NCBI RefSeq assembly: GCF_014237455.1
Contig: NZ_JABZFL010000051.1
Span: 62,001-126,000 of the forward strand
Direction of reading: 5' to 3'
DNA length: 64,000 nucleotides
Source of the DNA: Desulfobacula sp.
Lineage (GTDB): Bacteria; Desulfobacterota; Desulfobacteria; Desulfobacterales; Desulfobacteraceae
The notes beneath the pieces are model-generated. The model saw nothing but the letters and a program-made list of their open reading frames with translations, was not told the origin of the DNA and ran no database searches. The translations under genes and the position numbers were made by a program. Positions 1 to 64,000 of the stretch are shown piece after piece (position 1 is the stretch's first letter; each line of letters starts with the position of its first letter).

Positions 1-2594
1 TTGGCGTTTAAGACCTGGTTGAGTACTATACTAAAAACAGGGCCGGGTGGTAAGCCGATTTTTAATAAATCTCTACCCTTAATATAAGGCCTTATACTTT
101 TTTGATGTGTATAAAAATTTGAGATGGCTTTTCTTATTTCTTCCTCTTTTGCCAGGGCCATCATATATAAAATGTATTCGGTCTTAAAATTAATGAGCGC
201 CCAGTACAGATCCTGTTTGGTATGATTTAATGAGTTCTCTATTAAATGAAGTTGTTTCTCAGCTTTATATCTCTTTTCCAAAAGAATGCTACGTTCTTTC
301 AAGGGCACCTTAAGCCTGTCGCAGATTTGTTCGCAGACTTTATAAGAACAACGGTTCAAAAGGGCCATAAGGTAAACTGACCATCTTGGATATTGCTCAT
401 CAACATATAAGAGATCATGCCAGGATAGTATTTTATTGACTGACTCAAGCAATTGATATGTATTTGGGATAAACGTCAGGTTTTTATGAAGAACCTTTTC
501 AAGGCCGTATATCTCCATTGTTTTAATTGCAGGGATGGGGTTCTCCTCTTCAAAGATTTGTTTTAGTTCGGATAATACCCTAAGACCGCTTAAACTTTTA
601 AAACAATCTATTTTAATTGCATTATGAATTAAATTTGATGTGACTTTTCCAATTTTGAACCCAAACCGGTTTGAAAATTTAATGGCTCTGAAAATACGTG
701 TGGGGTCTTCAACAAAGCTTAAATTATGAATGATTCTTATTGTTTTGTCTTTCAGATCTCTGTTGGCACCAAAATAGTCTATCATAGTTCCAAAATTATC
801 AGGATTAAGACTGATCGCCAGAGTATTGATGGTGAAATCCCTTCGTGCAAGGTCAAGCTTGATGGAGCTTTTCTCAACAATAGGCAACGCTGCCGGTGTT
901 TTATAATATTCTAACCTGGCAGAGGCCACATCAATTTTAAAATTATCAGGGAAAATAATAACTGCCGTACCAAATTTTTTATAGGTATTGATCCTGCAGC
1001 CTTCTTTTTTTGCATAGATCTTGGCAAATTCAATACCGTTCCCTTCAACAACAATATCGATGTCTTCGATTTGTCTGTTCAGCAACAGATCCCTTACAAA
1101 TCCTCCGACAACAAACATATTAAACCCCAGTTCATTGCCTGTTTTACCGATATTTTGAAGAAGTTTTTTTATGCGGTTATCAAGTCGCTGGTAAAGAATG
1201 TTTTCAACCTGTCTTTTCTTGACATTTTTTTTAATACCCAGTTCAGTTTCATTCCTTTTGAGTGCTTTGTTATGCGCAACTAAATAATTTAACAGATCGG
1301 TTCGGGTAATGACGCCCCTAATCCATCCATCATCGATAACCGGCAGAATTCTGTGCTTCCCTTCAATAATAATATTTTCAATTTGGGAGACTTCAGCGTC
1401 AGAAGAAATATAGCTGACCTCGGAGTTCATATATTCTTTTACCGGAAGATGGGACAGCTTGTGATGCAATGTTTTTTCTATTATCTGTCGTGTAATATAT
1501 CCTTCATAGGAGTTCTTTTTTTTATCAACAATCAATAATGTATTGATATTATATCGAGTCATCATATTGCCGGCCGTTTTACAGGTAACGTGGGGTTCAA
1601 TATTGATGGCAGGTGACGTCATCAGATGTTTTGCGATCTGAATACTCTTTACTTCTTTTTGAAGCTGTTCAATGAGCATTATTTCAACCTGTGCGAGGGT
1701 TTGATTATCAACTTTGGCAGAGGCTGCATAAGAATGACCGCCGCCGCCGAATCTCGAAAGTATCTTGCCCGCATCAACCTCTGGGATCCTGTTTCTTGCA
1801 ATGATATTGATTTTATTGTCCATTAAAACTATAGCAAAAAAAATATCAAGATTTTCCATTCTGACAACTTTCTGAACAATTGTCGCCAGATCCGTAATAT
1901 ATGTGGGAGAAGAAATGACGGACATATGGATATCAACACCATTTATTTTATGGACAGTCATTTCATTTAATAATTCATTCAACCATGTGACCTGTTCGGA
2001 TTTAATTTCCTTAACCACAAAACTGACTATGGTATTCAAATTGGCACCACAGGACAAAAGAAAAGCCGCCTGTTCAAGATCTTCCATTGTTGTGGAGGAA
2101 TAGGTAAACAATCCTGTGTCCTCATATATTCCCAAAGCCATGATCGTTGCCTCTTCAGGGCTGGGAATAATCTTTTTTTCCTGTAACAGGGAGCTTAATA
2201 TGGTTATGGTTGCGCCGGTTTGCCGGATGATTTCAAAAGAACCTGTTACATCGCCCTCCATGGCCGGATGATGATCATAAATATCTATTTTAATATTTTT
2301 TTTGTTGAGTAACTGAGATACCTGAGTCAATCTGCTTTTTTGTCTTGTGTCAACAATCACGAGTCTCGATGTTTGAGAAAAGTCTATGTAACCCGGATCT
2401 GCCATGTTAAACAGGTAACTTGTGGAACTGATAAAAAAATCCCGTAAATTTTTTTCCTGTGATCCGGGGAAAATAATAACCGAACCGGGATATAATTTCT
2501 GGGCAGCCAGCATTGATGCGATCGCATCAAAATCCGCATTAATATGACTGGTAATAACCGTATCTGCTTTAATGATTTTATTTTTTTTTTTCAA
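1..2594 (-). CDS. DHH-CBS-tRNA nucleotidyltransferase/poly(A) polymerase fusion (3' partial)
   Basis: The minus strand is open from TTG at 2594 to the window edge; the ORF track misses it because the stop lies outside. Domains in order: DHH phosphoesterase (HINADFDAIAS near residue 20, YDHHP near 105), a DHHA1-like glycine stretch (GGGGHSYAASA near 285), two CBS domains (about 330-435), then the nucleotidyltransferase head (GGFVRDLLL and DIDIVVEG near 495-515) and the helical RNA-binding part. The last visible residues (GLPPGPVFS) are the usual C-terminal motif, so little is missing. Enzymes of this architecture add A or CCA to tRNA 3' ends in deltaproteobacteria, cyanobacteria and Aquifex. 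The TTG start has AGGAG seven bases upstream and is followed by a run of eleven A. Which nucleotides it adds (A, CC or CCA) cannot be decided here. Confidence 0.9.
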   Translation of the reverse strand, partial: MKKKNKIIKADTVITSHINADFDAIASMLAAQKLYPGSVIIFPGSQEKNLRDFFISSTSYLFNMADPGYIDFSQTSRLVIVDTRQKSRLTQVSQLLNKKNIKIDIYDHHPAMEGDVTGSFEIIRQTGATITILSSLLQEKKIIPSPEEATIMALGIYEDTGLFTYSSTTMEDLEQAAFLLSCGANLNTIVSFVVKEIKSEQVTWLNELLNEMTVHKINGVDIHMSVISSPTYITDLATIVQKVVRMENLDIFFAIVLMDNKINIIARNRIPEVDAGKILSRFGGGGHSYAASAKVDNQTLAQVEIMLIEQLQKEVKSIQIAKHLMTSPAINIEPHVTCKTAGNMMTRYNINTLLIVDKKKNSYEGYITRQIIEKTLHHKLSHLPVKEYMNSEVSYISSDAEVSQIENIIIEGKHRILPVIDDGWIRGVITRTDLLNYLVAHNKALKRNETELGIKKNVKKRQVENILYQRLDNRIKKLLQNIGKTGNELGFNMFVVGGFVRDLLLNRQIEDIDIVVEGNGIEFAKIYAKKEGCRINTYKKFGTAVIIFPDNFKIDVASARLEYYKTPAALPIVEKSSIKLDLARRDFTINTLAISLNPDNFGTMIDYFGANRDLKDKTIRIIHNLSFVEDPTRIFRAIKFSNRFGFKIGKVTSNLIHNAIKIDCFKSLSGLRVLSELKQIFEEENPIPAIKTMEIYGLEKVLHKNLTFIPNTYQLLESVNKILSWHDLLYVDEQYPRWSVYLMALLNRCSYKVCEQICDRLKVPLKERSILLEKRYKAEKQLHLIENSLNHTKQDLYWALINFKTEYILYMMALAKEEEIRKAISNFYTHQKSIRPYIKGRDLLKIGLPPGPVFSIVLNQVLNA

Positions 2595-2650
2595 AAAATA
2601 ACTCCTGTTGTAATCAATCGATAAAATTTATATAGTATATCCGTATAAAA

Positions 2651-2678
2651 TTTACAATTGATCTGGCTTTAGTATATT
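2651..2678 (+). promoter_or_regulatory. putative sigma70 promoter for pilC
   Basis: TTTACA and TATATT lie 16 bases apart in the AT-rich gap between the divergent nucleotidyltransferase and pilC genes, about 50 bases before the pilC start. Assigned by eye only. Confidence 0.4.
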
Positions 2679-2729
2679 TAAATTTTATAAAAACTAACTT
2701 AGTTTGAAAAATTATAAAGAGGATTAAGA

Positions 2730-3941
2730 ATGCCTACTATTTTCGAATGGAAGGGAAAAAATCCCCGAGGAAGAAAAATCAAGGGAGAAATGGAGGCAGA
2801 GACTCCTGAACAGGTAAAACAGAGTCTCCTAAGAAGAAAAATAACGCCTACCAAAATCAGAAAAAAACCAAAAGATATTTTTAAAAACATAAAATTTCTT
2901 CAGCCTAAAGTCAAAGAGCGTGACGTCATCATCTTTTCCAGACAGTTTTCCACAATGATTGATGCCGGATTACCGCTTCTTCAATGCCTTGATGTCCTTC
3001 AAGCGCAGCAGGAAAACCCGACGTTTAAAAAAAATCTGAAAAAAATAAAAGAATCTGTTGAATCCGGTGAAACTTTTGCCGACTCTTTAAAAAAATTTCC
3101 AAAAGTGTTTAACGAGCTGTTCGTCAACATGGTTGCAGCCGGAGAGTCAGGCGGTATCCTCGATATCATCTTAAAACGACTTTCTGCATATATGGAAAAA
3201 ATGGCCAAACTGAAGCGACAGGTCAAGGGGGCCATGACATATCCGATTATTACCCTTATTGTCGCTGCTCTTGTCGTTGGTGTTATTCTGGTTTTTGTCA
3301 TACCCGTCTTTTCAGAAATGTTTGCTGACTTTGGTTCAACTTTACCGGCACCGACGCTAATTGTCATTGCCATGAGCGAGTTTGCCATTGGCAATATAGC
3401 TTATATCATTGGAGGGATAGTTGCAGCTTCGTTTCTTATCAAGCGAACCTATATGACCCAAAAAGGTCGTATTTTCATGGATAACATGTTTTTAAGACTT
3501 CCTGTCATCGGTATCCTGATCAGGAAAGTGGCTGTGGCCAAATTTACACGAACGACCAGCACAATGCTCTCAAGTGGTGTGTCAATTCTTGAGGTACTTG
3601 ATATTGTAGCAAAAACAGCTGGAAATAAAATTATAGAATTTGCCATTCAGGATGTCAAAGTCGGGATTGCTGAAGGAAGGTCAATGGCTGATCCTTTGCT
3701 TGAAAGCGGCGTTTTCCCTTCCATGGTCTGCTCCATGATCGCTGTGGGAGAATCAACTGGTGCATTGGATACCATGATGGAAAAAATTGCTGATTTTTAT
3801 GATGATGAGGTGGACCAGGCTGTTAAAAACCTGACTAGTATGATAGAGCCTTTTATGCTTGTTTTCCTTGGTGTTGTAATCGGAGGCCTTGTCATTGCCA
3901 TGTATCTGCCCGTTTTTAAAATGGCAGGTGCTATTTCATAG
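2730..3941 (+). CDS. pilC: Type IV pilus / type II secretion inner-membrane platform protein PilC
   Basis: A 403-residue polytopic inner-membrane protein with two copies of the T2SSF domain (about residues 70-195 and 275-395). Each has the conserved FSRQFSTMIDAGLPL or FTRTTSTMLSSGVSIL type opening and a GE(S)(G/T)G signature (AAGESGGILD, AVGESTGALD). Length is normal for PilC/GspF. In the family it forms the platform that couples the assembly ATPase to pilin extrusion. The start has AGAGGA upstream. It overlaps no gene, but the next gene, a PilS-like kinase, begins four bases after its stop, so the two are probably co-transcribed. The pilB and pilT genes usually next to it are not in the window. 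Confidence 0.93.
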   Translation: MPTIFEWKGKNPRGRKIKGEMEAETPEQVKQSLLRRKITPTKIRKKPKDIFKNIKFLQPKVKERDVIIFSRQFSTMIDAGLPLLQCLDVLQAQQENPTFKKNLKKIKESVESGETFADSLKKFPKVFNELFVNMVAAGESGGILDIILKRLSAYMEKMAKLKRQVKGAMTYPIITLIVAALVVGVILVFVIPVFSEMFADFGSTLPAPTLIVIAMSEFAIGNIAYIIGGIVAASFLIKRTYMTQKGRIFMDNMFLRLPVIGILIRKVAVAKFTRTTSTMLSSGVSILEVLDIVAKTAGNKIIEFAIQDVKVGIAEGRSMADPLLESGVFPSMVCSMIAVGESTGALDTMMEKIADFYDDEVDQAVKNLTSMIEPFMLVFLGVVIGGLVIAMYLPVFKMAGAIS

Positions 3942-3945
3942 AGAC

Positions 3946-5259
3946 ATGAAAAACTATTATTTCCAAGACAGCCCGGATTTTTCAATTCAGATCAAATGGA
4001 TTGTTCTGTCAAGGGTTGTTTTTGCCATCATTTTGATCGTATCCTGCCTTATTTTTTCTTTAAGGGAAAATTTATCCTTTTTTTCACAGCCATTTCTACC
4101 CTTGTATAACATCGTTGCATGTATTTTGATTCTTTCAATTGTTTATTTGATTTGGTTGAATAAATTTAAAAACCCCCTGATTCTTGCATATTTCCAAACC
4201 ATTGCTGATACATTTATTGTAACGGCTATTGTTTTTGTTACGGGTAGTTATGACAGTCCTTTTAATTTTCTTTACCTGGTTGTTATTATTTATACTTCCA
4301 TGCTGCTGCTTCAAAAGGGCAGTCTGATCATTGCCGCAATTTCATGTATTCAATATGGCATTTTAATAGAGCTTGAGTACTATAAAGTCATCACACCGTT
4401 TATGGGGCAGTTTTATCTTTCCAGTACGATAAATGAGAGCCATATCATTTACAGAATCATCATTGTCACTATTGCGTGTTTTGCTGTAGCAATCCTCAGC
4501 GGCATTCTGGCGCTTCAGTTAAAAGGTGCTAAGCAGGATTTAAAAATAACCCAGGAACACTTGAAACGGGTTGAAAAAATGGCTGTCATGGATGAAATGA
4601 TATCCGGCATAGCCCATGAAATTAAAAATCCGTTAGCGTCTTTATCCGGCTCTATTCAACTGCTCAGGGAAGATGCAAAACCAGGCTCTTATGAAGACAA
4701 GCTGATGCAAATTATTTTACGAGAAACAAATCGACTTAAAAATATCGTTGACGATATCAGACTGTTTGCAAAACCCCGCACGGACAATGCTGTTGAAATG
4801 AAGATAGCGGACGCCATTGAAGAGACGGTTGAGCTTTTTTTAAATGACCCTGAACGGAATAAACAAATCAACTTCACTATGAATTTGGATAAAGAGATTT
4901 GTATATTTATCGATCCAGCGCATTTCACCCAAATTCTATGGAATTTATTAAAAAATGCCACTCAATCCATAAAAAATCGGGGAGAAATCAAAATTTACCT
5001 CAAACCATCAAGAAACAACCGCGTTTATTTAACCGTAAAAGACACCGGTATCGGGATCACTCAGAAAGATTTCACTCATATTTTTGACCCCTTTTACACA
5101 ACCAAACCTGATGGGACCGGCCTTGGTCTCTCTATTATTCATAGATTGATTGATACCTATAATGGTATGATTGATTTTGAATCAACGCGTGGAAAGGGTA
5201 CGATTTTTACTATTCTTTTAAATAGTACCCCCGTCAAAAGGCAAGTAACAAAATCTTGA
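3946..5259 (+). CDS. PilS-like membrane sensor histidine kinase
   Basis: About 437 residues. The N-terminal half has roughly six hydrophobic segments with no large periplasmic domain, as in PilS. A HisKA domain follows with the phospho-acceptor His in SGIAHEIKNPL (near residue 222), then a HATPase_c domain with N-box (LLKNATQSI), G1 (DTGIG) and G2 (GTGLGLSI) motifs. ATG 3946 is preferred over the upstream start in the ORF track, which lies inside pilC. The pilC-pilS arrangement suggests control of pilin expression through a PilR-type sigma54 activator, but no response regulator is adjacent here, so the partner is unknown. Confidence 0.85.
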   Translation: MKNYYFQDSPDFSIQIKWIVLSRVVFAIILIVSCLIFSLRENLSFFSQPFLPLYNIVACILILSIVYLIWLNKFKNPLILAYFQTIADTFIVTAIVFVTGSYDSPFNFLYLVVIIYTSMLLLQKGSLIIAAISCIQYGILIELEYYKVITPFMGQFYLSSTINESHIIYRIIIVTIACFAVAILSGILALQLKGAKQDLKITQEHLKRVEKMAVMDEMISGIAHEIKNPLASLSGSIQLLREDAKPGSYEDKLMQIILRETNRLKNIVDDIRLFAKPRTDNAVEMKIADAIEETVELFLNDPERNKQINFTMNLDKEICIFIDPAHFTQILWNLLKNATQSIKNRGEIKIYLKPSRNNRVYLTVKDTGIGITQKDFTHIFDPFYTTKPDGTGLGLSIIHRLIDTYNGMIDFESTRGKGTIFTILLNSTPVKRQVTKS

Positions 5260-5285
5260 CAATTTTATGTAAACTAGGCTATTTA
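5256..5285 (+). promoter_or_regulatory. putative promoter for lysS
   Basis: TTGACA overlapping the stop codon of the histidine kinase gene, an 18-base spacer, then TATTTA. It sits about 70 bases upstream of the lysS start. The -35 is perfect and the -10 weak. Confidence 0.45.
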
Positions 5286-5354
5286 TTCTTGTTTTATCAA
5301 AATTAAAATTAAACGATCTGCAGGATGCGGTAAAAATATGAGGGTATGTGGTTT

Positions 5355-6836
5355 ATGGATAAAGAAAGCAAACTGATACAAGTTAGAAAAGAAAAAATCA
5401 ATGAATTGAAAGAGAACGGGATTAATCTCTATCCAAATGATTTTAAACCATCATGTTCTATAAAAGAACTTAAAAAAATTATCGGCAAGAGACCTGATTC
5501 GTTAGGGGAAAAAGGTGATGAGTTCTATGTGGCCGGAAGAATGATGGCCGTCAATAAAATGGGAAAATCATCTTTTATCAGGTTTAAAGACGGTTCTGAT
5601 CAACTACAGGCCTATTTGCAAAAAAATAGATTGGGCGACGAGACATATTCTCTTTTTAAAAAGCTTGATATCGGTGATTTTATAGGAGTTAAAGGCCCCT
5701 TGTTTCAAACAAGAACCGGAGAGTGGACACTTCTGGCAAAAGAGTTCAGGCTTTTATCAAAGGCAGTAAGGCCACTTCCTGAAAAATTTCACGGGCTAAA
5801 AGATCCGGAAAAAAGGTATCGCCGGCGTTATCTTGATCTTATAATGAACGAGGATACAAGGCAGATTTTTATAAAAAGAAGTAAGATTGTAGCTTCCATG
5901 AGACGTTTTTTTGAAGAAAAGGGGTTCATGGAGGTTGAAACACCCATGATGCAGCCTTTAGCCGGGGGTGCTGAAGCGACACCTTTTAAAACCTGGCACA
6001 ATGCGCTGGGAATGGAGCTCTTTTTAAGAATTGCCCCGGAATTATACCTGAAAAGGCTGGTCGTGGGCGGGTTTGAAAAAGTGTTTGAAATTAACCGCAA
6101 TTTCAGAAACGAAGGGATTTCAACTCGACACAATCCTGAGTTTACAATGGTTGAATTTTATCAGGCCTACGCTGACTATGAAAATCTTATGGATTTAACT
6201 GAAGAGATGTTTGAATCCATTGTAAAAGAAATTTCGGGATCAACAGCTATCGAATACCAGGGACAGACCATTGATTTTAAAAAAGGATGGCAGCGTATTC
6301 CCATGATAGAATCTCTTGTGAAAATCGGTGGGGTTGATCCGGCAATATTAGATGATACTGAATCGCTGCTCAATTTTGCACAGAAAAACAACATACAAAT
6401 TACGAAAAAAGACCGTCATGGCAAAGTATTAACCAAACTTTTTGATATTTTGGTTGAACCGAAGTTAATCCAGCCTACATTCATTACCGGCTACCCTATA
6501 GAAGTATCTCCCTTATCCAGAAAGAGTGATGGTAATCCTGAGTTAACAGACCGGTTTGAATTATTTATTGCCGGCAGGGAAATTGCCAATGGATTTTCTG
6601 AAATCAATGACCCTGAAGATCAGCATAACCGATTTTTAATGCAGGCCCAACAAAGGGATGAGGGAAATTCGGAAGCCCATATCATGGATTCCGAATATGT
6701 GGAGGCTCTTGAATACGGTATGCCGCCCACAGCAGGAGAAGGCATTGGTATTGATCGGTTTGTCATGCTGCTGACTGATTCCCCGTCAATTCGGGAGGTC
6801 ATTCTTTTCCCCCATATGAAAAAGAATGTCTGCTAA
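5355..6836 (+). CDS. lysS: Lysyl-tRNA synthetase, class II
   Basis: About 493 residues. An N-terminal OB-fold anticodon-binding domain (to about residue 150) is followed by a class II catalytic core with motif 2 (RNFRNEGISTRHNPEF), a motif 1 region (EVETPMMQP) and motif 3 (GEGIGIDRFVMLL). It charges tRNA-Lys with lysine in the cytosol. ATG 5355 is chosen over ATG 5346 because GAGGG lies ten bases before it and only one base before 5346. It overlaps the following LolC/E-type gene by a few bases if that gene starts at 6826, giving a lysS-lolC-lolD order common in this group. Confidence 0.95.
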   Translation: MDKESKLIQVRKEKINELKENGINLYPNDFKPSCSIKELKKIIGKRPDSLGEKGDEFYVAGRMMAVNKMGKSSFIRFKDGSDQLQAYLQKNRLGDETYSLFKKLDIGDFIGVKGPLFQTRTGEWTLLAKEFRLLSKAVRPLPEKFHGLKDPEKRYRRRYLDLIMNEDTRQIFIKRSKIVASMRRFFEEKGFMEVETPMMQPLAGGAEATPFKTWHNALGMELFLRIAPELYLKRLVVGGFEKVFEINRNFRNEGISTRHNPEFTMVEFYQAYADYENLMDLTEEMFESIVKEISGSTAIEYQGQTIDFKKGWQRIPMIESLVKIGGVDPAILDDTESLLNFAQKNNIQITKKDRHGKVLTKLFDILVEPKLIQPTFITGYPIEVSPLSRKSDGNPELTDRFELFIAGREIANGFSEINDPEDQHNRFLMQAQQRDEGNSEAHIMDSEYVEALEYGMPPTAGEGIGIDRFVMLLTDSPSIREVILFPHMKKNVC

Positions 6837-8061
6837 AATGGCCCTTGAATTATTCATAGCCGGCAAATACCTTAAAGCAAAGAGAAAAGAAGGGTTTATT
6901 TCCCTGATCACCTTTCTTTCCGTGGCAGGTGTTGCCGTTGGTGTTATGGCTTTGGTGGTGGTAATTGCCGTCATGAGTGGTGCAGAAACTGATTTTAGAA
7001 AAAGAATTCTCGGGCTTGAACCGCATATACTTATTATGAATTACTCAGGTAAGTTTGACACGTATTCTCACATTTTAACGGAGCTCGATCAAAGGGAACA
7101 AATTAGAGGCGCTTCACCGATTTTATTTGCCCAGGCTATGATCCGGTCAAGTCACTCTTTTTCCGGTGTTATGATTCGAGGAATCGATCCTGAAAAAGGG
7201 TTTAGCCTTGTTAAAGGATTCAATACTGAACAATTAAAAAAAGTACTTTGCAAAGGAACGAAAAACGGGGATCTTCCCGGAATCATTTTAGGCCAAGAAC
7301 TTGCAAACTCTGTTGGAGTAATAAAGGGAGACAAGGTGATTCTTATGTCACCCCATGGATTTATTTCTCCCATGGGCCATATCCCATCAATGAAACGGTT
7401 TGTTGTAACTGATACATTCGACTCGGGCATGTACGAATATGACAGTGCACTTGCCTATGTTAACTTAAAGGAAGCGCAGCGACTTTCCGGTGTTAAAGAT
7501 AAAATTTCTGCCATTGGAATCTGGATTGACGATGTGTTTAATGTTAAACCGGTTAAAAATAGTCTTTCAGACATATTAAGCAACCCATTTTATTTGCGAG
7601 ACTGGATGGAAGTCAATAAAAGTCTTTTTTCTGCATTAAAACTTGAAAAAACGGCTATGTTTATCATTTTGACTCTGATCATTCTTGTAGCCGCCTTTAA
7701 TATTGCCAGTGCGTTAATTATGATGGTGATGGAAAAGACCAAAGAAATTGCCGTGTTAAAAGCAATGGGAGCGACAAACAAGACGATTAGAAGGATATTT
7801 ATTCTTAAAGGTATGATCATTGGGCTTTCGGGTACATTTATCGGTACGATTTCAGGTGTGGGCATTTGTTTTATTCTAAAGAAATATGACTTTATCCAGT
7901 TGCCGGACGCTTATCCATTTTCTACACTTCCTGTGCAACTTGAATGTTTTGATGTTTTGATCATAGCGGTTAGTGCCATTATTATTTGTTTTTTTTCGAC
8001 GCTTTACCCTTCATATAAGGCGTCAAAAATGGATCCTGTTGAGGCATTAAGATATGGATAA
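6826..8061 (+). CDS. Lipoprotein-releasing ABC transporter permease (LolC/LolE family)
   Basis: About 411 residues: an N-terminal transmembrane helix (FISLITFLSVAGVAVGVMALVVVIAVMSG), a large periplasmic MacB-like core domain to about residue 270, then three C-terminal membrane helices (FtsX domain) with the coupling-helix region EIAVLKAMGAT. In the family it extracts outer-membrane lipoproteins from the inner membrane and passes them to LolA. Only one LolC/E-type gene is present, so the transporter is probably a homodimer with LolD. A second start at ATG 6838, just after the lysS stop, gives MALELFIAGKYL, which matches the usual N terminus better. Confidence 0.92.
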   Translation: MSAKMALELFIAGKYLKAKRKEGFISLITFLSVAGVAVGVMALVVVIAVMSGAETDFRKRILGLEPHILIMNYSGKFDTYSHILTELDQREQIRGASPILFAQAMIRSSHSFSGVMIRGIDPEKGFSLVKGFNTEQLKKVLCKGTKNGDLPGIILGQELANSVGVIKGDKVILMSPHGFISPMGHIPSMKRFVVTDTFDSGMYEYDSALAYVNLKEAQRLSGVKDKISAIGIWIDDVFNVKPVKNSLSDILSNPFYLRDWMEVNKSLFSALKLEKTAMFIILTLIILVAAFNIASALIMMVMEKTKEIAVLKAMGATNKTIRRIFILKGMIIGLSGTFIGTISGVGICFILKKYDFIQLPDAYPFSTLPVQLECFDVLIIAVSAIIICFFSTLYPSYKASKMDPVEALRYG

Positions 8062-8743
8062 TTCACTGATACCGATGATGTCGCTTCAATCTGTTTCAAA
8101 ATGTTTTTATTTAAAAACATCAAAAATTGAAATTTTGAATAATACCTCCTTTAATATCTATAAAGGTGAAACCATTGCTGTCGTTGGCTCGTCCGGTATC
8201 GGAAAGTCAACATTGCTGAATCTTATCGGTACACTTGACAAGCCGGATTCAGGAAAAATTTTTTTCAAAAAAGACGATTTGTCCCTGTATAATGATGAGA
8301 AACTCGCCCACTTTAGAAATTTAAAAATTGGTTTTGTATTTCAGTTTCATTATTTACTTAAAGGTTTTTCAGCATTAGAGAATGTTCTAATGCCGGGTTT
8401 AATTGCTCATAAAAATAAAAAAAGGGTTGAAAGAAGTGCCTCAAATATGCTTGAAAGAGTAGGGCTTTCGTCAAGACTTTCTCATCGGGTAGAAGATCTC
8501 TCGGGAGGGGAACAGCAGCGGGTGGCCCTGGCAAGAGCTTTGGTCATGGAACCGGATATCCTTCTGGCAGATGAGCCAACGGGAAACCTTGATCAAAAAA
8601 ACAGCAAAAGTGTACATGCATTAATCGATGAACTGAACAAAGAGCTCGGTATGACTGTTATTGTGGTTACTCATAATAATGAACTGGCTCGTATAATGAA
8701 AAGAAATGTTACAATAATGAATGGGGAAATCCTTCCTGTTTAA
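8054..8743 (+). CDS. lolD: Lipoprotein-releasing ABC transporter ATP-binding protein LolD
   Basis: 229 residues with Walker A (GSSGIGKSTLL), Q-loop (FVFQFHYLL), ABC signature (LSGGEQQRVALARAL), Walker B (ILLADEPTGNLD) and H-loop (VVTHNN). This is the energising subunit for the LolC/E-type permease, whose 3' end it overlaps by 8 bases. Signature and length fit the LolD/MacB/FtsE subgroup, and the neighbour makes LolD the best call. The Q-loop has a Phe-His (QFHYLL) typical of LolD. Confidence 0.93.
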   Translation: MDNSLIPMMSLQSVSKCFYLKTSKIEILNNTSFNIYKGETIAVVGSSGIGKSTLLNLIGTLDKPDSGKIFFKKDDLSLYNDEKLAHFRNLKIGFVFQFHYLLKGFSALENVLMPGLIAHKNKKRVERSASNMLERVGLSSRLSHRVEDLSGGEQQRVALARALVMEPDILLADEPTGNLDQKNSKSVHALIDELNKELGMTVIVVTHNNELARIMKRNVTIMNGEILPV

Positions 8744-8771
8744 TTTGGTTATGAGAATTAGGGATAACATT

Positions 8772-11426
8772 ATGAATAAATCTATTTTAAGAAAAGCTTG
8801 TATCTTTATTATTTTATTGAGTTTATTGTTCAGTGGTGATCTGTTTGCCCAGGCAGAGATTAAACAGACGGATATTAAAGTTGCTATCATCCCTTTTTCC
8901 CTTGATGCTAAGCAACCCAACCAGCAGATAAAAAACAGGATTCCTTTAATGATTTCTGAAAAACTTGAGCAGGAAGGTGCTAAAGTAATTCTTTTGGAAG
9001 TCTGGCAGAACACTGAGGAATGGGATTTTTCTCAATTTCGAAAATTCGGGATTGAATCAGGTGTCGATTATATTTTGACAGGATCTTTGTTTGTTGCAGG
9101 TGAAAGTATTAGTATCGACTCAAGGCTTATTAATATTTATGAAAAAGAAAACTCCACATCTTTTTATGCTGATGCAAATAATTTTGAGAATCTTTTTTCA
9201 ACTATTTCCCAACTTAGCAAAGAAATAATCGGAGAACTCTTTCATAAGAAAATAATAATAGATATTGCCGTTACCGGGAACAAAAGAGTTGAAACTGATG
9301 CAATTATGAGAATTATCGACACTCAGGCCGGTGATATTATTAAGCCTGACAATATTTCTAAAGATTTGAAGAAAATTTATGAGATGGGCTACTTTGACAA
9401 TGTTATTGTTAAAAAAGAATCCCTTGATAATGGCGTTAAAGTAATTTTCGAAATTATTGAAAAATCGACTGTCAGGAAAGTAAAATTTAAAAAAAATACT
9501 GTTTATGAAGACGAAGAGCTTGCTGATATTGTTGATACGAGAACCGGTGCGATTCTAAATATTCACAAACTCAACTCAGACATTAATCGAATGCGTTTAA
9601 TGTATACGGTAAAAAACTATCACAATTGTTCCGTAACCTATGAAATAATCCCTCTTGACCATTCCCAGGCAGATATTGTTTTTAATATCGAAGAAGGAGA
9701 AAAAGTAAAGGTCGAAAAAATTATTTTTGAAGGGAACAAACACTTTTCTGATAAAAAAATTAAAAAAGCCATGGAGACTTCCGAAAAAGGGTTTCTCTCT
9801 TTTTTCACCTCTTCAGGAGATCTCAATGAAATCGAAGTTAAAAACGATGTGATAAGAATTGAATCTTTATATAAAAACAACGGGTTTATCGATACAAAAG
9901 TATCAGATCCTATTGTTGATATTGGCGAAGAATTTATTTCAATTCGTTTTAAAATTGACGAGGGTGCTCAATACAAAATTAAAAAAATTGATATTACTGG
10001 CGATCTGATTCTGCCCAAAGAAGAAATTTTAGAGATAATTCAATCCAAAGAAACAAAATTATATAATAGAGAATTTATCAGAAAAGATATTTTGTCCATC
10101 TCTGATATTTATTCCAGCAGGGGGTTTGCTAATGTTAATGTCGCTCCCATGGTTAATAAAAACGATGAAGAAAAAATGATGAATATCACATATTCAATCA
10201 ATAAGGGCGAGCCTGTTTATTTTAACAGGATTAATATCAGCGGTAATTTAAAAACTCGTGATAAGGTTATCAGAAGAGAGATTAAAATTGCTGAACAGGA
10301 TCTCTACAGCAAGGAAAATATTCAATTAAGCTTTAAGAACTTGAACCGCTTGGATTATTTTGCTGAGATCGATGTCAAGCCAGTTAAAACTTCCGATGAA
10401 AATAAAATGGATTTAGATGTCCGGGTTGTTGAAAAAGAAACAGGCAGCTTTTCTATTGGGGGTGGCGTCAGCAGTGAAGATGGAGGCTTTGGTATGGTAT
10501 CTGTTCAGGAAAGGAATTTGTTTGGAAAAGGACAAACAGGAAAGATTTCTGCGATAATATCACAAGAAGAGGTTCTCTATAATATTGGTTTTTATGAACC
10601 CTATATTATGGATACAGCTGTTTCCGGTGGAATCCAACTCTATAAAGAAGATAAAGAGTATGATTATTATGATAAAGAAGCCCTTGGATTGACGTTAAGG
10701 GTGGGTTATAAGCTTTTCGACTATACAGGGATTGGAATCCAATATAATATAGAAGATTTTGAGATAACTAATGTTCAAACCGATTTCACCAATATGACAT
10801 CCGGTTCTTTTCTGACAAGCAGTATAAAACCCTATATTCAATATGATTCCAGAAATGATATTTTCACACCAACTGAAGGAGCAAAACATAAATTTTCAAT
10901 AGAATATGCTGGAGAATTTTTAGGCGGTGAGATTGATTACACAAAATATCTTGTTGAAACAGGTGTATATTTTCCTCTTTTCTGGAAATTCACCGGTGCG
11001 CTGCATGCAGAAGCCGGATACCTGGATGATCGAAGCAGTGATGACATCGATATTGATTACATCAGATTTTATCTGGGAGGTATGAATTCAATCAGAGGTT
11101 TTGATAAATATGATATTAATGGTAATCAGGATGGAGATATCAAAGACAGGGGGGGCGAAAAATATATCCAATTTAATGCGGAAATGACTTTTCCACTCTC
11201 AGAAAAATATAAGATTATAGGTGTGTTCTTTTATGACCGCGGGGATGTTTATAGAACCAGTGAGGATATTGATCTGGGTGATCAATTTTCAAGTTTTGGT
11301 ACCGGGATAAGATGGAATTCACCAGTAGGACCCTTAAGGATTGAATATGCCTGGGTCATTGATGGGAAAAATGTGAAAGAACGTGGTGATGGACAATTTG
11401 AATTTTCTGTTGGTGCTTCTTTCTAA
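8772..11426 (+). CDS. bamA: Outer membrane protein assembly factor BamA with extra N-terminal TolB-like domain
   Basis: About 884 residues. A signal peptide (MNKSILRKACIFII to LFAQA) is followed by an extra domain of about 130 residues (VAIIPFSLDA, DYILTGSLFVAG) that resembles the TolB N-terminal / CsgG-like fold. Five POTRA-like repeats come next (about 165-540), then a 16-strand-type barrel (from about 550) ending in Phe (FSVGASF), the usual outer-membrane insertion signal. Conserved loop 6 motif: IRGFD. BamA inserts beta-barrel proteins into the outer membrane. ATG 8772 with AGGGA is chosen over the ORF-track start at 8721, which lies inside lolD and would bury the signal peptide. The skp and lpx genes follow. 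Confidence 0.93.
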   Translation: MNKSILRKACIFIILLSLLFSGDLFAQAEIKQTDIKVAIIPFSLDAKQPNQQIKNRIPLMISEKLEQEGAKVILLEVWQNTEEWDFSQFRKFGIESGVDYILTGSLFVAGESISIDSRLINIYEKENSTSFYADANNFENLFSTISQLSKEIIGELFHKKIIIDIAVTGNKRVETDAIMRIIDTQAGDIIKPDNISKDLKKIYEMGYFDNVIVKKESLDNGVKVIFEIIEKSTVRKVKFKKNTVYEDEELADIVDTRTGAILNIHKLNSDINRMRLMYTVKNYHNCSVTYEIIPLDHSQADIVFNIEEGEKVKVEKIIFEGNKHFSDKKIKKAMETSEKGFLSFFTSSGDLNEIEVKNDVIRIESLYKNNGFIDTKVSDPIVDIGEEFISIRFKIDEGAQYKIKKIDITGDLILPKEEILEIIQSKETKLYNREFIRKDILSISDIYSSRGFANVNVAPMVNKNDEEKMMNITYSINKGEPVYFNRINISGNLKTRDKVIRREIKIAEQDLYSKENIQLSFKNLNRLDYFAEIDVKPVKTSDENKMDLDVRVVEKETGSFSIGGGVSSEDGGFGMVSVQERNLFGKGQTGKISAIISQEEVLYNIGFYEPYIMDTAVSGGIQLYKEDKEYDYYDKEALGLTLRVGYKLFDYTGIGIQYNIEDFEITNVQTDFTNMTSGSFLTSSIKPYIQYDSRNDIFTPTEGAKHKFSIEYAGEFLGGEIDYTKYLVETGVYFPLFWKFTGALHAEAGYLDDRSSDDIDIDYIRFYLGGMNSIRGFDKYDINGNQDGDIKDRGGEKYIQFNAEMTFPLSEKYKIIGVFFYDRGDVYRTSEDIDLGDQFSSFGTGIRWNSPVGPLRIEYAWVIDGKNVKERGDGQFEFSVGASF

Positions 11427-11451
11427 ACTTTAAAAAATGTTGGAGGTTTTA

Positions 11452-11985
11452 ATGAAAAAAATATTCGTTATTTTAAGTATAACAATATTTTTCTTTGGAT
11501 TTATTCCGGGAGGTTTTTGCGCAGATGCAGGTAAAATTGGAGTAGTTGATTTTCAAAAAATTTTGAGGGAATCAAGTGCCGGGAAAATGACTCAGAAACA
11601 ACTTAGTGAGAAAGGCAATGAGTTTCAAGAAAAATTAAAGACTGAAAAAGCACAATTGGATGAAATGAAAAAATCATTTGACAGAGAAGCTCTCGTTCTG
11701 AGTCCCGAAAAACAACAGGAAAAACAACGTGAGTTCAGGATCCGGGTGAATGATTTTAAAAAAATGCAAGATGATTTATCCAGAGGGTTTAAACAATTAG
11801 AGGTTAAGCTTTTAAATCAAATTCAAAAAGCTGTCTTTGAAATTGCAAATGAAATTGGAAAGAACGAAGGGTATTCGATTCTTCTTGAAAAAAAGACCGC
11901 AGGCGTTATTTATCATCTTGATCAACTGGATATTACCGATCAAATTATTAAAAAATATAATTTAAAAACTTCTAAAACCAACTAA
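11452..11985 (+). CDS. skp: Periplasmic chaperone Skp/OmpH family
   Basis: About 177 residues: a signal peptide (hydrophobic core to about GGFCAD), then the OmpH domain with a small beta core (KIGVVDFQKILRES) and a long charged coiled coil (about 45-125). Skp trimers carry unfolded outer-membrane proteins across the periplasm to BamA, which is encoded just upstream. ATG 11452 follows a GGAGG at good spacing; the ORF-track ATG at 11437 sits before that Shine-Dalgarno and is unlikely. Confidence 0.9.
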   Translation: MKKIFVILSITIFFFGFIPGGFCADAGKIGVVDFQKILRESSAGKMTQKQLSEKGNEFQEKLKTEKAQLDEMKKSFDREALVLSPEKQQEKQREFRIRVNDFKKMQDDLSRGFKQLEVKLLNQIQKAVFEIANEIGKNEGYSILLEKKTAGVIYHLDQLDITDQIIKKYNLKTSKTN

Positions 11986-11994
11986 GTTTTTTTT

Positions 11995-13038
11995 ATGAAA
12001 CTGTCCGTAAATGAAATTGCAAAAATTATCCAGGCTGAAATCGCTGGTGATCCTTCGTTTATTGTAAAGGGAGTTTCCTCTTTTGATGACTCAGAACCCC
12101 ATGATATTACATTTGCATGTGAAACAAAATATTTAACTCATCTCCAACAAACAAGGGCAGGGGCAGTTATCGTCCCGGCCACTTTTGTTTTTGATGACCA
12201 TGATTCCGGGAATACTATTTTATTGAAAACCGATAATCCCAAACTGTCTTTTTTTAAATTAGTATCGATATTTCATCCGGAAAAAATAACAAAGCCCGGT
12301 ATTCATCACAGTGCAGACATAGGACATCATGTAAAGGTTGGAAAAAATTCCATCATTGGATCAAATGTATTTATGGGCGATAATGTCCAAATCGGAAACA
12401 ATGTTCATCTTATGCCAGGCGTTTATATCGGAGATGATGTCTTTATAGGTGACAATACGTTAATTAAACCCAATGTCACTATAATAGAAAAAACCAGGCT
12501 CGGGAAAAATGTTATTATCCATTCCGGAACCGTCATTGGTTCGGATGGTTTCGGTTTTACTCAGAATTTTGACAAGCATGAAAAGATTGTACATACCGGA
12601 TATGTCCACATTGGAGATCATGTCGAAATCGGTGCCTGCAATACCATCGACAGAGGAACGCTGGGCATGACTGTTATCGGAAATGGCGTCAAAACAGACA
12701 ATCTTATTCACATTGCACACAATGTCAAGATTGGGGAGAATACGTTGATTGTGGCCCAGGTTGGGATTGCAGGAAGTACTAAAATCGGTAAAAATGTTAT
12801 TATAGCCGGAAATGCCAGTATTACAGGACATATAAAAATTGGTGACGGTTCTATTGTCGGTCCTTGTGCAGGTGTTCGCAGTAATGTTCCTGAAAATGAA
12901 ATTGTATCAGGGATGCCGCATATGCCGCATGTTCGTTGGCGTAAGGTTGTAAGTATCATATCCCGGTTACCGGAAATGAGAAAAAGTCTTTTTTCTTTTG
13001 AAAAAAGATTAAAAGATTTAGAAAATAAAAATGAATAA
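11995..13038 (+). CDS. lpxD: UDP-3-O-(3-hydroxyacyl)glucosamine N-acyltransferase LpxD
   Basis: 347 residues. The N-terminal UDP-binding domain (to about 105) is followed by left-handed beta-helix hexapeptide repeats (I/V-G-x-N) and a C-terminal helix. The catalytic His lies in NLIHIAHNVKIG, and GSDGFGFT is the usual substrate-site motif. It performs the third step of lipid A synthesis, N-acylating UDP-3-O-acyl-glucosamine. It starts 9 bases after skp in the skp-lpxD-lpxA order found in many Gram-negatives. Confidence 0.95.
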   Translation: MKLSVNEIAKIIQAEIAGDPSFIVKGVSSFDDSEPHDITFACETKYLTHLQQTRAGAVIVPATFVFDDHDSGNTILLKTDNPKLSFFKLVSIFHPEKITKPGIHHSADIGHHVKVGKNSIIGSNVFMGDNVQIGNNVHLMPGVYIGDDVFIGDNTLIKPNVTIIEKTRLGKNVIIHSGTVIGSDGFGFTQNFDKHEKIVHTGYVHIGDHVEIGACNTIDRGTLGMTVIGNGVKTDNLIHIAHNVKIGENTLIVAQVGIAGSTKIGKNVIIAGNASITGHIKIGDGSIVGPCAGVRSNVPENEIVSGMPHMPHVRWRKVVSIISRLPEMRKSLFSFEKRLKDLENKNE

Positions 13039-13049
13039 ACGGAGTAAAA

Positions 13050-13826
13050 ATGATTCAGATTCATCCCACGGCAATTATTGATCCTTTAGCTGAAATAGAT
13101 ACCAATGTTACGATAGGCCCCTATGTCATTGTTAAATCAGATGTTTGCATTGGTTCCGGCACCACTATTGGTCCCTATACCACCATTGAACAATATGTAA
13201 ACATAGGAACCGACTGCCAGATTTTTCAATATGCCTCTATTGGCGGCGCACCTCAGGATCTTAAATTCCATGGCGAAAAAACATATTTAAAGATCGGCAG
13301 AGGATCAATTATCCGGGAATTTGTGACGATTAACCGGGGAACGGAATTTGGTGGCGGTCTTACTGAATTAGGGGAAGAAAATTATTTAATGGCCTATACA
13401 CACATCGCCCATGATTGTAAAACCGGGAAACAGGTTATTCTTGCGAATAATTCCACTCTTGGCGGTCATATTATAATTGGTGATAATGTCACGGTGGGTG
13501 GCCTGGTTGCCATCCATCAATTCGTTCAAATTGGAGATTTTGCTTATATCGGTGGGAAATCTGCTGTGGTAAAGGACATACCACCATATGTGATTGCCTC
13601 CGGAGATCGGGCGAGTCTCCATGGTTTGAATAATGTGGGCTTGAAACGGCATAAATTTTCAAAATCAACTCTTCAGCAACTTAAAAAAGCGTATAGAATT
13701 GTTTTTCGAATCGGATTAACGGTTAAGCAGGCAACAGAACGTGTTAGAGCTGAAGTTGAACAAATCCCTGAAGTGAAAAATTTTATTAAATTTATTGTCG
13801 AATCCGACAGGGGTGTTACTAGATAA
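13050..13826 (+). CDS. lpxA: UDP-N-acetylglucosamine acyltransferase LpxA
   Basis: 258 residues of left-handed beta-helix (hexapeptides from residue 2) plus a C-terminal helical domain. The catalytic His region is AYTHIAHDCKTG; GGAPQDLKF and the acyl-chain-ruler region IGGKSAVVKDIPPYV are as in the family. It catalyses the first, reversible step of lipid A synthesis. GGAG stands before the ATG. In many genomes fabZ lies between lpxD and lpxA, but here only 11 bases separate them. Confidence 0.95.
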   Translation: MIQIHPTAIIDPLAEIDTNVTIGPYVIVKSDVCIGSGTTIGPYTTIEQYVNIGTDCQIFQYASIGGAPQDLKFHGEKTYLKIGRGSIIREFVTINRGTEFGGGLTELGEENYLMAYTHIAHDCKTGKQVILANNSTLGGHIIIGDNVTVGGLVAIHQFVQIGDFAYIGGKSAVVKDIPPYVIASGDRASLHGLNNVGLKRHKFSKSTLQQLKKAYRIVFRIGLTVKQATERVRAEVEQIPEVKNFIKFIVESDRGVTR

Positions 13827-13848
13827 CCTGGAGGTCGCGCATAAAAAA

Positions 13849-14667
13849 ATGAGAATAGGACTTATAGCCGGTGGCGGACAATTCCCCATTCTTTTTTCAA
13901 AAAAGGCTGTAAAGAAAGAGTATAAAGTCTTTGCTGTAGGGTTTACCTCTGAAACGGATAAAACGCTTGGGGATTATGTTGAAGATTTAAAATGGATCTA
14001 CCTTGGACAGGTCACCAAACTGATCAAATATTTCAAGCAACACCATATTACTCAGGCAGTTATGCTGGGCAGTATCAAAAAAACAAATATTTTCAAAGAT
14101 ATCCGCCCTGACTTTAAAGCTCTCTCGTTTATTGCAAAGACAGCCAAAACCCATGATGATTCTGTATTAACTTCATTTGCTGATCTGCTCTTAAAAGAGG
14201 GGATAAGGATTCTGCCTTCCACCTTTCTTCTCCCTGAATTGATCAGCCCTAAGGGGTGCTGGACAAAAAGAAAGCCGGATAAAGTTGAAAAAAAAGATAT
14301 TTTTTTGGGCTGGAAGATAGCAAAAAAAATCGGAAAACTTGATATCGGACAATGTATTGTCATCAGTAACGGAACGGTTCTCGCCGTTGAAGCAATAGAG
14401 GGAACAGATATGACCATTAAAAGAGGCGGTCTTCTGTCTCATCATAATGGTGCTGTTGTTGTAAAACTTTCCAAGCCATCTCAGGATCTAAGGTTTGATC
14501 TACCTTCCTCTGGTTGCCAAACTATTGAGAGTATGCATGAGTCCGGAGTTACAATTCTTGTGCTTGAAGCAGAAAAATCCATTTCATTTGACCGGGAGGA
14601 AATGATAACACTCGCAAATAAATATAATATATCCATTCTTGGTTATACAGACAATGAAATACCCTGA
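13849..14667 (+). CDS. lpxI: UDP-2,3-diacylglucosamine pyrophosphatase LpxI
   Basis: About 272 residues of the LpxI (former DUF1009) family: the N-terminal domain opens MRIGLIAGGGQFP and the C-terminal catalytic domain carries GQCIVISNGTVLAVEAIEGTD and the MHESG motif. It hydrolyses UDP-2,3-diacylglucosamine to lipid X plus UMP, replacing LpxH in alphaproteobacteria and many deltaproteobacteria. ATG 13849 gives the canonical N terminus; the ORF-track start at 13795 (TTG) lies inside lpxA. The GGAGG is about 14 bases upstream, somewhat far. Position between lpxA and lpxB supports the call. Confidence 0.93.
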   Translation: MRIGLIAGGGQFPILFSKKAVKKEYKVFAVGFTSETDKTLGDYVEDLKWIYLGQVTKLIKYFKQHHITQAVMLGSIKKTNIFKDIRPDFKALSFIAKTAKTHDDSVLTSFADLLLKEGIRILPSTFLLPELISPKGCWTKRKPDKVEKKDIFLGWKIAKKIGKLDIGQCIVISNGTVLAVEAIEGTDMTIKRGGLLSHHNGAVVVKLSKPSQDLRFDLPSSGCQTIESMHESGVTILVLEAEKSISFDREEMITLANKYNISILGYTDNEIP

Positions 14668-14681
14668 AGGTCACACGCAAA

Positions 14682-15851
14682 ATGAATCTTCCCGCTAAAT
14701 CCAGACATATTATGATTCTTACAGGAGAACTCTCCGGTGATCTGCATGCAGGAAATCTTGTTAAAGAAATCAGACAATTAAACACCAGTATTTATTTTTC
14801 AGGTATAGGTGGAACACATCTTGAAAATCAGGATGTAGACCTTTTCTACAACATTGCAAAACTCTCTGCAATGGGTATTACTGAAGTCCTGATGCAATTT
14901 AGACAGATAAAAAGAGCCTTTGATTTGTTCAAGGAAAAACTGAAGGTTGACACACCGGATTTAATTATACTTGTGGATTATCCGGGATTCAATTTAAAAG
15001 CTGCCCAGTTTGCCAAAAATCATTACAAGATAAAAATTTTATATTATATAACACCAAAAGTATGGGCGTGGAAAAAATCAAGACTTAAGAAAATAAAGAA
15101 ATATGTTGATCACGCAGCGTTAATCCTTCCTTTTGAAGAAAAAATATATAAAAAGGCTGATATTCGATCCACTTATGTGGGCAGTCCATTAACAGATGAA
15201 TATCCTGAAAACATATCAAAACCATTTTTTCGATCAAATCATTTATTATCAAAACATAAAGATCGTGTGATCATAGGCCTGCTTCCAGGATCCAGAAAGG
15301 CTGAGATAAAAAATCTGCTTAGCATAATGATAAAAGCGGCTGATCTTATTCATAAAAAAAATCGACGGGTCTCTTTTATTATATCTCAAGCGTCTTCAAC
15401 ACATAAGGAAACCATAAAAATTATTCTAAACAAAATTAAAGAAAAATCATTGTTTCAAATCAATAATGGACCGGTTAAGGATATTTTCTTGAAATCGGAT
15501 CTTGTTATTGCAGCTTCCGGCACCGTCACTCTTGAAGCTGCGCTTTGCTGTGTCCCGACCATCATCATATATAGAATGTCCACAATCAGTTATCGGTTAG
15601 CAAAACTGTTTGTAAAAATAAAATATGCTGGATTGGCAAATTTAATCGTGAACAAAGAAATCATGCCTGAACTACTCCAAGACGATGCAACCCCTGAAAA
15701 AATAAGTAAAAAAGCTTTGGACATGCTTGATCACTTAGTGGTTTTTGAGAATCAATTGCAAATGGTCAGAAAATTACTGGGAACCGAAGGGGCCTCAAAA
15801 AGGACTGCCAATATTGCTATCGGTCTTCTAAGGGAATCATCCCTGCGATAA
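14682..15851 (+). CDS. lpxB: Lipid A disaccharide synthase LpxB
   Basis: 389 residues, a GT19 family glycosyltransferase of GT-B fold. Landmarks: ILTGELSGDLHAGNL, the YITPKVWAWKKSR motif, LLPGSRKAEIKNL, and the nucleotide-binding region SGTVTLEAAL. It joins lipid X and UDP-2,3-diacylglucosamine at the inner membrane. It begins 14 bases after lpxI and closes the lpxD-A-I-B run. Later lipid A enzymes (LpxK, KdtA) are not in the window. Confidence 0.95.
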   Translation: MNLPAKSRHIMILTGELSGDLHAGNLVKEIRQLNTSIYFSGIGGTHLENQDVDLFYNIAKLSAMGITEVLMQFRQIKRAFDLFKEKLKVDTPDLIILVDYPGFNLKAAQFAKNHYKIKILYYITPKVWAWKKSRLKKIKKYVDHAALILPFEEKIYKKADIRSTYVGSPLTDEYPENISKPFFRSNHLLSKHKDRVIIGLLPGSRKAEIKNLLSIMIKAADLIHKKNRRVSFIISQASSTHKETIKIILNKIKEKSLFQINNGPVKDIFLKSDLVIAASGTVTLEAALCCVPTIIIYRMSTISYRLAKLFVKIKYAGLANLIVNKEIMPELLQDDATPEKISKKALDMLDHLVVFENQLQMVRKLLGTEGASKRTANIAIGLLRESSLR

Positions 15852-15930
15852 TAAATTTGACAAACCAGCTTAAATACTATTAGAGTGATTTCATACATAG
15901 ATAACAAACAAAGGATTATATTCTGCTTTG

Positions 15931-17166
15931 ATGACTTTTGAATTGATTGTACTTATTATATGCCTTTTTTTATCCGGTTTTTTTTCTTCCTCTGAAACGG
16001 CTCTTTTTTCAATTAGCAAAGTCAAGGCGCTTCATATTGCCAAAGACGGTTCTAAAACAGGACTTTTGATTTTGAAGATGAAAGAGGATTCTCATACACT
16101 TTTAACGACTATCCTGATTGGAAATAATCTTGTAAACATTGGTGCTTCGGCCATTGCCACATCCATTGCCATCTCATATTTTAAATCCAATGCCGTTGGT
16201 ATCGCAACCGGTACGATGACAATGCTTATTCTTGTTTTTGGTGAGATCTTTCCAAAATCATTTGCCAATCATAATAATATTCTTGTGGCCAGGATTGTGA
16301 TTTATCCGCTTCTCTGGCTGTCGAAATTATTGTTCCCGTTGATTTATATATTGAATTTTATACCTAAACTGCACGGGACTATTGATACTTCCCATGAAAC
16401 TGTAACGGAAGATGAACTGATGACGATGGTTGAAGTGGTTGAAGAAGAAGGGGAGATCAAAGAAGAAGAAAAAGAATTTATTACCAATATTTTTGAATTT
16501 GACGACACCTCGTGCTCTGAAATCATGACTCCCAGGGCAGATATGTTTGTGATAGACGTATCACGGGATATGGATATTGAAAAAATTATTAAAACAGGAT
16601 ATTCCAGGATTCCGGTTATGGAAGGCAGTATTGATAATATTATTGGAATTTTGCATGTAAAAAATTTATTTGCAAGTTATCAAAAAGCCTGTTCATCTGA
16701 TTCTGATACGCCATTGGACGTAAAACAAATCATGAAAAAACCATATTTTATTCCTGAATCCCAAAAGCTTGATTCCCTGTTGCAGGACTTTAAACAGAAA
16801 AAAAATCATATCGCAGTTATTGTGGATGAGCATGGTGGTGTATCCGGCATTGTAACTCTTGAAGACGTTGTTGAAGAAATTATAGGTGAGATTGTTGATG
16901 AAACCGATAGTCTGGTCCCTGATTTTGTAAAACTTAAAGGGAATAAATGGCTGATCACAGGAAAGATTGATATTGATGATTTAAACAAAGAACTTGAAAT
17001 TGAAATTCCGGAATCAAATACATATGATACATTTTCAGGATTTTTTCTCGATCAGATAGGCCGAATTCCAAAACCGGGTGACTCTATTAACATGGATAAG
17101 TGGGTGGCAACAGTTAAAGATATGGATGGCAACAGAATAAAAAGCTTTATTCTTAAAAAAGAATAA
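15931..17166 (+). CDS. CorC/HlyC-type CNNM membrane protein (DUF21-CBS-CorC domain)
   Basis: About 411 residues: a DUF21 transmembrane domain (first about 190 residues, opening LSGFFSSSETALFSISK), a CBS pair (ITPRADMF-type stretch near 195 to about 320) and a C-terminal CorC_HlyC domain. Relatives are magnesium/cobalt efflux or ion-homeostasis proteins; the substrate here is unknown. ATG 15931 directly follows a TTG at 15928 that the ORF track used. AAAGGA lies about 15 bases upstream. It is separated from lpxB by about 80 bases. Confidence 0.85.
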   Translation: MTFELIVLIICLFLSGFFSSSETALFSISKVKALHIAKDGSKTGLLILKMKEDSHTLLTTILIGNNLVNIGASAIATSIAISYFKSNAVGIATGTMTMLILVFGEIFPKSFANHNNILVARIVIYPLLWLSKLLFPLIYILNFIPKLHGTIDTSHETVTEDELMTMVEVVEEEGEIKEEEKEFITNIFEFDDTSCSEIMTPRADMFVIDVSRDMDIEKIIKTGYSRIPVMEGSIDNIIGILHVKNLFASYQKACSSDSDTPLDVKQIMKKPYFIPESQKLDSLLQDFKQKKNHIAVIVDEHGGVSGIVTLEDVVEEIIGEIVDETDSLVPDFVKLKGNKWLITGKIDIDDLNKELEIEIPESNTYDTFSGFFLDQIGRIPKPGDSINMDKWVATVKDMDGNRIKSFILKKE

Positions 17167-17218
17167 ATTTATTTTTTTTGTTTGGGAGTATTATATGGTA
17201 TTTTTGATTGTAACCCGA

Positions 17219-17390
17219 CCGGGGAGTGAATTGCGATGAATCCGATTGAACCTCTTACAGCTTCTAAATTCCGTTGCGCTGACCCGCAAAAACTCGCTGT
17301 CGCTCAGACACTTTGCCGGTCTTAACGCTCCACTGCGTCAAGACCCTGTACAGAAGGCCAATCAACAATTCCCTACAAACCACTCCCCGG
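17219..17390. repeat. short inverted-repeat-bounded element (about 172 bp)
   Basis: CCGGGGAGTG at 17219-17228 is matched by its exact reverse complement CACTCCCCGG at 17381-17390. The interior holds an imperfect hairpin-like stretch beginning GCAAAAACTCGCTGTCGCTC and ending CACTTTGC, of a kind that recurs in intergenic DNA of some bacteria. The region is more GC-rich than the flanks. The 72-codon ORF reported here has unlikely composition and no ribosome binding site, so I treat it as non-coding. Confidence 0.5.
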
Positions 17391-17472
17391 CCTCCTCGGT
17401 AAAATTCAAATCCCAAAACCTATCTAAGGATAATGCTTTCTCCCCATATACTGGAATTTATTAATAATTCTC

Positions 17473-17499
17473 TTGACATATCCATACCCTGAGTATAAT
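17473..17499 (+). promoter_or_regulatory. promoter for the pheA leader transcript
   Basis: Perfect TTGACA (17473-17478) and perfect TATAAT (17494-17499), with a short 15-base spacer, 37 bases before the leader peptide ATG. It would start transcription shortly before the leader ORF. Confidence 0.6.
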
Positions 17500-17535
17500 T
17501 TTTTATGTCTTAAGCTTAGATAAGGAAACAATAAT

Positions 17536-17604
17536 ATGGTAACTGTAGACAAATTTTTTACATTTTTTTGGTATTTTTTTAAAATACTTCATAGTCTGTG
17601 GTGA
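17536..17604 (+). CDS. Phenylalanine-rich leader peptide (pheL-like)
   Basis: A 22-codon ORF, too short for the ORF track, with AAGGA upstream of its ATG. It encodes six Phe codons in three pairs (FF-T-FF-WY-FF) plus adjacent Trp and Tyr, an extreme bias for a peptide placed just ahead of pheA. In E. coli, pheL works the same way: ribosome stalling at Phe codons when charged tRNA-Phe is scarce prevents terminator formation. Its end (CTGTGGTGA) overlaps a segment able to pair with the 5' arm of the downstream terminator. Confidence 0.8.
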   Translation: MVTVDKFFTFFWYFFKILHSLW

Positions 17605-17675
17605 GATTATCGTTTCAACATGTTTAAAAACCAATCAAAACCGCAGCAGATGAAACACCTGATGTGGTTTTTTTA
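17596..17675 (+). promoter_or_regulatory. transcription attenuator (antiterminator/terminator) of pheA
   Basis: Terminator: AAAACCGCAGCAG (17637-17649) pairs with CTGATGTGGTTTT (17659-17671), 12 of 13 positions counting one G-U, followed by seven T. Antiterminator: CTGTGGT (17596-17602), at the leader-peptide stop, pairs with ACCGCAG (17640-17646), which is part of the terminator 5' arm, so the two structures exclude each other. This is the classic arrangement for amino-acid-biosynthetic attenuation. Confidence 0.75.
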
Positions 17676-17702
17676 TTAATTAAAACGGTGTATATAGCAG
17701 TG

Positions 17703-18800
17703 ATGAATGAAAAACGAGCTGAAAATGATTTAAGTGGGTTAAGGGAGCAAATAGACAGCATTGATGCTGATCTTTTGAGTTTGATTAATCAACGGCTTGA
17801 AATTGGTCAAAAGGTTGGGAAAATTAAAAAGAAAAAAGGCGGGCAGATACTTGATCGATCCCGGGAACGAAAAGTAATTGAAAAACTGTCCAAAATAAAT
17901 CAAGGTCCTGCTGATAAAGAATTATTAAAATATATTTTCAATGTCATCATTACAGCTACCAGGGAAATCCAAAAACCGAAAACCATATCTTTTCTGGGTC
18001 CTGAAGCAAGCTATACGCATATCGCGGCACTGGCTCATTTTAAGCATTCAGGGAAATTTGTCGAACAGCCGAATCTATATGAAATTTTCAGGGAAGTAGA
18101 GAAAAAAGGGAGTCATTTCGGGGTAGTTCCTGTTGAAAATTCAATCGAAGGTGCCGTAAACCACACACTTGATTTGTTTGCTGATTTTGATTTGCATATT
18201 TGTGCTGAGCACTATGAACCTGTTTCCCATGATTTGTTGTCCATAACAGGTGAACCAGAACAGGTTGGAAAAATTTACTCCCACCCCCAGGCGCTGGCTC
18301 AATGCAAAACCTGGATGAATAAAAAGTTTGCCCATGCTGAGATATTTGAAACCAGCAGTACATCCAAAGCTGCGCTCCTGGCCGCTGGAGACAAAAGAAT
18401 AGCCGCCATTGCAAGCAGACAGGCCGCTCATATTTATGGATTGCAGACTGTGGAATCAAAAATAGAAGATTATTCAGGAAATATCACAAGATTTCTTATC
18501 ATTGGTAAAGATATGCCGGAACAGACGGGAAATGATAAAACATCTATCATGTTTGCGACTTCCCATGTGCCGGGCGCCTTGTTTAAAACGCTTGAACCTG
18601 TTAACAAGGCGGGACTGAATATGTTGAAGCTTGAATCCAGACCCACACGGCATCACGACTGGAGTTATTATTTTTTTCTTGATATTGAAGGGCACAAGCT
18701 GGACAAGCTTGTTTCTCACACCATTAAAGAAATCAAAAAATATTCCCTGTTGCTGAAAGTGCTTGGATCTTATCCGGTTTATGTTAAAGAGGAAGTATGA
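17703..18800 (+). CDS. pheA: Bifunctional chorismate mutase / prephenate dehydratase (P-protein)
   Basis: About 365 residues. An AroQ-type chorismate mutase domain (1-85; LREQIDSIDADLLSLINQR, IGQKVGKIK), a prephenate dehydratase domain (about 95-275; FLGPEASYTH, catalytic-region SGNITRF) and a C-terminal ACT domain with the Phe-binding motif ESRP. It converts chorismate to prephenate and then phenylpyruvate. ATG 17703 is chosen; the ORF-track start at 17664 lies inside the attenuator terminator. First gene of pheA-aroE-aroA-aroC, overlapping aroE by 4 bases. Feedback inhibition by Phe is expected from the ACT domain. Confidence 0.94.
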   Translation: MNEKRAENDLSGLREQIDSIDADLLSLINQRLEIGQKVGKIKKKKGGQILDRSRERKVIEKLSKINQGPADKELLKYIFNVIITATREIQKPKTISFLGPEASYTHIAALAHFKHSGKFVEQPNLYEIFREVEKKGSHFGVVPVENSIEGAVNHTLDLFADFDLHICAEHYEPVSHDLLSITGEPEQVGKIYSHPQALAQCKTWMNKKFAHAEIFETSSTSKAALLAAGDKRIAAIASRQAAHIYGLQTVESKIEDYSGNITRFLIIGKDMPEQTGNDKTSIMFATSHVPGALFKTLEPVNKAGLNMLKLESRPTRHHDWSYYFFLDIEGHKLDKLVSHTIKEIKKYSLLLKVLGSYPVYVKEEV

Positions 18801-19612
18801 TTGATTCTAATACACAACTTTACTGCATTTTTGGAAACCCTGTCAGGCATTCCAAAAGCCCTGCAATTCACAACGCCTGTTTTCGACAGCATCGAATTAA
18901 TGCAGTTTACCTTGCCTTTGAAATTGATAAAATTTCAAAAGGCATCACAGCAATGAAAACACTAAACATTAAGGGTGCATCTGTTACAATCCCATTTAAA
19001 GAATCTATAATGAATCACCTTGACTGGATTGATGAAGACGCGTTGAACATTGGCGCAGTAAACACTGTTGTGAACAAGGATGGAAAACTACTTGGGTATA
19101 ACACTGATTATAAGGCTGCCATTTCTCCCTTAAAACCAATTGGTATCAAAGATAAAAGGGTCTGCATCATAGGCGCTGGCGGGGCAGCCCGGGCAGTTGC
19201 CTATGGGTTACACAAAAGAAAGGGGAATCTTGTCATTATCAACCGGAATAAAGAAAGAGGGGAAAGCCTGGCTCTAAAGTATAAGGCTGATTTTATTCCA
19301 ATGAGTGAAACCGATAAAATGGATGATATAACCGCAGATATTATTATCAACACGACACCCCTTGGCATGAGCCCTGATGTTGAAAAGTCGGCTTTTCCTT
19401 CCAACCAGATGAATTCGCAGATGGTCGTTATGGATATTGTTTATAATCCGTTGAGAACAAAACTGCTGTCTGAGGCACAAAAAAAAGGGTGTACAACCAT
19501 TGACGGACTATCCATGTTCCTTTATCAGGGTGCGGCTCAATTTAAATTATGGACCGGTATATCGCCTGATATAGAACTGATGCGACAAACAATGATAAAT
19601 GGAGATAATTAG
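18797..19612 (+). CDS. aroE: Shikimate dehydrogenase
   Basis: 271 residues. The substrate-binding domain has SKSPAIHNACF and the KGASVTIPFKESI motif with the catalytic Lys. The NADP-binding Rossmann motif is GAGGAARAVAYGL, followed by the usual NRN stretch (IINRNKERGE). It reduces 3-dehydroshikimate to shikimate. ATGA overlap with pheA; aroA begins directly after its stop, so translation is probably coupled. Confidence 0.94.
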   Translation: MIDSNTQLYCIFGNPVRHSKSPAIHNACFRQHRINAVYLAFEIDKISKGITAMKTLNIKGASVTIPFKESIMNHLDWIDEDALNIGAVNTVVNKDGKLLGYNTDYKAAISPLKPIGIKDKRVCIIGAGGAARAVAYGLHKRKGNLVIINRNKERGESLALKYKADFIPMSETDKMDDITADIIINTTPLGMSPDVEKSAFPSNQMNSQMVVMDIVYNPLRTKLLSEAQKKGCTTIDGLSMFLYQGAAQFKLWTGISPDIELMRQTMINGDN

Positions 19613-20869
19613 TTGAGACAAATCATTCCAAAAAAAATTGAAGCTCAATCGGTTGTGATTCCAGGGTCAAAAAGTATTTCCCACCGCATGATGATTTGTG
19701 CATCCCTTTCCAATGGAACCTCAAGCATTGAAAATCTTCTTCAAAGTGATGATATTCTACTGACCATTGATGCCCTTAAACATATGGGAGCAAAAATTGA
19801 CAAAATAAAAGACCATCATTTCAGGGTGTCCGGCTTTGGTACAAAGCCTCAATCCTGTGATAAAGATATTTATCTCGGCAATTCAGGCACCTCCATGCGG
19901 CTTCTGGCCGGAATCGCAGCTCTTGGAAACACCCGCTACACTCTTACAGGGGACAAGCGAATGCGCGAACGCCCGATGAAAGAGTTACTTGACGCACTAA
20001 CCATGTTGGGGATTCATGCAAAATCAGAAAGCAATACAGGTACACCGCCTGTTCATATCAAGGGAAACAGCAGGGAAGGGGGGGCAGTTAAAATTGACTG
20101 CTCCAAAAGCAGTCAGTATTTATCTTCCCTTTTAATGATGGGGGCATTGATGAAAGACGGCCTTGATATCAGCCTTAAAGGGCCACCTGTATCATCTCCC
20201 TATATTGACTTGACTATTGATATTATGAAAAAATTTAACGTTAAAGCCCATCAAATTGATACCACCCATTACAGAGTCACAGGAAAGCAATCCTATATCC
20301 CGGGAGAGTTTTATGTTGAACCCGATCTTTCCAATGCCGGCTATTTCTGGGCTATCGGTGCGGTTACAGGAAAAATGATATCAGTTAAAAATATCAGCAA
20401 AAACTCTTTACAGGGGGATCTAAAACAGGTTAAAATTTTGGAACAGATGGGTTGCACTCTTAAAGTTGAAGACAGCCAAATCGGTGTTTGCGGGTCCTGT
20501 CTTAATGGAGTGGATGTGGATATGTCTGATACCCCTGATGCCGTTCCTGCCATTGCTGTTGTAGCAAGTTTTGCTAAAGGAAAAACCAGAATAACCAATA
20601 TTAAGCATTTACGTGAAAAAGAGTGCGACCGGATTGATGCTGTCTCTTCACAACTGATGAAAATGGGTATAGAGGTAAAGCAAGGGGAGGATTATCTGGA
20701 AATTACAGGTGGTGAACCAAAGGGAGCAAGAATAGAAACGTTTAATGATCATAGAATTGCCATGGCATTTTCCATTCCCGGTCTTATGGCCCGAGGTATG
20801 GAAATTGAAAATGAAACATGTGTTGAAAAATCTTTCCCAAATTTTTGGCAGATTTTTAATGCTTTGTAG
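19613..20869 (+). CDS. aroA: 3-phosphoshikimate 1-carboxyvinyltransferase (EPSP synthase)
   Basis: 418 residues with the PGSKSISHR phosphate-binding loop (His where Asn is common), the LGNSGTSMRLLAG motif, RMRERPMKEL, and LREKECDRIDA near the C terminus. It joins PEP to shikimate-3-phosphate. TTG start immediately after the aroE stop, with GGAG nine bases upstream. The usual glyphosate-contact residues cannot be classed reliably by eye. Confidence 0.94.
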   Translation: MRQIIPKKIEAQSVVIPGSKSISHRMMICASLSNGTSSIENLLQSDDILLTIDALKHMGAKIDKIKDHHFRVSGFGTKPQSCDKDIYLGNSGTSMRLLAGIAALGNTRYTLTGDKRMRERPMKELLDALTMLGIHAKSESNTGTPPVHIKGNSREGGAVKIDCSKSSQYLSSLLMMGALMKDGLDISLKGPPVSSPYIDLTIDIMKKFNVKAHQIDTTHYRVTGKQSYIPGEFYVEPDLSNAGYFWAIGAVTGKMISVKNISKNSLQGDLKQVKILEQMGCTLKVEDSQIGVCGSCLNGVDVDMSDTPDAVPAIAVVASFAKGKTRITNIKHLREKECDRIDAVSSQLMKMGIEVKQGEDYLEITGGEPKGARIETFNDHRIAMAFSIPGLMARGMEIENETCVEKSFPNFWQIFNAL

Positions 20870-20949
20870 TGAGAATTTTATGAAAATATTTCTCTTTCTG
20901 AATCAATTATTCTAGAAATCGTTAACAGTATTGACAGGAGGTTATCTTA

Positions 20950-22005
20950 ATGTCAGGCAGCAGCTTTGGAAAAGCATTTAATATCACTACCTTTGGAGAA
21001 TCACACGGTAAAGGAACAGGTGTTGTGATTCAAGGGTGTCCTCCGGGTCTTACAATTAACGAAAATATCATACAAACTGCTCTTGATAAAAGAAAGCCGG
21101 GCCAAGGGGTATCCAGTACAAAAAGAAAAGAACCAGACCATCCTGTTATTTTATCGGGTATATTTAATGGACAGACCACAGGGACTCCCATTATGATCAT
21201 GATAGAAAATCAGGATGCAAAATCAGACTCTTATAAACAGATAGCCTCCCTTTTCAGACCGGGTCATGGTGATTACACCTATCAGGCCAAATACGGCATC
21301 CGGGATTACAGGGGCGGAGGAAGGGCCTCTGCAAGGGAGACTGCCGCAAGGGTTGCAGCAGGTGCAGTTGCGCAACTGGTACTTGATCAATACAATATCA
21401 CAATAAAAAGTTATACACTGGAGCTTGGTAGTATCAGAGCAATTCATATTGATAATTTATCTGAAAAAAATAAAAATGTTTTACAATGCCCTGATCTGGA
21501 AGCTGCACAAAAGATGGAAAAAAGAATCAAAGCTGTTAAAAAAGAAGGGGACTCTTTGGGGGGTATCGTTGAAATTATGGCATCCAATGTACCTGCGGGT
21601 TTAGGAGAGCCTGTTTTTGATAAACTTGATGCTGATATTGCCAAGGCTTTAATGAGTATTGGGGCTGTCAAAGCCGTTGAAATCGGTGCAGGAACAGGTG
21701 CCTCGCAAATGACAGGCTTTGAGAACAATGATCAGATTTTACCGGATGGCTTTCAAACCAACCATTCTGGGGGCATTCTGGCAGGGATTTCAAATGGGGA
21801 TGACATCATCGCAAGGACTCATGTCAAGCCCATCCCATCTATTCTAAAACCACAGCAGACCATTGATGAAAATGGTAATGCAGCCCAGATTTCTACTGAA
21901 GGGCGTCATGATATCTGTGCCATCCCAAGGATTAACAAGGTCTGCGAGGCCATGATGGCAATTGTACTCACAGATCATTTATTACGTCAAAAATCCTTAG
22001 CCTGA
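20950..22005 (+). CDS. aroC: Chorismate synthase
   Basis: 351 residues, FMN-dependent family: FGESHGKGTGVVIQGCPPG at the N terminus, the GDYTYQAKYGIRDYRGGGRASARET motif region, and the C-terminal GRHDICAIPR. It makes chorismate from EPSP. A strong AGGAGG precedes the ATG. The 80-base gap after aroA contains no clear terminator, so it probably belongs to the same transcript. A shikimate kinase and DHQ synthase are not in the window. Confidence 0.95.
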   Translation: MSGSSFGKAFNITTFGESHGKGTGVVIQGCPPGLTINENIIQTALDKRKPGQGVSSTKRKEPDHPVILSGIFNGQTTGTPIMIMIENQDAKSDSYKQIASLFRPGHGDYTYQAKYGIRDYRGGGRASARETAARVAAGAVAQLVLDQYNITIKSYTLELGSIRAIHIDNLSEKNKNVLQCPDLEAAQKMEKRIKAVKKEGDSLGGIVEIMASNVPAGLGEPVFDKLDADIAKALMSIGAVKAVEIGAGTGASQMTGFENNDQILPDGFQTNHSGGILAGISNGDDIIARTHVKPIPSILKPQQTIDENGNAAQISTEGRHDICAIPRINKVCEAMMAIVLTDHLLRQKSLA

Positions 22006-22011
22006 CAGGGT

Positions 22012-22326
22012 TTATTTTTTTATAATATCAGATTCAAGTCGATCAGCAATTTCAATTGCCGTGGTTAAGGCATCATTAATCATAAATAATTGAATTTTTA
22101 AAGTTTTTAATGAAGCAGGGGTTGCGGAAATTTTTTCCGGACCGGAAAAAAGTTTTGCAAGTTCCTTGGATTTTTTTGCAAACTCGAACAGTTTTTCGCT
22201 GAAATTTACAATTTCACCCGTCCATTTATCTCTTTCTTCCTTGGAAATATCAATATTTGCATTACCAGTTCCGTTGATGAGATGATCAATCTGATAGTCT
22301 TCCGGGTTTGCAATTATTTCATACAT
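22012..22326 (-). CDS. Small protein of unknown function
   Basis: 104 residues, acidic and mostly helical (two long amphipathic stretches around residues 28-60 and 70-100), no signal peptide, no cysteine. AAGGAG lies at good distance from its ATG, which supports a real gene. It ends 6 bases from the convergent aroC stop. I do not recognise the family. Confidence 0.6.
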   Translation of the reverse strand: MYEIIANPEDYQIDHLINGTGNANIDISKEERDKWTGEIVNFSEKLFEFAKKSKELAKLFSGPEKISATPASLKTLKIQLFMINDALTTAIEIADRLESDIIKK

Positions 22327-22436
22327 GTGATTCTCCTTTCAAAACGCATTCATATCAACATTAAATGTCACAGTCTAAGAATATTTTATCAATGTGTTTA
22401 AGTCAAGCCTTGGGTACCCGAAACATTACAGATTCA

Positions 22437-23726
22437 CTATGCTTGATTAAAAAGAAATGAAATTAAATCACCCTTGGTGTACAGAATCTTAAGTACAGAA
22501 AGGTAGTAGATGTATTTAGCATCTAAAATTCTTCTCTGAGCAGTAACCAGTAAAGTGTTTGCATCCATCATATCAATACTGTCCGCCATACCGTATTTGA
22601 ACTGCATTTGAACCGCATTGTAGTTCTCCTGTGCAAATTTCAATTCGTCCTGTAAATTCAATAATGCACTTTGTGCAGTTTTATAATCCAGAAAAGAAAT
22701 TTTTGAATCCAGAATGATCGTTTTTTCTTGCAGAGTTAAAGCATTTTTTGCCTTTCTCTGGCCCGCAAGAGCCTGCCTGATCTCGGCTCGTCGCAACCCC
22801 CCATCATAGAAGGCAAAGACAAGTTCTCCTGTGAAATAAACGTCTTCCGTGTCCATTGAACTGGAATTATACTTAATATCAACCTCTTTGTATCCCGCTT
22901 CAAGGGAAAGTGTGGGCCAATAATCGCTTTTTTCAAATTTAATGGTTTTTTCGGCGATTTCAAGATTCTTTTTTGCTTCTTTTATTTCTGTCCTGTTTTT
23001 CAACGCATACGTCTGAATATCTTCCAGACTAGACTGATAATTTTCAATACCTGAAATATCTTCTTTCTGGATATTAAAATCATCCTCAATCTCGACAAGA
23101 TTATGCAATCCCGCCTTGCTTTTCAATACCCTGTTTTCCGCCCTTACCAGATCTGTCAAAGATTTAGACAGCTCTGCTTCAGCTCTGTATAAATCAGTTT
23201 TGGTTACATTTCCAACACTTAGTTTTTCCTTTACGGCATCTCTGTGAGTGGTAAGACGGTTTACATCTGATTGGGAAATTTCAAGATATCTTTGAGCACT
23301 TAATATGTTGTAATAGGCCTGGGCCACCTGCAATAGGTACTGGGAACGGATGGTTTCAAGGGAAAATTCTTTGCCTTCAATGGTTCTTGTTGTAACATCC
23401 AGAGCAATCAACTCTTTTCCATTAAGCGTAAATGACTGTGTTAATTTAATCCCCAGTGTCAGGGTATCGGGAGCAGCGATATCAGCATCTTTATATTCCT
23501 TCATGGTACCATAGGCTGTGCCTCTTGGTATTAAGACAGATAATGCTCTGGCCTTGTCCTGTTGAGCGATATATACATCGTCTTGGGCAATCTTAATGGT
23601 CTCACTATGCTTATAGGCAAGTTGTGTTAAATCATAGAGAGAATACGTTGTTTGACAAACTGCAGGAATCTGGCTGAAAAAAATAATAAAGGGGATGAAA
23701 AACAATTGAATCGGTGTTTTTTTCAT
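22437..23726 (-). CDS. TolC-family outer membrane channel protein
   Basis: About 429 residues: signal peptide (hydrophobic core ending near PAVCQT), then two OEP repeats of long helices with typical heptad character (for example YLEISQSDVNRLTTHRDAV and AEAELSKSLTDLVRAENRV). Such trimers form the outer-membrane duct of efflux pumps or type I secretion. ATG 23726 with GAGG upstream gives a clean signal peptide; the track start nine codons earlier does not. No membrane-fusion or inner-membrane pump gene is adjacent, so its partner is unknown. Confidence 0.87.
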   Translation of the reverse strand: MKKTPIQLFFIPFIIFFSQIPAVCQTTYSLYDLTQLAYKHSETIKIAQDDVYIAQQDKARALSVLIPRGTAYGTMKEYKDADIAAPDTLTLGIKLTQSFTLNGKELIALDVTTRTIEGKEFSLETIRSQYLLQVAQAYYNILSAQRYLEISQSDVNRLTTHRDAVKEKLSVGNVTKTDLYRAEAELSKSLTDLVRAENRVLKSKAGLHNLVEIEDDFNIQKEDISGIENYQSSLEDIQTYALKNRTEIKEAKKNLEIAEKTIKFEKSDYWPTLSLEAGYKEVDIKYNSSSMDTEDVYFTGELVFAFYDGGLRRAEIRQALAGQRKAKNALTLQEKTIILDSKISFLDYKTAQSALLNLQDELKFAQENYNAVQMQFKYGMADSIDMMDANTLLVTAQRRILDAKYIYYLSVLKILYTKGDLISFLFNQA

Positions 23727-23959
23727 TTTGGAACCTCGTTTATTGAAAATCAAAATTTAATCCACAATATTATCATTTTACGATCGCCGTCAAGTTTACA
23801 AAATATTAAAATTTAAATTATTGTAAAACAGTGTTCATCATTGACGCTGTTATTCCTTTAAATTCAGTCTTTTTATTGCAACAATGGATAAATATTCTAT
23901 TTTGTGATATTAAACACCAAAAATTGTATAACTAATTATTATAAAATAAGGAGATTGAG

Positions 23960-24847
23960 ATGGTATCCATTCCAAAGACTCAATTTGATGATCTGTCCCT
24001 GGTCAGACAGGGTAAAGTCAGGGATATTTTTGACACGGGAGACGCCCTGTTGATGGTTACCACTGACAGGCTTTCCGCCTTTGATGTTGTCCTGCCGGAT
24101 ATTATTCCTGACAAGGGAAAAGTTTTAAACCAGATTTCCGTATTCTGGTTCAAACAAATGGAAACCATTGTAAAAAATCATATTATTACGACCAATGTAA
24201 ATGAGTACCCAAAAGATTTCAAACCGCATTCAGCTGCTTTGGATAAACGTAGCATGCTGGTAAAAAAAGCCGAACCGCTTCCGGTTGAATGCATTGTAAG
24301 GGGGTATATAACCGGTTCTGGCTGGAGCTCCTATCAAAAAGAAGGTCATGTCTGCGGGATCAAATTACCGGAAGGTTTAAAAGAATCTGACAAACTTGCA
24401 CAACCGCTTTTTACACCGTCTACCAAAGCCGAAATTGGCGATCATGATATTAATATCAGTTTTGATGAAGCCGTTAAGTTGGTTGGCAGTGAAAAAGCGG
24501 AAAAACTTAAAAACTTAAGCCTTGAAATATACAAAAAAGGGGCTGAATATGCCCTGTCCAAAGGAATTATTATTGCCGATACCAAATTTGAATTTGGGAT
24601 TTTAGACGGGGAGATTATCCTTATTGATGAAATTCTTACCCCGGACTCCTCCAGGTTCTGGCCTTTGAACGACTATGAGCCCGGAAGAGGGCAAAACAGC
24701 TTTGATAAGCAATATGTCAGGGACTGGCTCATTGATTCCGGATGGGATAAAAAACATCCGGGCCCCAAATTGCCCCAGGAAGTGATTGATACGACGTCAA
24801 AAACATATAAAGATATTTTCACACGTTTGACTGGTGAAAATGTCTGA
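23960..24847 (+). CDS. purC: SAICAR synthase (phosphoribosylaminoimidazole-succinocarboxamide synthase)
   Basis: 295 residues, with KVRDIFDTGD, TDRLSAFDVVLPDIIPDKG, VECIVRGYITGSGWSSY and the ILIDEILTPDSSRFW motif, all characteristic of the longer PurC form. It condenses CAIR with aspartate in purine synthesis. AAGGAG upstream. The ParB-like gene overlaps its last 8 bases, so purC appears to lead a four- or five-gene transcript including lipid genes. Confidence 0.95.
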   Translation: MVSIPKTQFDDLSLVRQGKVRDIFDTGDALLMVTTDRLSAFDVVLPDIIPDKGKVLNQISVFWFKQMETIVKNHIITTNVNEYPKDFKPHSAALDKRSMLVKKAEPLPVECIVRGYITGSGWSSYQKEGHVCGIKLPEGLKESDKLAQPLFTPSTKAEIGDHDINISFDEAVKLVGSEKAEKLKNLSLEIYKKGAEYALSKGIIIADTKFEFGILDGEIILIDEILTPDSSRFWPLNDYEPGRGQNSFDKQYVRDWLIDSGWDKKHPGPKLPQEVIDTTSKTYKDIFTRLTGENV

Positions 24848-25814
24848 TTTTTTGTGCAAAATAAATATGTTGGATATTGATCTGACAGACCAGCGATATA
24901 AAATTTCATTTTTAGAAGAGGATATAACCTTTCTTGCACACTCAATTAAGGAAACAGGCCTGGTTATCCCTCCGATTGTCAGGCCTTTAGCCAATAAGTT
25001 TATTATTGTTTCAGGGTTCAACAGGGTCAGGGCTCTAATCTATAATAATCGGGCCCACAATAACGAAACAAAGATACTTGTATATGAAACAAAACCGGAT
25101 GCAACAGACTGTTCTTGTCTTATAATGTCCATAACTGCTCTTGCTTTTAAAAGACCGTTAACTCATTCTGAACTTATCATAAGTACCAGACGTCTTTCTC
25201 AATTTTTGGATAAAAAACAGATCGCAAAAAAATCTTCTGCCATCTTTAACATAGAGCTTAATGTTCGATTTGTAGAGGATTTATTGGCTATTGGTGCGCT
25301 GCCGGATCCAGCTTTGGAATTAATCCATCACGGCAATCTATCTTTCAAGTCTGCTAAAAGAATAGCATCTTACGAAAAAGAGATCATAAAGGTCTTTTTA
25401 AATATTTTTTCAAAAATTAAAGCATCCAATAACAAACAGCTTGAAATCATACTGCATATAATGGAAATTACAGCCAGAGATGCCATTAAACCGGAACGTT
25501 TTTTTAAGAATCAAAATATTCAAGATATTCTCTTTGATGAAAACAAGGAGCCGGGATTAAAAACCAAAGAGTTACGAGCCTGGCTCTTTGAACAGCGGTT
25601 TCCAACCATTTTCAAGACGCGTCAAATGACCCGGGAAAAAATTACATCTATAAAGCTTGGAAACAACATCAAATTTTTACCACCACAAAACCTTGAGAGC
25701 CAAAACGTCTCCATCTCCTTTACCGCCAAAAATTACAGCGAGTTTGAGGCCAGTGTTCAGAACCTTCACGCTGTTATAGGGAACAAAGAACTAAAAGAAA
25801 TTTTCAACCCATGA
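24840..25814 (+). CDS. ParB/Srx-fold domain protein
   Basis: About 324 residues. The N terminus resembles the ParB N-terminal nuclease-like fold: FLAHSIKETGLVIPPIVRP and IVSGFNRVRAL correspond to the box I and box II (GxxR) region. A helical middle part (about 95-190) looks like the ParB HTH segment. It is not in a parAB pair; instead it overlaps a spore-photoproduct-lyase-like gene by 4 bases, which suggests a joint function with that enzyme. GTG 24834 is an alternative start. Role unknown. Confidence 0.65.
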   Translation: MSDFLCKINMLDIDLTDQRYKISFLEEDITFLAHSIKETGLVIPPIVRPLANKFIIVSGFNRVRALIYNNRAHNNETKILVYETKPDATDCSCLIMSITALAFKRPLTHSELIISTRRLSQFLDKKQIAKKSSAIFNIELNVRFVEDLLAIGALPDPALELIHHGNLSFKSAKRIASYEKEIIKVFLNIFSKIKASNNKQLEIILHIMEITARDAIKPERFFKNQNIQDILFDENKEPGLKTKELRAWLFEQRFPTIFKTRQMTREKITSIKLGNNIKFLPPQNLESQNVSISFTAKNYSEFEASVQNLHAVIGNKELKEIFNP

Positions 25815-26917
25815 AAATCGATACTCTTTTTATTGATAAAGCAGTACCACGGGATTTTGAAACTGACTATTTGATTTCCAGGCTTAAAACAGATCCCCAA
25901 TGGGTAGAAGATTCAAAAACAGTCTATGATGTCATTAATACTGCTGATGATCCTGTCTCAAAAGCCAAAAAGACACTCTATATTACGCAGAACAAGGGAG
26001 CTGTCATCAAGGCATGCCCTGGAACCAGTTATTATACCTGTTGTGATTATACCATTCTTCATACCGGTACATTTTGTACTATGGATTGCTCGTATTGCAT
26101 TCTTCAGGCCTATTTTCACCCCCCTGTTCTGCAATATTTTGCAGGACTTGAAACGCTTGGTCACAATCTTGAAAAAATATTCACCCAAAATAAAATATTC
26201 AGAATCGGAACCGGAGAATACACAGACTCTCTTATCTGGGAAAAAATCAGTCTTCAGCCAAAATTTCTTGTTGAAACATTTGCAAGGCAGAATAATTGTC
26301 TTTTGGAACTCAAAACCAAAACCGTTAATATAGACTCCTTACTTCCCCTTGATCACAACGGCAAAACCGTTATTGCCTGGTCATTGAACACATTGGATAT
26401 TATCCGTTCCGAAGAAAAGGGCACAGCGTCGCTTAAAGCCCGTCTTGAAGCAGCCAGACGTGTCGAATCAAAGGGATATAAACTTGCGTTTCATTTTGAT
26501 CCCCTGGTGATTTATCCGGACTGCGAGAATCAATACAAGAAAGTGATAAAACAGATTTTCGAACATGTCCGGAGCGAAAGTATCGTATGGATCAGTATCG
26601 GTACGTTTCGGTTCATGCCAAAGTTAAAACAGATCATTGAAAAACGATTCAACGATTCAACCATCTGTTACGGAGAGTTTATCCTTGGACTTGATAATAA
26701 GATGAGATATTTCAAACCATTGAGAATAAAACTTTACAAACAAATTATTTCATGCATAAAAGAATATGCCCCGAATCTGCTGGTATATTTTTGCATGGAA
26801 GACGAAGAAGTCTGGGAAAAATGTATGGGGTTTTTCCCAAAAAAAGAAGGGGAGCTTGGACATTATTTAGATAAAAGTGCGGTAACACACTGCAGCTTAA
26901 ATCCTCATTTTTTGTAA
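25811..26917 (+). CDS. Radical SAM protein, spore photoproduct lyase (SplB)-like
   Basis: 368 residues with the radical SAM triad CTMDCSYC (CxxxCxxC, near residue 95) and general SPL-family layout (LYITQNKGAVIKACPGT before it, an RIGTGEYTDSL stretch and FHFDPL after it). Characterised SPL repairs spore photoproduct in UV-damaged DNA of endospore formers; homologues in non-sporulating bacteria have unproven roles. Two Cys in YTCCDY precede the cluster motif. Start overlaps the ParB-like stop (ATGA), implying translational coupling. Confidence 0.82.
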   Translation: MKIDTLFIDKAVPRDFETDYLISRLKTDPQWVEDSKTVYDVINTADDPVSKAKKTLYITQNKGAVIKACPGTSYYTCCDYTILHTGTFCTMDCSYCILQAYFHPPVLQYFAGLETLGHNLEKIFTQNKIFRIGTGEYTDSLIWEKISLQPKFLVETFARQNNCLLELKTKTVNIDSLLPLDHNGKTVIAWSLNTLDIIRSEEKGTASLKARLEAARRVESKGYKLAFHFDPLVIYPDCENQYKKVIKQIFEHVRSESIVWISIGTFRFMPKLKQIIEKRFNDSTICYGEFILGLDNKMRYFKPLRIKLYKQIISCIKEYAPNLLVYFCMEDEEVWEKCMGFFPKKEGELGHYLDKSAVTHCSLNPHFL

Positions 26918-26930
26918 ACAAAAGGAGTTT

Positions 26931-27815
26931 ATGAAAGTTGCCTTAATCGTCAATCCTTACGCAGGTGGTAAAAAAAGCGGGAAACTGCTGCCTTTGATTG
27001 AAAAAAAACTTTCTTTAAACCGTATTGACTTTCATACCTATCTTTCTGTTTACCATGGACATATTCTCAAAATTACCTCCGAGCTTAAAACAAAAGACTA
27101 TGATGCCATCGTTTCCATTGGCGGCGATGGAACCAACTTTTCTGTCTTAAACGGTCTTTTAACTAATTTTAAATCCAAAAACCTTCCCCCCCTTGGTATC
27201 ATTCCTATTGGTTCAGGGAACTCCTTTGCCAAAGATTTAAATATTCATCATTATGAGGATGGCATCAGATCGATTGTTGAAAACAATCCAAGATGGATAG
27301 ATGTCTGCTCTTTTACACAGGCCCCAAAAAAGTTTTATTTTGTAAATCTGACCGGGTTGGGATTTGTCACGGATGTGGCAGAAACAGCTCAGAAATTTAA
27401 ATGCTTTGGGGATTTTTCTTACATTATCGGTGTTTTTTACAGGACTGTAAAACTTAATTTTCATTACATGGAGCTTGAAATTGACGGGAAAATGATATCT
27501 GGAGAAAACTGTTTTGTTGAGTTTTGTAATTCACGCTATACCGGCGGAAATATGATGATGGCGCCTGATGCCAAACTTGATGACGGTTACATGGATATTA
27601 TTATTGCAGGCAAATTGTCCAGGACAAGCCTTTTGGCAACCTTGCCAAAAATCTTTAAGGGAACTCATATCGAACATCCTTTGGTAAGCTCTTTCAAGGC
27701 TAGAAAAGCCACAATCAAAACATGGCCGGCTAAAACCTTGTTGCCGGATGGTGAATTATTCGGTATCACGCCAACAACTATAAATGTACACCATAAAATG
27801 ATACGGTATCTTTAG
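26931..27815 (+). CDS. Diacylglycerol/lipid kinase (YegS/DagK family)
   Basis: 294 residues. The DAGK catalytic domain has the nucleotide-binding motifs SIGGDGTNFSVLNGLL and GIIPIGSGNSFAKDL, and a C-terminal beta domain with the MMAPDAKLDDGYMDI motif. It phosphorylates a diacylglycerol-like or other lipid alcohol on the cytosolic face of the membrane. The acyltransferase gene follows directly after its stop, which suggests phosphatidate or related lipid recycling. Exact substrate unknown. Confidence 0.85.
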   Translation: MKVALIVNPYAGGKKSGKLLPLIEKKLSLNRIDFHTYLSVYHGHILKITSELKTKDYDAIVSIGGDGTNFSVLNGLLTNFKSKNLPPLGIIPIGSGNSFAKDLNIHHYEDGIRSIVENNPRWIDVCSFTQAPKKFYFVNLTGLGFVTDVAETAQKFKCFGDFSYIIGVFYRTVKLNFHYMELEIDGKMISGENCFVEFCNSRYTGGNMMMAPDAKLDDGYMDIIIAGKLSRTSLLATLPKIFKGTHIEHPLVSSFKARKATIKTWPAKTLLPDGELFGITPTTINVHHKMIRYL

Positions 27816-28520
27816 TTGAAAAAGATAGTTTCAATATATTTATGGATTATTGGCGGGATCTTTTTTTTATTTTCATTTGTTATTCTTGTTTTCTGTCTGT
27901 TTTTGTTACCTCAAAAAACCACCTTCACCATTGCCAGATTTCTATTTAATATTTTAATCAGATTGATGGGAATAAAGCTTGTTGTGACCGGCAGGGAACA
28001 TATTCGTCCTGATCAAGCTTACCTGATCATGGGAAATCACCAGAGTCTTTTTGATATTTTCGTCATTCCGGCAGCCATTCCTCTGTGTTTCATCGGAGTG
28101 GAAGCTGCCTATCATTTTTCCTTGCCTGTCTGGGGATATCTGATCCGGAAATGGGGGTGCATCCCCATAGAAAGAAACAACCTTGAAAATGCCATTTTAA
28201 GCCTTGAAATGGCAAAGAAGACGCTTTTGTCCGGGATGAATATCGGCATATTGCCTGAAGGACACAGAACGCTTACAGGAGAGATAGCACCCTTTAAAAA
28301 AGGACCGTTTCATTTGGCCAAAGATGCCACTGCTGATATTTTGCCGTTTGCAACAACTGGTTTGTTTAATTATCATCGGAAAGCAAGCTTGATTTTAAGG
28401 CCGGGAAAAGTGACAGTAAATATTGGAAAACCGATTCCTTACGATACGTTTAAAGATTTATCCGTAGAGGAGACAAGACAAAAACTTTTTGATACTATCT
28501 CAAAATTAAGCCAACAATAA
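27816..28520 (+). CDS. 1-acyl-glycerol-3-phosphate acyltransferase (PlsC family)
   Basis: 234 residues: one or two N-terminal membrane helices, then the catalytic NHQSLFD (HX4D) motif near residue 72, IPIERNN, and PEGHRT with the acceptor-binding region. It would transfer an acyl chain to lysophosphatidate. TTG start immediately after the lipid-kinase stop. A perfect terminator follows. PlsC is the best guess among closely related acyltransferases. Confidence 0.87.
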   Translation: MKKIVSIYLWIIGGIFFLFSFVILVFCLFLLPQKTTFTIARFLFNILIRLMGIKLVVTGREHIRPDQAYLIMGNHQSLFDIFVIPAAIPLCFIGVEAAYHFSLPVWGYLIRKWGCIPIERNNLENAILSLEMAKKTLLSGMNIGILPEGHRTLTGEIAPFKKGPFHLAKDATADILPFATTGLFNYHRKASLILRPGKVTVNIGKPIPYDTFKDLSVEETRQKLFDTISKLSQQ

Positions 28521-28560
28521 ACCCGGGCAGTTAAGAACTGTTTCTTAACTGCCCGGGTTT
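28519..28560. terminator. bidirectional intrinsic terminator
   Basis: A perfect 19-bp inverted repeat (AAACCCGGGCAGTTAAGAA and its complement) with a 4-base loop, between the convergent plsC-like and EF-G-like genes. The left arm begins inside the TAA stop of the acyltransferase gene. Confidence 0.88.
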
Positions 28561-28587
28561 GGTTCATCAGTTATGGTATAAGCTTGT

Positions 28588-30663
28588 TTACTTATTCTCT
28601 TCTTTCTCAGCGGTTACCCTGTCAATAACTTTTTGTGCCAGATCACCCGGAACGACATCATATTGTTCAAATTCCAGGGTAAAGGTTCCTCTGCCAGCTG
28701 TCATAGAACTTAAATCCGGCGCATATCTAAGGATTTCAGCCATGGGAACCAGGGCATTGATGATCTGTTTATCGTCTTCGGAATCCATTCCAAGAACCCT
28801 GCCGCGTCTGGAATTAAGGTCACCCATAATATCACCCGTACTATCATCCGGAACTTTCACGGAAATCTTCATAATCGGTTCAAGCAGGGTCGCTTTTGCA
28901 TCTTTTGCCGCATTCTTAAAGGCAAGGGTTCCCGCCATTTTAAACGCCATTTCAGAAGAATCAACAGAATGATAGGATCCAAAATCAAGGGTTGTTCTGA
29001 AATCAACACAGGGAAACCCTGCAAGTATACCTGTTTTAGACGTTTCTCTGATACCAGCTTCAACCGCCGGAATATAATTTTTAGGGATAACCCCGCCGAC
29101 AATTTTATCTACAAACTCAAATCCTCTGCCGTTGGGAAGGGGTTCGAGAACAATCCAGCAGTCACCATACTGACCATGCCCGCCAGACTGTTTTTTATGC
29201 TTGCCCTGAACACGAATTTTTTTCTTAAAGGTTTCCCGATAGGCCACCTTTGGTGTTTCAATGCTCATGCCCACATTAAATTTTCTCTGAATTTTTTCAG
29301 CCGTCACTTCTATATGAACAAGACCTCTGCCGGAAAGGATGGTCTGTTTGGTTTCTTCATTCCTTTGAAGCTGAAGTCCTGTGTCTTCTTCAAGAATTTT
29401 TCTGACGGCTTCGTGGATTTTATCTTCATCATTTTTTGACTTGGGTGAAATAGCAAAGGAGATAACAGGCGGCAAGGGCTGGGGTGCGGAAATCTGAATA
29501 TCTTTTCCGCCTGTCAGGGTATCACCGGTCAAAGTGCTCTTGAGTTTTGCCACGGCAACAATAGATCCCGGAAGCGCACTGGTTATGGTGTTTTGTTCCT
29601 TACCCGCAATTTCAAGAAGTTGTGAAAATCTTTCTTTTGTGTCCTTTGTTGTATTAACAACATTGCCTTCTTTTCCAAGACTTCCTGAAATGACTCTAAA
29701 CAGAGAAAGTCTTCCTGCATAGGGATCAACAATGGTGTTGAAAACAAAGCCGCAGAATTGGGCATCAGGATCGGGAGAAATAATAACATCCTCACCCTTA
29801 GCATCTTTTGCTGTCCAGTCTCCTCTGTCAAGGGGAGACGGCATATAATCATTGATAATATCAGAAACCGTATCAATGCCGATCATTTTTGTGGCGGAAC
29901 AACAAATGGCAGGATAAAACTGGGCATCTTGGATCCCTTGTCTGAATGTTGCCTTGAGTTCATCTTCGGTGATTTCTTCACCTTCCAGATATTTTTCAAG
30001 AAGCTCATCATCAAGTTCAGCTACATCCTCGATAAATTCTTCTTTTGCCATTTCAATATCATCTGACATGTCAGAAGGAACATCAACCTGGGTTGATGTT
30101 CCTTCTGCATCATATTCATAGGCCTGACCTGAAATAATATCCACAAACCCTGTAAAATCATTTTCAGAACCAATGGGATAAAAAATGGGAACGATCTTTT
30201 TTTTAAGTGCTGTTTTGCAAGCCTCGATACAGGTTGAGAAATCCGATCTTTCCCGATCCAGCTTATTCACAATAACAAAACCGGGCAAATTATATTCCAA
30301 TGCACTGGCTGCAGCTTCTTCGGTCATGGCAGAAGGTCCGCCAACCCCGTCAATTACAAATGCCAGGCAGTCTGCAACAGGAAAGCATGTTTTAGAAGCA
30401 GAGAAAAAATTCTGATCGCCAGGAGTGTCCATCAAAGTAATTGTATGTTTATTATGCGTATACTTAATAAAGGATGTATTAATACTCTGCTGTTTCCTGG
30501 TTTCTTCAGGCTGAAAATCCATGACGGTATTGCCTTCTTCGACCCTTCCAAGACGGTTGGTAACTCCAGCCTTAAAAAGCATAGCCTCAGCAAGAGTTGT
30601 CTTGCCCGCACCTCCATGGCCAGCCAGAGCCACATTTCTCATGGTTTTAATTTCTTCGCTCAT
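28588..30663 (-). CDS. EF-G-like translation GTPase (EF-G2 type)
   Basis: 691 residues with EF-G domain order: GTPase, domain II, III, IV and V. G1 is GHGGAGKTT (instead of the AHIDAGKTT seen in canonical EF-G), G3 is DTPGDQNFF with Asp where the catalytic His of DTPGH should be, G4 NKLD, G5 SATKMIG. Domain IV has GGHGQYGDC. These traits match the second EF-G-like family present beside true FusA in many bacteria; its role is uncertain. GAGGAG precedes ATG 30663. It lies 70 bases downstream of tlyA on the same strand and may be transcribed separately. Confidence 0.85.
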   Translation of the reverse strand: MSEEIKTMRNVALAGHGGAGKTTLAEAMLFKAGVTNRLGRVEEGNTVMDFQPEETRKQQSINTSFIKYTHNKHTITLMDTPGDQNFFSASKTCFPVADCLAFVIDGVGGPSAMTEEAAASALEYNLPGFVIVNKLDRERSDFSTCIEACKTALKKKIVPIFYPIGSENDFTGFVDIISGQAYEYDAEGTSTQVDVPSDMSDDIEMAKEEFIEDVAELDDELLEKYLEGEEITEDELKATFRQGIQDAQFYPAICCSATKMIGIDTVSDIINDYMPSPLDRGDWTAKDAKGEDVIISPDPDAQFCGFVFNTIVDPYAGRLSLFRVISGSLGKEGNVVNTTKDTKERFSQLLEIAGKEQNTITSALPGSIVAVAKLKSTLTGDTLTGGKDIQISAPQPLPPVISFAISPKSKNDEDKIHEAVRKILEEDTGLQLQRNEETKQTILSGRGLVHIEVTAEKIQRKFNVGMSIETPKVAYRETFKKKIRVQGKHKKQSGGHGQYGDCWIVLEPLPNGRGFEFVDKIVGGVIPKNYIPAVEAGIRETSKTGILAGFPCVDFRTTLDFGSYHSVDSSEMAFKMAGTLAFKNAAKDAKATLLEPIMKISVKVPDDSTGDIMGDLNSRRGRVLGMDSEDDKQIINALVPMAEILRYAPDLSSMTAGRGTFTLEFEQYDVVPGDLAQKVIDRVTAEKEENK

Positions 30664-30732
30664 TACTGCTCCTCATAAACAATTAATAAAAAGTTATATT
30701 TAAATAATCAAATTTAAATAAAATTAATAGTG

Positions 30733-31506
30733 TTATTTTAAATTTTCTTTAAAAGTTAAGGATATAATATACTCAATATTTCCTTTCGGGCCGCAAATAG
30801 GGGAGGGGACCACCTGGTTTATCCGGTATCCTTTCTCCTTAAAAAATTTTTTTAACTCTTCTATCACCATTTTTCTAATTTCAGGATCCTTTACAACACC
30901 CCCCTTGCCAATGTTCTTTTTTCCTGCCTCAAATTGAGGTTTGATTAATGCTAAAACCTGTGTATCATCTCTCATGAATTTTTCAGCAGAAGGGATAACT
31001 GTCTTTAAAGAGATAAAAGAGGTATCTGCTACAACCACATCCACTTTTTCATTGATTACTTCATAGGGCATATGCCGGATATTGGTCCTTTCAATAACCG
31101 TTACCCGTGAGTCTTGTCTTAAAGACCAGTCAAACTGCCCATATCCCACATCCACTGCATATACTTTGCCTGCCCCGTACTGAAGCAGGCAATCGGTAAA
31201 ACCACCGGTTGAAGCACCAATATCAAGGCAGATCAACCCTTTCACTGATACAGGTATCGTTTTTAACGCCTTTTCAAGCTTTAAGCCCCCCCGGCTGACA
31301 AATGGATTGTCGTCCTGTTTTACAATGATCTTTGCATCATTCGCAATCAAGGTTCCGGGTTTGTCCACAGGAATATCATTCACAAGTACTTTGCCTGCCA
31401 TGATGAGAGCTTTTACCCGACTCCTGGATTTAACCAGGCCCTTGTCAACAACAAAGTGATCCAGTCTGATTTTATTTTTTAACCCTTTATTCAATAGTCT
31501 TGTCAT
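30733..31506 (-). CDS. tlyA: TlyA family rRNA (cytidine-2'-O)-methyltransferase / hemolysin-like
   Basis: 257 residues: S4 RNA-binding domain (LDHFVVDKGLVKSRSRVKALI, first about 65 residues) followed by an FtsJ-like SAM methyltransferase domain with motif I (CLDIGASTGGFTD) and the K-D-K-E-type catalytic region including ALIKPQFEAG. TlyA 2'-O-methylates rRNA cytidines in mycobacteria. It overlaps dxs by 20 bases and ends the xseA-xseB-ispA-dxs-tlyA cluster found in many bacteria. Confidence 0.9.
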   Translation of the reverse strand: MTRLLNKGLKNKIRLDHFVVDKGLVKSRSRVKALIMAGKVLVNDIPVDKPGTLIANDAKIIVKQDDNPFVSRGGLKLEKALKTIPVSVKGLICLDIGASTGGFTDCLLQYGAGKVYAVDVGYGQFDWSLRQDSRVTVIERTNIRHMPYEVINEKVDVVVADTSFISLKTVIPSAEKFMRDDTQVLALIKPQFEAGKKNIGKGGVVKDPEIRKMVIEELKKFFKEKGYRINQVVPSPICGPKGNIEYIISLTFKENLK

Positions 31507-33370
31507 GTAATTTTAATGCTGTAGTTACAATAGCGGTATGGTCTATTCCATAGTCTCGTCTTAAAACATCCTGTGGTCCATGCTCGACAAATTCATTTTT
31601 AATGCCGATCCTTTTTATCGGAAAGCCTGTCATTCCTTTGTCTGACAGCATTTCCAGAACAGCAGAGCCAAATCCTCCATCAAGAACATGGTCTTCAACG
31701 ATAATGGTTTTCCTGATTTTCAATACATATTCACAGATCAGTTCAGCATCAAGGGGTTTAACAAACCTGGCATTAATTATAGTTACACTGATATCATGGT
31801 CTTTCAGTTGTTCGCAGGCTTTTAAAGCTTCACAAACTGATTTGCCAATGGCAATAATTAACAGATCATGACCATCACATATCACTTCGCCTTTCCCCAT
31901 TTTCAATGATCGCGGATGCGCCTCAATTTGAACACCAAGTCCTATACCCCTTGGATATCTTATGGCAACAGGACCATCATGTTTAACGGCTGTTGAAAGC
32001 ATTCTTGCCAGTTCATTCTCATTACTGGGTGCCATAATTGTCATGTTTGGCATGCAGCGAAGGTATGAATAATCAAAAAGACCGTGATGGGTGGGACCGT
32101 CTTTGCCAACAATACCCCCCCGGTCAATGGCAAATACAACCGGATGCGCATCAATACAGACATCATGAAGAATCTGATCAAAGGCTCTCTGCAGAAAAGT
32201 GGAATAAATGGCAACAACCGGTTTTAAGCCTTTGGATGCAAGTCCTGCTGAAAATGTAACTGCGTGCTGTTCTGCAATGCCCACATCGAAAAACCTGTCC
32301 GGATAGTGTTGGGAAAATTCGACCAGGCCGGTGCCCTCGGGCATGGCAGCCGTCACGGCAACTATTTTTTTATTGGTTTTGGCAAGTTTGACCATTTGAG
32401 AACCAAACACCTGGGTATAGCTTGGAATCCCGTTGGATATTTTTTTGCTTTTGCCTGTCTCAACTGCAAACGAATCCACACCATGAAAATAGATTGGATT
32501 CTTTTCAGCCGGTTCATATCCTTTTCCTTTTACGGTTGTAACATGTAAAAGAACCGGATCTTTAGGGTTTTTGATATTTTTGAGAATATCGATTAAATGG
32601 TCTAAATTATGTCCGTCAATGGGCCCGAAGTAATCAAAATTAAAGGCTTCAAACAACATGCCCGGTGTAACAAAGGTTTTAAAGGACTCTTCAGACCGTT
32701 TGGCAATATTGTACATATCATCACCGATTTTGGGCAAAGATTTTAAAAATGCACCAAACTGACTTCTCATGGATTGAAGAGATCTGGCTGAAAAGGTCCG
32801 GCTTAAAAACGAAGACAGGGCGCCCACATTCGGCGAGATGGACATGTCATTATCATTTAAAATAACAATAAGGTTGCGTTTTGAATCCCCAGTCTGATTC
32901 AATCCTTCATAGGCCAGGCCGGCTGTTAAAGAACCATCTCCGATAACTGAAATAACATCAGACACATCTTTATTTAAATATTTGGCATAACAGATCCCAA
33001 GCCCGGCAGAAATAGAGGTCGAGGAATGTCCCACTGTAAATCCGTCATAGGGGCTCTCTTTAATTTTTGAAAATCCGGATAACCCTTTATACTGACGAAG
33101 GCTGTCAAAAGTGTCATTTCTTCCGGTAATCAACTTATGGGCATAAGATTGATGCCCGACATCCCATATCAATGTATCCTTTGGCAGATCAAAGACAGTG
33201 TGGATTGCCAGTGTCAACTCCACAGCCCCCAGGCTTGAGGCGAGATGTCCGCCGTTTTTTGATACCACATCAATAATTCTTTTACGGATTTCACCAGCCA
33301 GAAGCTTTAATTCGGGTCTGGAAAGCTGTTTAATATCTTTAGATGTTTTTATGTGTTCAAGAAGGCTCAA
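31487..33370 (-). CDS. dxs: 1-deoxy-D-xylulose-5-phosphate synthase
   Basis: 627 residues, a transketolase-like TPP enzyme. Landmarks: DVGHQSYAHKLITGR, the TPP-binding GDGSLTAGLAYEGLN, FGPIDGHNLDHLI, the catalytic-Glu region PDRFFDVGIAEQHAVTFSAGLA, and FAIDRGGIVGKDGPTHHG. It makes DXP from pyruvate and glyceraldehyde-3-phosphate, the entry step of the MEP isoprenoid pathway. TTG start. It is next to ispA, the next chain-building enzyme in isoprenoid synthesis. Confidence 0.96.
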   Translation of the reverse strand: MSLLEHIKTSKDIKQLSRPELKLLAGEIRKRIIDVVSKNGGHLASSLGAVELTLAIHTVFDLPKDTLIWDVGHQSYAHKLITGRNDTFDSLRQYKGLSGFSKIKESPYDGFTVGHSSTSISAGLGICYAKYLNKDVSDVISVIGDGSLTAGLAYEGLNQTGDSKRNLIVILNDNDMSISPNVGALSSFLSRTFSARSLQSMRSQFGAFLKSLPKIGDDMYNIAKRSEESFKTFVTPGMLFEAFNFDYFGPIDGHNLDHLIDILKNIKNPKDPVLLHVTTVKGKGYEPAEKNPIYFHGVDSFAVETGKSKKISNGIPSYTQVFGSQMVKLAKTNKKIVAVTAAMPEGTGLVEFSQHYPDRFFDVGIAEQHAVTFSAGLASKGLKPVVAIYSTFLQRAFDQILHDVCIDAHPVVFAIDRGGIVGKDGPTHHGLFDYSYLRCMPNMTIMAPSNENELARMLSTAVKHDGPVAIRYPRGIGLGVQIEAHPRSLKMGKGEVICDGHDLLIIAIGKSVCEALKACEQLKDHDISVTIINARFVKPLDAELICEYVLKIRKTIIVEDHVLDGGFGSAVLEMLSDKGMTGFPIKRIGIKNEFVEHGPQDVLRRDYGIDHTAIVTTALKLHDKTIE

Positions 33371-33392
33371 AATTTTTTAATCTCAATCTCTG

Positions 33393-34298
33393 TTAGTGGT
33401 TTCTGTTAATAATATAGCCGGCAATTGCTCTTAAAGGAGTTGCGGCTTCATCAAAATTCGAAATTGCCTCAATGGCATCATCAATGAGTTTTTCTGCATA
33501 TTTTTTTGATTCGTCAAGACCGATAACTGCCGGAAACGTCATTTTCTCATTTAATGCATCAGATCCTGCAGCCTTTCCCATTATTTCCGGATCACCTTCA
33601 ATATTCAAGATATCATCCACAACCTGAAATGCCAGGCCGATTTTATCGGCATAAACAATTAATTTTTCAATCGTTTCCGGATCAGCCCCCGCACTTAAGG
33701 CTCCTGCTTCAACACTGACGGTGATCATTTTGCCGGTTTTAAGTGCATGTATCTTATTTAAATGGTCTAAGTCATTTTTTTGTTTTGGTTGAAAAGACTG
33801 CATATCAAGCATCTGTCCCTCAACCATGCCCTGAATACCCGCAGCCTGTGAAATTTTCGAAATCAATTTAATCCTTGTCTGACTATCCGGGTATAGTTTA
33901 AAGACTTGTTCCGGCTGAGACATAATATTAAACGCGTGGGTTAATAAGGCATCTCCGGCCAGAATGGCAGTAGCCTCACAAAATTTTTTGTGGCAGGTCG
34001 GCAGTCCGCGTCTTAAGTCATCATTATCCATGGCAGGCAAATCATCATGAATCAAAGAATAGGTATGGATCATTTCAATGGCACAGCAGGCGGGCAGGGC
34101 GATTAAAAAATCCTTCCCGCAGGCCTGGGCCGCAGCCATTGACAGAACAGGGCGCAGTCTTTTTCCCCCGGCCATAAGAGAATGGTCCATCGCCATAACC
34201 AGTTCATGCTTTTGATTAAACTGCTGAAGAATAAGGTTCAAAAACCGGTTAACCAGTTCCTGTTTTTCCGTCAGGTATTGCTTCAGATTAAAATCCAT
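33393..34298 (-). CDS. ispA: Polyprenyl (farnesyl/geranyl) diphosphate synthase
   Basis: 301 residues, with the first aspartate-rich motif HDDLPAMDNDDLRRG and the second, VVDDILNIEGD, plus GGKRLRP for IPP binding. The two-residue insertion in the first Asp motif (DDxxxxD) and the length fit bacterial short-chain synthases of the IspA type. It elongates DMAPP with IPP to GPP/FPP. Placed between xseB and dxs in the typical order. Confidence 0.92.
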   Translation of the reverse strand: MDFNLKQYLTEKQELVNRFLNLILQQFNQKHELVMAMDHSLMAGGKRLRPVLSMAAAQACGKDFLIALPACCAIEMIHTYSLIHDDLPAMDNDDLRRGLPTCHKKFCEATAILAGDALLTHAFNIMSQPEQVFKLYPDSQTRIKLISKISQAAGIQGMVEGQMLDMQSFQPKQKNDLDHLNKIHALKTGKMITVSVEAGALSAGADPETIEKLIVYADKIGLAFQVVDDILNIEGDPEIMGKAAGSDALNEKMTFPAVIGLDESKKYAEKLIDDAIEAISNFDEAATPLRAIAGYIINRNH

Positions 34299-34299
34299 A

Positions 34300-34527
34300 T
34301 TATTGATCTTTAAAGGGTTCTTCTTTTAGATTACCATCACGGTCTTTTGTCAGCATCGTTATTTTTTTTTCGGTTTTATCTAAAAGATCAAGACAATATT
34401 TTGACTGCTTCATGCCGGATTCATATTTTTTGACGGCATCTTCAAGACAAAGTTCTCCTGATTCCATTTCCGTTACGATTTTCTCAAGCTCTTTTAAAGC
34501 TGCTTCAAACGTTTTTTTCTTAGCCAT
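34300..34527 (-). CDS. xseB: Exodeoxyribonuclease VII small subunit
   Basis: 75 residues with the family's compact two-helix plan: FEAALKELEKIVTEMESGEL, LEDAVKKYESG, then a CLDLLDKTEKKI stretch. It overlaps the end of xseA by 8 bases and precedes ispA by one base after its stop. It binds several copies to XseA to form the single-strand exonuclease. Confidence 0.92.
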   Translation of the reverse strand: MAKKKTFEAALKELEKIVTEMESGELCLEDAVKKYESGMKQSKYCLDLLDKTEKKITMLTKDRDGNLKEEPFKDQ

Positions 34528-35731
34528 TTGTTTTTTCCACCCTTGTAACCAGTCGTCCTTTAGAAAGAATCACTTCTATTTGATCATTCTTTTTTACATC
34601 ACTTGAATCTATAATCACTTTTTTATCTAAAACAAATCTTGAAATACTGTATCCTCTTTTTAAAATCGATTCTGGATTTAACGCCTGAAGCTTAGCATCA
34701 AGTTTTGAATGATTAATTTTTATCAATTGCAAATAATGCTTCATCATGTTGGTTAATCTTGTTTCATCATCTTCAAGCCTGAATCTGTAATCATGAACCA
34801 TTGCCCCGGGGCTTTTTAATCTTGAAATCAAATAAGAAACGGCCTGGTTGAGCAGAACCACTTTTTTGTTCAATGATGTATTCAGATTTTTCTGTAGATT
34901 TAAAATCCCTTGAACCAGATTTTTTTTATCCGGAAGTGCCAGTTCTGCGGCAGCAGAAGGGGTAGGGGCTCTTAAATCAGCAACAAAATCTGCAATGGTA
35001 TAATCGGTTTCATGGCCCACACCCGTGATAATCGGTATGTGAGAGTCAAAAATCGCAGTGGCAACAATTTCTGAATTAAATGCGGCCAGGTCTTCCAGAG
35101 ACCCGCCGCCGCGTGCCAGTATGATCACGTCAGATTTTTGAGATTGATTGACAAGGTTTATGGCGTCACAGATTTCATTTTCCGATCTTATTCCCTGGAC
35201 TTTAACCGGAATAATTTCAAGCGGACAGTTTGAAAACCGTCTCTGGGCAACAATAATAATATCTCTGACAGCAGCACCGGTACCAGACGTAATAATGCTG
35301 ATGTGAGACGGTAAAAACGGAATCGGCTTTTTGTATTTCTCGTCAAAAAACCCCTGGCCGGACAATTTTTTTTTAAGCTGTTCAAAGGCAATCTGCATGG
35401 ACCCTGTGCCTTTTGGTTCCAGGTGTTCGAAAATGATCTGATAAGATCCCCTGGGTTCATACAGGGAAAGTCGTGCCAGACCCATAATACTCATACCGTT
35501 TTCAGGTTCAAATTTCAGGTTGCGCTTTTGGTTTTTGAACATGACGGCACTGATGGCGGCCTGCTGATCTTTTAATGTAAAATAAGAATGGCCGGAACTA
35601 GGAACAGAGTAGTTGGAAATTTCTCCGGTCACCCATATAAAAGGAAAGGTGTCTTCCAAAAGAGATTTAATTTCTCTTGTTAGTTTAGAAACTGTATAAA
35701 TATGTCCTGTGTTTTTTTCTGCCATTCTCAT
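34520..35731 (-). CDS. xseA: Exodeoxyribonuclease VII large subunit
   Basis: 403 residues. An N-terminal OB-fold (to about residue 100; WVTGEISNY, YFTLKD), then the catalytic domain with ITSGTGAAVRDI, IILARGGGSLEDL, FDSHIPIITGVGHETDYTIADFVADLRAPTPSAAAE, and a C-terminal coiled region. It degrades single-stranded DNA in both directions. A second ATG two codons in (35725) is equally possible. First gene of the minus-strand isoprenoid/tlyA cluster. Confidence 0.94.
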   Translation of the reverse strand: MRMAEKNTGHIYTVSKLTREIKSLLEDTFPFIWVTGEISNYSVPSSGHSYFTLKDQQAAISAVMFKNQKRNLKFEPENGMSIMGLARLSLYEPRGSYQIIFEHLEPKGTGSMQIAFEQLKKKLSGQGFFDEKYKKPIPFLPSHISIITSGTGAAVRDIIIVAQRRFSNCPLEIIPVKVQGIRSENEICDAINLVNQSQKSDVIILARGGGSLEDLAAFNSEIVATAIFDSHIPIITGVGHETDYTIADFVADLRAPTPSAAAELALPDKKNLVQGILNLQKNLNTSLNKKVVLLNQAVSYLISRLKSPGAMVHDYRFRLEDDETRLTNMMKHYLQLIKINHSKLDAKLQALNPESILKRGYSISRFVLDKKVIIDSSDVKKNDQIEVILSKGRLVTRVEKTNG

Positions 35732-36038
35732 TTATCTGTAAAGCCAATTTTAATATAACCAAAACATTTAATATAAAACAACGGCGCTGTTTTCACAATA
35801 AAATTCTTGTAAAAAATATACCGGGATAACTTATCCAAAACTATCGTTTAAAAATGGACAGGATTTGTCTTGACATTGGGATTCACTCTAGTTCACTATA
35901 GTTTGTAAATTTTGAAAAATTCAACAGTGCTTTATTTTTAACAAATCGTTTTAAAAACTGTATTAGGTGACTTAATATCATATTATAAAGAAAATATATA
36001 AGGTTAATATGCAGAATTTTTTCTGCTTAATACGATAG
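35732..36038. other. intergenic region with tandem 10-mer and small hairpin
   Basis: No gene seen in about 305 bases. It holds a TTGACA (35870-35875), a tandem decamer TTCACTCTAG/TTCACTATAG (35882-35901, one mismatch) and a 6-bp hairpin GCAGAA-TTTT-TTCTGC at 36011-36026 just before the gene cassette boundary. Promoter for xseA on the minus strand is probably also here but is not clear. Confidence 0.45.
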
Positions 36039-37070
36039 TTGGACAAACAGAAAATGAGAAATTTGATATCCAAATTAAAAAAGTATCATATGAAGAAACG
36101 TTATAAAGCGATTCTTCAGGACAGAATGCATCTTACAGACTATGAAAGAGGTCAATTGATCCCTGAATTGAAATCAAGATTAGGCGTATTAAATCAATAT
36201 TTCTCTGACATTATTAGAATTTGTGAAAACCAGAGAGACTCAAGATTATTCAAAGAAAATCTCAATTCAATAATTAATCCAAAGGGGCTGTCTTCATCAT
36301 CAGAAGTTGATGCTCAATGTTTGTCCGAAAGGTTTTTCGATACAGTAAAAAATCAAGCGCAAATTGAAAATATTGACGATATAAATAGAATTCTTAAAAA
36401 ATATGAAAACATTGAAGATGTTAGAAGATTGGGCCTTTTTCTTAATGAAGTGAACCTTTTGTGCTCGTCGTTATTAGAGGTTAAAAATAAACTGTTTCTG
36501 TTCAAGATTGAGGCATATCCACACATTCTTGACAAAAGGACCGGCCAAACTATAGCAGACATTCCCCATCAATTCTATTTGACCACCGAGCCCTTTCAGA
36601 TCAGCATTCAAAATATCTCATCTGTTTGCAAAGCCACCTCAGAAACGGTTCATGAATGGCATAGACAAACCATGAATATGAAATCTCAGTTTTTAAATTT
36701 TCTTAGTAATAAAACCACTCTAAGAAATAATAGATTAATTCTTTTCATTCAAATCCTTGCTATTTTTCTTGCAATTGTTTTATCTGCATTTTTTCTTTCT
36801 GCGAATGATCCCTTTAACTTAATCAAAACGAATCAGGAATTAAAAAGCAGGGCTAAGGTATTGGAAGATGAAAACCAACTTTTGAGTAACCAACTGGTTC
36901 AGTTAAAAAAAGGTGAAAATAAGAATATAGCTGAATAAAAATATTGTCCAACCAGGCGCTTGAGATGGACTGGGCAAAGCCGTGCCGCTTTTGCAAGGCA
37001 GCATTTGACCGGTAGTTTTTACCTTTATCATAGTTTTTCGCTTATCGTTGCCCAGCCACTCAGCTTTACG
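36039..37070 (+). mobile_element. solitary integron-type gene cassette
   Basis: The left boundary reads G^TTGGAC, a GTTRRRY core. The right end is an attC whose R'' box GTCCAAC is the exact reverse complement of that core, as expected because both derive from the same circular cassette. The ORF begins within 15 bases of the left boundary, leaving almost no 5' UTR, which is typical of cassettes. The right junction is G^ATAATC, not GTTRRRY, which fits insertion at a secondary site (G^WT type). No integrase gene or second attC is visible. Confidence 0.65.
36054..36938 (+). CDS. Cassette-borne protein of unknown function with C-terminal membrane helix and coiled coil
   Basis: About 294 residues. 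The N terminus is basic (KLKKYHMKKRYK), followed by a largely helical soluble region, one strong transmembrane helix near residues 230-250 (LILFIQILAIFLAIVLSAFFL) and a C-terminal coiled coil (LKSRAKVLEDENQLLSNQLVQL). I do not recognise a family. TTG 36039, which overlaps the cassette core, is an alternative start used by the ORF track. No good Shine-Dalgarno precedes ATG 36054. Very AT-rich. The stop lies 7 bases before the attC, as usual for cassette genes. Confidence 0.6.
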   Translation: MRNLISKLKKYHMKKRYKAILQDRMHLTDYERGQLIPELKSRLGVLNQYFSDIIRICENQRDSRLFKENLNSIINPKGLSSSSEVDAQCLSERFFDTVKNQAQIENIDDINRILKKYENIEDVRRLGLFLNEVNLLCSSLLEVKNKLFLFKIEAYPHILDKRTGQTIADIPHQFYLTTEPFQISIQNISSVCKATSETVHEWHRQTMNMKSQFLNFLSNKTTLRNNRLILFIQILAIFLAIVLSAFFLSANDPFNLIKTNQELKSRAKVLEDENQLLSNQLVQLKKGENKNIAE

Positions 37071-37076
37071 ATAATC
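36946..37076 (+). repeat. attC recombination site
   Basis: R'' GTCCAAC at 36946-36952. The arm GCTTGAGATGGACTGGGCAA pairs with TTGCCCAGCCACTCAGC (37047-37063) apart from a few extrahelical bases, as in the L''/L' arms of attC. The central part (AGCCGTGCCGCTTTTGC) forms the variable terminal structure. Length is about 130 bases, similar to Vibrio-type repeats. The R' box is GATAATC, degenerate, because the downstream flank is not another cassette. Confidence 0.7.
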
Positions 37077-37100
37077 TGACCGCTCCGCGGCCAGATTATC
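37070..37100. repeat. hairpin at the cassette integration point
   Basis: GATAATCTG and CAGATTATC form a perfect 9-bp stem continued by CCGC/GCGG after one mismatch, with a TCC loop. The cassette's right boundary falls at its first base. Without the cassette this would be a compact hairpin in the original chromosome. Confidence 0.6.
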
Positions 37101-37253
37101 GGCGGCTGTTATGTGTAGAAAAGCAAAATAAAATGGTAAATGAAAAAAATATAAACAATTGTGTTTATTCCACCAATTTAGCGGTATAAGAACAATGAAT
37201 ATACACAAACGTTGTATGCTATTTAGGACAAGACCGACACAGACTCTGATACT

Positions 37254-38243
37254 ATGAAACATTGGACTGAACCAAATGGAAACTTTATCGTGAATATTCC
37301 GATTGAATGGCAGTATAAAAATGTTGTTTATGAAGATATAGAAGAAAAATCACCGTATAGTTTTGAGCCATATGAAGACTCTTTAGGTTGTTTTCAATTA
37401 AGCTGTTATCCATTGTCAGAAAAGGGGCCTAACCCAAATTTTCCGATTCAAAAAAATAACTCAAAAGTAAAATGGTTAGCATCAAGAATGGATGATAAGG
37501 AATTTGATGTATTACTATTTCATGCACAGGTTGACGATTTGCTTTGCATGGCAAAATACATCTACTCTGCAAAGCTTAGAGATGACAAAAAAATTCAAGA
37601 GCAGATAGAAAAAGTAAAATTAGCACTAGATAGTTTTCGAGTTATACCACAAACTGATAGGGAGTTGGCAAGGCAACTTGATAAACATGATAATTTTTTA
37701 TCTTCATTAACTGCCTCATATGATTTATTAAATAATGCATTGGAATCAGAATCATATATCGAAGTAATTGTAATTTTAGCAAATCAAATTGATGCATTTT
37801 TAAGGTCTTCGATAATTTTAAAAAAACAATTAGAAAAAAAAACCAACAACATTGAAGTAAAATATATTTTCCAGGGAGATGATGAATGGGGAATTAATGA
37901 AAGAAAAATTTACAAAAAGGCTCAGAAAATGAAAATCCTTGATGATGAAACCTTCAAGGAACTTAATAATTTATATGATTTAAGAAATCGTGTTATCCAT
38001 CGCTATATTATTTCTTTTATAAAAACACGTGACATTGTTAAAATTGCATATGACTATTTAATTCTAAACGAAAAGATTCGGTTAATTTTAAAATCCTATG
38101 AAGAAATGCAATATGGAAAAGGATTTGGTATTTATGGTCGTGGATATAGCAAGGATGATGAATTTGATGAAACTGAATATAAAAGAGCTTTCTCTTGGGC
38201 AAATGATAAACATTTAATAGAAAAACTTGAACGAAAATTATAA
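37254..38243 (+). CDS. Hypothetical protein: PsbP-like N terminus, HEPN-like C terminus
   Basis: 329 residues. The first about 135 residues (WTEPNGNFIVNIPIEWQY, LGCFQLSCYPL) look like a PsbP/DUF-type beta domain of the kind found in small bacterial cytosolic proteins. The rest is helical and contains LYDLRNRVIHRY, which fits the Rx4-6H motif of HEPN domains (often RNases or nucleic-acid binding in toxin and defence systems). AT-rich, unlike the neighbours. Located between the gene cassette and a truncated cupin gene; no attC follows, so I cannot show that it is itself a cassette. Function unknown. Confidence 0.6.
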   Translation: MKHWTEPNGNFIVNIPIEWQYKNVVYEDIEEKSPYSFEPYEDSLGCFQLSCYPLSEKGPNPNFPIQKNNSKVKWLASRMDDKEFDVLLFHAQVDDLLCMAKYIYSAKLRDDKKIQEQIEKVKLALDSFRVIPQTDRELARQLDKHDNFLSSLTASYDLLNNALESESYIEVIVILANQIDAFLRSSIILKKQLEKKTNNIEVKYIFQGDDEWGINERKIYKKAQKMKILDDETFKELNNLYDLRNRVIHRYIISFIKTRDIVKIAYDYLILNEKIRLILKSYEEMQYGKGFGIYGRGYSKDDEFDETEYKRAFSWANDKHLIEKLERKL

Positions 38244-38250
38244 AAAACAG

Positions 38251-38481
38251 CACAAAAATGAAAATGAATTTTTTATGGTAATAAAAGGCCATCTCACAAT
38301 CAAGCTGCGAAACGAGAATATTGAGTTAAATGAGGGTGAGTTTTACATCATTCCAAAAGGGGTGGAGCACATGCCTGTTGCTGAAAATGAGGTTCATGTA
38401 CTACTGTTTGAGCCGCAAAGCACGGTCAATACTGGAAGCGCTGATTCAGATAAAACCATTAGTACTCTCGAAAGAATATAA
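38251..38481 (+). pseudogene. 5'-truncated cupin-domain gene
   Basis: Only the C-terminal two thirds of a small cupin protein remain: NENEFFMVIKGHLTI, then NEGEFYIIPKGVEHMPVA and VHVLLFEP, a normal second cupin motif and a normal C-terminal tail. The missing part would hold the first metal-binding motif. The apparent ATG at 38227 lies inside the upstream gene and is not a plausible start. The break coincides with the end of the preceding hypothetical gene, suggesting that the accessory insertion or a deletion removed the 5' end. Confidence 0.65.
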
Positions 38482-38573
38482 TTGAATCTGCCGGATATGA
38501 AACAATTATTATTGATACATCAGAGTTTCGTAAAATTGATGGGGGGCTCAGCTGCCTGTCACTGAGATTTTAA
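38466..38573 (+). pseudogene. 3' remnant of a dimethylarginine dimethylaminohydrolase-type gene
   Basis: In a different frame, overlapping the cupin 3' end, the DNA encodes about 35 residues ending SEFRKIDGGLSCLSLRF and a stop. This is the usual C terminus of amidinohydrolases (DDAH/arginine deiminase fold) with its catalytic Cys. Nothing upstream in this frame belongs to the gene, so only a scrap is left. Confidence 0.5.
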
Positions 38574-38615
38574 CAATTTAAGAATGAATTAACCGGCAAA
38601 GAATAAGGAGGGCGT

Positions 38616-39338
38616 ATGGCAGAAGAATTAAAGGCGGGGTGTGCTCGACCCACCGGTGGTCCGGTAGGAGAAGAAACAGTTCCTGAACAAACACCTGAAA
38701 AAGACAATGAAAAAAAGGAGATCATGAATATGATACAAGTTGGCAAAAAAGCGCCGGATTTTACTGCGCCAGGCTATCAGAACGGCAGCTTCATTAATGT
38801 AAAGTTATCAGAAAACCTTGGGAAATGGGTTCTCCTGTGTTTTTACCCGGGTGATTTTACATTTGTCTGAGCAACGGAAATTTCAGCAGTTGCTGAAAAA
38901 TATCCTGAATTTCAGAAACTTGGAGTAGAAATTTTATCCATGAGTATTGACAGCATGTTTGTACACAAAATGTGGAATGATCATGAGCTGTCCAAAATGG
39001 TAGACGGGGGCGTTCCTTTTGCCATGCTGTCTGACGCCGGCGGCAGAGTGGGAAAGGCCTATGGTGTTTATGATGAAGATGCAGGTGTTGAGACCCGCGG
39101 AAGATTTATTATTGATCCGGATGGAGTTATTCAAGGGTACGAAGTCTTAACACCACCGGTCGGAAGAAATGTTAATGAAAGCTTCCGGCAGGTTCAGGCT
39201 TTTCAGCTTGTAAGAGAGTCAAAAGGAACACAAGCCACACCATCGGGCTGGAGACCGGGCAAGATGACGCTTAACCCCGGACCGGAACTGGTCGGTAATG
39301 TTTGGAAAGAATGGAAAACCAAAATGGCATTTGACTAA
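38616..39338 (+). CDS. Selenocysteine-containing peroxiredoxin (PrxU type)
   Basis: The two ORF-track fragments are one frame of 240 codons split by TGA at 38868-38870. The TGA stands at the peroxidatic position: [17 protein letters not shown], where other peroxiredoxins have FVCPTE. Both sides align with AhpC/Prx structure ([33 protein letters not shown]). The protein has no C-terminal resolving Cys; its other Cys are in the N-terminal extension (GCARPTGG) and in LLCFYPG. AGGAGGG precedes the start. It would reduce peroxides with a selenol. A hairpin just after TGA is a plausible bacterial SECIS. Confidence 0.88.
38871..38910 (+). promoter_or_regulatory. bacterial SECIS element
   Basis: TTTCAGCA-GT-TGCTGAAA (38881-38898) forms a perfect 8-bp stem beginning 11 bases after the TGA, placing a GU-containing apical loop about 19-20 bases downstream. 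Outer GGA/TCC pairing may extend it. Position and loop fit what SelB recognises in other bacteria. Confidence 0.7.
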
Positions 39339-39360
39339 ATAAAAATAATAACAGAATTCA

Positions 39361-39404
39361 GCTGACACAAAAAGCCGATGCGATTTATGGTTTTTTGTGT
39401 CAGC
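39361..39404. repeat. inverted repeat downstream of the peroxiredoxin gene
   Basis: GCTGACACAAAAA and TTTTTGTGTCAGC form a perfect 13-bp stem with an 18-base loop 23 bases after the prx stop. No U-tract follows on either strand, so it is a transcript-end or mRNA-stability structure rather than a classical terminator. Confidence 0.55.
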
Positions 39405-39564
39405 ATAAAAAAATACCCGCCGCCAGTGAACATTGCTTAAGTAAGAATAAAATTTTTGTTTGAGATTTGTGACATTTCCATAAGGTCTGATAATATATAT
39501 TATGTAAACTTTTATAAAATTAACCAAAACAGGCCTTATTTCGGCACTTAACCAAATTATAATC

Positions 39565-39592
39565 TTGAAATCTCCCCCTTCCGTGTTATATT
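39565..39592 (+). promoter_or_regulatory. putative promoter for the Bax-inhibitor-1 family gene
   Basis: TTGAAA, 16-base spacer, TATATT, about 35 bases upstream of the ATG at 39627. Good sigma70 match by eye. Confidence 0.5.
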
Positions 39593-39626
39593 ACAGCTCA
39601 AATAATAATTTTTTGGAGGAACAAAA

Positions 39627-40334
39627 ATGGATCCATACTCTTCAGTTTCACAAAGCGCTGTCCTGGTAAAAACAAATTCTTTTATTAGAAGCGTATACAA
39701 TTGGATGTTCATTGCGCTGTCCCTTACAGGCTTTACGGCATATTACGTATCTCATAATGAAACCGCGCTTCAAATCCTATACGGAACTCCCGGCTTAATC
39801 ATGATATTGATTTTTGCAGAGCTTGGGTTTGTCTTTTTTCTAAGTGCGAGAATACAAAAAATTAAAGCTGCGACTGCGACTGCCCTGTTTACCATCTACT
39901 CCATTTTAAATGGCATAACCTTATCTTTTATTTTTCTTCGTTACACTGCCACGTCTATTGTCTCTACATTTATGATTTGCGCTGTAACGTTTCTTGCCTG
40001 CAGTGTTTATGGAATGGTCACCAAAAAAGATCTGACATCTCTTGGCGGATTTATGTTTATGGGCTTAATCGGAATTGTTATAGCCTCTGTTGTCAACATA
40101 TTTATGCAAAGCTCAGCCATGCAAATGATCATTTCTTATATTGGTGTGGTTGTGTTTATCGGCCTTACCGCCTACGACACCCAAAAATTGAAAACCATGT
40201 CAGCCACAATCCCTAATAGTGCATCAGGGGCAATGATTCGAAAAGGCGCATTAATGGGAGCGCTTACCCTGTATCTTGACTTTATTAATCTGTTTATCAT
40301 GATGCTTTATATTTTTGGCGGCAGCAGAGATTAA
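39627..40334 (+). CDS. Bax inhibitor-1 / YccA family membrane protein
   Basis: 235 residues with seven hydrophobic segments and the TMBIM signature GLTAYDTQKLK plus a conserved Asp near the C terminus (LYLDFINLFIMML). Bacterial members (YccA, YetJ) act on FtsH or as pH-sensitive calcium leaks; role here unknown. GGAGG at ideal spacing. A rho-independent terminator follows. Confidence 0.9.
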   Translation: MDPYSSVSQSAVLVKTNSFIRSVYNWMFIALSLTGFTAYYVSHNETALQILYGTPGLIMILIFAELGFVFFLSARIQKIKAATATALFTIYSILNGITLSFIFLRYTATSIVSTFMICAVTFLACSVYGMVTKKDLTSLGGFMFMGLIGIVIASVVNIFMQSSAMQMIISYIGVVVFIGLTAYDTQKLKTMSATIPNSASGAMIRKGALMGALTLYLDFINLFIMMLYIFGGSRD

Positions 40335-40361
40335 TTTCCCCTCACCAATAACTGAGAATGC

Positions 40362-40390
40362 AAACGGGTATCTTTTATAGATACCCGTTT
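40362..40390. terminator. bidirectional terminator
   Basis: AAACGGGTATCT and AGATACCCGTTT form a perfect 12-bp stem with a 5-base loop, flanked by A-rich and T-rich sequence, between the convergent BI-1 and glmM genes. Confidence 0.75.
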
Positions 40391-40422
40391 TGTTTATGGC
40401 GTGGCGGCGGCACCACGATTAT

Positions 40423-41760
40423 TTAAATATTTTCTTTAATGCTTTTGCATATATCCTGGCAGTATTTTTCAACCTGACTCTGATCCGGTCCTTCCACCAT
40501 TACCCGAAGCAAGGGCTGGGTGCCTGAATAGCGGATCAATACCCTGCCCGCATCTCCCAGCTTTTTTTCAACGGTTTTAATTGTATCTGCAATTGGCTTG
40601 ATTTTCATGAAATCCGGGCGGGATTTATCCATTTTCACATTCATGAGTACCTGGGGATAGACCGTCATGACGGAAGCAAGACTGGATAATGATCGGCCTG
40701 TTTCCATCATTACCTCAAGCAGTTTTAATGCTGAAAGCATCCCGTCCCCGGTTGTATGGTCGTTTAAAAAAATCATATGACCAGAATCCTCGCCACCAAT
40801 GACAGCACCGGATCGCTTCATCTCCTCAAGGACCTTGCGATCCCCGACATTAGATTTAATATGGCCAATCCCAAGACTGTCAAGCGTCTTACCCAAACCA
40901 ATATTGCTCATGATTGTGCTTACAACTATGTTTTTATTCAGAATTCCCCGCTCTTTTGCAAACTTTGCGCAAACTGCAAGCACCCTGTCCCCTGTAATTT
41001 CGGTACCGTTTTCATCCACAGCGATGAATCTGTCAGCATCTCCATCAAATGCAAGCCCAATGTCTGCCTTTTCTTTGACCACCAGCCGTTGCAGTTCCTG
41101 TGTGTGCTGAGACCCGCAATCATCATTAATATTCTTTCCATCAGGAGAATCATATATAAATCGGGCATCAAACAATTTATCATTAAAAACCATATGGGCG
41201 ATTTTTGACGCAGCCCCGTTTGAGCTGTCAATCATCAGTTTTAATTTTTTATCAAGTTTCTTAAAAGGAAACTTCGCTAACAAAAAACCGGAGTACCTTT
41301 CCAAACTATCTGAAATTACAGCCATTTTTCCAACATTTCCCCGTGGAACAATATTGCTGTTAAGGATATAATCCTCAATTTTATTTTCCTGTTCGTCTGA
41401 TAGTTTTTCTCCCCCATGCTTAAAAATCTTAATTCCGTTATCCTGATATGGGTTATGGGAGGCGGATATGACAATTCCCGCGCCCGCACCTTTAACAGTA
41501 GAACACAGATATGCCACACCCGGTGTTGGTATGACACCGGCCAGCAGGACATCTATACCTGTTGATGAAACACCTGCCGCAAGGGCAGACTCCAGCATAT
41601 CTCCTGAAATCCGCGTATCTTTTCCAATAATCACCGTTTGATAACCGTTCTCTTTGGTGAAAACGCCAACCGCCTGTCCTGTTTTCAACGCAATTTCACA
41701 GGTTATGGGGTATTGGTTGGCAACTCCCCTGATCCCATCTGTCCCAAAAAGTTTTCCCAT
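40423..41760 (-). CDS. glmM: Phosphoglucosamine mutase
   Basis: 445 residues: FGTDGIRG at the N terminus, the phosphoserine loop SASHNPYQDNGIK, the metal-binding loop FDGDADRF, sugar-binding GGEDSGH and the phosphate-binding RYSGTQPLLRVM. It isomerises glucosamine-6-phosphate to glucosamine-1-phosphate for UDP-GlcNAc, feeding peptidoglycan and the lpx pathway encoded earlier in the window. A hexapeptide-repeat protein gene lies upstream on the same strand. Confidence 0.95.
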   Translation of the reverse strand: MGKLFGTDGIRGVANQYPITCEIALKTGQAVGVFTKENGYQTVIIGKDTRISGDMLESALAAGVSSTGIDVLLAGVIPTPGVAYLCSTVKGAGAGIVISASHNPYQDNGIKIFKHGGEKLSDEQENKIEDYILNSNIVPRGNVGKMAVISDSLERYSGFLLAKFPFKKLDKKLKLMIDSSNGAASKIAHMVFNDKLFDARFIYDSPDGKNINDDCGSQHTQELQRLVVKEKADIGLAFDGDADRFIAVDENGTEITGDRVLAVCAKFAKERGILNKNIVVSTIMSNIGLGKTLDSLGIGHIKSNVGDRKVLEEMKRSGAVIGGEDSGHMIFLNDHTTGDGMLSALKLLEVMMETGRSLSSLASVMTVYPQVLMNVKMDKSRPDFMKIKPIADTIKTVEKKLGDAGRVLIRYSGTQPLLRVMVEGPDQSQVEKYCQDICKSIKENI

Positions 41761-41785
41761 TTTTTAGTCCTGCCAGATTATTAAT

Positions 41786-42940
41786 TCAGATGATTAATTT
41801 TTCAATCATTCCCTGTTCAATATGAAACAACCACTGACTGCCTTTTTCACACTCATCCGGTTCCAGGCTCTGAACGACCTTTATATATTTTTTTTCTACC
41901 CGATCTATTTTTTTTTTAATAATTTGAATAAATGTTTCGCCCTCTTTATTTAACTGATTGTTTTCACATTTGGTTTTAAAAATTTCATCAGCCAGCTTGA
42001 ACTTGTCCATTGATAGATTTGATTTTTCACAAAAAAACTTTAACCGCTGAATTCTTTCTTCAATACAGCGATCTAAATTATCCTGCATGCCCTTGATCAG
42101 GCCTCTGGAAAAATTATCATAAACAAAAAGCGAACGGATGTGCTTATACCAGAATCTTAAGGCAATAAGCCCTGCAATGTAATAGATATTGTTATTAAAA
42201 ATATGGGTCCCATTTTTAATAACGTAAAAGCGTTTTGGAACGGAACCATCCTTAAAACTGCCGCCAAGTATAAGCTGGTTGTTTTTTAATTCATTTTTTC
42301 TGATAATGGAACCGGCTGCTGTGATACAGCCATATCCTATCCTGACGGGCCCGACAAGCCCACCCTGCCCTCCTAAAAAGATCGGATCTGAATTCAGCAT
42401 GACACCCTGATGGACATCCCCCAGCATGGAAGGCGTGGCCTTGTCCTGATTGGGCGTATAATTAAAATGGACAAAAGAAGACCCGACTTCAGAGTGATTT
42501 TTACGGCTTGTTCCGCCTGCCATAAAACAATCGCAAAAATTAACCAGGCTGCCCAGGGTTACAAATGGAAACAGAATGGTCTGCTTGAGACCCACCGTAT
42601 GGGCTGCATTTGCTTCTTCTTCAAATATAGTGCCTTCTCTTACGTGTGCTCCGGAGCCAACCGAATTGTCACCGGCAAAAACAGCGCCCTTAAAAAAGCC
42701 CCCTTTTAATTTTGTATTTTCGCCGACAAATGTGTTCTCAAGTGTCACCGGTGCTTCATATCCGATTTGAGAATTTCTCATAATCAGGCAGTTTTCTCCG
42801 ATGATCTTACAACCGCCATAAATAATAACATTTTCACTTGAGATTCTGTCCGGATTGACATCCTCTGAGATATAGACGGATTCGGGATTGGGAATTTTTA
42901 TCCCTTTTTTTATGAGTGTCTTAACAATATTGTTTTTCAT
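41786..42940 (-). CDS. Left-handed beta-helix (hexapeptide) protein, GlmU-like without the pyrophosphorylase domain
   Basis: About 384 residues. After a short N-terminal segment, hexapeptide-repeat coils run from about 30 to 240 (IIYGGCKIIGENCLI, VTLENTFVGENTKL), with the conserved insert SRKNHSEVGSSFVHFNYTPNQ and GGQGGLVGPVRIG. The last about 130 residues are helical. No nucleotidyltransferase domain is present. Members are often annotated as UDP-GlcNAc pyrophosphorylase-like without proof. ATG 42940 is preferred to the TTG at 42961. It lies just upstream of glmM, so a role in amino-sugar nucleotide synthesis is plausible. Confidence 0.75.
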   Translation of the reverse strand: MKNNIVKTLIKKGIKIPNPESVYISEDVNPDRISSENVIIYGGCKIIGENCLIMRNSQIGYEAPVTLENTFVGENTKLKGGFFKGAVFAGDNSVGSGAHVREGTIFEEEANAAHTVGLKQTILFPFVTLGSLVNFCDCFMAGGTSRKNHSEVGSSFVHFNYTPNQDKATPSMLGDVHQGVMLNSDPIFLGGQGGLVGPVRIGYGCITAAGSIIRKNELKNNQLILGGSFKDGSVPKRFYVIKNGTHIFNNNIYYIAGLIALRFWYKHIRSLFVYDNFSRGLIKGMQDNLDRCIEERIQRLKFFCEKSNLSMDKFKLADEIFKTKCENNQLNKEGETFIQIIKKKIDRVEKKYIKVVQSLEPDECEKGSQWLFHIEQGMIEKLII

Positions 42941-43018
42941 GAAATTATAAATAATTGTCAATGGGTTGAATTGTCAAGGTATTTTCTCCGGAAGTGTGAT
43001 TTAACCAAACATGAAAAT

Positions 43019-44131
43019 TCAGACAAGGCATCCTCGCGCATCAATCCGCTCTTTATGCAGAGTCCCGCCGGAAGAGATCAGATAGAAGTGATCATACAGA
43101 TTAACGCAGAGGCTCACATTTACCGGGACAATGCTCAGGCGTTGTCCCACCTTTGGCGGAGAACTGCAGGCGCTGACATCAATCCATCCGTGTTCTTCAT
43201 GCAGTCGGGTTATCACGGCATGAGGATGTTCAACCACATATCCCATCTCAAGGTTTTTAAAGCGTAACAGCTGCTTAGCGGAAAGAGCCTTGGATCCGGC
43301 GTCAATAATAACCCGGCCCGGCGTTGTGTTGGAGACAACGGTTGCAACCACGCGTGCTGCACACTCTTCCAAAGTGCAGTGGTCAAACTTTTGAATAAAG
43401 TAATCATTATAAACAGCTGTTCCCACCCTGATTTCATTAATATGGGGGATAAGGTGTGTGTTTTCCAGGGAGGGTGTTGAGCCTGATGATACGATTTCAG
43501 GCTTAAGGCCGGCAGAGCAGAGTGCATCATATACAGGAACCCACATCTGGTTGATCTGTTCAAAATTTTGCACATTACGGGCGCTCTCTCCGTAGAGATG
43601 CCCAAGATACATCTGAATGCCGTCGTATCGCAATGTTTCAAGGTTTTTTGCATATTGTGCAAGTTTTATAATCTGTTCGGGCCCGACAAAGCCGCAGCGG
43701 TGAAGTCCGGCATCAAACATGACCAGAATGCCTATAACAGTATTATAATCAGCTGCTGCAAAAGCAAGCTGATCCATTATATATTGAGAATCCACAGCAA
43801 CTCTCACATTATGTTTCAGGGAGAGTTTTGCAAGGGATTCTGCCCGGGCGTTTCCTACAACAGGATAGGCAACAGTAATATCCACATCATTGATTTCTGC
43901 CATGATTTCGGCTTCACCTGCTTTTGCACAGGCAATGCCCTTTGCACCTGAGTCAAGCTGCATACGGGCTATATAAAGGGACTTGTGGGTTTTGATGTGT
44001 GGTCTGACAGCGAATCCGTAACGGTTTGCATAGTCGTGGATGCGGGCTATATTTTCTTTTATAATATTTTTTTCCACGACAAGAAATGGGGTTGGAATCC
44101 GGCTTGTGATATTAAGTATATTTTTTTCCAT
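43019..44131 (-). CDS. Fold-type III PLP enzyme, D-threonine aldolase/D-serine dehydratase-like (metal site degenerate)
   Basis: 370 residues. The N-terminal alanine-racemase-like TIM barrel has the PLP motif RPHIKTHK (Lys 47 the likely Schiff-base residue) and GIACAKAGEAEIM. The C-terminal beta domain carries HEEHGW and VPVNVSLCVNLYD. In characterised relatives that last motif is PNHxC/D..VNL, where the His and the Cys or Asp bind a divalent metal; here they read Asn and Ser by a gap-free hand alignment. It is last in an operon with two nicotianamine-synthase-like genes, 30 bases after the previous stop, with GGGAG upstream. It may be a racemase or lyase providing an amino acid to that pathway. 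That is inference. Confidence 0.75.
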   Translation of the reverse strand: MEKNILNITSRIPTPFLVVEKNIIKENIARIHDYANRYGFAVRPHIKTHKSLYIARMQLDSGAKGIACAKAGEAEIMAEINDVDITVAYPVVGNARAESLAKLSLKHNVRVAVDSQYIMDQLAFAAADYNTVIGILVMFDAGLHRCGFVGPEQIIKLAQYAKNLETLRYDGIQMYLGHLYGESARNVQNFEQINQMWVPVYDALCSAGLKPEIVSSGSTPSLENTHLIPHINEIRVGTAVYNDYFIQKFDHCTLEECAARVVATVVSNTTPGRVIIDAGSKALSAKQLLRFKNLEMGYVVEHPHAVITRLHEEHGWIDVSACSSPPKVGQRLSIVPVNVSLCVNLYDHFYLISSGGTLHKERIDARGCLV

Positions 44132-44161
44132 GACAGCTCCCTTAGCCTGAAGTTTAAAAAA

Positions 44162-44962
44162 TTACTCCTTTACCAGAAAAACAGACGTATTATTTACCGG
44201 AGGCTTCGGGCGTATGCGCATGTATTCCCTGAATTTATGGGGAAGATCAAAAACAGACCTGTCATCCATAAGTCTTCGCAGTCCCTTTTCATAAATTCGA
44301 TAGGAAACCCTTGTCCCCTCTGGAAGTGATCCTGCAAGATGAGTGAAGATTTCATTCTTGGGATGTGCATCAGCTCCGATCATGACAAGGTGGCACTTTG
44401 GGTCAAGAGGCAGCAAAAAATGGTTTCCCTGAATAATACGAATATGTTCGGTTAATTCAAGGGTTTTAATGAGTCTTGTTGAAAGTTTTGCATATTCCGG
44501 TATACGTTCAATGCCGATCCCTTTAACACCGTATTGTGAGCAAAGACAGATAAGACTTAAAGGCAGAGGTCCGCTTCCAAGAAATACAACACGATTTTCT
44601 GATTTAAGGTTTCCGCCCTTATATTCCATGTGGGCCAGTTCAACATAGTTTGGAAAGAAGGCAAAGTCCTTTATTGCTTTCCAGGGATCAGGGCTCGAAA
44701 CAATCGAATGCGCGCTCTTGATCTCCATTCTCAAACCATAGGTTCTTTTCATGTGGGAAATTTTTTTTATAACCGGCTTGAAATCTGGAGAACACAGCAG
44801 ATCCTGGGCTTCATTATCGTCAATGTCCATAGCTCCAAGACGATTAAGTTTCTCAAGATGGGGACGCAAAACAGGTTCGGGTGTGTTGAATATTTCATCA
44901 TCCGGCAGATGGCGGATGGCTGAATAAATATTCATGAATTCGTTTTTAAATGAACGCTTCAT
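44162..44962 (-). CDS. Nicotianamine synthase-like protein 1
   Basis: 266 residues of the NAS family: an N-terminal helical domain, then a SAM-binding Rossmann domain with VVFLGSGPLPLSL and a second acidic motif region IGIERIPEYAKLS. The C-terminal PPVNNTSVFLVKE matches the NAS ending (N-S/T-V/I). Family members transfer aminobutyrate groups from SAM to make nicotianamine or, as CntL, to build opine metallophores. ATG overlaps the TGA of the second NAS-like gene (ATGA), so the two are translationally coupled. Divergence between the two copies suggests different acceptor substrates. Confidence 0.78.
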   Translation of the reverse strand: MKRSFKNEFMNIYSAIRHLPDDEIFNTPEPVLRPHLEKLNRLGAMDIDDNEAQDLLCSPDFKPVIKKISHMKRTYGLRMEIKSAHSIVSSPDPWKAIKDFAFFPNYVELAHMEYKGGNLKSENRVVFLGSGPLPLSLICLCSQYGVKGIGIERIPEYAKLSTRLIKTLELTEHIRIIQGNHFLLPLDPKCHLVMIGADAHPKNEIFTHLAGSLPEGTRVSYRIYEKGLRRLMDDRSVFDLPHKFREYMRIRPKPPVNNTSVFLVKE

Positions 44963-45861
44963 TCAATAAGCCGTGCAATAATAGTTGTATTGTTGACCCG
45001 CTGGGTTGGGGGGATCTCCGTGATTATTTTAAACCCGTTAATATCATCCGGCTGAACAGGTTTATAGAGGACAGCGCGCATTCCCGTGTATGTCCGGTAG
45101 ATAAGGGGTATACTGTTATTCCCTTCTTGCCGGAGCCCCGCCTTTTTTATAATGGTGCGCAGGTTTTTAAAAATCCGAATCTTTGGCTCTGCCAGTGCGG
45201 CAACAAGAATAGAATCCCACTCCAGTTCCCTGAGCCGGGTCTCATCTCCCTGAATAATGGTAATATAATCCTCAAGGCCCAGGCAGGCAACCACCCTCCT
45301 GGCAAGTGATACGCTGTCAGGCATGATATCAATTCCAATGGTCCTGACCTTATACAGCCTGCTCAGCAGGATTAGAGTCATGGGTACCGGGCCGCATCCT
45401 ATAAATGCCAGAACACTGTCATCAGAAAAATTCATCTTTGCCATCTGATTTTTTATCAGCGTTTTATATCTCGGGTACAGGGGAAATGATTCAAATACCA
45501 CCCAGGGATTTTTTGCATTCAGCAATTGCTTTGCCAGGTGCCTTTCATGAATATCGAAAAATGTTGTATAGCAGGATCTGATCACGGGAAGTTCGTGTCG
45601 GATTGTCGGATCATCCAGAATCATCCCGGCCAGGCCGTCACCTACATTCAGGTGAGCCAGGTCATCAATGATCTGAAATTTTTGGTACAACTCCTCTGGA
45701 TCAAGTGCTGTAAGGGCGTCTATCGAATAGATTTTGATATCTTTGGAAAAGCCCAGAATCAGGGGTTTTACAATTTCCAGGCTTTGTCTGCAATTCAGGC
45801 AGCATCCTAAAAAATCATGTTTCTCAATTTCATGCTCATGTGTAAAATTAATGTCATGCAT
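44959..45861 (-). CDS. Nicotianamine synthase-like protein 2
   Basis: 300 residues. Rossmann motif VLAFIGCGPVPMTL near residue 150, then TIGIDIMPDSVSLA, and the C-terminal RVNNTTIIARLIE shared with plant and bacterial NAS. The N terminus is unusual, with a His/Cys-rich start (HEHEIEKHDFLGCCLNC) that could bind metal. AGGAG is about 13 bases from the ATG. First gene of the NAS-NAS-PLP operon, divergent from recJ across a 224-base gap. No dehydrogenase of the CntM type and no dedicated exporter is next to it. Confidence 0.8.
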   Translation of the reverse strand: MHDINFTHEHEIEKHDFLGCCLNCRQSLEIVKPLILGFSKDIKIYSIDALTALDPEELYQKFQIIDDLAHLNVGDGLAGMILDDPTIRHELPVIRSCYTTFFDIHERHLAKQLLNAKNPWVVFESFPLYPRYKTLIKNQMAKMNFSDDSVLAFIGCGPVPMTLILLSRLYKVRTIGIDIMPDSVSLARRVVACLGLEDYITIIQGDETRLRELEWDSILVAALAEPKIRIFKNLRTIIKKAGLRQEGNNSIPLIYRTYTGMRAVLYKPVQPDDINGFKIITEIPPTQRVNNTTIIARLIE

Positions 45862-46042
45862 GACAAATTTTTGCTCCTGTTTAATGAGTAAACCAAATAA
45901 AAAGCAAAAGAATGACCCCGTTTAAAGAGAATATAACAATTAACTGTGAATTACCATGCTCCATTCACTTATTGGCATAAGCTATAAAAGCTGACCGGTT
46001 GTTTTCTCCATAGGGATTTATTAATCTCAGGTCAATTGCAAA

Positions 46043-46071
46043 TTGACTTTCTGAAGGTTTGCTTATATAAA
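46043..46071 (+). promoter_or_regulatory. promoter for recJ with very short leader
   Basis: TTGACT, 17-base spacer, TATAAA. The predicted start of transcription falls only about 8 bases before the recJ ATG, which has no Shine-Dalgarno. Confidence 0.55.
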
Positions 46072-46085
46072 TTCTTTCTGAATTA

Positions 46086-47795
46086 ATGGATACAATACTG
46101 AAATATTTTGACCCGGACCGGGCAACCGTCGACCTGTTAACCAAAGGACTGGACTGCCATCCTCTTTTGGCTGTGCTGCTTTCAGCCAGAGGCATTTCCA
46201 CGGTAGAGGATGCCATTTTTTTCTTAAATCCAAACTTTCAAAATCTGACCGATCCTTTCCTTTTAAAGAATATGGACAAGGCTGTGGATCGGATTTTTAC
46301 CGCGGTTAAACACCAGGAAAAAATACTTATTTTTGGAGATTTTGACGCAGATGGTGTCACTTCCACAGCACTTCTCAGTGATTTTCTTGAATATTCAGGC
46401 GCAAATGTTTCATGGTATATTCCCCATCGGATCAAAGAGGGCTACAGCCTCCAGCCGGATCATATTCAAATGGCAGTGGACCAGGATATTGATTTAATTA
46501 TTACGGTTGACTGCGGTGTGAGCAGTCATGAAGCCGTCAGGGACGCCAATCTTGAAGATATCGATGTTATCATCACCGATCATCATGAGCCTTCTGCCAC
46601 CCTGCCCTCTGCTGTGGCTGTGGTTGACCCCAAAAGAGAAGACTGTCCATCCGGTTTAAACTTTCTTGCCGGTGTGGGCGTTGCCTTTTTTCTTGTTATG
46701 GGCTTAAGAAAATTTTTCAGAGAAAAAATTTTTTGGGGCGACATCATTGAACCCAATCTCGTGGACTATCTGGATCTTTTTACCATTGGAACCATCGGAG
46801 ATATGGTTCCGTTGATCAATGAGAATCGTGTGCTTTGTATTGCAGGACTTAAAAAAATCAGACAGGGGACAAGGCTTGGAATAAAAACGCTTGCCGAAAC
46901 ATCAAGAATTGATTCCCGAAAAATTGATTCAGATGACATTTCATTTAAAATTGTCCCAAAGATCAATGCTGCCGGCAGGATTTCCCATGCCAGAATCTGT
47001 GTTACACAACTGACCAGCCCGGATATTGTCAATGCCGAAAAAACAGCATCTCTTCTGGACCAGTTAAACACAAAGCGACAAAAAATTGAGCGGGAAATTG
47101 TAGTTGATATTGAACACCGCCTGGTCAAAAACCCCACCCTGTTAGACAGAAAACTCCTGTTCTTATGGGATGATCAATGGAACCCGAGTGTTTTAGGGAT
47201 TGTGGCATCAAAGCTGTCAAAAAAATATTTTTGCCCTGTTATTTTACTGGGAAGCAGCGGTGAGCATGCCATTGGTTCCGGTCGAAGTATTAATCATATT
47301 AATATCTATCAGGCACTCATGGAAAGCGAGACACTGCTTGAAAGATTCGGGGGCCATGCCAGGGCGGCGGGGATGACGGTGAAAAAAGGTAATTTGCCGG
47401 CGCTTTGTCAAAATTTGAACCGGCATATGGAAGACGCTTATTCTGAAAAAGATTTTCAAAAAACCCTGGCCATTGATGCTATTCTTGACTTAGAAGATAT
47501 CAATTACACCCTGGCCAAAGAACTGGACCGGCTAAGGCCTTTTGGTGTGGCAAACCCTGAACCGGTATTTATCTGTGAAGACATCCGGGTAATCTCTTCT
47601 TATATTATTGGAAATAACCACAGGAAAATGGTTCTTGAAAAAGCCTCCTCCATTTCCCGGCATCAGGTTGAGGCGTTTCATTTTAATATAAATGATCTGG
47701 ATAATCTGCCTGATTATTATTCTAAAATTGCATTTAAGCTTAAAATTAATAAATTTAAAACAAATGCGGCACAGATTATTATTGAAGATTTTTAA
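46086..47795 (+). CDS. recJ: Single-stranded-DNA-specific exonuclease RecJ
   Basis: 569 residues: DHH domain with FGDFDADGVTSTALL, DCGVSSHE and TDHHEP, then DHHA1 with GSGRSINHINIY and FGGHARAAGMT, and a C-terminal OB-like domain. It degrades ssDNA 5' to 3' in recombination and mismatch repair. The N terminus (LDCHPLLAVLLSARGI) matches the family, so the start is probably right although no ribosome binding site is seen. Confidence 0.94.
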   Translation: MDTILKYFDPDRATVDLLTKGLDCHPLLAVLLSARGISTVEDAIFFLNPNFQNLTDPFLLKNMDKAVDRIFTAVKHQEKILIFGDFDADGVTSTALLSDFLEYSGANVSWYIPHRIKEGYSLQPDHIQMAVDQDIDLIITVDCGVSSHEAVRDANLEDIDVIITDHHEPSATLPSAVAVVDPKREDCPSGLNFLAGVGVAFFLVMGLRKFFREKIFWGDIIEPNLVDYLDLFTIGTIGDMVPLINENRVLCIAGLKKIRQGTRLGIKTLAETSRIDSRKIDSDDISFKIVPKINAAGRISHARICVTQLTSPDIVNAEKTASLLDQLNTKRQKIEREIVVDIEHRLVKNPTLLDRKLLFLWDDQWNPSVLGIVASKLSKKYFCPVILLGSSGEHAIGSGRSINHINIYQALMESETLLERFGGHARAAGMTVKKGNLPALCQNLNRHMEDAYSEKDFQKTLAIDAILDLEDINYTLAKELDRLRPFGVANPEPVFICEDIRVISSYIIGNNHRKMVLEKASSISRHQVEAFHFNINDLDNLPDYYSKIAFKLKINKFKTNAAQIIIEDF

Positions 47796-47876
47796 TTTTT
47801 AGCTTGAAAAATACCCTGTTTTTATTATATAAATACAGATTAATATTTTATGGTTTTGATAAGTAAGGATAATTTT

Positions 47877-48302
47877 ATGGCTAAACTTTTTTATACCGGG
47901 AACAGGGAAGCAAAACTTCTTTCAAAAATCGAATCGTCCAAAGAACGGGAAAGAATCAAAATCATCGGCACGATCCGGGACAACATAGATGCCTTTAGCA
48001 ATAAAATCTCCATGAAACTCATTGAAACGGGTTTAATTGAAACTGTTTCCAAATCCAGTATTGAAAATCAGATTGCAAGATGCCTGGATACGCTTTGTAA
48101 AGCAGACGATTTTGATATTGATTTTGCGGTCGCCCCTTTTAGGACGCTTATTTCAAATCCCAATATTGCAAGCCTGTACCTGATGACATTTATTGTGGAA
48201 AAACTGATCAATCACAGAGACGTCATTGATGTTTACGGCAGTGACGAAGACATTTATTATTGTATTCAGAAAGAACTTTCAGATCTGCTGCCGAAATCCT
48301 GA
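47877..48302 (+). CDS. Conserved-looking protein of unknown function
   Basis: About 141 residues, mostly helical, no signal peptide or recognised domain. ATG 47877 has AAGGA upstream; the ORF-track start at 47850 does not. After the TGA stop the same frame stays open for another 42 codons with protein-like composition (HPSFVEKFNVIAQSYLKHLEK), ending at 48430. This could mean a recent nonsense mutation, a separate remnant, or chance. I see no hairpin after this TGA that would support selenocysteine. Function unknown. Confidence 0.65.
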   Translation: MAKLFYTGNREAKLLSKIESSKERERIKIIGTIRDNIDAFSNKISMKLIETGLIETVSKSSIENQIARCLDTLCKADDFDIDFAVAPFRTLISNPNIASLYLMTFIVEKLINHRDVIDVYGSDEDIYYCIQKELSDLLPKS

Positions 48303-48427
48303 TACAAGATATTCCATCCTTCCTTTGTCGAAAAGTTTAATGTGATTGCTCAGTCGTACCTGAAGCATCTTGAAAAATCTTTCAAAGAAATAAAATTGAG
48401 GCTGATTAATTTAAATGGGGGGAAAAT

Positions 48428-50293
48428 ATGAAATACGGATTTATGGATAAAATCTTAAGGGTTAATCTCACCAGCCGCACAACAGCTATTGAAAAAATTC
48501 CAGAACAATGGGCCAAAGATTATTTGGGTGGTGCCGGGCTGGCAACAAAATATTTATTTGAAGAAGTACCTGCTGATACAGATCCCCTCGGGCCGGATAA
48601 TAAGCTGATTTTTATGACAGGACCTTTGACAGGCACATCATCAGCAAGTGCCAGCCGATACTCGGTTGTTGCAAAATCCCCTCTCACAGGCCTATGGGGC
48701 CATGGTAACTCAGGGGGAAGTTTTGGACCTGCCATGAAACGAGCCGGTTTTGACGGATTTATCATTGAAGGAAGCTCTGCCGTTCCGGTATACCTTGAAA
48801 TTCTGGACGGAGACGTTAAATTGTTGCCCGCCAAAAACTTATGGGGCAAAACCGTTCCGGAAACCGAAGACATCCTCGAAGAGATGAGTGACCACAAAGT
48901 TACGATTGCGTCCATTGGTCCTGGCGGAGAAAATCTTGTACGATATGCCGCCATTATGAACAACAAGCACCGTGCGGTCGGCCGGACAGGTATGGGCGCC
49001 GTCATGGGGTCAAAAAAGCTTAAGGCTATTGTTTGTGCAGGAAAAACCAAATTTGATATTGCAGATCCTGACGGGTTTAAAATAACTGCCAGACGCCAGA
49101 TTGATTTTCTAGATGAATCCATGCTCAAGGTCGGGTTTGAAGCTTTTGGCACCAACATGGTGTCGGACATGGTAAACGCACGGGGCGGCTATCCAACTCG
49201 TAACTGGCAGACGGGTGTATTTGATGACATTGAAAAAGTCAACAGCGAGGCATTAACCGACAAGGTTCTGGATCAAGGCGTATCCTGCTTCGCCTGCCCC
49301 ATCGCCTGTGGCCGTGGCACAACGATTAAAGAAGGAAAATATGCCGGAAAAACCGGTGAAGGTCCTGAATACGAATCTGCCAACACTTTAGGTGCCCTGT
49401 GCGGTGTATCTGACATGAATGCCATCACCATGGCCAACTATCTTTGCAATGAAAACGGACTTGATACCATCTCTACCGGTTCCACCATTGCCTTTGCTTT
49501 GGAGTGCTATGAAAAGGGTATTTTGACCAAAGAAATGACCCATGGCCTGGAACTTGAGTTTGGTAATGCAGATCTTGTCATTGATCTGGTGAAAAAAATT
49601 GCCAAAAGAGAAGGTATTGGTGACCTTCTGGCAGAAGGGTCCCGCATTGCAGCTCAAAAACTTGGAAAAAATTCAAGCCATTTTGCCATGAACGTCAAAG
49701 GCATGGAACTGCCGGCCTATGATCCGCGTGCCGCAAAGATATGCGGACTGGGATATGTGACAGCCAACAGAGGTGGGGATCATATCACAGCTTTTATAGA
49801 AGGCCCTACTTTTATTGATTCTCCCTTTGTTTTAGTGGATGACAGCAAGATCAAAGATCCTTTTGTAGCAGACCCCAAAGAGACAAAGGTTGTTGTAGAT
49901 CTGGAAAATGCCTTGACCGCATTTGACGCAATCGGGGCCTGTAAATTTATGGGTATGCTGCTGCCTGCATCAGACTATACGGAGCTGATCAACACTGCCC
50001 TGGGCTGGGATATGGATGTGGATGACTTCCGCCGCTGCGGCGAGCGTATTTACAATCTGGCAAGGCTTTACAATGCAAAAACAGGTATGGACAGAACCCA
50101 TGACAGCCTTCCGGGTCGTTTAATGAAAGACCCCTTGCCCGAGGGACCAGCCAAAGGCATGATCATAGACGAGGAAACCCTGGAAATGATGAAAGATGCC
50201 TATTATGAGTTCAGGGGCTGGGACAAGACAACAGGCAATCCCGGACCTGATAAGCTTTTAACGCTTGGCATTCAAGAAAATATTGCCAAGTAG
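48428..50293 (+). CDS. Aldehyde:ferredoxin oxidoreductase (tungsten enzyme, AOR family)
   Basis: 621 residues. The N-terminal AOR domain binds the bis-pterin tungsten cofactor (GGAGLATKYL, KSPLTGLWGHGNSGG). The cluster motif CFACPIACG (CxxCxxxC) near residue 287 and a distant Cys in GACKFMG supply the 4Fe-4S ligands. It oxidises aldehydes to carboxylic acids with ferredoxin, or the reverse. A GGGGG ribosome site precedes it. An acyl-CoA ligase gene follows at 74 bases, so the pair may convert an aldehyde to its CoA ester or an acid to the aldehyde. Confidence 0.9.
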   Translation: MKYGFMDKILRVNLTSRTTAIEKIPEQWAKDYLGGAGLATKYLFEEVPADTDPLGPDNKLIFMTGPLTGTSSASASRYSVVAKSPLTGLWGHGNSGGSFGPAMKRAGFDGFIIEGSSAVPVYLEILDGDVKLLPAKNLWGKTVPETEDILEEMSDHKVTIASIGPGGENLVRYAAIMNNKHRAVGRTGMGAVMGSKKLKAIVCAGKTKFDIADPDGFKITARRQIDFLDESMLKVGFEAFGTNMVSDMVNARGGYPTRNWQTGVFDDIEKVNSEALTDKVLDQGVSCFACPIACGRGTTIKEGKYAGKTGEGPEYESANTLGALCGVSDMNAITMANYLCNENGLDTISTGSTIAFALECYEKGILTKEMTHGLELEFGNADLVIDLVKKIAKREGIGDLLAEGSRIAAQKLGKNSSHFAMNVKGMELPAYDPRAAKICGLGYVTANRGGDHITAFIEGPTFIDSPFVLVDDSKIKDPFVADPKETKVVVDLENALTAFDAIGACKFMGMLLPASDYTELINTALGWDMDVDDFRRCGERIYNLARLYNAKTGMDRTHDSLPGRLMKDPLPEGPAKGMIIDEETLEMMKDAYYEFRGWDKTTGNPGPDKLLTLGIQENIAK

Positions 50294-50367
50294 ATCCGCA
50301 AAGAAGTATAAGAAGGAATTCTCTTGTTCTTCATTAATTTAAAAAAACTATCACTGGAGTAGAAATT

Positions 50368-52053
50368 TTGAATTATTTAGACAAACCCTGGTTAAAAAGT
50401 TATAAGCTGGGTCCATATAAACTGGACCACAGCCTGGCCCCCTATCCTGAAGAACCTCTTTTCAATATTTTGGACAATGCTGCCAAACAATATCCGGGCA
50501 AGACAGCAATTCTTTTTCTTGGGCGCACCATTACCTATAAGAATCTCAAGATTTATGCAGACAAATTTGCCAATGCCCTGGCAGGTCTCGGTGTAAAAAA
50601 AGGAGACGGCGTCTGTGTTTTCCTGCCCAACTGCCCTGAAGCAGTTATTGCAGACTGGGGGATTTTAAAAACAGGTGCGGCCGTTATCCCAACCAGTATC
50701 CTGCGCACGGATAACGGACTGATCCATGAAGCAGGCAGCGGGAAAGCCAAAGTACTGATCTGCCGTGAAGACCAGTTAAAAAGGGTTTTAAACCTCAAGG
50801 GAAAATGCGGGTTTTCCTCTGTCATTGTGACTTCAAAGGAAGGGTTTGACCTGAAACCGGTAGAAGAAGACATGCCTGACGGTGTTTATGAATTCAGACA
50901 GCTTCTTGAGGACAGTGAGGCTATACCGCCTGACATAACAATAGACCCTAAAAATAATTTGTGTGAACTGGCCTTTACCGGAGGTGCCACAGGAGTGCCA
51001 AAAGGGGTCATGATCACCCATTTCAACCGGGCTTGCTGTATCCGCATGGGGCTTCCCTGGATAATGAAACCCTTGATAAAAGGCATTAAAGGTAAATCCT
51101 CAATTCTTCTACCGGTGCCTTTGTTTCACTCCTACGGCCGGTATATGTCACAGTCTGCTGCACATCTTGGACTGCGCCTGATTTTGATACCTGATCCCAG
51201 GGACATTGACCTTATTGTGGAAACCATAAAAGAATACAGGCCATTCATGATTTGTGCCGTGCCCACGCAATTCATGCGCATTGCACAGAAAAAAGTCGGT
51301 AGAATCAATTCCATCCCCATGAGCGGGGCAGCTCCTCTGCCAAAAGATGTGGCAGATTCTATCAAAGCTGAACTTGGAAACCCGGTTTCTGAGGGCTATG
51401 GCCTTACCGAAACCGCACCTTTAACACATTTTAATATTTCTGGTTTTTCTAAGATTACGGGATTCATGCTCAAGGAGAAAACAGGGCTTGGCGTACCTGC
51501 CCCTGATACGGAATGCAAAATCATAGACCAGGACACCGGAGAGCAAATGCCCTTTGGAGAGCCCGGGGAGATTCTGGTGAGAGGGCCCCAGGTTATGAAA
51601 GGGTACTGGCCTGAAACAGGGTCCGGTCTTACCGAGGACGGGTGGCTGAAAACCGGGGACATTGCCTATATGGATAAAGATGGATATTTTCACATGACGG
51701 ACCGGTCCAAGGACATGATCAATGTATCCGGCAACAAGGTCTATTCCACCCAGGTGGATGAAGTGATATTTAAGCACCCTGCCGTGCTCATGGCAGCGTC
51801 TTTTGGAGTTCCTGATCCTAACATCCCGGGAAGTGAAAAAGTTGCAGCGGTAATCAAACTGCATGAAGACTATCCTGAAACTGTAACTGAAGATGATATC
51901 CGCAATTTTTGCCGTGAACACCTGACCCCCTATGCCGTGCCGAAATTTGTAGAATTCAGGGATGAACTTCCTATGACAGTTACAGAAAAACTTTTTAAAA
52001 AAAAGTTGCGGGATGAGGTTGTCTACAAAATATCACAGGGGAAAATCAAATAA
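50368..52053 (+). CDS. AMP-dependent acyl-CoA synthetase/ligase
   Basis: 561 residues of the ANL superfamily. The P-loop-like motif reads TGGATGVPKG (usual TSGTTGxPKG), followed by GYGLTETAP, DGWLKTGD, and the C-terminal hinge DRSKDMINVSG. The last-lysine motif is MTVTEKLFKKKL, with the catalytic Lys kept. Substrate could be a fatty or aromatic acid; the overall pattern is FadD-like. TTG start with GGAG. Located between AOR and an SCP2-like gene with close spacing. Confidence 0.88.
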   Translation: MNYLDKPWLKSYKLGPYKLDHSLAPYPEEPLFNILDNAAKQYPGKTAILFLGRTITYKNLKIYADKFANALAGLGVKKGDGVCVFLPNCPEAVIADWGILKTGAAVIPTSILRTDNGLIHEAGSGKAKVLICREDQLKRVLNLKGKCGFSSVIVTSKEGFDLKPVEEDMPDGVYEFRQLLEDSEAIPPDITIDPKNNLCELAFTGGATGVPKGVMITHFNRACCIRMGLPWIMKPLIKGIKGKSSILLPVPLFHSYGRYMSQSAAHLGLRLILIPDPRDIDLIVETIKEYRPFMICAVPTQFMRIAQKKVGRINSIPMSGAAPLPKDVADSIKAELGNPVSEGYGLTETAPLTHFNISGFSKITGFMLKEKTGLGVPAPDTECKIIDQDTGEQMPFGEPGEILVRGPQVMKGYWPETGSGLTEDGWLKTGDIAYMDKDGYFHMTDRSKDMINVSGNKVYSTQVDEVIFKHPAVLMAASFGVPDPNIPGSEKVAAVIKLHEDYPETVTEDDIRNFCREHLTPYAVPKFVEFRDELPMTVTEKLFKKKLRDEVVYKISQGKIK

Positions 52054-52080
52054 ACCATATTATTTGCTAAAGGAGAAATC

Positions 52081-52575
52081 ATGACAACCTTTTATTACTG
52101 CACACCGGAATGGCTGGAAGAAAGCGCCAGGATTTACCGGTCTAATCCCCAGGCCAAAGAAAAACTGAAAAAACTTTCCGGGAAAATGGTTTATCGAGTC
52201 AAGGCAGAGCCCGCATGGGGGATTGAAAAAGACATGTTTTTCTGCCTGTTTTTTGAACAAGGAGAACTCATCAGGCTTGAACTGGTATCAAAAGAAGAGG
52301 GCGAAAGAGAGGCTGAATTCCTTATGGGAGGCACTCCCCAGACCTGGAAAAAGATCTTGAGAAAGGAAAGTAAATTTATCACAGACTTTATGTTGGGCAA
52401 AATCAAGCTTGAAAAGGGAAGCAAAATTGGTGTGCTTGCTGTGGCGCCCCATGCCAATAATGTGGTTGACTTACTAACCTCTGTGGAGCTTGTTTTTCCT
52501 GATGAACTCTCAATAGATGAATTTGAACAATACAAAGCCAATATGACATCATTTCGAAAAGAACTGGGTGTCTGA
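52081..52575 (+). CDS. SCP2 sterol-transfer-like small protein
   Basis: 164 residues; the layout (YRSNPQAKEKLKKLSGKMVYRVKAEPAWG, then DMFFCLFFEQGELI, and a C-terminal KFITDFMLGKIKLEKGSK) resembles SCP2-domain lipid-binding proteins, where that last motif is the usual 'dft..dli.Gkl.' stretch. AAGGAG upstream, 27 bases after the ligase. It probably binds the acyl-CoA or acid of the same pathway. The assignment is by fold pattern only. Confidence 0.65.
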   Translation: MTTFYYCTPEWLEESARIYRSNPQAKEKLKKLSGKMVYRVKAEPAWGIEKDMFFCLFFEQGELIRLELVSKEEGEREAEFLMGGTPQTWKKILRKESKFITDFMLGKIKLEKGSKIGVLAVAPHANNVVDLLTSVELVFPDELSIDEFEQYKANMTSFRKELGV

Positions 52576-52631
52576 TAAAAAAATGGGCATCTGTGTTAAA
52601 ATTATCTGACATTCAGAAATATAGCTGAGCG

Positions 52632-53363
52632 TTATTTATGATTGTGGGGATGTTTTCCATGTTTGTGAACATGCTCATGGCGATGAATATGGATTTCATC
52701 GTCGGTTAAGATTTTACCGTTTTCCATGGAATATATTTTATCTGTTACAGCTTTGGCAAAATCAAATTCGTGTGAAATGACAAAGTAAGAAATATCAAGG
52801 CTATTGAGAATATGAATCAATTTTTCCTTAACCTTGTGATCCAGCCCTGCTGTCGGCTCATCAAGCAAAAGAACTTCGGGCTCCATGGCAAGCACCGCAG
52901 CCAGTGCGACCAACCGTTTCTGTCCGCCGGACAACCTGTGGGTCACACTCTGTTCTAAAATTTGTATTCCAAGCCTTTCAAGGGTATTTCTTGCCGTATC
53001 AATGGCATCCTGCGGAGAAAATCCAAGATTCAACGGTCCAAATGCCACATCATCCAGTACGGTTGGACAGAATAACTGATCATCAGAATCCTGAAATAAT
53101 AACCCGATTTTGGAACGAACCGGCAAAAAGTCTTTTTCATGTTTTAACTGCTTCCCAAACACTTCTATGGTGCCGGATTCAGGCTTGCAAAGTCCCATTA
53201 TCGTATGCAGCAACGTGGTTTTGCCGGACCCGTTGGGAGCCATCATTCCAATCCTGTCTCCTTTGTTGACCTCAAGATTCAGGTGATCCAAAACCCTTGT
53301 ATTTGATCCCGGATAAGAATAAGAAATATCTTTTAATTTGATTACACTGGAATTGTCAGTCAC
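52632..53363 (-). CDS. nikO: Nickel/cobalt ECF transporter ATP-binding protein (NikO/CbiO)
   Basis: 243 residues: Walker A GSGKTTLL, Q-loop FQDSDDQLF typical of ECF ATPases, signature LSGGQKRLVALA, Walker B VLLLDEPTAGLD and H-loop ISHE. The C-terminal tail is strongly His-rich (HIHRHEHVHKHGKHPHNHK), which could hold nickel or cobalt. GTG start. Last gene of the nikKMLQO operon. The substrate (Ni or Co) cannot be fixed from sequence; the NikK/NikL-type extra subunits favour nickel. Confidence 0.9.
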   Translation of the reverse strand: MTDNSSVIKLKDISYSYPGSNTRVLDHLNLEVNKGDRIGMMAPNGSGKTTLLHTIMGLCKPESGTIEVFGKQLKHEKDFLPVRSKIGLLFQDSDDQLFCPTVLDDVAFGPLNLGFSPQDAIDTARNTLERLGIQILEQSVTHRLSGGQKRLVALAAVLAMEPEVLLLDEPTAGLDHKVKEKLIHILNSLDISYFVISHEFDFAKAVTDKIYSMENGKILTDDEIHIHRHEHVHKHGKHPHNHK

Positions 53364-53381
53364 TCTTAACCCTAAATAATT

Positions 53382-54137
53382 TTAAGCCCACATAATTTCA
53401 AATATGACAAGGCTTAAGCTTGCCGCAAGTATACCCATTAAAAAAATCGAGTTTAATCTATTTGACGGGTAGACGTCAAGGGTATGGAACTTTTGATTGA
53501 ATCCACGGCACAACATGGCCTGGTAAACTCTTTGGGCTCTGAGTGATGCCCGGACAAAGAGCATACCGGCAAGATAAGCAAATGTTTTATAAGAATGCAG
53601 ATTGGTCCTGGGGGTAAATCCCCTGAATTTTGCAGCCCGCAGAAGCCTTTTGTATTCTTCCTCAATCACTGCAATATATCGATAGGACATCAATAAAAGG
53701 AAGACCATCTTGTCGGGCACATAAAGTCTGTGAAGCCCATTTCCAAGGGAAGCAACGGTCATAGTGGCAATAAGAGCGGTGAATATTAGTAATATGGTGA
53801 TTGATTTAATGGTGATCTTGCAACATAACATGACACCGGGACCTGTTATTCTTAGCCAAGAATATTGGTATATGGTTTCCCCGTCAAAGGTTAAGGGAAG
53901 GATAACCCAGATCATCAAAAGAAACCAGAAAAGGGGTTTTAACCGGTTAACGACAGCCCTCCATTTTAATTTAGCCATTGTGATTAAAATGGATGATATA
54001 ATAAAATAGAATCCTGCAATGGTAAGATGATCACAAAGTGCCGCAGCAAAGGATAAAATAATCGAAGCAATGATTCGTATTTTAGGGTCAAGCTGATGGA
54101 TAAAAGACTGACCTGATGCAAATTTTTCTTCAATCAT
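53382..54137 (-). CDS. nikQ: Nickel/cobalt ECF transporter transmembrane protein (NikQ/CbiQ)
   Basis: 251 residues with about six membrane helices and the two Ala-Arg-type coupling motifs of ECF T components (SLRAQRVYQAMLCRGF; the first RAAKFRGFTPR). It links the ATPase to the substrate-binding NikM. Its ATG overlaps the stop of the upstream small-subunit gene by four bases. Confidence 0.88.
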   Translation of the reverse strand: MIEEKFASGQSFIHQLDPKIRIIASIILSFAAALCDHLTIAGFYFIISSILITMAKLKWRAVVNRLKPLFWFLLMIWVILPLTFDGETIYQYSWLRITGPGVMLCCKITIKSITILLIFTALIATMTVASLGNGLHRLYVPDKMVFLLLMSYRYIAVIEEEYKRLLRAAKFRGFTPRTNLHSYKTFAYLAGMLFVRASLRAQRVYQAMLCRGFNQKFHTLDVYPSNRLNSIFLMGILAASLSLVIFEIMWA

Positions 54138-54616
54138 TTTTTGGCTGTTTTCCTTTTTAAAAACTTTACAGCAAATGCCAGCAGAAAAATTATGACAATA
54201 CCTGTAATTATTTTAAAAACAGAAGGGCTTTCTTCCAGTTTTTCTTTTTCCTTCATTGCCGCCTGGGTATCTTTGGCTGAATGAACGGTCACGAGCTCAT
54301 TTTTAGGAATTCTCCACTGGGCTTGATGGGCTGTCCCTGCATCAAGTTTTAATAGAAGATCGGAATCGACCTTTTCAGGAATTTTAAATGAATAGTTTCC
54401 TTCCGGGTCTGTCATTCCTTTATGGACAATCAACCCTTTTTCATCAACGACCGTTATAGTGGCGTTTTTTGCTTTTCTTTTTGATCCGAAACTGCTTTCC
54501 GTATGTATGTAACCATCTTCAACCCATGCAAAAATAATGACCTTGTGAGCAAAGGCATAACTCGCAGGAATGATAGCTAATAGAAGTGCAAAGGTAAGCG
54601 TGTGTTTTATTTTCAT
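54134..54616 (-). CDS. nikL: Nickel transporter accessory subunit (NikL-type)
   Basis: 160 residues: signal peptide followed by FAHKVIIFAWVEDGYIHTES, so the mature protein begins with or near a His as in NikL, a carboxypeptidase-regulatory-like beta sandwich (ITVVDEKGLIVHKG, TDPEGNYSF), and a C-terminal membrane helix (IITGIVIIFLLAFAVKFL). In NikMLQO-type systems it replaces NikN/CbiN. 4-base overlaps at both ends place it firmly in the operon. Confidence 0.82.
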   Translation of the reverse strand: MKIKHTLTFALLLAIIPASYAFAHKVIIFAWVEDGYIHTESSFGSKRKAKNATITVVDEKGLIVHKGMTDPEGNYSFKIPEKVDSDLLLKLDAGTAHQAQWRIPKNELVTVHSAKDTQAAMKEKEKLEESPSVFKIITGIVIIFLLAFAVKFLKRKTAKK

Positions 54617-55218
54617 TTTTTTCTCACCGGTATAATTTCAGGGTATACCTTTAAAAGAAACGTGACGCAAAAGCCTGTCACAATTCCTTCAATGATCATG
54701 ACAGGAATGTGAGCACTGATAATGACAAGACTGGTTTCAAAAAAATTCTCGTCAGTGAACCATAAGGCCAGCCCTAATAACAGGGATGAGAACAATATAG
54801 AAAACAGACCGGCCAAAAATCCGGCAGCAAATGTAAGGGTTGATGATTTCCCCAGCAATGGTAAAAAAATATAATGTACAAGCACTGCCGGAACTGCCAT
54901 CACTATAACATTAACCCCCAATGCCGTAAGGCCCCCGTATTGAAAAAAGATCGACTGCAAAAGCAGCGCTGTCAGAATTGCCGGGATCGCGGCAAACCCA
55001 AGCAGCAATCCCACAATCCCGTTTAAAATCAGATGGACGCTTGCAGGCCCGATATTTACATGGATCAATGATGCCACAAAAAAAGCTGATGCCAGAATGG
55101 CCACATGAACGATGCGGTCATAATCAATTTTTTTTAGCCCTATTGCAGTCCCGGCCATGGCGATAACTGCACCGGAGGCTAATACCGGACCTGAAAGAAC
55201 GCCTTCTGAAATATGCAT
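54613..55218 (-). CDS. nikM: Nickel/cobalt ECF transporter substrate-binding protein (NikM/CbiM)
   Basis: About 201 residues, membrane protein starting MHISEG: the N-terminal Met-His with a second His in ASVHLILNG are the metal ligands of CbiM/NikM. ATG 55218 is chosen for that reason; the ORF-track start eight codons earlier would bury the essential N terminus. It is one base downstream of the nikK stop. Confidence 0.9.
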   Translation of the reverse strand: MHISEGVLSGPVLASGAVIAMAGTAIGLKKIDYDRIVHVAILASAFFVASLIHVNIGPASVHLILNGIVGLLLGFAAIPAILTALLLQSIFFQYGGLTALGVNVIVMAVPAVLVHYIFLPLLGKSSTLTFAAGFLAGLFSILFSSLLLGLALWFTDENFFETSLVIISAHIPVMIIEGIVTGFCVTFLLKVYPEIIPVRKK

Positions 55219-55219
55219 A

Positions 55220-55996
55220 CTATTTTGCCTGCCACGCCTCAAATTTTACCCATAATACTGCACCCAACTCTATATCCTTTTCTACATTATTATGCACCAA
55301 TTTTTTATCAGATGTATTTAAGGCGGCAAATCCCCACCATCCGGCAACAGGTGCAGCATAGGTAAACACACCGTTTCCATCAGCCTTTATGGTCTGAGTT
55401 ATCATATAATCAGACGGTGCCTGGATGTTGTTGCCTTTATTAAAAAATTCCACTTCAACTTCTGCATAGGGCACAACCTTACCGTCAAGCTTTACAATCC
55501 CCTGGAACACATTTCCGGCATAAAGGCCAAACGGTTTGGACAATGGAACAATTTCAGTTTTCAGTCCCAGTTCGCTGTCCCAGCCCTCATCATCACCAAA
55601 AGCTGCTACTACGGTTTTTGTATAATGAACAATAAAACAATCTTCAGCCGGTTCCCAATAGGGTTTAGGTTCCATTACAAATGTATATGCCCCGGGCCTT
55701 TTTATGGTGTATCCTGTTTTCCAGGCTTTGTGATCCATCACTTTTGTCTCTTTAAGTGCTGCATTTAACTCCTGTTTTTTCCCATCTTTGATCACATAAA
55801 AACCTTCCGGTTTTACAAGCGGCATCCCAACCATTTCAAAGGGATGGGAAAAAGAAAGTTGAAGTTCAATCTTTTTTGAATCCTCCTGCATGACCATATT
55901 ATCTGAAGGAATAACCATGCCAAAATGTGCTGAGGACAGGCCATAGGAAAAACAAATCATTAGACTTACCATACAAATCAGTTTAAACTTTTTCAT
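55220..55996 (-). CDS. nikK: Periplasmic DUF4198 protein (NikK-type nickel transport component)
   Basis: 258 residues. Signal peptide (ICFSYGLSSA) then AHFGMVIPS, so the mature chain starts near a His, and DUF4198-type beta domains follow (FSHPFEMVGM, GRPGAYTF-like IKRPGAYTFVMEPKPYWEPAED, GVFTYAAPVAGWWGFAAL). NikK proteins are found in Ni-type ECF operons. AGGAG lies upstream. First gene of the operon, downstream of a terminator-like hairpin. Confidence 0.85.
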   Translation of the reverse strand: MKKFKLICMVSLMICFSYGLSSAHFGMVIPSDNMVMQEDSKKIELQLSFSHPFEMVGMPLVKPEGFYVIKDGKKQELNAALKETKVMDHKAWKTGYTIKRPGAYTFVMEPKPYWEPAEDCFIVHYTKTVVAAFGDDEGWDSELGLKTEIVPLSKPFGLYAGNVFQGIVKLDGKVVPYAEVEVEFFNKGNNIQAPSDYMITQTIKADGNGVFTYAAPVAGWWGFAALNTSDKKLVHNNVEKDIELGAVLWVKFEAWQAK

Positions 55997-56013
55997 TTTA
56001 CATCTCCTAAAAA

Positions 56014-56072
56014 TTTAAAAAACCACAAAAGGTGTCGATATTCTTTTACCGATATTGCAACCTTCGTGGTTT
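56014..56072 (-). terminator. terminator-like hairpin in the nikK leader
   Basis: On the minus strand AAACCACGAAGGT pairs with ACCTTTTGTGGTTT (one bulge), followed by a T-run, ending about 10 bases before the nikK ribosome binding site. The loop holds a direct repeat (CGATATT on the plus strand at 56036 and 56050). Either an attenuator for the nik operon or the terminator of the upstream gene. Confidence 0.5.
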
Positions 56073-56084
56073 AAATTGTTTATT

Positions 56085-56120
56085 AAAAAAAAATTGTTTT
56101 TCTTCGGGCTTCTGCCTGAA
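56085..56120 (-). terminator. probable terminator of the PflX-like gene
   Basis: A 7-bp hairpin (TTCAGGC-AGAA-GCCCGAA, one mismatch) about 35 bases after the stop, followed nine bases later by nine T on the minus strand. The gap before the T-run makes it weak. Confidence 0.4.
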
Positions 56121-56154
56121 ATTAAATTTTAACTAACTTTTCATAGTCAATATG

Positions 56155-57063
56155 TCAATGGATAATTTCCAGATTAAAATTTTTGGCCATGCGCACTGCT
56201 TTTCTGAATTCTTCAGGCGTCACCGGCCGTGAAAGCTCTTTGATTCGGCAGGCATCTCCCATGGGGCGGTATTGGGACATGATATTAACATGGGTATGGG
56301 AAGACACTTTTTCTTTAAGGAATTTTAAAATCTGATAGGTTCCCTCCAAATTTCCCGGCATGACAAGATGCCTGACCAAAAGTCCTGAACAGGCAATGCC
56401 GGACTTATCCACTTTTAAATCCCCTACCTGATCCTGCATTTCCTTGATGGCTTTTTTTGCCACCTGAGGGTAATCCCGTGCATTACAGCATAATTTGGAA
56501 ATTTCAGGTTCCCAGAATTTGAAATCCGGCATGTAAATATCAATGATATCTTCTAAAATACGCAGGGTATCAATGCTTTCATACCCCGAACAATTGTAAA
56601 CCAGAGGAATATTCAATCCAAAACCGACTGCAATATCCAATGCTTTTAAAATCTGTGGAACCACATGACTGGGGGTAACAAGGTTGATATTGTGGCACCC
56701 TTTCTTTTGCAGATACAACATGATAGATGCGATTTGTTCATCATCAGCCTCCTGCCCCATGCCGTTAACACTGATATCATAATTCTGGCAGAAAATGCAT
56801 TTCAGATTGCAATGGGAGAAAAAAATGGTTCCTGAGCCTTTATCCCCAACCAGTTGCGGTTCTTCCCCAAAGTGAGGCGCAAAGCTGGATACAACCGCTT
56901 TTTGCCCTGTTGAACAATACCCTTTTTCTTCTCTTGTCCGGTCCACCTCACACTGCCTTGGACACAAAGTACACGAGGCCAGACGAGCTGAGGATTGTTT
57001 GATTTTTTTCAATAACCAGCCCTTCTGTTTTGCCTTGATATATTTGGGAATAAAAGGATTCAA
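56155..57063 (-). CDS. Radical SAM protein, PflX / pyruvate-formate-lyase-activase-like
   Basis: 302 residues. The N-terminal CTLCPRQCEVDR (CxxCxxxC) plus a following GYC is typical of the PflX/COG1313 group. The radical SAM motif is CNLKCIFC (near residue 88), with GSGTIFFSHCN before it. C-terminal NIMSQYRPMG is also conserved. The partner glycyl-radical or other target is unknown. TTG start. Not obviously in an operon with its neighbours. Confidence 0.83.
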   Translation of the reverse strand: MNPFIPKYIKAKQKGWLLKKIKQSSARLASCTLCPRQCEVDRTREEKGYCSTGQKAVVSSFAPHFGEEPQLVGDKGSGTIFFSHCNLKCIFCQNYDISVNGMGQEADDEQIASIMLYLQKKGCHNINLVTPSHVVPQILKALDIAVGFGLNIPLVYNCSGYESIDTLRILEDIIDIYMPDFKFWEPEISKLCCNARDYPQVAKKAIKEMQDQVGDLKVDKSGIACSGLLVRHLVMPGNLEGTYQILKFLKEKVSSHTHVNIMSQYRPMGDACRIKELSRPVTPEEFRKAVRMAKNFNLEIIH

Positions 57064-57082
57064 CGGAACGATTTAATCCATT

Positions 57083-57110
57083 CAAGCCGGATCCTGAACA
57101 ATCCGGCTTG
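57083..57110. terminator. hairpin between ydbL and the PflX-like gene
   Basis: CAAGCCGGAT and ATCCGGCTTG form a perfect 10-bp stem with an 8-base loop, after the ydbL stop on the minus strand. T-tract is poor. Confidence 0.5.
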
Positions 57111-57130
57111 AGTATAACAGGTTGTAAGAG

Positions 57131-57502
57131 TTACTTTTTCTGCCATGAGCCATCCGGATTTTGAAAAAATTCCCCCGGCTTTGCCCTTTCGGCCTTTCGC
57201 TTGGCCTGTACTTTTTCAACGACTTCCAGCGAGGTGTTCTGCTGTTTTGCAAAATGACTGTAAATCATTTTTCTATCTTTGTTGTCAGCAGCGATAACTG
57301 CTTCCTGGGCTCTTGCGCCAGTGACAAATCCAAGATAGCCTTTGTTGTCTTCACCAATAATACCTTTTGCTTTCAAATCGGCAATCACGGGGAGTCGCTG
57401 TTTCATTCTCTCTTTAATTCCAGCAGCAAGAGCGAACTGGGATGAAAAAATCAGACAGACGATTATCAAAATATATAGTTTAAAAATATTGCGTATAGTC
57501 AT
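57131..57502 (-). CDS. ydbL: YdbL family periplasmic protein (DUF1318)
   Basis: 123 residues: signal peptide, then the DUF1318 pattern KERMKQRLPVIADLKAKGIIGEDNKGYL and VEKVQAKRKAERAKPGEF. In E. coli, ydbL is part of ydbH-ynbE-ydbL, which builds an inner-to-outer-membrane lipid bridge; YdbL helps. Same three-gene order here. Confidence 0.85.
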   Translation of the reverse strand: MTIRNIFKLYILIIVCLIFSSQFALAAGIKERMKQRLPVIADLKAKGIIGEDNKGYLGFVTGARAQEAVIAADNKDRKMIYSHFAKQQNTSLEVVEKVQAKRKAERAKPGEFFQNPDGSWQKK

Positions 57503-57510
57503 ACTTCCTC

Positions 57511-57711
57511 CTATTCTTTTATTTTGTCTTCAGCGGCTTCAAGATCATCAAAAAAGTCATCAAGGGCTTTTTCAACCCTGATATTTACATCAATGGTGAT
57601 ATGAATCGGTTTTATTTCAACAGGTTTTACTTCGACTTGATGGCTGGACTGGCAGCCTGCAAAAATAAAAAGAATAAGGAACAAACCGATGAAAAATAAT
57701 TTTCTGGTCAT
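57511..57711 (-). CDS. ynbE: YnbE-like outer-membrane lipoprotein
   Basis: 66 residues: lipobox FAGC after a hydrophobic signal, then a short beta-prone stretch (VEIKPIHITIDVNIRVE) that in E. coli YnbE stacks onto the C terminus of YdbH, ending in an acidic tail. Located between ydbH and ydbL, 8 and 13 bases from them. Confidence 0.85.
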   Translation of the reverse strand: MTRKLFFIGLFLILFIFAGCQSSHQVEVKPVEIKPIHITIDVNIRVEKALDDFFDDLEAAEDKIKE

Positions 57712-57724
57712 ACGCTCTCCTTTA

Positions 57725-60136
57725 TTAATTAAAAACTGATTTTATTTTATTACCAAATTTCATCACTTCATTAAAGGGAAGTTTTAAATTCACATCAAGT
57801 TTTATTCCCTGAAAATGTGATCCCGGGCTTGATGCATCCACCCTGATAAATCCTCCCAGCTCTTTCCGGTATTCAAAGGGCAGGACGTTAGAAGGTTTTC
57901 CATCAAGTTCCATATTCACATAAAGGGTGTCTTCAAAGGTGTGGAATACTAATTTCGCCCATTTGTATTCAAACTCCTTTAATGCTTCCTGGGCAAGATC
58001 AAGTTGTGCAAACTGTGGATTGTCCATTGGAATGCCTGCGGTTATCATATCTGAATTTTCAATAATAATTTTTCCACCGCTGCCCGGGGTTGAAAATAAG
58101 AATCCATTGTCAAATGAGATATTGCCATCAGAATAAATCACGGGAATCCGGCCGTTTAATGTGCCGGTTCCTTCAGCATGGAACGCCCCCATTTGTTTTA
58201 AGAGTTGTGCCAGTTCCAACCGATCGCAATGGAGGTTCAGAGAATACGTTTTATTGTCCTGGGGGATTCGGATGGATTCCGTTGAAACAAGCCCGTTGCA
58301 CCACTTAAATCGTATATTTTCGACAAGAAGGGTTCTGGCATCTTCTATGCTGAATCGAACTTTTGCATCATTGATTTTGATTTTATCCATTTCAATTGCA
58401 TCAATGGTTAAAATCTGCCCCGGAACACTTTCCGGCACCAGCAGATCATTAAAATCGACTGTGGTGTTGATCCCGGTTGCAGTGAACTTCATATCCGGCA
58501 TTAAGATTTCCCCATCATTTACCTTAATCCGCATGAAAGTTTTCAGTTGATGATTACTATAACCGGCCTGTCCTCTGGCAGAAACGGTCATATCAATATC
58601 TGCGGCTTGAACCTTTTGCCCGATCAGTTTTACAATATCTGCATCAGTTAATTTGACAGGATTTGTTTTAAAATCCAGGGAAGCGCGAAGCCCTTTTTCA
58701 AACCCGATAATTGATTTAAACCGGGTTTTTAAACCCGGCAGTGTTTTAAAGGTTACACCCCCGGTAACCTGGAATTCTTTTAAATCTGTTTGAAGAATTT
58801 TGCCCTTTGTACTGAACTTGTATTGATTATTGTATGAAATATTCGGGACAGAATACTTTCCGTATGATTTGCCTTTGGTATTCGGGTAAGAGATTGGGAT
58901 TTCAATGTTGATGCCGGCAGCTTTTGTCTTAAATTCCGAGGAAATTATTTTTCCGTCAGACGCTTTTAATGTCATGCCAAGAGCCGGCCTGTTACTTTTG
59001 TCCAGACGGAACCATCCTGAAACACCTGCAAAAGGAAATGATGATGCTATTGATCCTGATTTTATACGGATATGATTTGCAGTTAATGCCCATTTTGAAT
59101 TCAATCCTTTTCCTGTATCGGTAAAATCTGCGGCAATATCCGAAATTATTTTTGTATTCCCAAAAACAAGCGCCTCTTTTTGATGTTGAATACGGCCTTT
59201 TTTCAAGCGCAGGCTTATGGTCCCTTTGCTTTTTGACGGTGTGCCACTGAACCGGGCATTAAATGTTACCGGCAGCGGTGAATGAAATATGCCAAAGGTG
59301 CCGCTGGCGCTTATCTTCTGAGGATCGATTAAAAGACTTGCGGACAAATTTTTAATGGCTGTCTCAACAGGTTGAACAAACCCGATTTGAGAAACAGTTA
59401 TGTTCCATTTTTTCTGAGGTGAGGATGTTTCCAGGACAAAATCAACCGGTCCTTTTAATTGTACTTTTTGAGTTGTTTTTGAAATAAATGAGTCAATATG
59501 GCCTAAATCAAAGGATTTTCCTTCGATTTTCAAGAGCTCTATACCCTTATTTATGTCATACGTGACAAGGGTGCTGATTTTTTCTCCAAAAGGATACACC
59601 AGGGTCCGGGCGACTATTTTCCCATCTTTTGAGCTGATGGTAGATAACACATCAAAAGGAATTAAAAATTCATCATCCACTGTATGTAAAATTATCTTAC
59701 TATTCTGCAAGACAATTTTTTCAGGCAGAAAAGACAGGCCGGAAAAATTAAATTGTCCGGTTTGATCTTTTGATGTCCTGGGAAATTCCAATCCCTGAAT
59801 TCTAATTTGATTATTTTCATCAAGGCTCGCATGAAGAGTTAATCCTGACAGGGTCACCTTGCTGAGATGAATGGAAGGCAATTTTTTTATATCATAATCA
59901 ATATTTATCGAATCAATTGAGATCCCCTTACCGACACGAATTTTGGAAACAAATGTATTGAAAAATCCTATCTTTTGAATATCAAACTCAACATCATTTG
60001 AATTTAAAAACAACGGCAGTCGCTTTTCGATCTGTGACTCCACAATAGTAGGAAGACTGATGAATGCCAAAAGGCAGACAAGTGTTAACCCCAGGCAAAC
60101 CCAGACGATTATTTTTATAAGTTTTTTAAAAAGCAT
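57725..60136 (-). CDS. ydbH: YdbH-like AsmA/TamB-related intermembrane lipid transport protein
   Basis: 803 residues: one N-terminal membrane anchor (IIVWVCLGLTLVCLLAFI), then a long beta-rich periplasmic body with repeated short segments and a C-terminal region (FRVDASSPGSHFQGIKLDVN-like, GGFIRVDASSPG) as in YdbH/DUF748 proteins. In E. coli it bridges the envelope with YnbE and moves phospholipids redundantly with TamB and YhdP. First gene of the ydbH-ynbE-ydbL operon. Confidence 0.82.
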   Translation of the reverse strand: MLFKKLIKIIVWVCLGLTLVCLLAFISLPTIVESQIEKRLPLFLNSNDVEFDIQKIGFFNTFVSKIRVGKGISIDSINIDYDIKKLPSIHLSKVTLSGLTLHASLDENNQIRIQGLEFPRTSKDQTGQFNFSGLSFLPEKIVLQNSKIILHTVDDEFLIPFDVLSTISSKDGKIVARTLVYPFGEKISTLVTYDINKGIELLKIEGKSFDLGHIDSFISKTTQKVQLKGPVDFVLETSSPQKKWNITVSQIGFVQPVETAIKNLSASLLIDPQKISASGTFGIFHSPLPVTFNARFSGTPSKSKGTISLRLKKGRIQHQKEALVFGNTKIISDIAADFTDTGKGLNSKWALTANHIRIKSGSIASSFPFAGVSGWFRLDKSNRPALGMTLKASDGKIISSEFKTKAAGINIEIPISYPNTKGKSYGKYSVPNISYNNQYKFSTKGKILQTDLKEFQVTGGVTFKTLPGLKTRFKSIIGFEKGLRASLDFKTNPVKLTDADIVKLIGQKVQAADIDMTVSARGQAGYSNHQLKTFMRIKVNDGEILMPDMKFTATGINTTVDFNDLLVPESVPGQILTIDAIEMDKIKINDAKVRFSIEDARTLLVENIRFKWCNGLVSTESIRIPQDNKTYSLNLHCDRLELAQLLKQMGAFHAEGTGTLNGRIPVIYSDGNISFDNGFLFSTPGSGGKIIIENSDMITAGIPMDNPQFAQLDLAQEALKEFEYKWAKLVFHTFEDTLYVNMELDGKPSNVLPFEYRKELGGFIRVDASSPGSHFQGIKLDVNLKLPFNEVMKFGNKIKSVFN

Positions 60137-60293
60137 TTTTAATATTCACCGTAAGTCTTGTGAAGACTGTTTAATTCTTTCTCATTTTCTTTTAAATATC
60201 AAATAAAGACATCTGTATCAATGATCATATGGACTATTGCCGGCTAAAATGATAAGTAGACTGGAATAAAAAAAAGGAGGCTGTTGCCAAAAA

Positions 60294-61577
60294 ATGGAAA
60301 GATTTTTTGTTATTGTTGTTTCCGCTGCTATTGGGACGGCTTTTTACTTCTGGTTTTCCCGGGCTGTTAAAAAGCAGTATATGCAAAACTATGTCATGTC
60401 ACACCTGTGGCTGTTACACCCGAACTCAATCTGCTACTGGCGGACAGCCATGTCTGCTTTTGGATTTATCCTCTACTTTTTTACCCCGTATCAATCCATT
60501 GCTATCTTTATATTTACCTTTTCAGCCATCCTTGATGGCGTTGACGGTGTTGTGGCAAGAGGATGCAATCTTTCGTCCCAGTGGGGAGAATGGCTGGATC
60601 CCATGTGTGACAAATTGACCTATTTGCCGCCATTGATTGGATTTGCCTATACAGGAATTATATCAATAGAATTAATATGGGTCCTTGTGGCCATTGAATT
60701 TGTGGGCCAGTTTTTTGCCCGGCGGATTTTGACCTGGATCAAATTCTCCGGAGCTGCCAATAATTTTGGAAAGATAAAGGCCATCATCTGCTTTGGCCTT
60801 GTTATTTTATGTGCAATGATGGATACAAACCCGGAATTCTTAAACATTACCGACGGCGTACTCGTCGCCTGCATTATACTTTCATCCGCATCTATTGTCT
60901 TTAAATTTATCCCCAACCGGCTCTATGCAGATATCCTTTCTGTACTTAATTTTTGTTGTGGTGTGACCAGCCTTATCCTGACCCATCATTATTATTTTTC
61001 CTGGGCAATTTGTATTATCATCGCCGGGCAATTGTTTGACTTGTTTGACGGGCGTATGGCGCTAAAACACGGCGGAACCAAATATGGTCCTTATCTGGAT
61101 GATATTGCTGATTTTGTCAGCTTTGGACTGGCGCCAGCCTATGTGATTGTGCAAATAGGTGGTTCACTGGCATGGGTTGTCAGTGGTATCTTTGTTATTG
61201 GGGTTGCATTTCGCCTCATCCGGTTTATCGCAACAGATAAAAAGCGGACCGACCTGCCTGAGGGTATATTCAACGGGCTTCCAAGTCCTGCGGGAGCGTT
61301 GATCGTTCTGGGTGCATCTCTTATTGCAACGCCGGGCATATTGTGGGGGTTGACCAGTGTCTCTGTCGGCTTAATGGTGAGTCATATTCGGTTTGTCCAT
61401 TTTGGACGGGTAATCCTCAAGCAGATCCCTAAACCCGTGTTTTTTCTGATCAGTGCGTCAATTATTCTTACACTTACTTTTATTTTTAAAACAAAAAATG
61501 CCGAGATGTTTGGATATCTGATTCTGGGGTCTGTTCTTATCTATATTGTTGCAGGCAGAAAGTGGATACGCCAATAG
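60294..61577 (+). CDS. Two-domain CDP-alcohol phosphatidyltransferase fusion
   Basis: 427 residues, all membrane-embedded, carrying two CAP domains. The first (about 40-200) has a perfect D-x2-DG-x2-AR-x8-G-x3-D-x3-D motif (DGVDGVVAR..GEWLDPMCD). The second (about 215-420) has DLFDGRMAL..GPYLDDIAD, lacking the Arg, and continues FVSFGLAPA, typical of phosphatidylserine synthases. Members join CDP-diacylglycerol to an alcohol. Which headgroups are used is unknown; one domain may be structural. GGAGG lies 13 bases upstream. Confidence 0.8.
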   Translation: MERFFVIVVSAAIGTAFYFWFSRAVKKQYMQNYVMSHLWLLHPNSICYWRTAMSAFGFILYFFTPYQSIAIFIFTFSAILDGVDGVVARGCNLSSQWGEWLDPMCDKLTYLPPLIGFAYTGIISIELIWVLVAIEFVGQFFARRILTWIKFSGAANNFGKIKAIICFGLVILCAMMDTNPEFLNITDGVLVACIILSSASIVFKFIPNRLYADILSVLNFCCGVTSLILTHHYYFSWAICIIIAGQLFDLFDGRMALKHGGTKYGPYLDDIADFVSFGLAPAYVIVQIGGSLAWVVSGIFVIGVAFRLIRFIATDKKRTDLPEGIFNGLPSPAGALIVLGASLIATPGILWGLTSVSVGLMVSHIRFVHFGRVILKQIPKPVFFLISASIILTLTFIFKTKNAEMFGYLILGSVLIYIVAGRKWIRQ

Positions 61578-61583
61578 AGATCC

Positions 61584-62768
61584 TCAATACCAGACAATCT
61601 CACGATATGCCTCCGGGTCCGTATCTCCCTCTGTCGAAAACAATAATATTTTAGAATCACTCGTTATGCGCAGGTCATCTTTTATGCTGCCATACTGCTT
61701 TTTGGAAAGCAGTTCGTAAACCAGTCCAAGCGTCACAGCACCGGACTCACCTGATATAATTGCCTGGTCACCCGCCAATGGGTTTCCCAGAACCCTCATT
61801 CCCCGCCGAGCCACATCATCTGAACATTTAATAAAAGCACCTGCCTCAGCATTTAGTATTCGCAGCCCTATATGGCTGGGCTCACCACAGGCAAGACCGG
61901 CCATAATTGTTGGCAAATCACCCTTCACCTTAAAAGGCTTACCATCACACAATTTTATTGACTTATAGAGACAGGGCGCACCCTGCGGTTCAACCACGAC
62001 AAATACGGGTGTTGTTTTATCAGTGAAACTGCATAAGCAGGCCAAAATGGCCGCTGCCAAAGACCCGACACCTGCTTGTAAAAAAACATGTGTTGGCCAT
62101 ATTTCCTGTTCCTGGTAAAGACATTCAGTTATCAATGTGAAATAACCCTGCATAATATATGTCGGTACTTTCTCATATCCGGCCCATGAGGTATCCTGTA
62201 ACAAAATCCACCCATTATCTTTTGCCATCTTTTCAGCATAAAGAACCGTATCATCGTAATTTTGATTTATAATTGATGCCTCAGCTCCGAACTGCTTTAT
62301 TGCATTTAAGCGTGCCAAAGAGGAACCCTCAGGCAGATACACAACAGCTTTGCAGCCAAATTTTTCCGCTGTCCAGGCGACCGCCCTGCCATGGTTACCA
62401 TCTGTTGCAGTCGCAAATGTGATTTTTTGAAATTTAAATTTTTCAGATACGATTCTCTCAAAAGTCAATTCATCGTCACTCAAATTCAATTTATTTCCCA
62501 GAACCTTGGCAATAGCATAACTGGCGCCCAAAACCTTAAATGCATTTAAATCAAAGCGGTGGCTTTCATCTTTGACGAACAATCTATCAATTCCAAGTTT
62601 ATCCGCAAGTGAAGATAACCGGATAAGCGGTGTCGGCTTATAGTTGGGAAGGCTTTTATGAAAATTAACAACACGCATGGCTATCTTGTCATTAGCAAAA
62701 TTAAATAATGACGGATCATACTTGTGTTGTGTGTCATTCAACTGACAGGAAATATTTCGACCCTTCAT
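61584..62768 (-). CDS. Diaminopropionate ammonia-lyase-like PLP enzyme
   Basis: 394 residues, fold-type II PLP family. The pattern FHKSLPNYKPTPLIRL, VKDESHRFDLNAFKVLGASYAI (Lys of NAFK binds PLP), TATDGNHGRAVAW and a C-terminal GESGAVTLG loop match DpaL/YgeX, which splits 2,3-diaminopropionate to pyruvate and ammonia. A threonine-dehydratase-like activity is the alternative. AAGGA precedes the ATG. Confidence 0.82.
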   Translation of the reverse strand: MKGRNISCQLNDTQHKYDPSLFNFANDKIAMRVVNFHKSLPNYKPTPLIRLSSLADKLGIDRLFVKDESHRFDLNAFKVLGASYAIAKVLGNKLNLSDDELTFERIVSEKFKFQKITFATATDGNHGRAVAWTAEKFGCKAVVYLPEGSSLARLNAIKQFGAEASIINQNYDDTVLYAEKMAKDNGWILLQDTSWAGYEKVPTYIMQGYFTLITECLYQEQEIWPTHVFLQAGVGSLAAAILACLCSFTDKTTPVFVVVEPQGAPCLYKSIKLCDGKPFKVKGDLPTIMAGLACGEPSHIGLRILNAEAGAFIKCSDDVARRGMRVLGNPLAGDQAIISGESGAVTLGLVYELLSKKQYGSIKDDLRITSDSKILLFSTEGDTDPEAYREIVWY

Positions 62769-62827
62769 TGTAAATCCTTATTATCTAAGAGTTTGTTATA
62801 GCTGTTTGAGCCACTTTTTCTATGAAT

Positions 62828-63253
62828 TCAAGCCAGGCTGATTTTTTCCATATATATATGTTCAATATTTACTTCCGTATAAGGATCACCATAGACAGAA
62901 AAGCCCAATTTTTTGTAAAACCCCACAGCATGTTTTTGAGCACCAAGATAGATTCTTTTCATCCCTCTGTTTTCTGCCTCTTTGACTAACGATAGAACCA
63001 TTTTTGCACCCAGTCCCTGTCCTCGATAGTCCTTCAGCACTGCCAGTCTGCCAATATGCCCGTCCTTGAGCATGCGGCCTGTACCCGCATAATTTCCATT
63101 GCAGATGCTCAATACATGAACAGCATCACGGTCTTGACCATCAAAATCCATATCCGGGTCAATATGCTGCTCATCCGTGAATACGGCATTCCTTATATTC
63201 CTAATCCCGGGAGCATATTGCTCATCAAACTTAATAACGATGGTTTCTATCAT
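62828..63253 (-). CDS. GNAT family N-acetyltransferase
   Basis: 141 residues with the acetyl-CoA pyrophosphate loop RGQGLGAKMVLSL preceded by IGRLAVLKDYRG, and the C-terminal FYKKLGFSVYG. Similar to YjdJ/ElaA-type small acetyltransferases. Starts two bases downstream of the SRPBCC gene stop. Substrate unknown. Confidence 0.87.
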   Translation of the reverse strand: MIETIVIKFDEQYAPGIRNIRNAVFTDEQHIDPDMDFDGQDRDAVHVLSICNGNYAGTGRMLKDGHIGRLAVLKDYRGQGLGAKMVLSLVKEAENRGMKRIYLGAQKHAVGFYKKLGFSVYGDPYTEVNIEHIYMEKISLA

Positions 63254-63255
63254 TG

Positions 63256-63711
63256 TTAAATGCTGGACCCTTGTGCTTCGGATAATTTTTTCAGTTTCAT
63301 TAACATCCCCTCGACCATCTTTTCAGCTGTCCGCTGACCTAATACACCCAGAACTTTACCAATGATTCCAAAAGGCATTCCAACATCTTCAACAAAATAA
63401 AATATTGTACCAGATTTATCAGCCTCTATTTTCCATTGGATCTCATAATTTTTTACATTTACCCCGGATGTCATTCTAAGAGTCAATCTTTTGTTTTCAT
63501 TCCAAATTACAGCTTCGAAATTTATTTTTCTGAGCGACCCTGGTACTTTCTCCTCAACGTAGTAGGTCGCCCCTACTCCTGAATGAGTTTCGCTTGTGTA
63601 TTCACATTTTTTAAAACTATCAAACCACAACACGATTTTTGTGGGATCGATTAAAAATGGCCAAATTTTTTCCGGAGATGCTGAAATTTTAATTGTTTTT
63701 TCAACCTTCAT
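63256..63711 (-). CDS. SRPBCC (START-like) domain protein, polyketide cyclase/dehydrase type
   Basis: 151 residues: ISASPEKIWPFLIDPTKIVLWF opening, a beta sheet middle, and a C-terminal helix (RTAEKMVEGMLMKLKKL), as in the PF10604 family of hydrophobic-ligand binders. Good GGGAAGG site. Probably co-transcribed with the GNAT gene. Function unknown. Confidence 0.83.
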   Translation of the reverse strand: MKVEKTIKISASPEKIWPFLIDPTKIVLWFDSFKKCEYTSETHSGVGATYYVEEKVPGSLRKINFEAVIWNENKRLTLRMTSGVNVKNYEIQWKIEADKSGTIFYFVEDVGMPFGIIGKVLGVLGQRTAEKMVEGMLMKLKKLSEAQGSSI

Positions 63712-63841
63712 ATCCCTTCCCCCTTTTCAATTATTTTGTTCAACGAACCGGATAACTTGCCGGGCGATAACCTAAAAAACTGTTTATATCATTAATTTAT
63801 TTGGAATGACTCTATAATCTCGATCAAGTTCAGCCGGGTGG

Positions 63842-64000
63842 TTAAAAAGCATTTATTATGTCATTGAAATCAATTGGAATTCTGCTCAATGCAAATTCCT
63901 TTTTTTTCTTCTTAGCTTTCACGTACTTCATATCAGGACCAAGAATACGTGCGATCGCTTTGCGTTCATTAATACTCATATTACAACCAAAAATAATACA
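63842..64000 (-). CDS. Partial gene at right edge, unknown
   Basis: The minus strand is open from the edge to TAA at 63842. An internal ATG at 63979 would give 45 residues (MSINERKAIARILG..., Lys-rich middle), but no ribosome site precedes it and the frame continues upstream (CIIFGCN), so the start is probably outside. Family not recognised. Confidence 0.35.
   Translation of the reverse strand, partial: CIIFGCNMSINERKAIARILGPDMKYVKAKKKKKEFALSRIPIDFNDIINAF

Follow-up and report, generated by a model that had tools for sequence, protein, structure and literature searches.

A candidate CntM-less, nicotianamine-like metallophore pathway in Desulfobacula and its relatives

Three adjacent genes of a Desulfobacula sp. 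encode two proteins of the nicotianamine synthase (NAS) family, NAS1 and NAS2, and a PLP enzyme. We propose, with moderate confidence, that this trio constitutes a nicotianamine-like metallophore pathway that dispenses with the opine dehydrogenase CntM and serves nickel or cobalt acquisition; as part of this reading, it is also rather probably a mobile, self-contained biosynthetic unit. The trio lies in a stretch of 64,000 nt (Desulfobacula sp., NZ_JABZFL010000051.1, positions 62,001–126,000, forward strand), referred to here as the window.

Gene arrangement, insertion site and distribution

The trio and the segment that contains it have the following positions in the window:

44959–45861, minus strand: NAS1, predicted NAS-family aminocarboxypropyl transferase, 300 aa (Pfam NAS, MtNAS 3fpe)
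45790–45861, minus strand: N-terminal His/Cys motif of NAS1, MHxxxxxHxHExxxHxxxxCCxxC (residues 1–24)
44162–44962, minus strand: NAS2, second NAS-family protein, 266 aa (Pfam NAS; Glu80/Tyr106)
43019–44131, minus strand: fold-type III PLP enzyme, candidate amino-acid racemase, 370 aa (PLP lysine K47)
42986–46038, no strand assigned: segment missing from an approximately 90% identical relative (just the trio with some 170 bp upstream)

The stop codon of NAS1 and the start codon of NAS2 share 4 bp (ATGA), with NAS2 translationally coupled, and the PLP gene begins 30 bases after NAS2 on the same (minus) strand. The open reading frames confirm this layout as given in a preliminary description of the sequence, together with the SAM-binding motifs reported there, of which GCGPVP belongs to NAS1 and GSGPLP to NAS2.

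A congener with approximately 90% identity (G053) is colinear with the window on both sides of the trio and lacks positions 42986–46038; at this empty site (L116), positions 42985 and 46039 of the window come to within 11 bp of each other. Relative to this genome, the segment is a precise insertion of about 3.05 kb, and because the flanks are colinear and the segment is missing there, the three genes and about 170 bp upstream are one unit that was gained or lost. The 8-bp sequence TTTTCTCC stands at both edges of the segment, which may be chance. The downstream genes for GlmM and a GlmU-like protein were ruled out as operon partners, since both lie beyond the end of the empty site at 42985. 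The GlmU-like gene (41786–42961), whose product is a left-handed beta-helix protein resembling the acetyltransferase half of GlmU, adjoins GlmM and is colinear in a NAS-less relative, which places it outside the cassette.

NAS matches above the Pfam cut-off were found in 28 of the 390 genomes of the class. A draw from the phylum gave five further NAS genomes, three of them already represented among the loci (L024, L032, L033), and a scan of named genomes added Desulfospira joergensenii, Desulfosarcina and several metagenome-assembled genomes (MAGs), one of which, NAS-bearing, is a Candidatus Tritonobacter from another phylum. Among 37 distinct related loci, NAS1 and NAS2 occur together in 32, and contigs cut at the cluster account for two of the remaining five; the PLP gene lies directly downstream on the same strand in 21 of the 37. 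The neighbourhood search suggested in the preliminary description thus shows the three-gene cluster to be conserved in relatives, contrary to the refuting outcome named there. A relic N-terminal NAS1 fragment in Desulfosarcina widdelii (L035:10001–10252) and relic PLP-gene fragments in two other genomes (G012:C1:3568282–3568635; G361:C223:4065–4415) were all found where no intact cluster is present, which shows that the cluster was lost repeatedly. Among plasmids, the search returned one lone NAS-family gene (L111:5821–6585) and nothing beyond it; the gene, without trio partners, is carried by Halocatena marina, a haloarchaeon, on a plasmid of 473 kb. A search of viral contigs gave no lead.

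A TRAP transporter (DctP-DctQ-DctM) follows NAS2 at the position of the PLP gene in G029 (L012:10289–13254) and G023 (L015:9447–12450). Neither genome yielded a PLP homologue, and an importer of the substrate may stand in for the racemase there. Five loci have, close to the NAS cluster, a related class I methyltransferase with the motif KYWNWRSxSYG, a possible tailoring enzyme:

KYWNWRSxSYG methyltransferase: L014:10921–11745, L034:5185–5922, L036:1416–2246, L065:2738–3520, L074:17511–18251

The two NAS proteins and the PLP enzyme

Both NAS proteins match Pfam NAS (PF03059) above the gathering cut-off (NAS1, E 6.5e-24; NAS2, E 2.5e-26; 85.2 and 93.1 bits for the two proteins against a cut-off of 27.1). 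In a PDB search, the best solved relative of each was MtNAS (3fpe), the thermonicotianamine synthase of Methanothermobacter, with E-values of 3.8e-47 for NAS1 and 3.2e-26 for NAS2, and an AlphaFold (AF2) model of NAS1 superimposes on 3fpe with TM scores of 0.80/0.90 at 35% identity. The match of both proteins to CntL is weak, and neither reaches the CntL equivalog NF033601 (36.9 and 24.4 bits against a curated cut-off of 350). Ordinary methyltransferases can be ruled out, since Pfam NAS and MtNAS are far better matches than any methyltransferase family. The tree, which the preliminary description had proposed as a check on this point, likewise keeps both proteins in NAS clades. NAS1 forms one group (97/98) that joins with MtNAS, and NAS2 makes up a separate section, split from NAS1 and MtNAS (99/100); the CntL branch is very long, so that its placement means little. 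The 99/100 split rules out a recent tandem duplication of one NAS gene. On sequence grounds, NAS1 and NAS2 are an old, co-inherited pair of paralogues. Within its group, NAS1 of the window clusters with Tritonobacter and two other MAGs and not with its own family (100/99).

In MtNAS, Glu81 and Tyr107 deprotonate the acceptor amine (PMC10491745). They correspond to Glu106 and Tyr132 in NAS1, retained in 33/33 relatives, and to Glu80 and Tyr106 in NAS2, retained in 31/31. Because this pair is kept in both proteins, NAS1 and NAS2 are both likely to be active enzymes. At the positions aligned with H70 and R95, NAS1 retains the MtNAS residues and NAS2 does not, which suggests that the two enzymes may use different acceptors. 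NAS1 alone carries the N-terminal block of histidines and cysteines, in which H2, H10, C20, C21 and C24 are present in 32/32 sequences, H8 in 31/32 and H15 in 30/32. The block has no counterpart in NAS2 and no match in the MtNAS or CntL alignments at this position, and it is modelled with low confidence by AF2; it is a possible metal- or Fe-S-binding extension.

The PLP enzyme matches Ala_racemase_N (1.7e-23), which confirms the alanine-racemase fold noted earlier, and D-ser_dehydrat (PF14031, 1.5e-17). Its best solved relative is D-threonine aldolase 4v15 (TM 0.86), and it is a two-domain fold-type III enzyme of the D-threonine-aldolase/D-serine-dehydratase (DTA/DSD) family. In AxDTA, a metal held by His347 and Asp349, together with His193, activates the beta-hydroxyl group (PMC4401734). 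The position of His347 (338 in the PLP enzyme) is occupied by Asn in 19/21 and by Ala in 2/21 sequences, that of Asp349 (340) by Ser or Ala in 21/21, and no His stands at the His193 position in the PLP enzymes of the cluster in the alignment of relatives. The PLP lysine K47 and the stacking tyrosine Y175 are kept. This loss of the metal ligands and of His193 makes retro-aldol and dehydratase chemistry unlikely, and the protein is probably neither an aldolase nor a dehydratase. Racemisation requires neither the metal nor the DTA His193, and we infer that an amino-acid racemase is the likeliest function. The preliminary description had left the choice between a PLP racemase and a lyase in place of CntK; the racemase is plausible, and an ordinary aldolase or dehydratase is opposed by the active-site residues. 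An arginine at the position facing the pyridine nitrogen of PLP (R235 in 18/22 PLP enzymes) was considered as a mark of a racemase, which is weakened by a hydroxyaspartate dehydratase that has Arg there too.

The PLP gene, counted at 60% identity or above, is present in 21 of the 28 NAS genomes versus 2 of 362 others, both of the latter being fragments (Fisher p ~1e-26, uncorrected for kinship). By this distribution, it is a specific companion of the NAS pair. Since it is missing from some NAS genomes (G029, G023, G656), it is not essential to every version of the system.

Nickel and cobalt import genes beside the cluster

The window holds a complete set of NikK-NikM-NikL-NikQ-NikO genes, in this order and on the same strand as the trio:

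55220–55996, minus strand: NikK-like DUF4198 protein (PF10670, 1.2e-59; NikK by DUF4198 and position)
54613–55242, minus strand: NikM/CbiM substrate-specific ECF component (PF01891, 9.9e-53; NF004905, 1e-76), start probably at 55218 (MHISEG)
54134–54616, minus strand: NikL-family ECF subunit (NF058648, 5.6e-27; 94.9 bits, just under the cut-off of 100)
53382–54137, minus strand: NikQ/CbiQ transmembrane component (PF02361, 2.3e-31; TIGR02454 over cut-off)
52632–53363, minus strand: NikO/CbiO ATPase (PF00005, 9.2e-30)

NikK and NikL mark nickel-type ECF systems, with some cobalt exceptions (PMC2667541). In the window, these genes lie 6.8 kb from NAS1 (nearest gene end, 52632) and, as the empty site indicates, outside the inserted unit. 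The preliminary description had seen nothing to link the nickel/cobalt ECF transporter to the operon, a view overturned by relatives that carry it directly upstream. Nickel/cobalt transporter genes adjoin the cluster in 9 of the 37 loci, across several families; most NAS loci have no such adjoining transporter. A homologous importer stands directly upstream of NAS1-NAS2 in G029 (L012) and in Desulfospira joergensenii DSM 10085 (L013), where the PLP gene follows, and precedes a NAS2 remnant in G023 (L015). G350 (L071) has an unbroken run NikK-L-M-Q-O-NAS1-NAS2-PLP, and G268 (L074) has NikM-Q-O before the trio. L034 has NikO alone in front of the trio, as does L019, there with a transposase in between; L062 retains a NikO fragment at the contig end, and in the congener G044 (L016) DUF1007 and NicO follow the PLP gene. 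A NikO homologue lies directly before NAS1 in L012, L013, L034, L071 and L074, and in relatives the NikK-M-L-Q-O-NAS1-NAS2(-PLP) operons open with a NikK homologue. NikK homologues are common in the class (265 of 390 genomes), so that their occurrence together with NAS was set aside as evidence and only adjacency carries weight. NAS-less congeners (G055, G052) have NikO followed by the reversed 47850 gene and RecJ; in Desulfospira the trio stands between NikO and the reversed 47850 gene/RecJ, and in the window on the far side of RecJ. Independent arrivals of the trio near the Nik locus are possible.

Other metal-import genes also occur close to the cluster: TonB receptors in L026, L061, L064 and L074, accompanied in L064 by a periplasmic binding protein (SBP), FecCD and an ATPase. 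An exporter was not identified near the trio. NikR-type operators were not found upstream of NAS1 or NikK, and no Rfam riboswitch was detected at gathering scores in window positions 38000–64000. Upstream of NikK, several genomes have short repeats that resemble hairpins, the loop being A(C/A)GAA (window 56058–56090; L012:4320–4400; L015:4640–4710); they match no Rfam family at a meaningful score and are a possible regulatory RNA or operator. A ferredoxin-like ORF of 79 aa (CMGCWDCIEACPLDAI) lies just upstream of NikK in L071 (11240–11479) and just upstream of NAS1 in L075 (8720–8959), and its position in these loci is a trace of a shared ancestral arrangement.

Proposed pathway, alternatives and significance

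Staphylopine-type metallophores are built by the racemase CntK, the NAS-like enzyme CntL and the opine dehydrogenase CntM. The absence of an adjacent CntM in the preliminary description is borne out on a larger scale, as PF10100 has no match in the whole genome of the organism (97.8% complete). We propose the following hypothetical scheme, in which (i) the PLP enzyme would change the configuration of an amino acid, acting as a racemase that supplies a D-amino acid, the task of CntK in staphylopine synthesis; (ii) NAS1 would move the 3-amino-3-carboxypropyl group of SAM to the amino group of this starter, with release of MTA, as do MtNAS and CntL; (iii) NAS2 would transfer the group once more, or to another acceptor, to yield a linear polydentate aminocarboxylate that forgoes reduction by an opine dehydrogenase; and (iv) the chelate would feed the NikKMLQO-type ECF importer, helped by TonB receptors in some relatives. 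The reactions and their substrate, the racemase role, the metal, and the ways into and out of the cell are inferred. The outline agrees with the nicotianamine-like or D-amino-acid-containing chelator suggested beforehand, for which the case is stronger than it seemed then, and is supported by the NAS family membership, the conserved cluster, the catalytic pair and the nickel/cobalt synteny. More tentatively, the trio may be a dedicated nickel/cobalt metallophore system with two sequential NAS enzymes, a D-amino acid from a repurposed DTA-family racemase and a metal-sensing NAS1 N-terminus, encoded by a cassette of about 3 kb that repeatedly lands beside NikKMLQO importers.

The trio shares with MtNAS (3fpe/3o31) the fold, the SAM motif and the Glu/Tyr pair, and aminocarboxypropyl transfer would be expected of its NAS pair as well. 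MtNAS is one iterative enzyme, whereas the trio has two coupled paralogues, the additional His/Cys N-terminus of NAS1 and a PLP partner. As in the staphylopine and pseudopaline systems, a NAS-like transferase is clustered with metal-import genes; part of those systems have an amino-acid racemase beside the transferase, where the trio has a candidate one. The trio differs from them in lacking CntM, in having a PLP enzyme where the CntK type is cofactor-independent, in having two NAS proteins, both of which score far under the cut-off of the CntL equivalog, and in that most of its linked loci have an ECF and not an Opp/FecCD-type importer. With D-threonine aldolase, D-serine dehydratase and hydroxyaspartate dehydratase (4v15, 3anu, 3wqc), the PLP enzyme has in common the two-domain fold-type III architecture, the PLP lysine and the stacking tyrosine; unlike them, it has the metal ligands and catalytic His replaced, and its clade occurs with NAS pairs. 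NikKMLQO nickel ECF systems ordinarily stand without NAS genes, whereas relatives of the window, which has all five components, join them directly.

Nicotianamine in plants is an intracellular metal chelator, and we know of no described export system for the MtNAS product. The same chemistry might yield an unsecreted chelator that buffers ECF-imported nickel or cobalt for hydrogenase, CODH or corrinoid enzymes, an explanation we consider rather unlikely. It would suit an inserted unit that has neither exporter nor receptor, an ECF importer of free ions that needs no extracellular chelator, and a His/Cys N-terminus with which NAS1 might sense intracellular metal or receive it; MtNAS, among characterised proteins the closest relative, also copurified with its own product (PMC10491745). 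Against it stand the TonB receptors close to the cluster of four relatives, one of which also has FecCD and a binding protein, and use inside the cell, as raised in the preliminary description, is therefore not favoured.

That the PLP enzyme instead works in the manner of DTA or of a D-hydroxyaspartate/serine dehydratase, producing or removing a beta-hydroxy-D-amino acid as a building block, would agree with its family and its fold (TM 0.86 to 4v15). We regard it as improbable, given that throughout the cluster other residues stand in place of both metal ligands needed to activate the beta-hydroxyl and of the base His193 (PMC4401734). Least probable of all, and only a slight chance in our view, is a SAM-derived aminocarboxypropyl or azetidine compound without a metal role (e.g. 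an antibiotic or osmolyte), with the Nik neighbourhood incidental. Many loci without metal genes nearby, and the TRAP transporter in place of the PLP gene in G029 and G023, would fit such a product; the repeated nickel/cobalt ECF adjacency in several families and NicO/DUF1007 in the congener do not. To our knowledge, all characterised NAS-family products bind metal.

Because genome surveys of metallophores of the NAS type take CntM as their starting point, pathways that lack it escape them, as the authors of PMC7438024 acknowledge. In the openly licensed literature we found no earlier description of the system, and nothing relevant on NAS from sulfate-reducing bacteria or together with ECF transporters. 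With the trio, sulfate reducers have CntM-less NAS pathways on paper, and NAS chemistry gains a genomic link to nickel/cobalt import; the joined units of relatives point to a means of nickel or cobalt collection not described before in bacteria. A clade of fold-type III PLP enzymes has a probable new function. The supply of nickel for hydrogenases and CODH of sulfate reducers in sulfidic, metal-poor sediments thereby becomes directly testable, with Desulfospira joergensenii DSM 10085 as a culturable carrier of importer and trio in one run.
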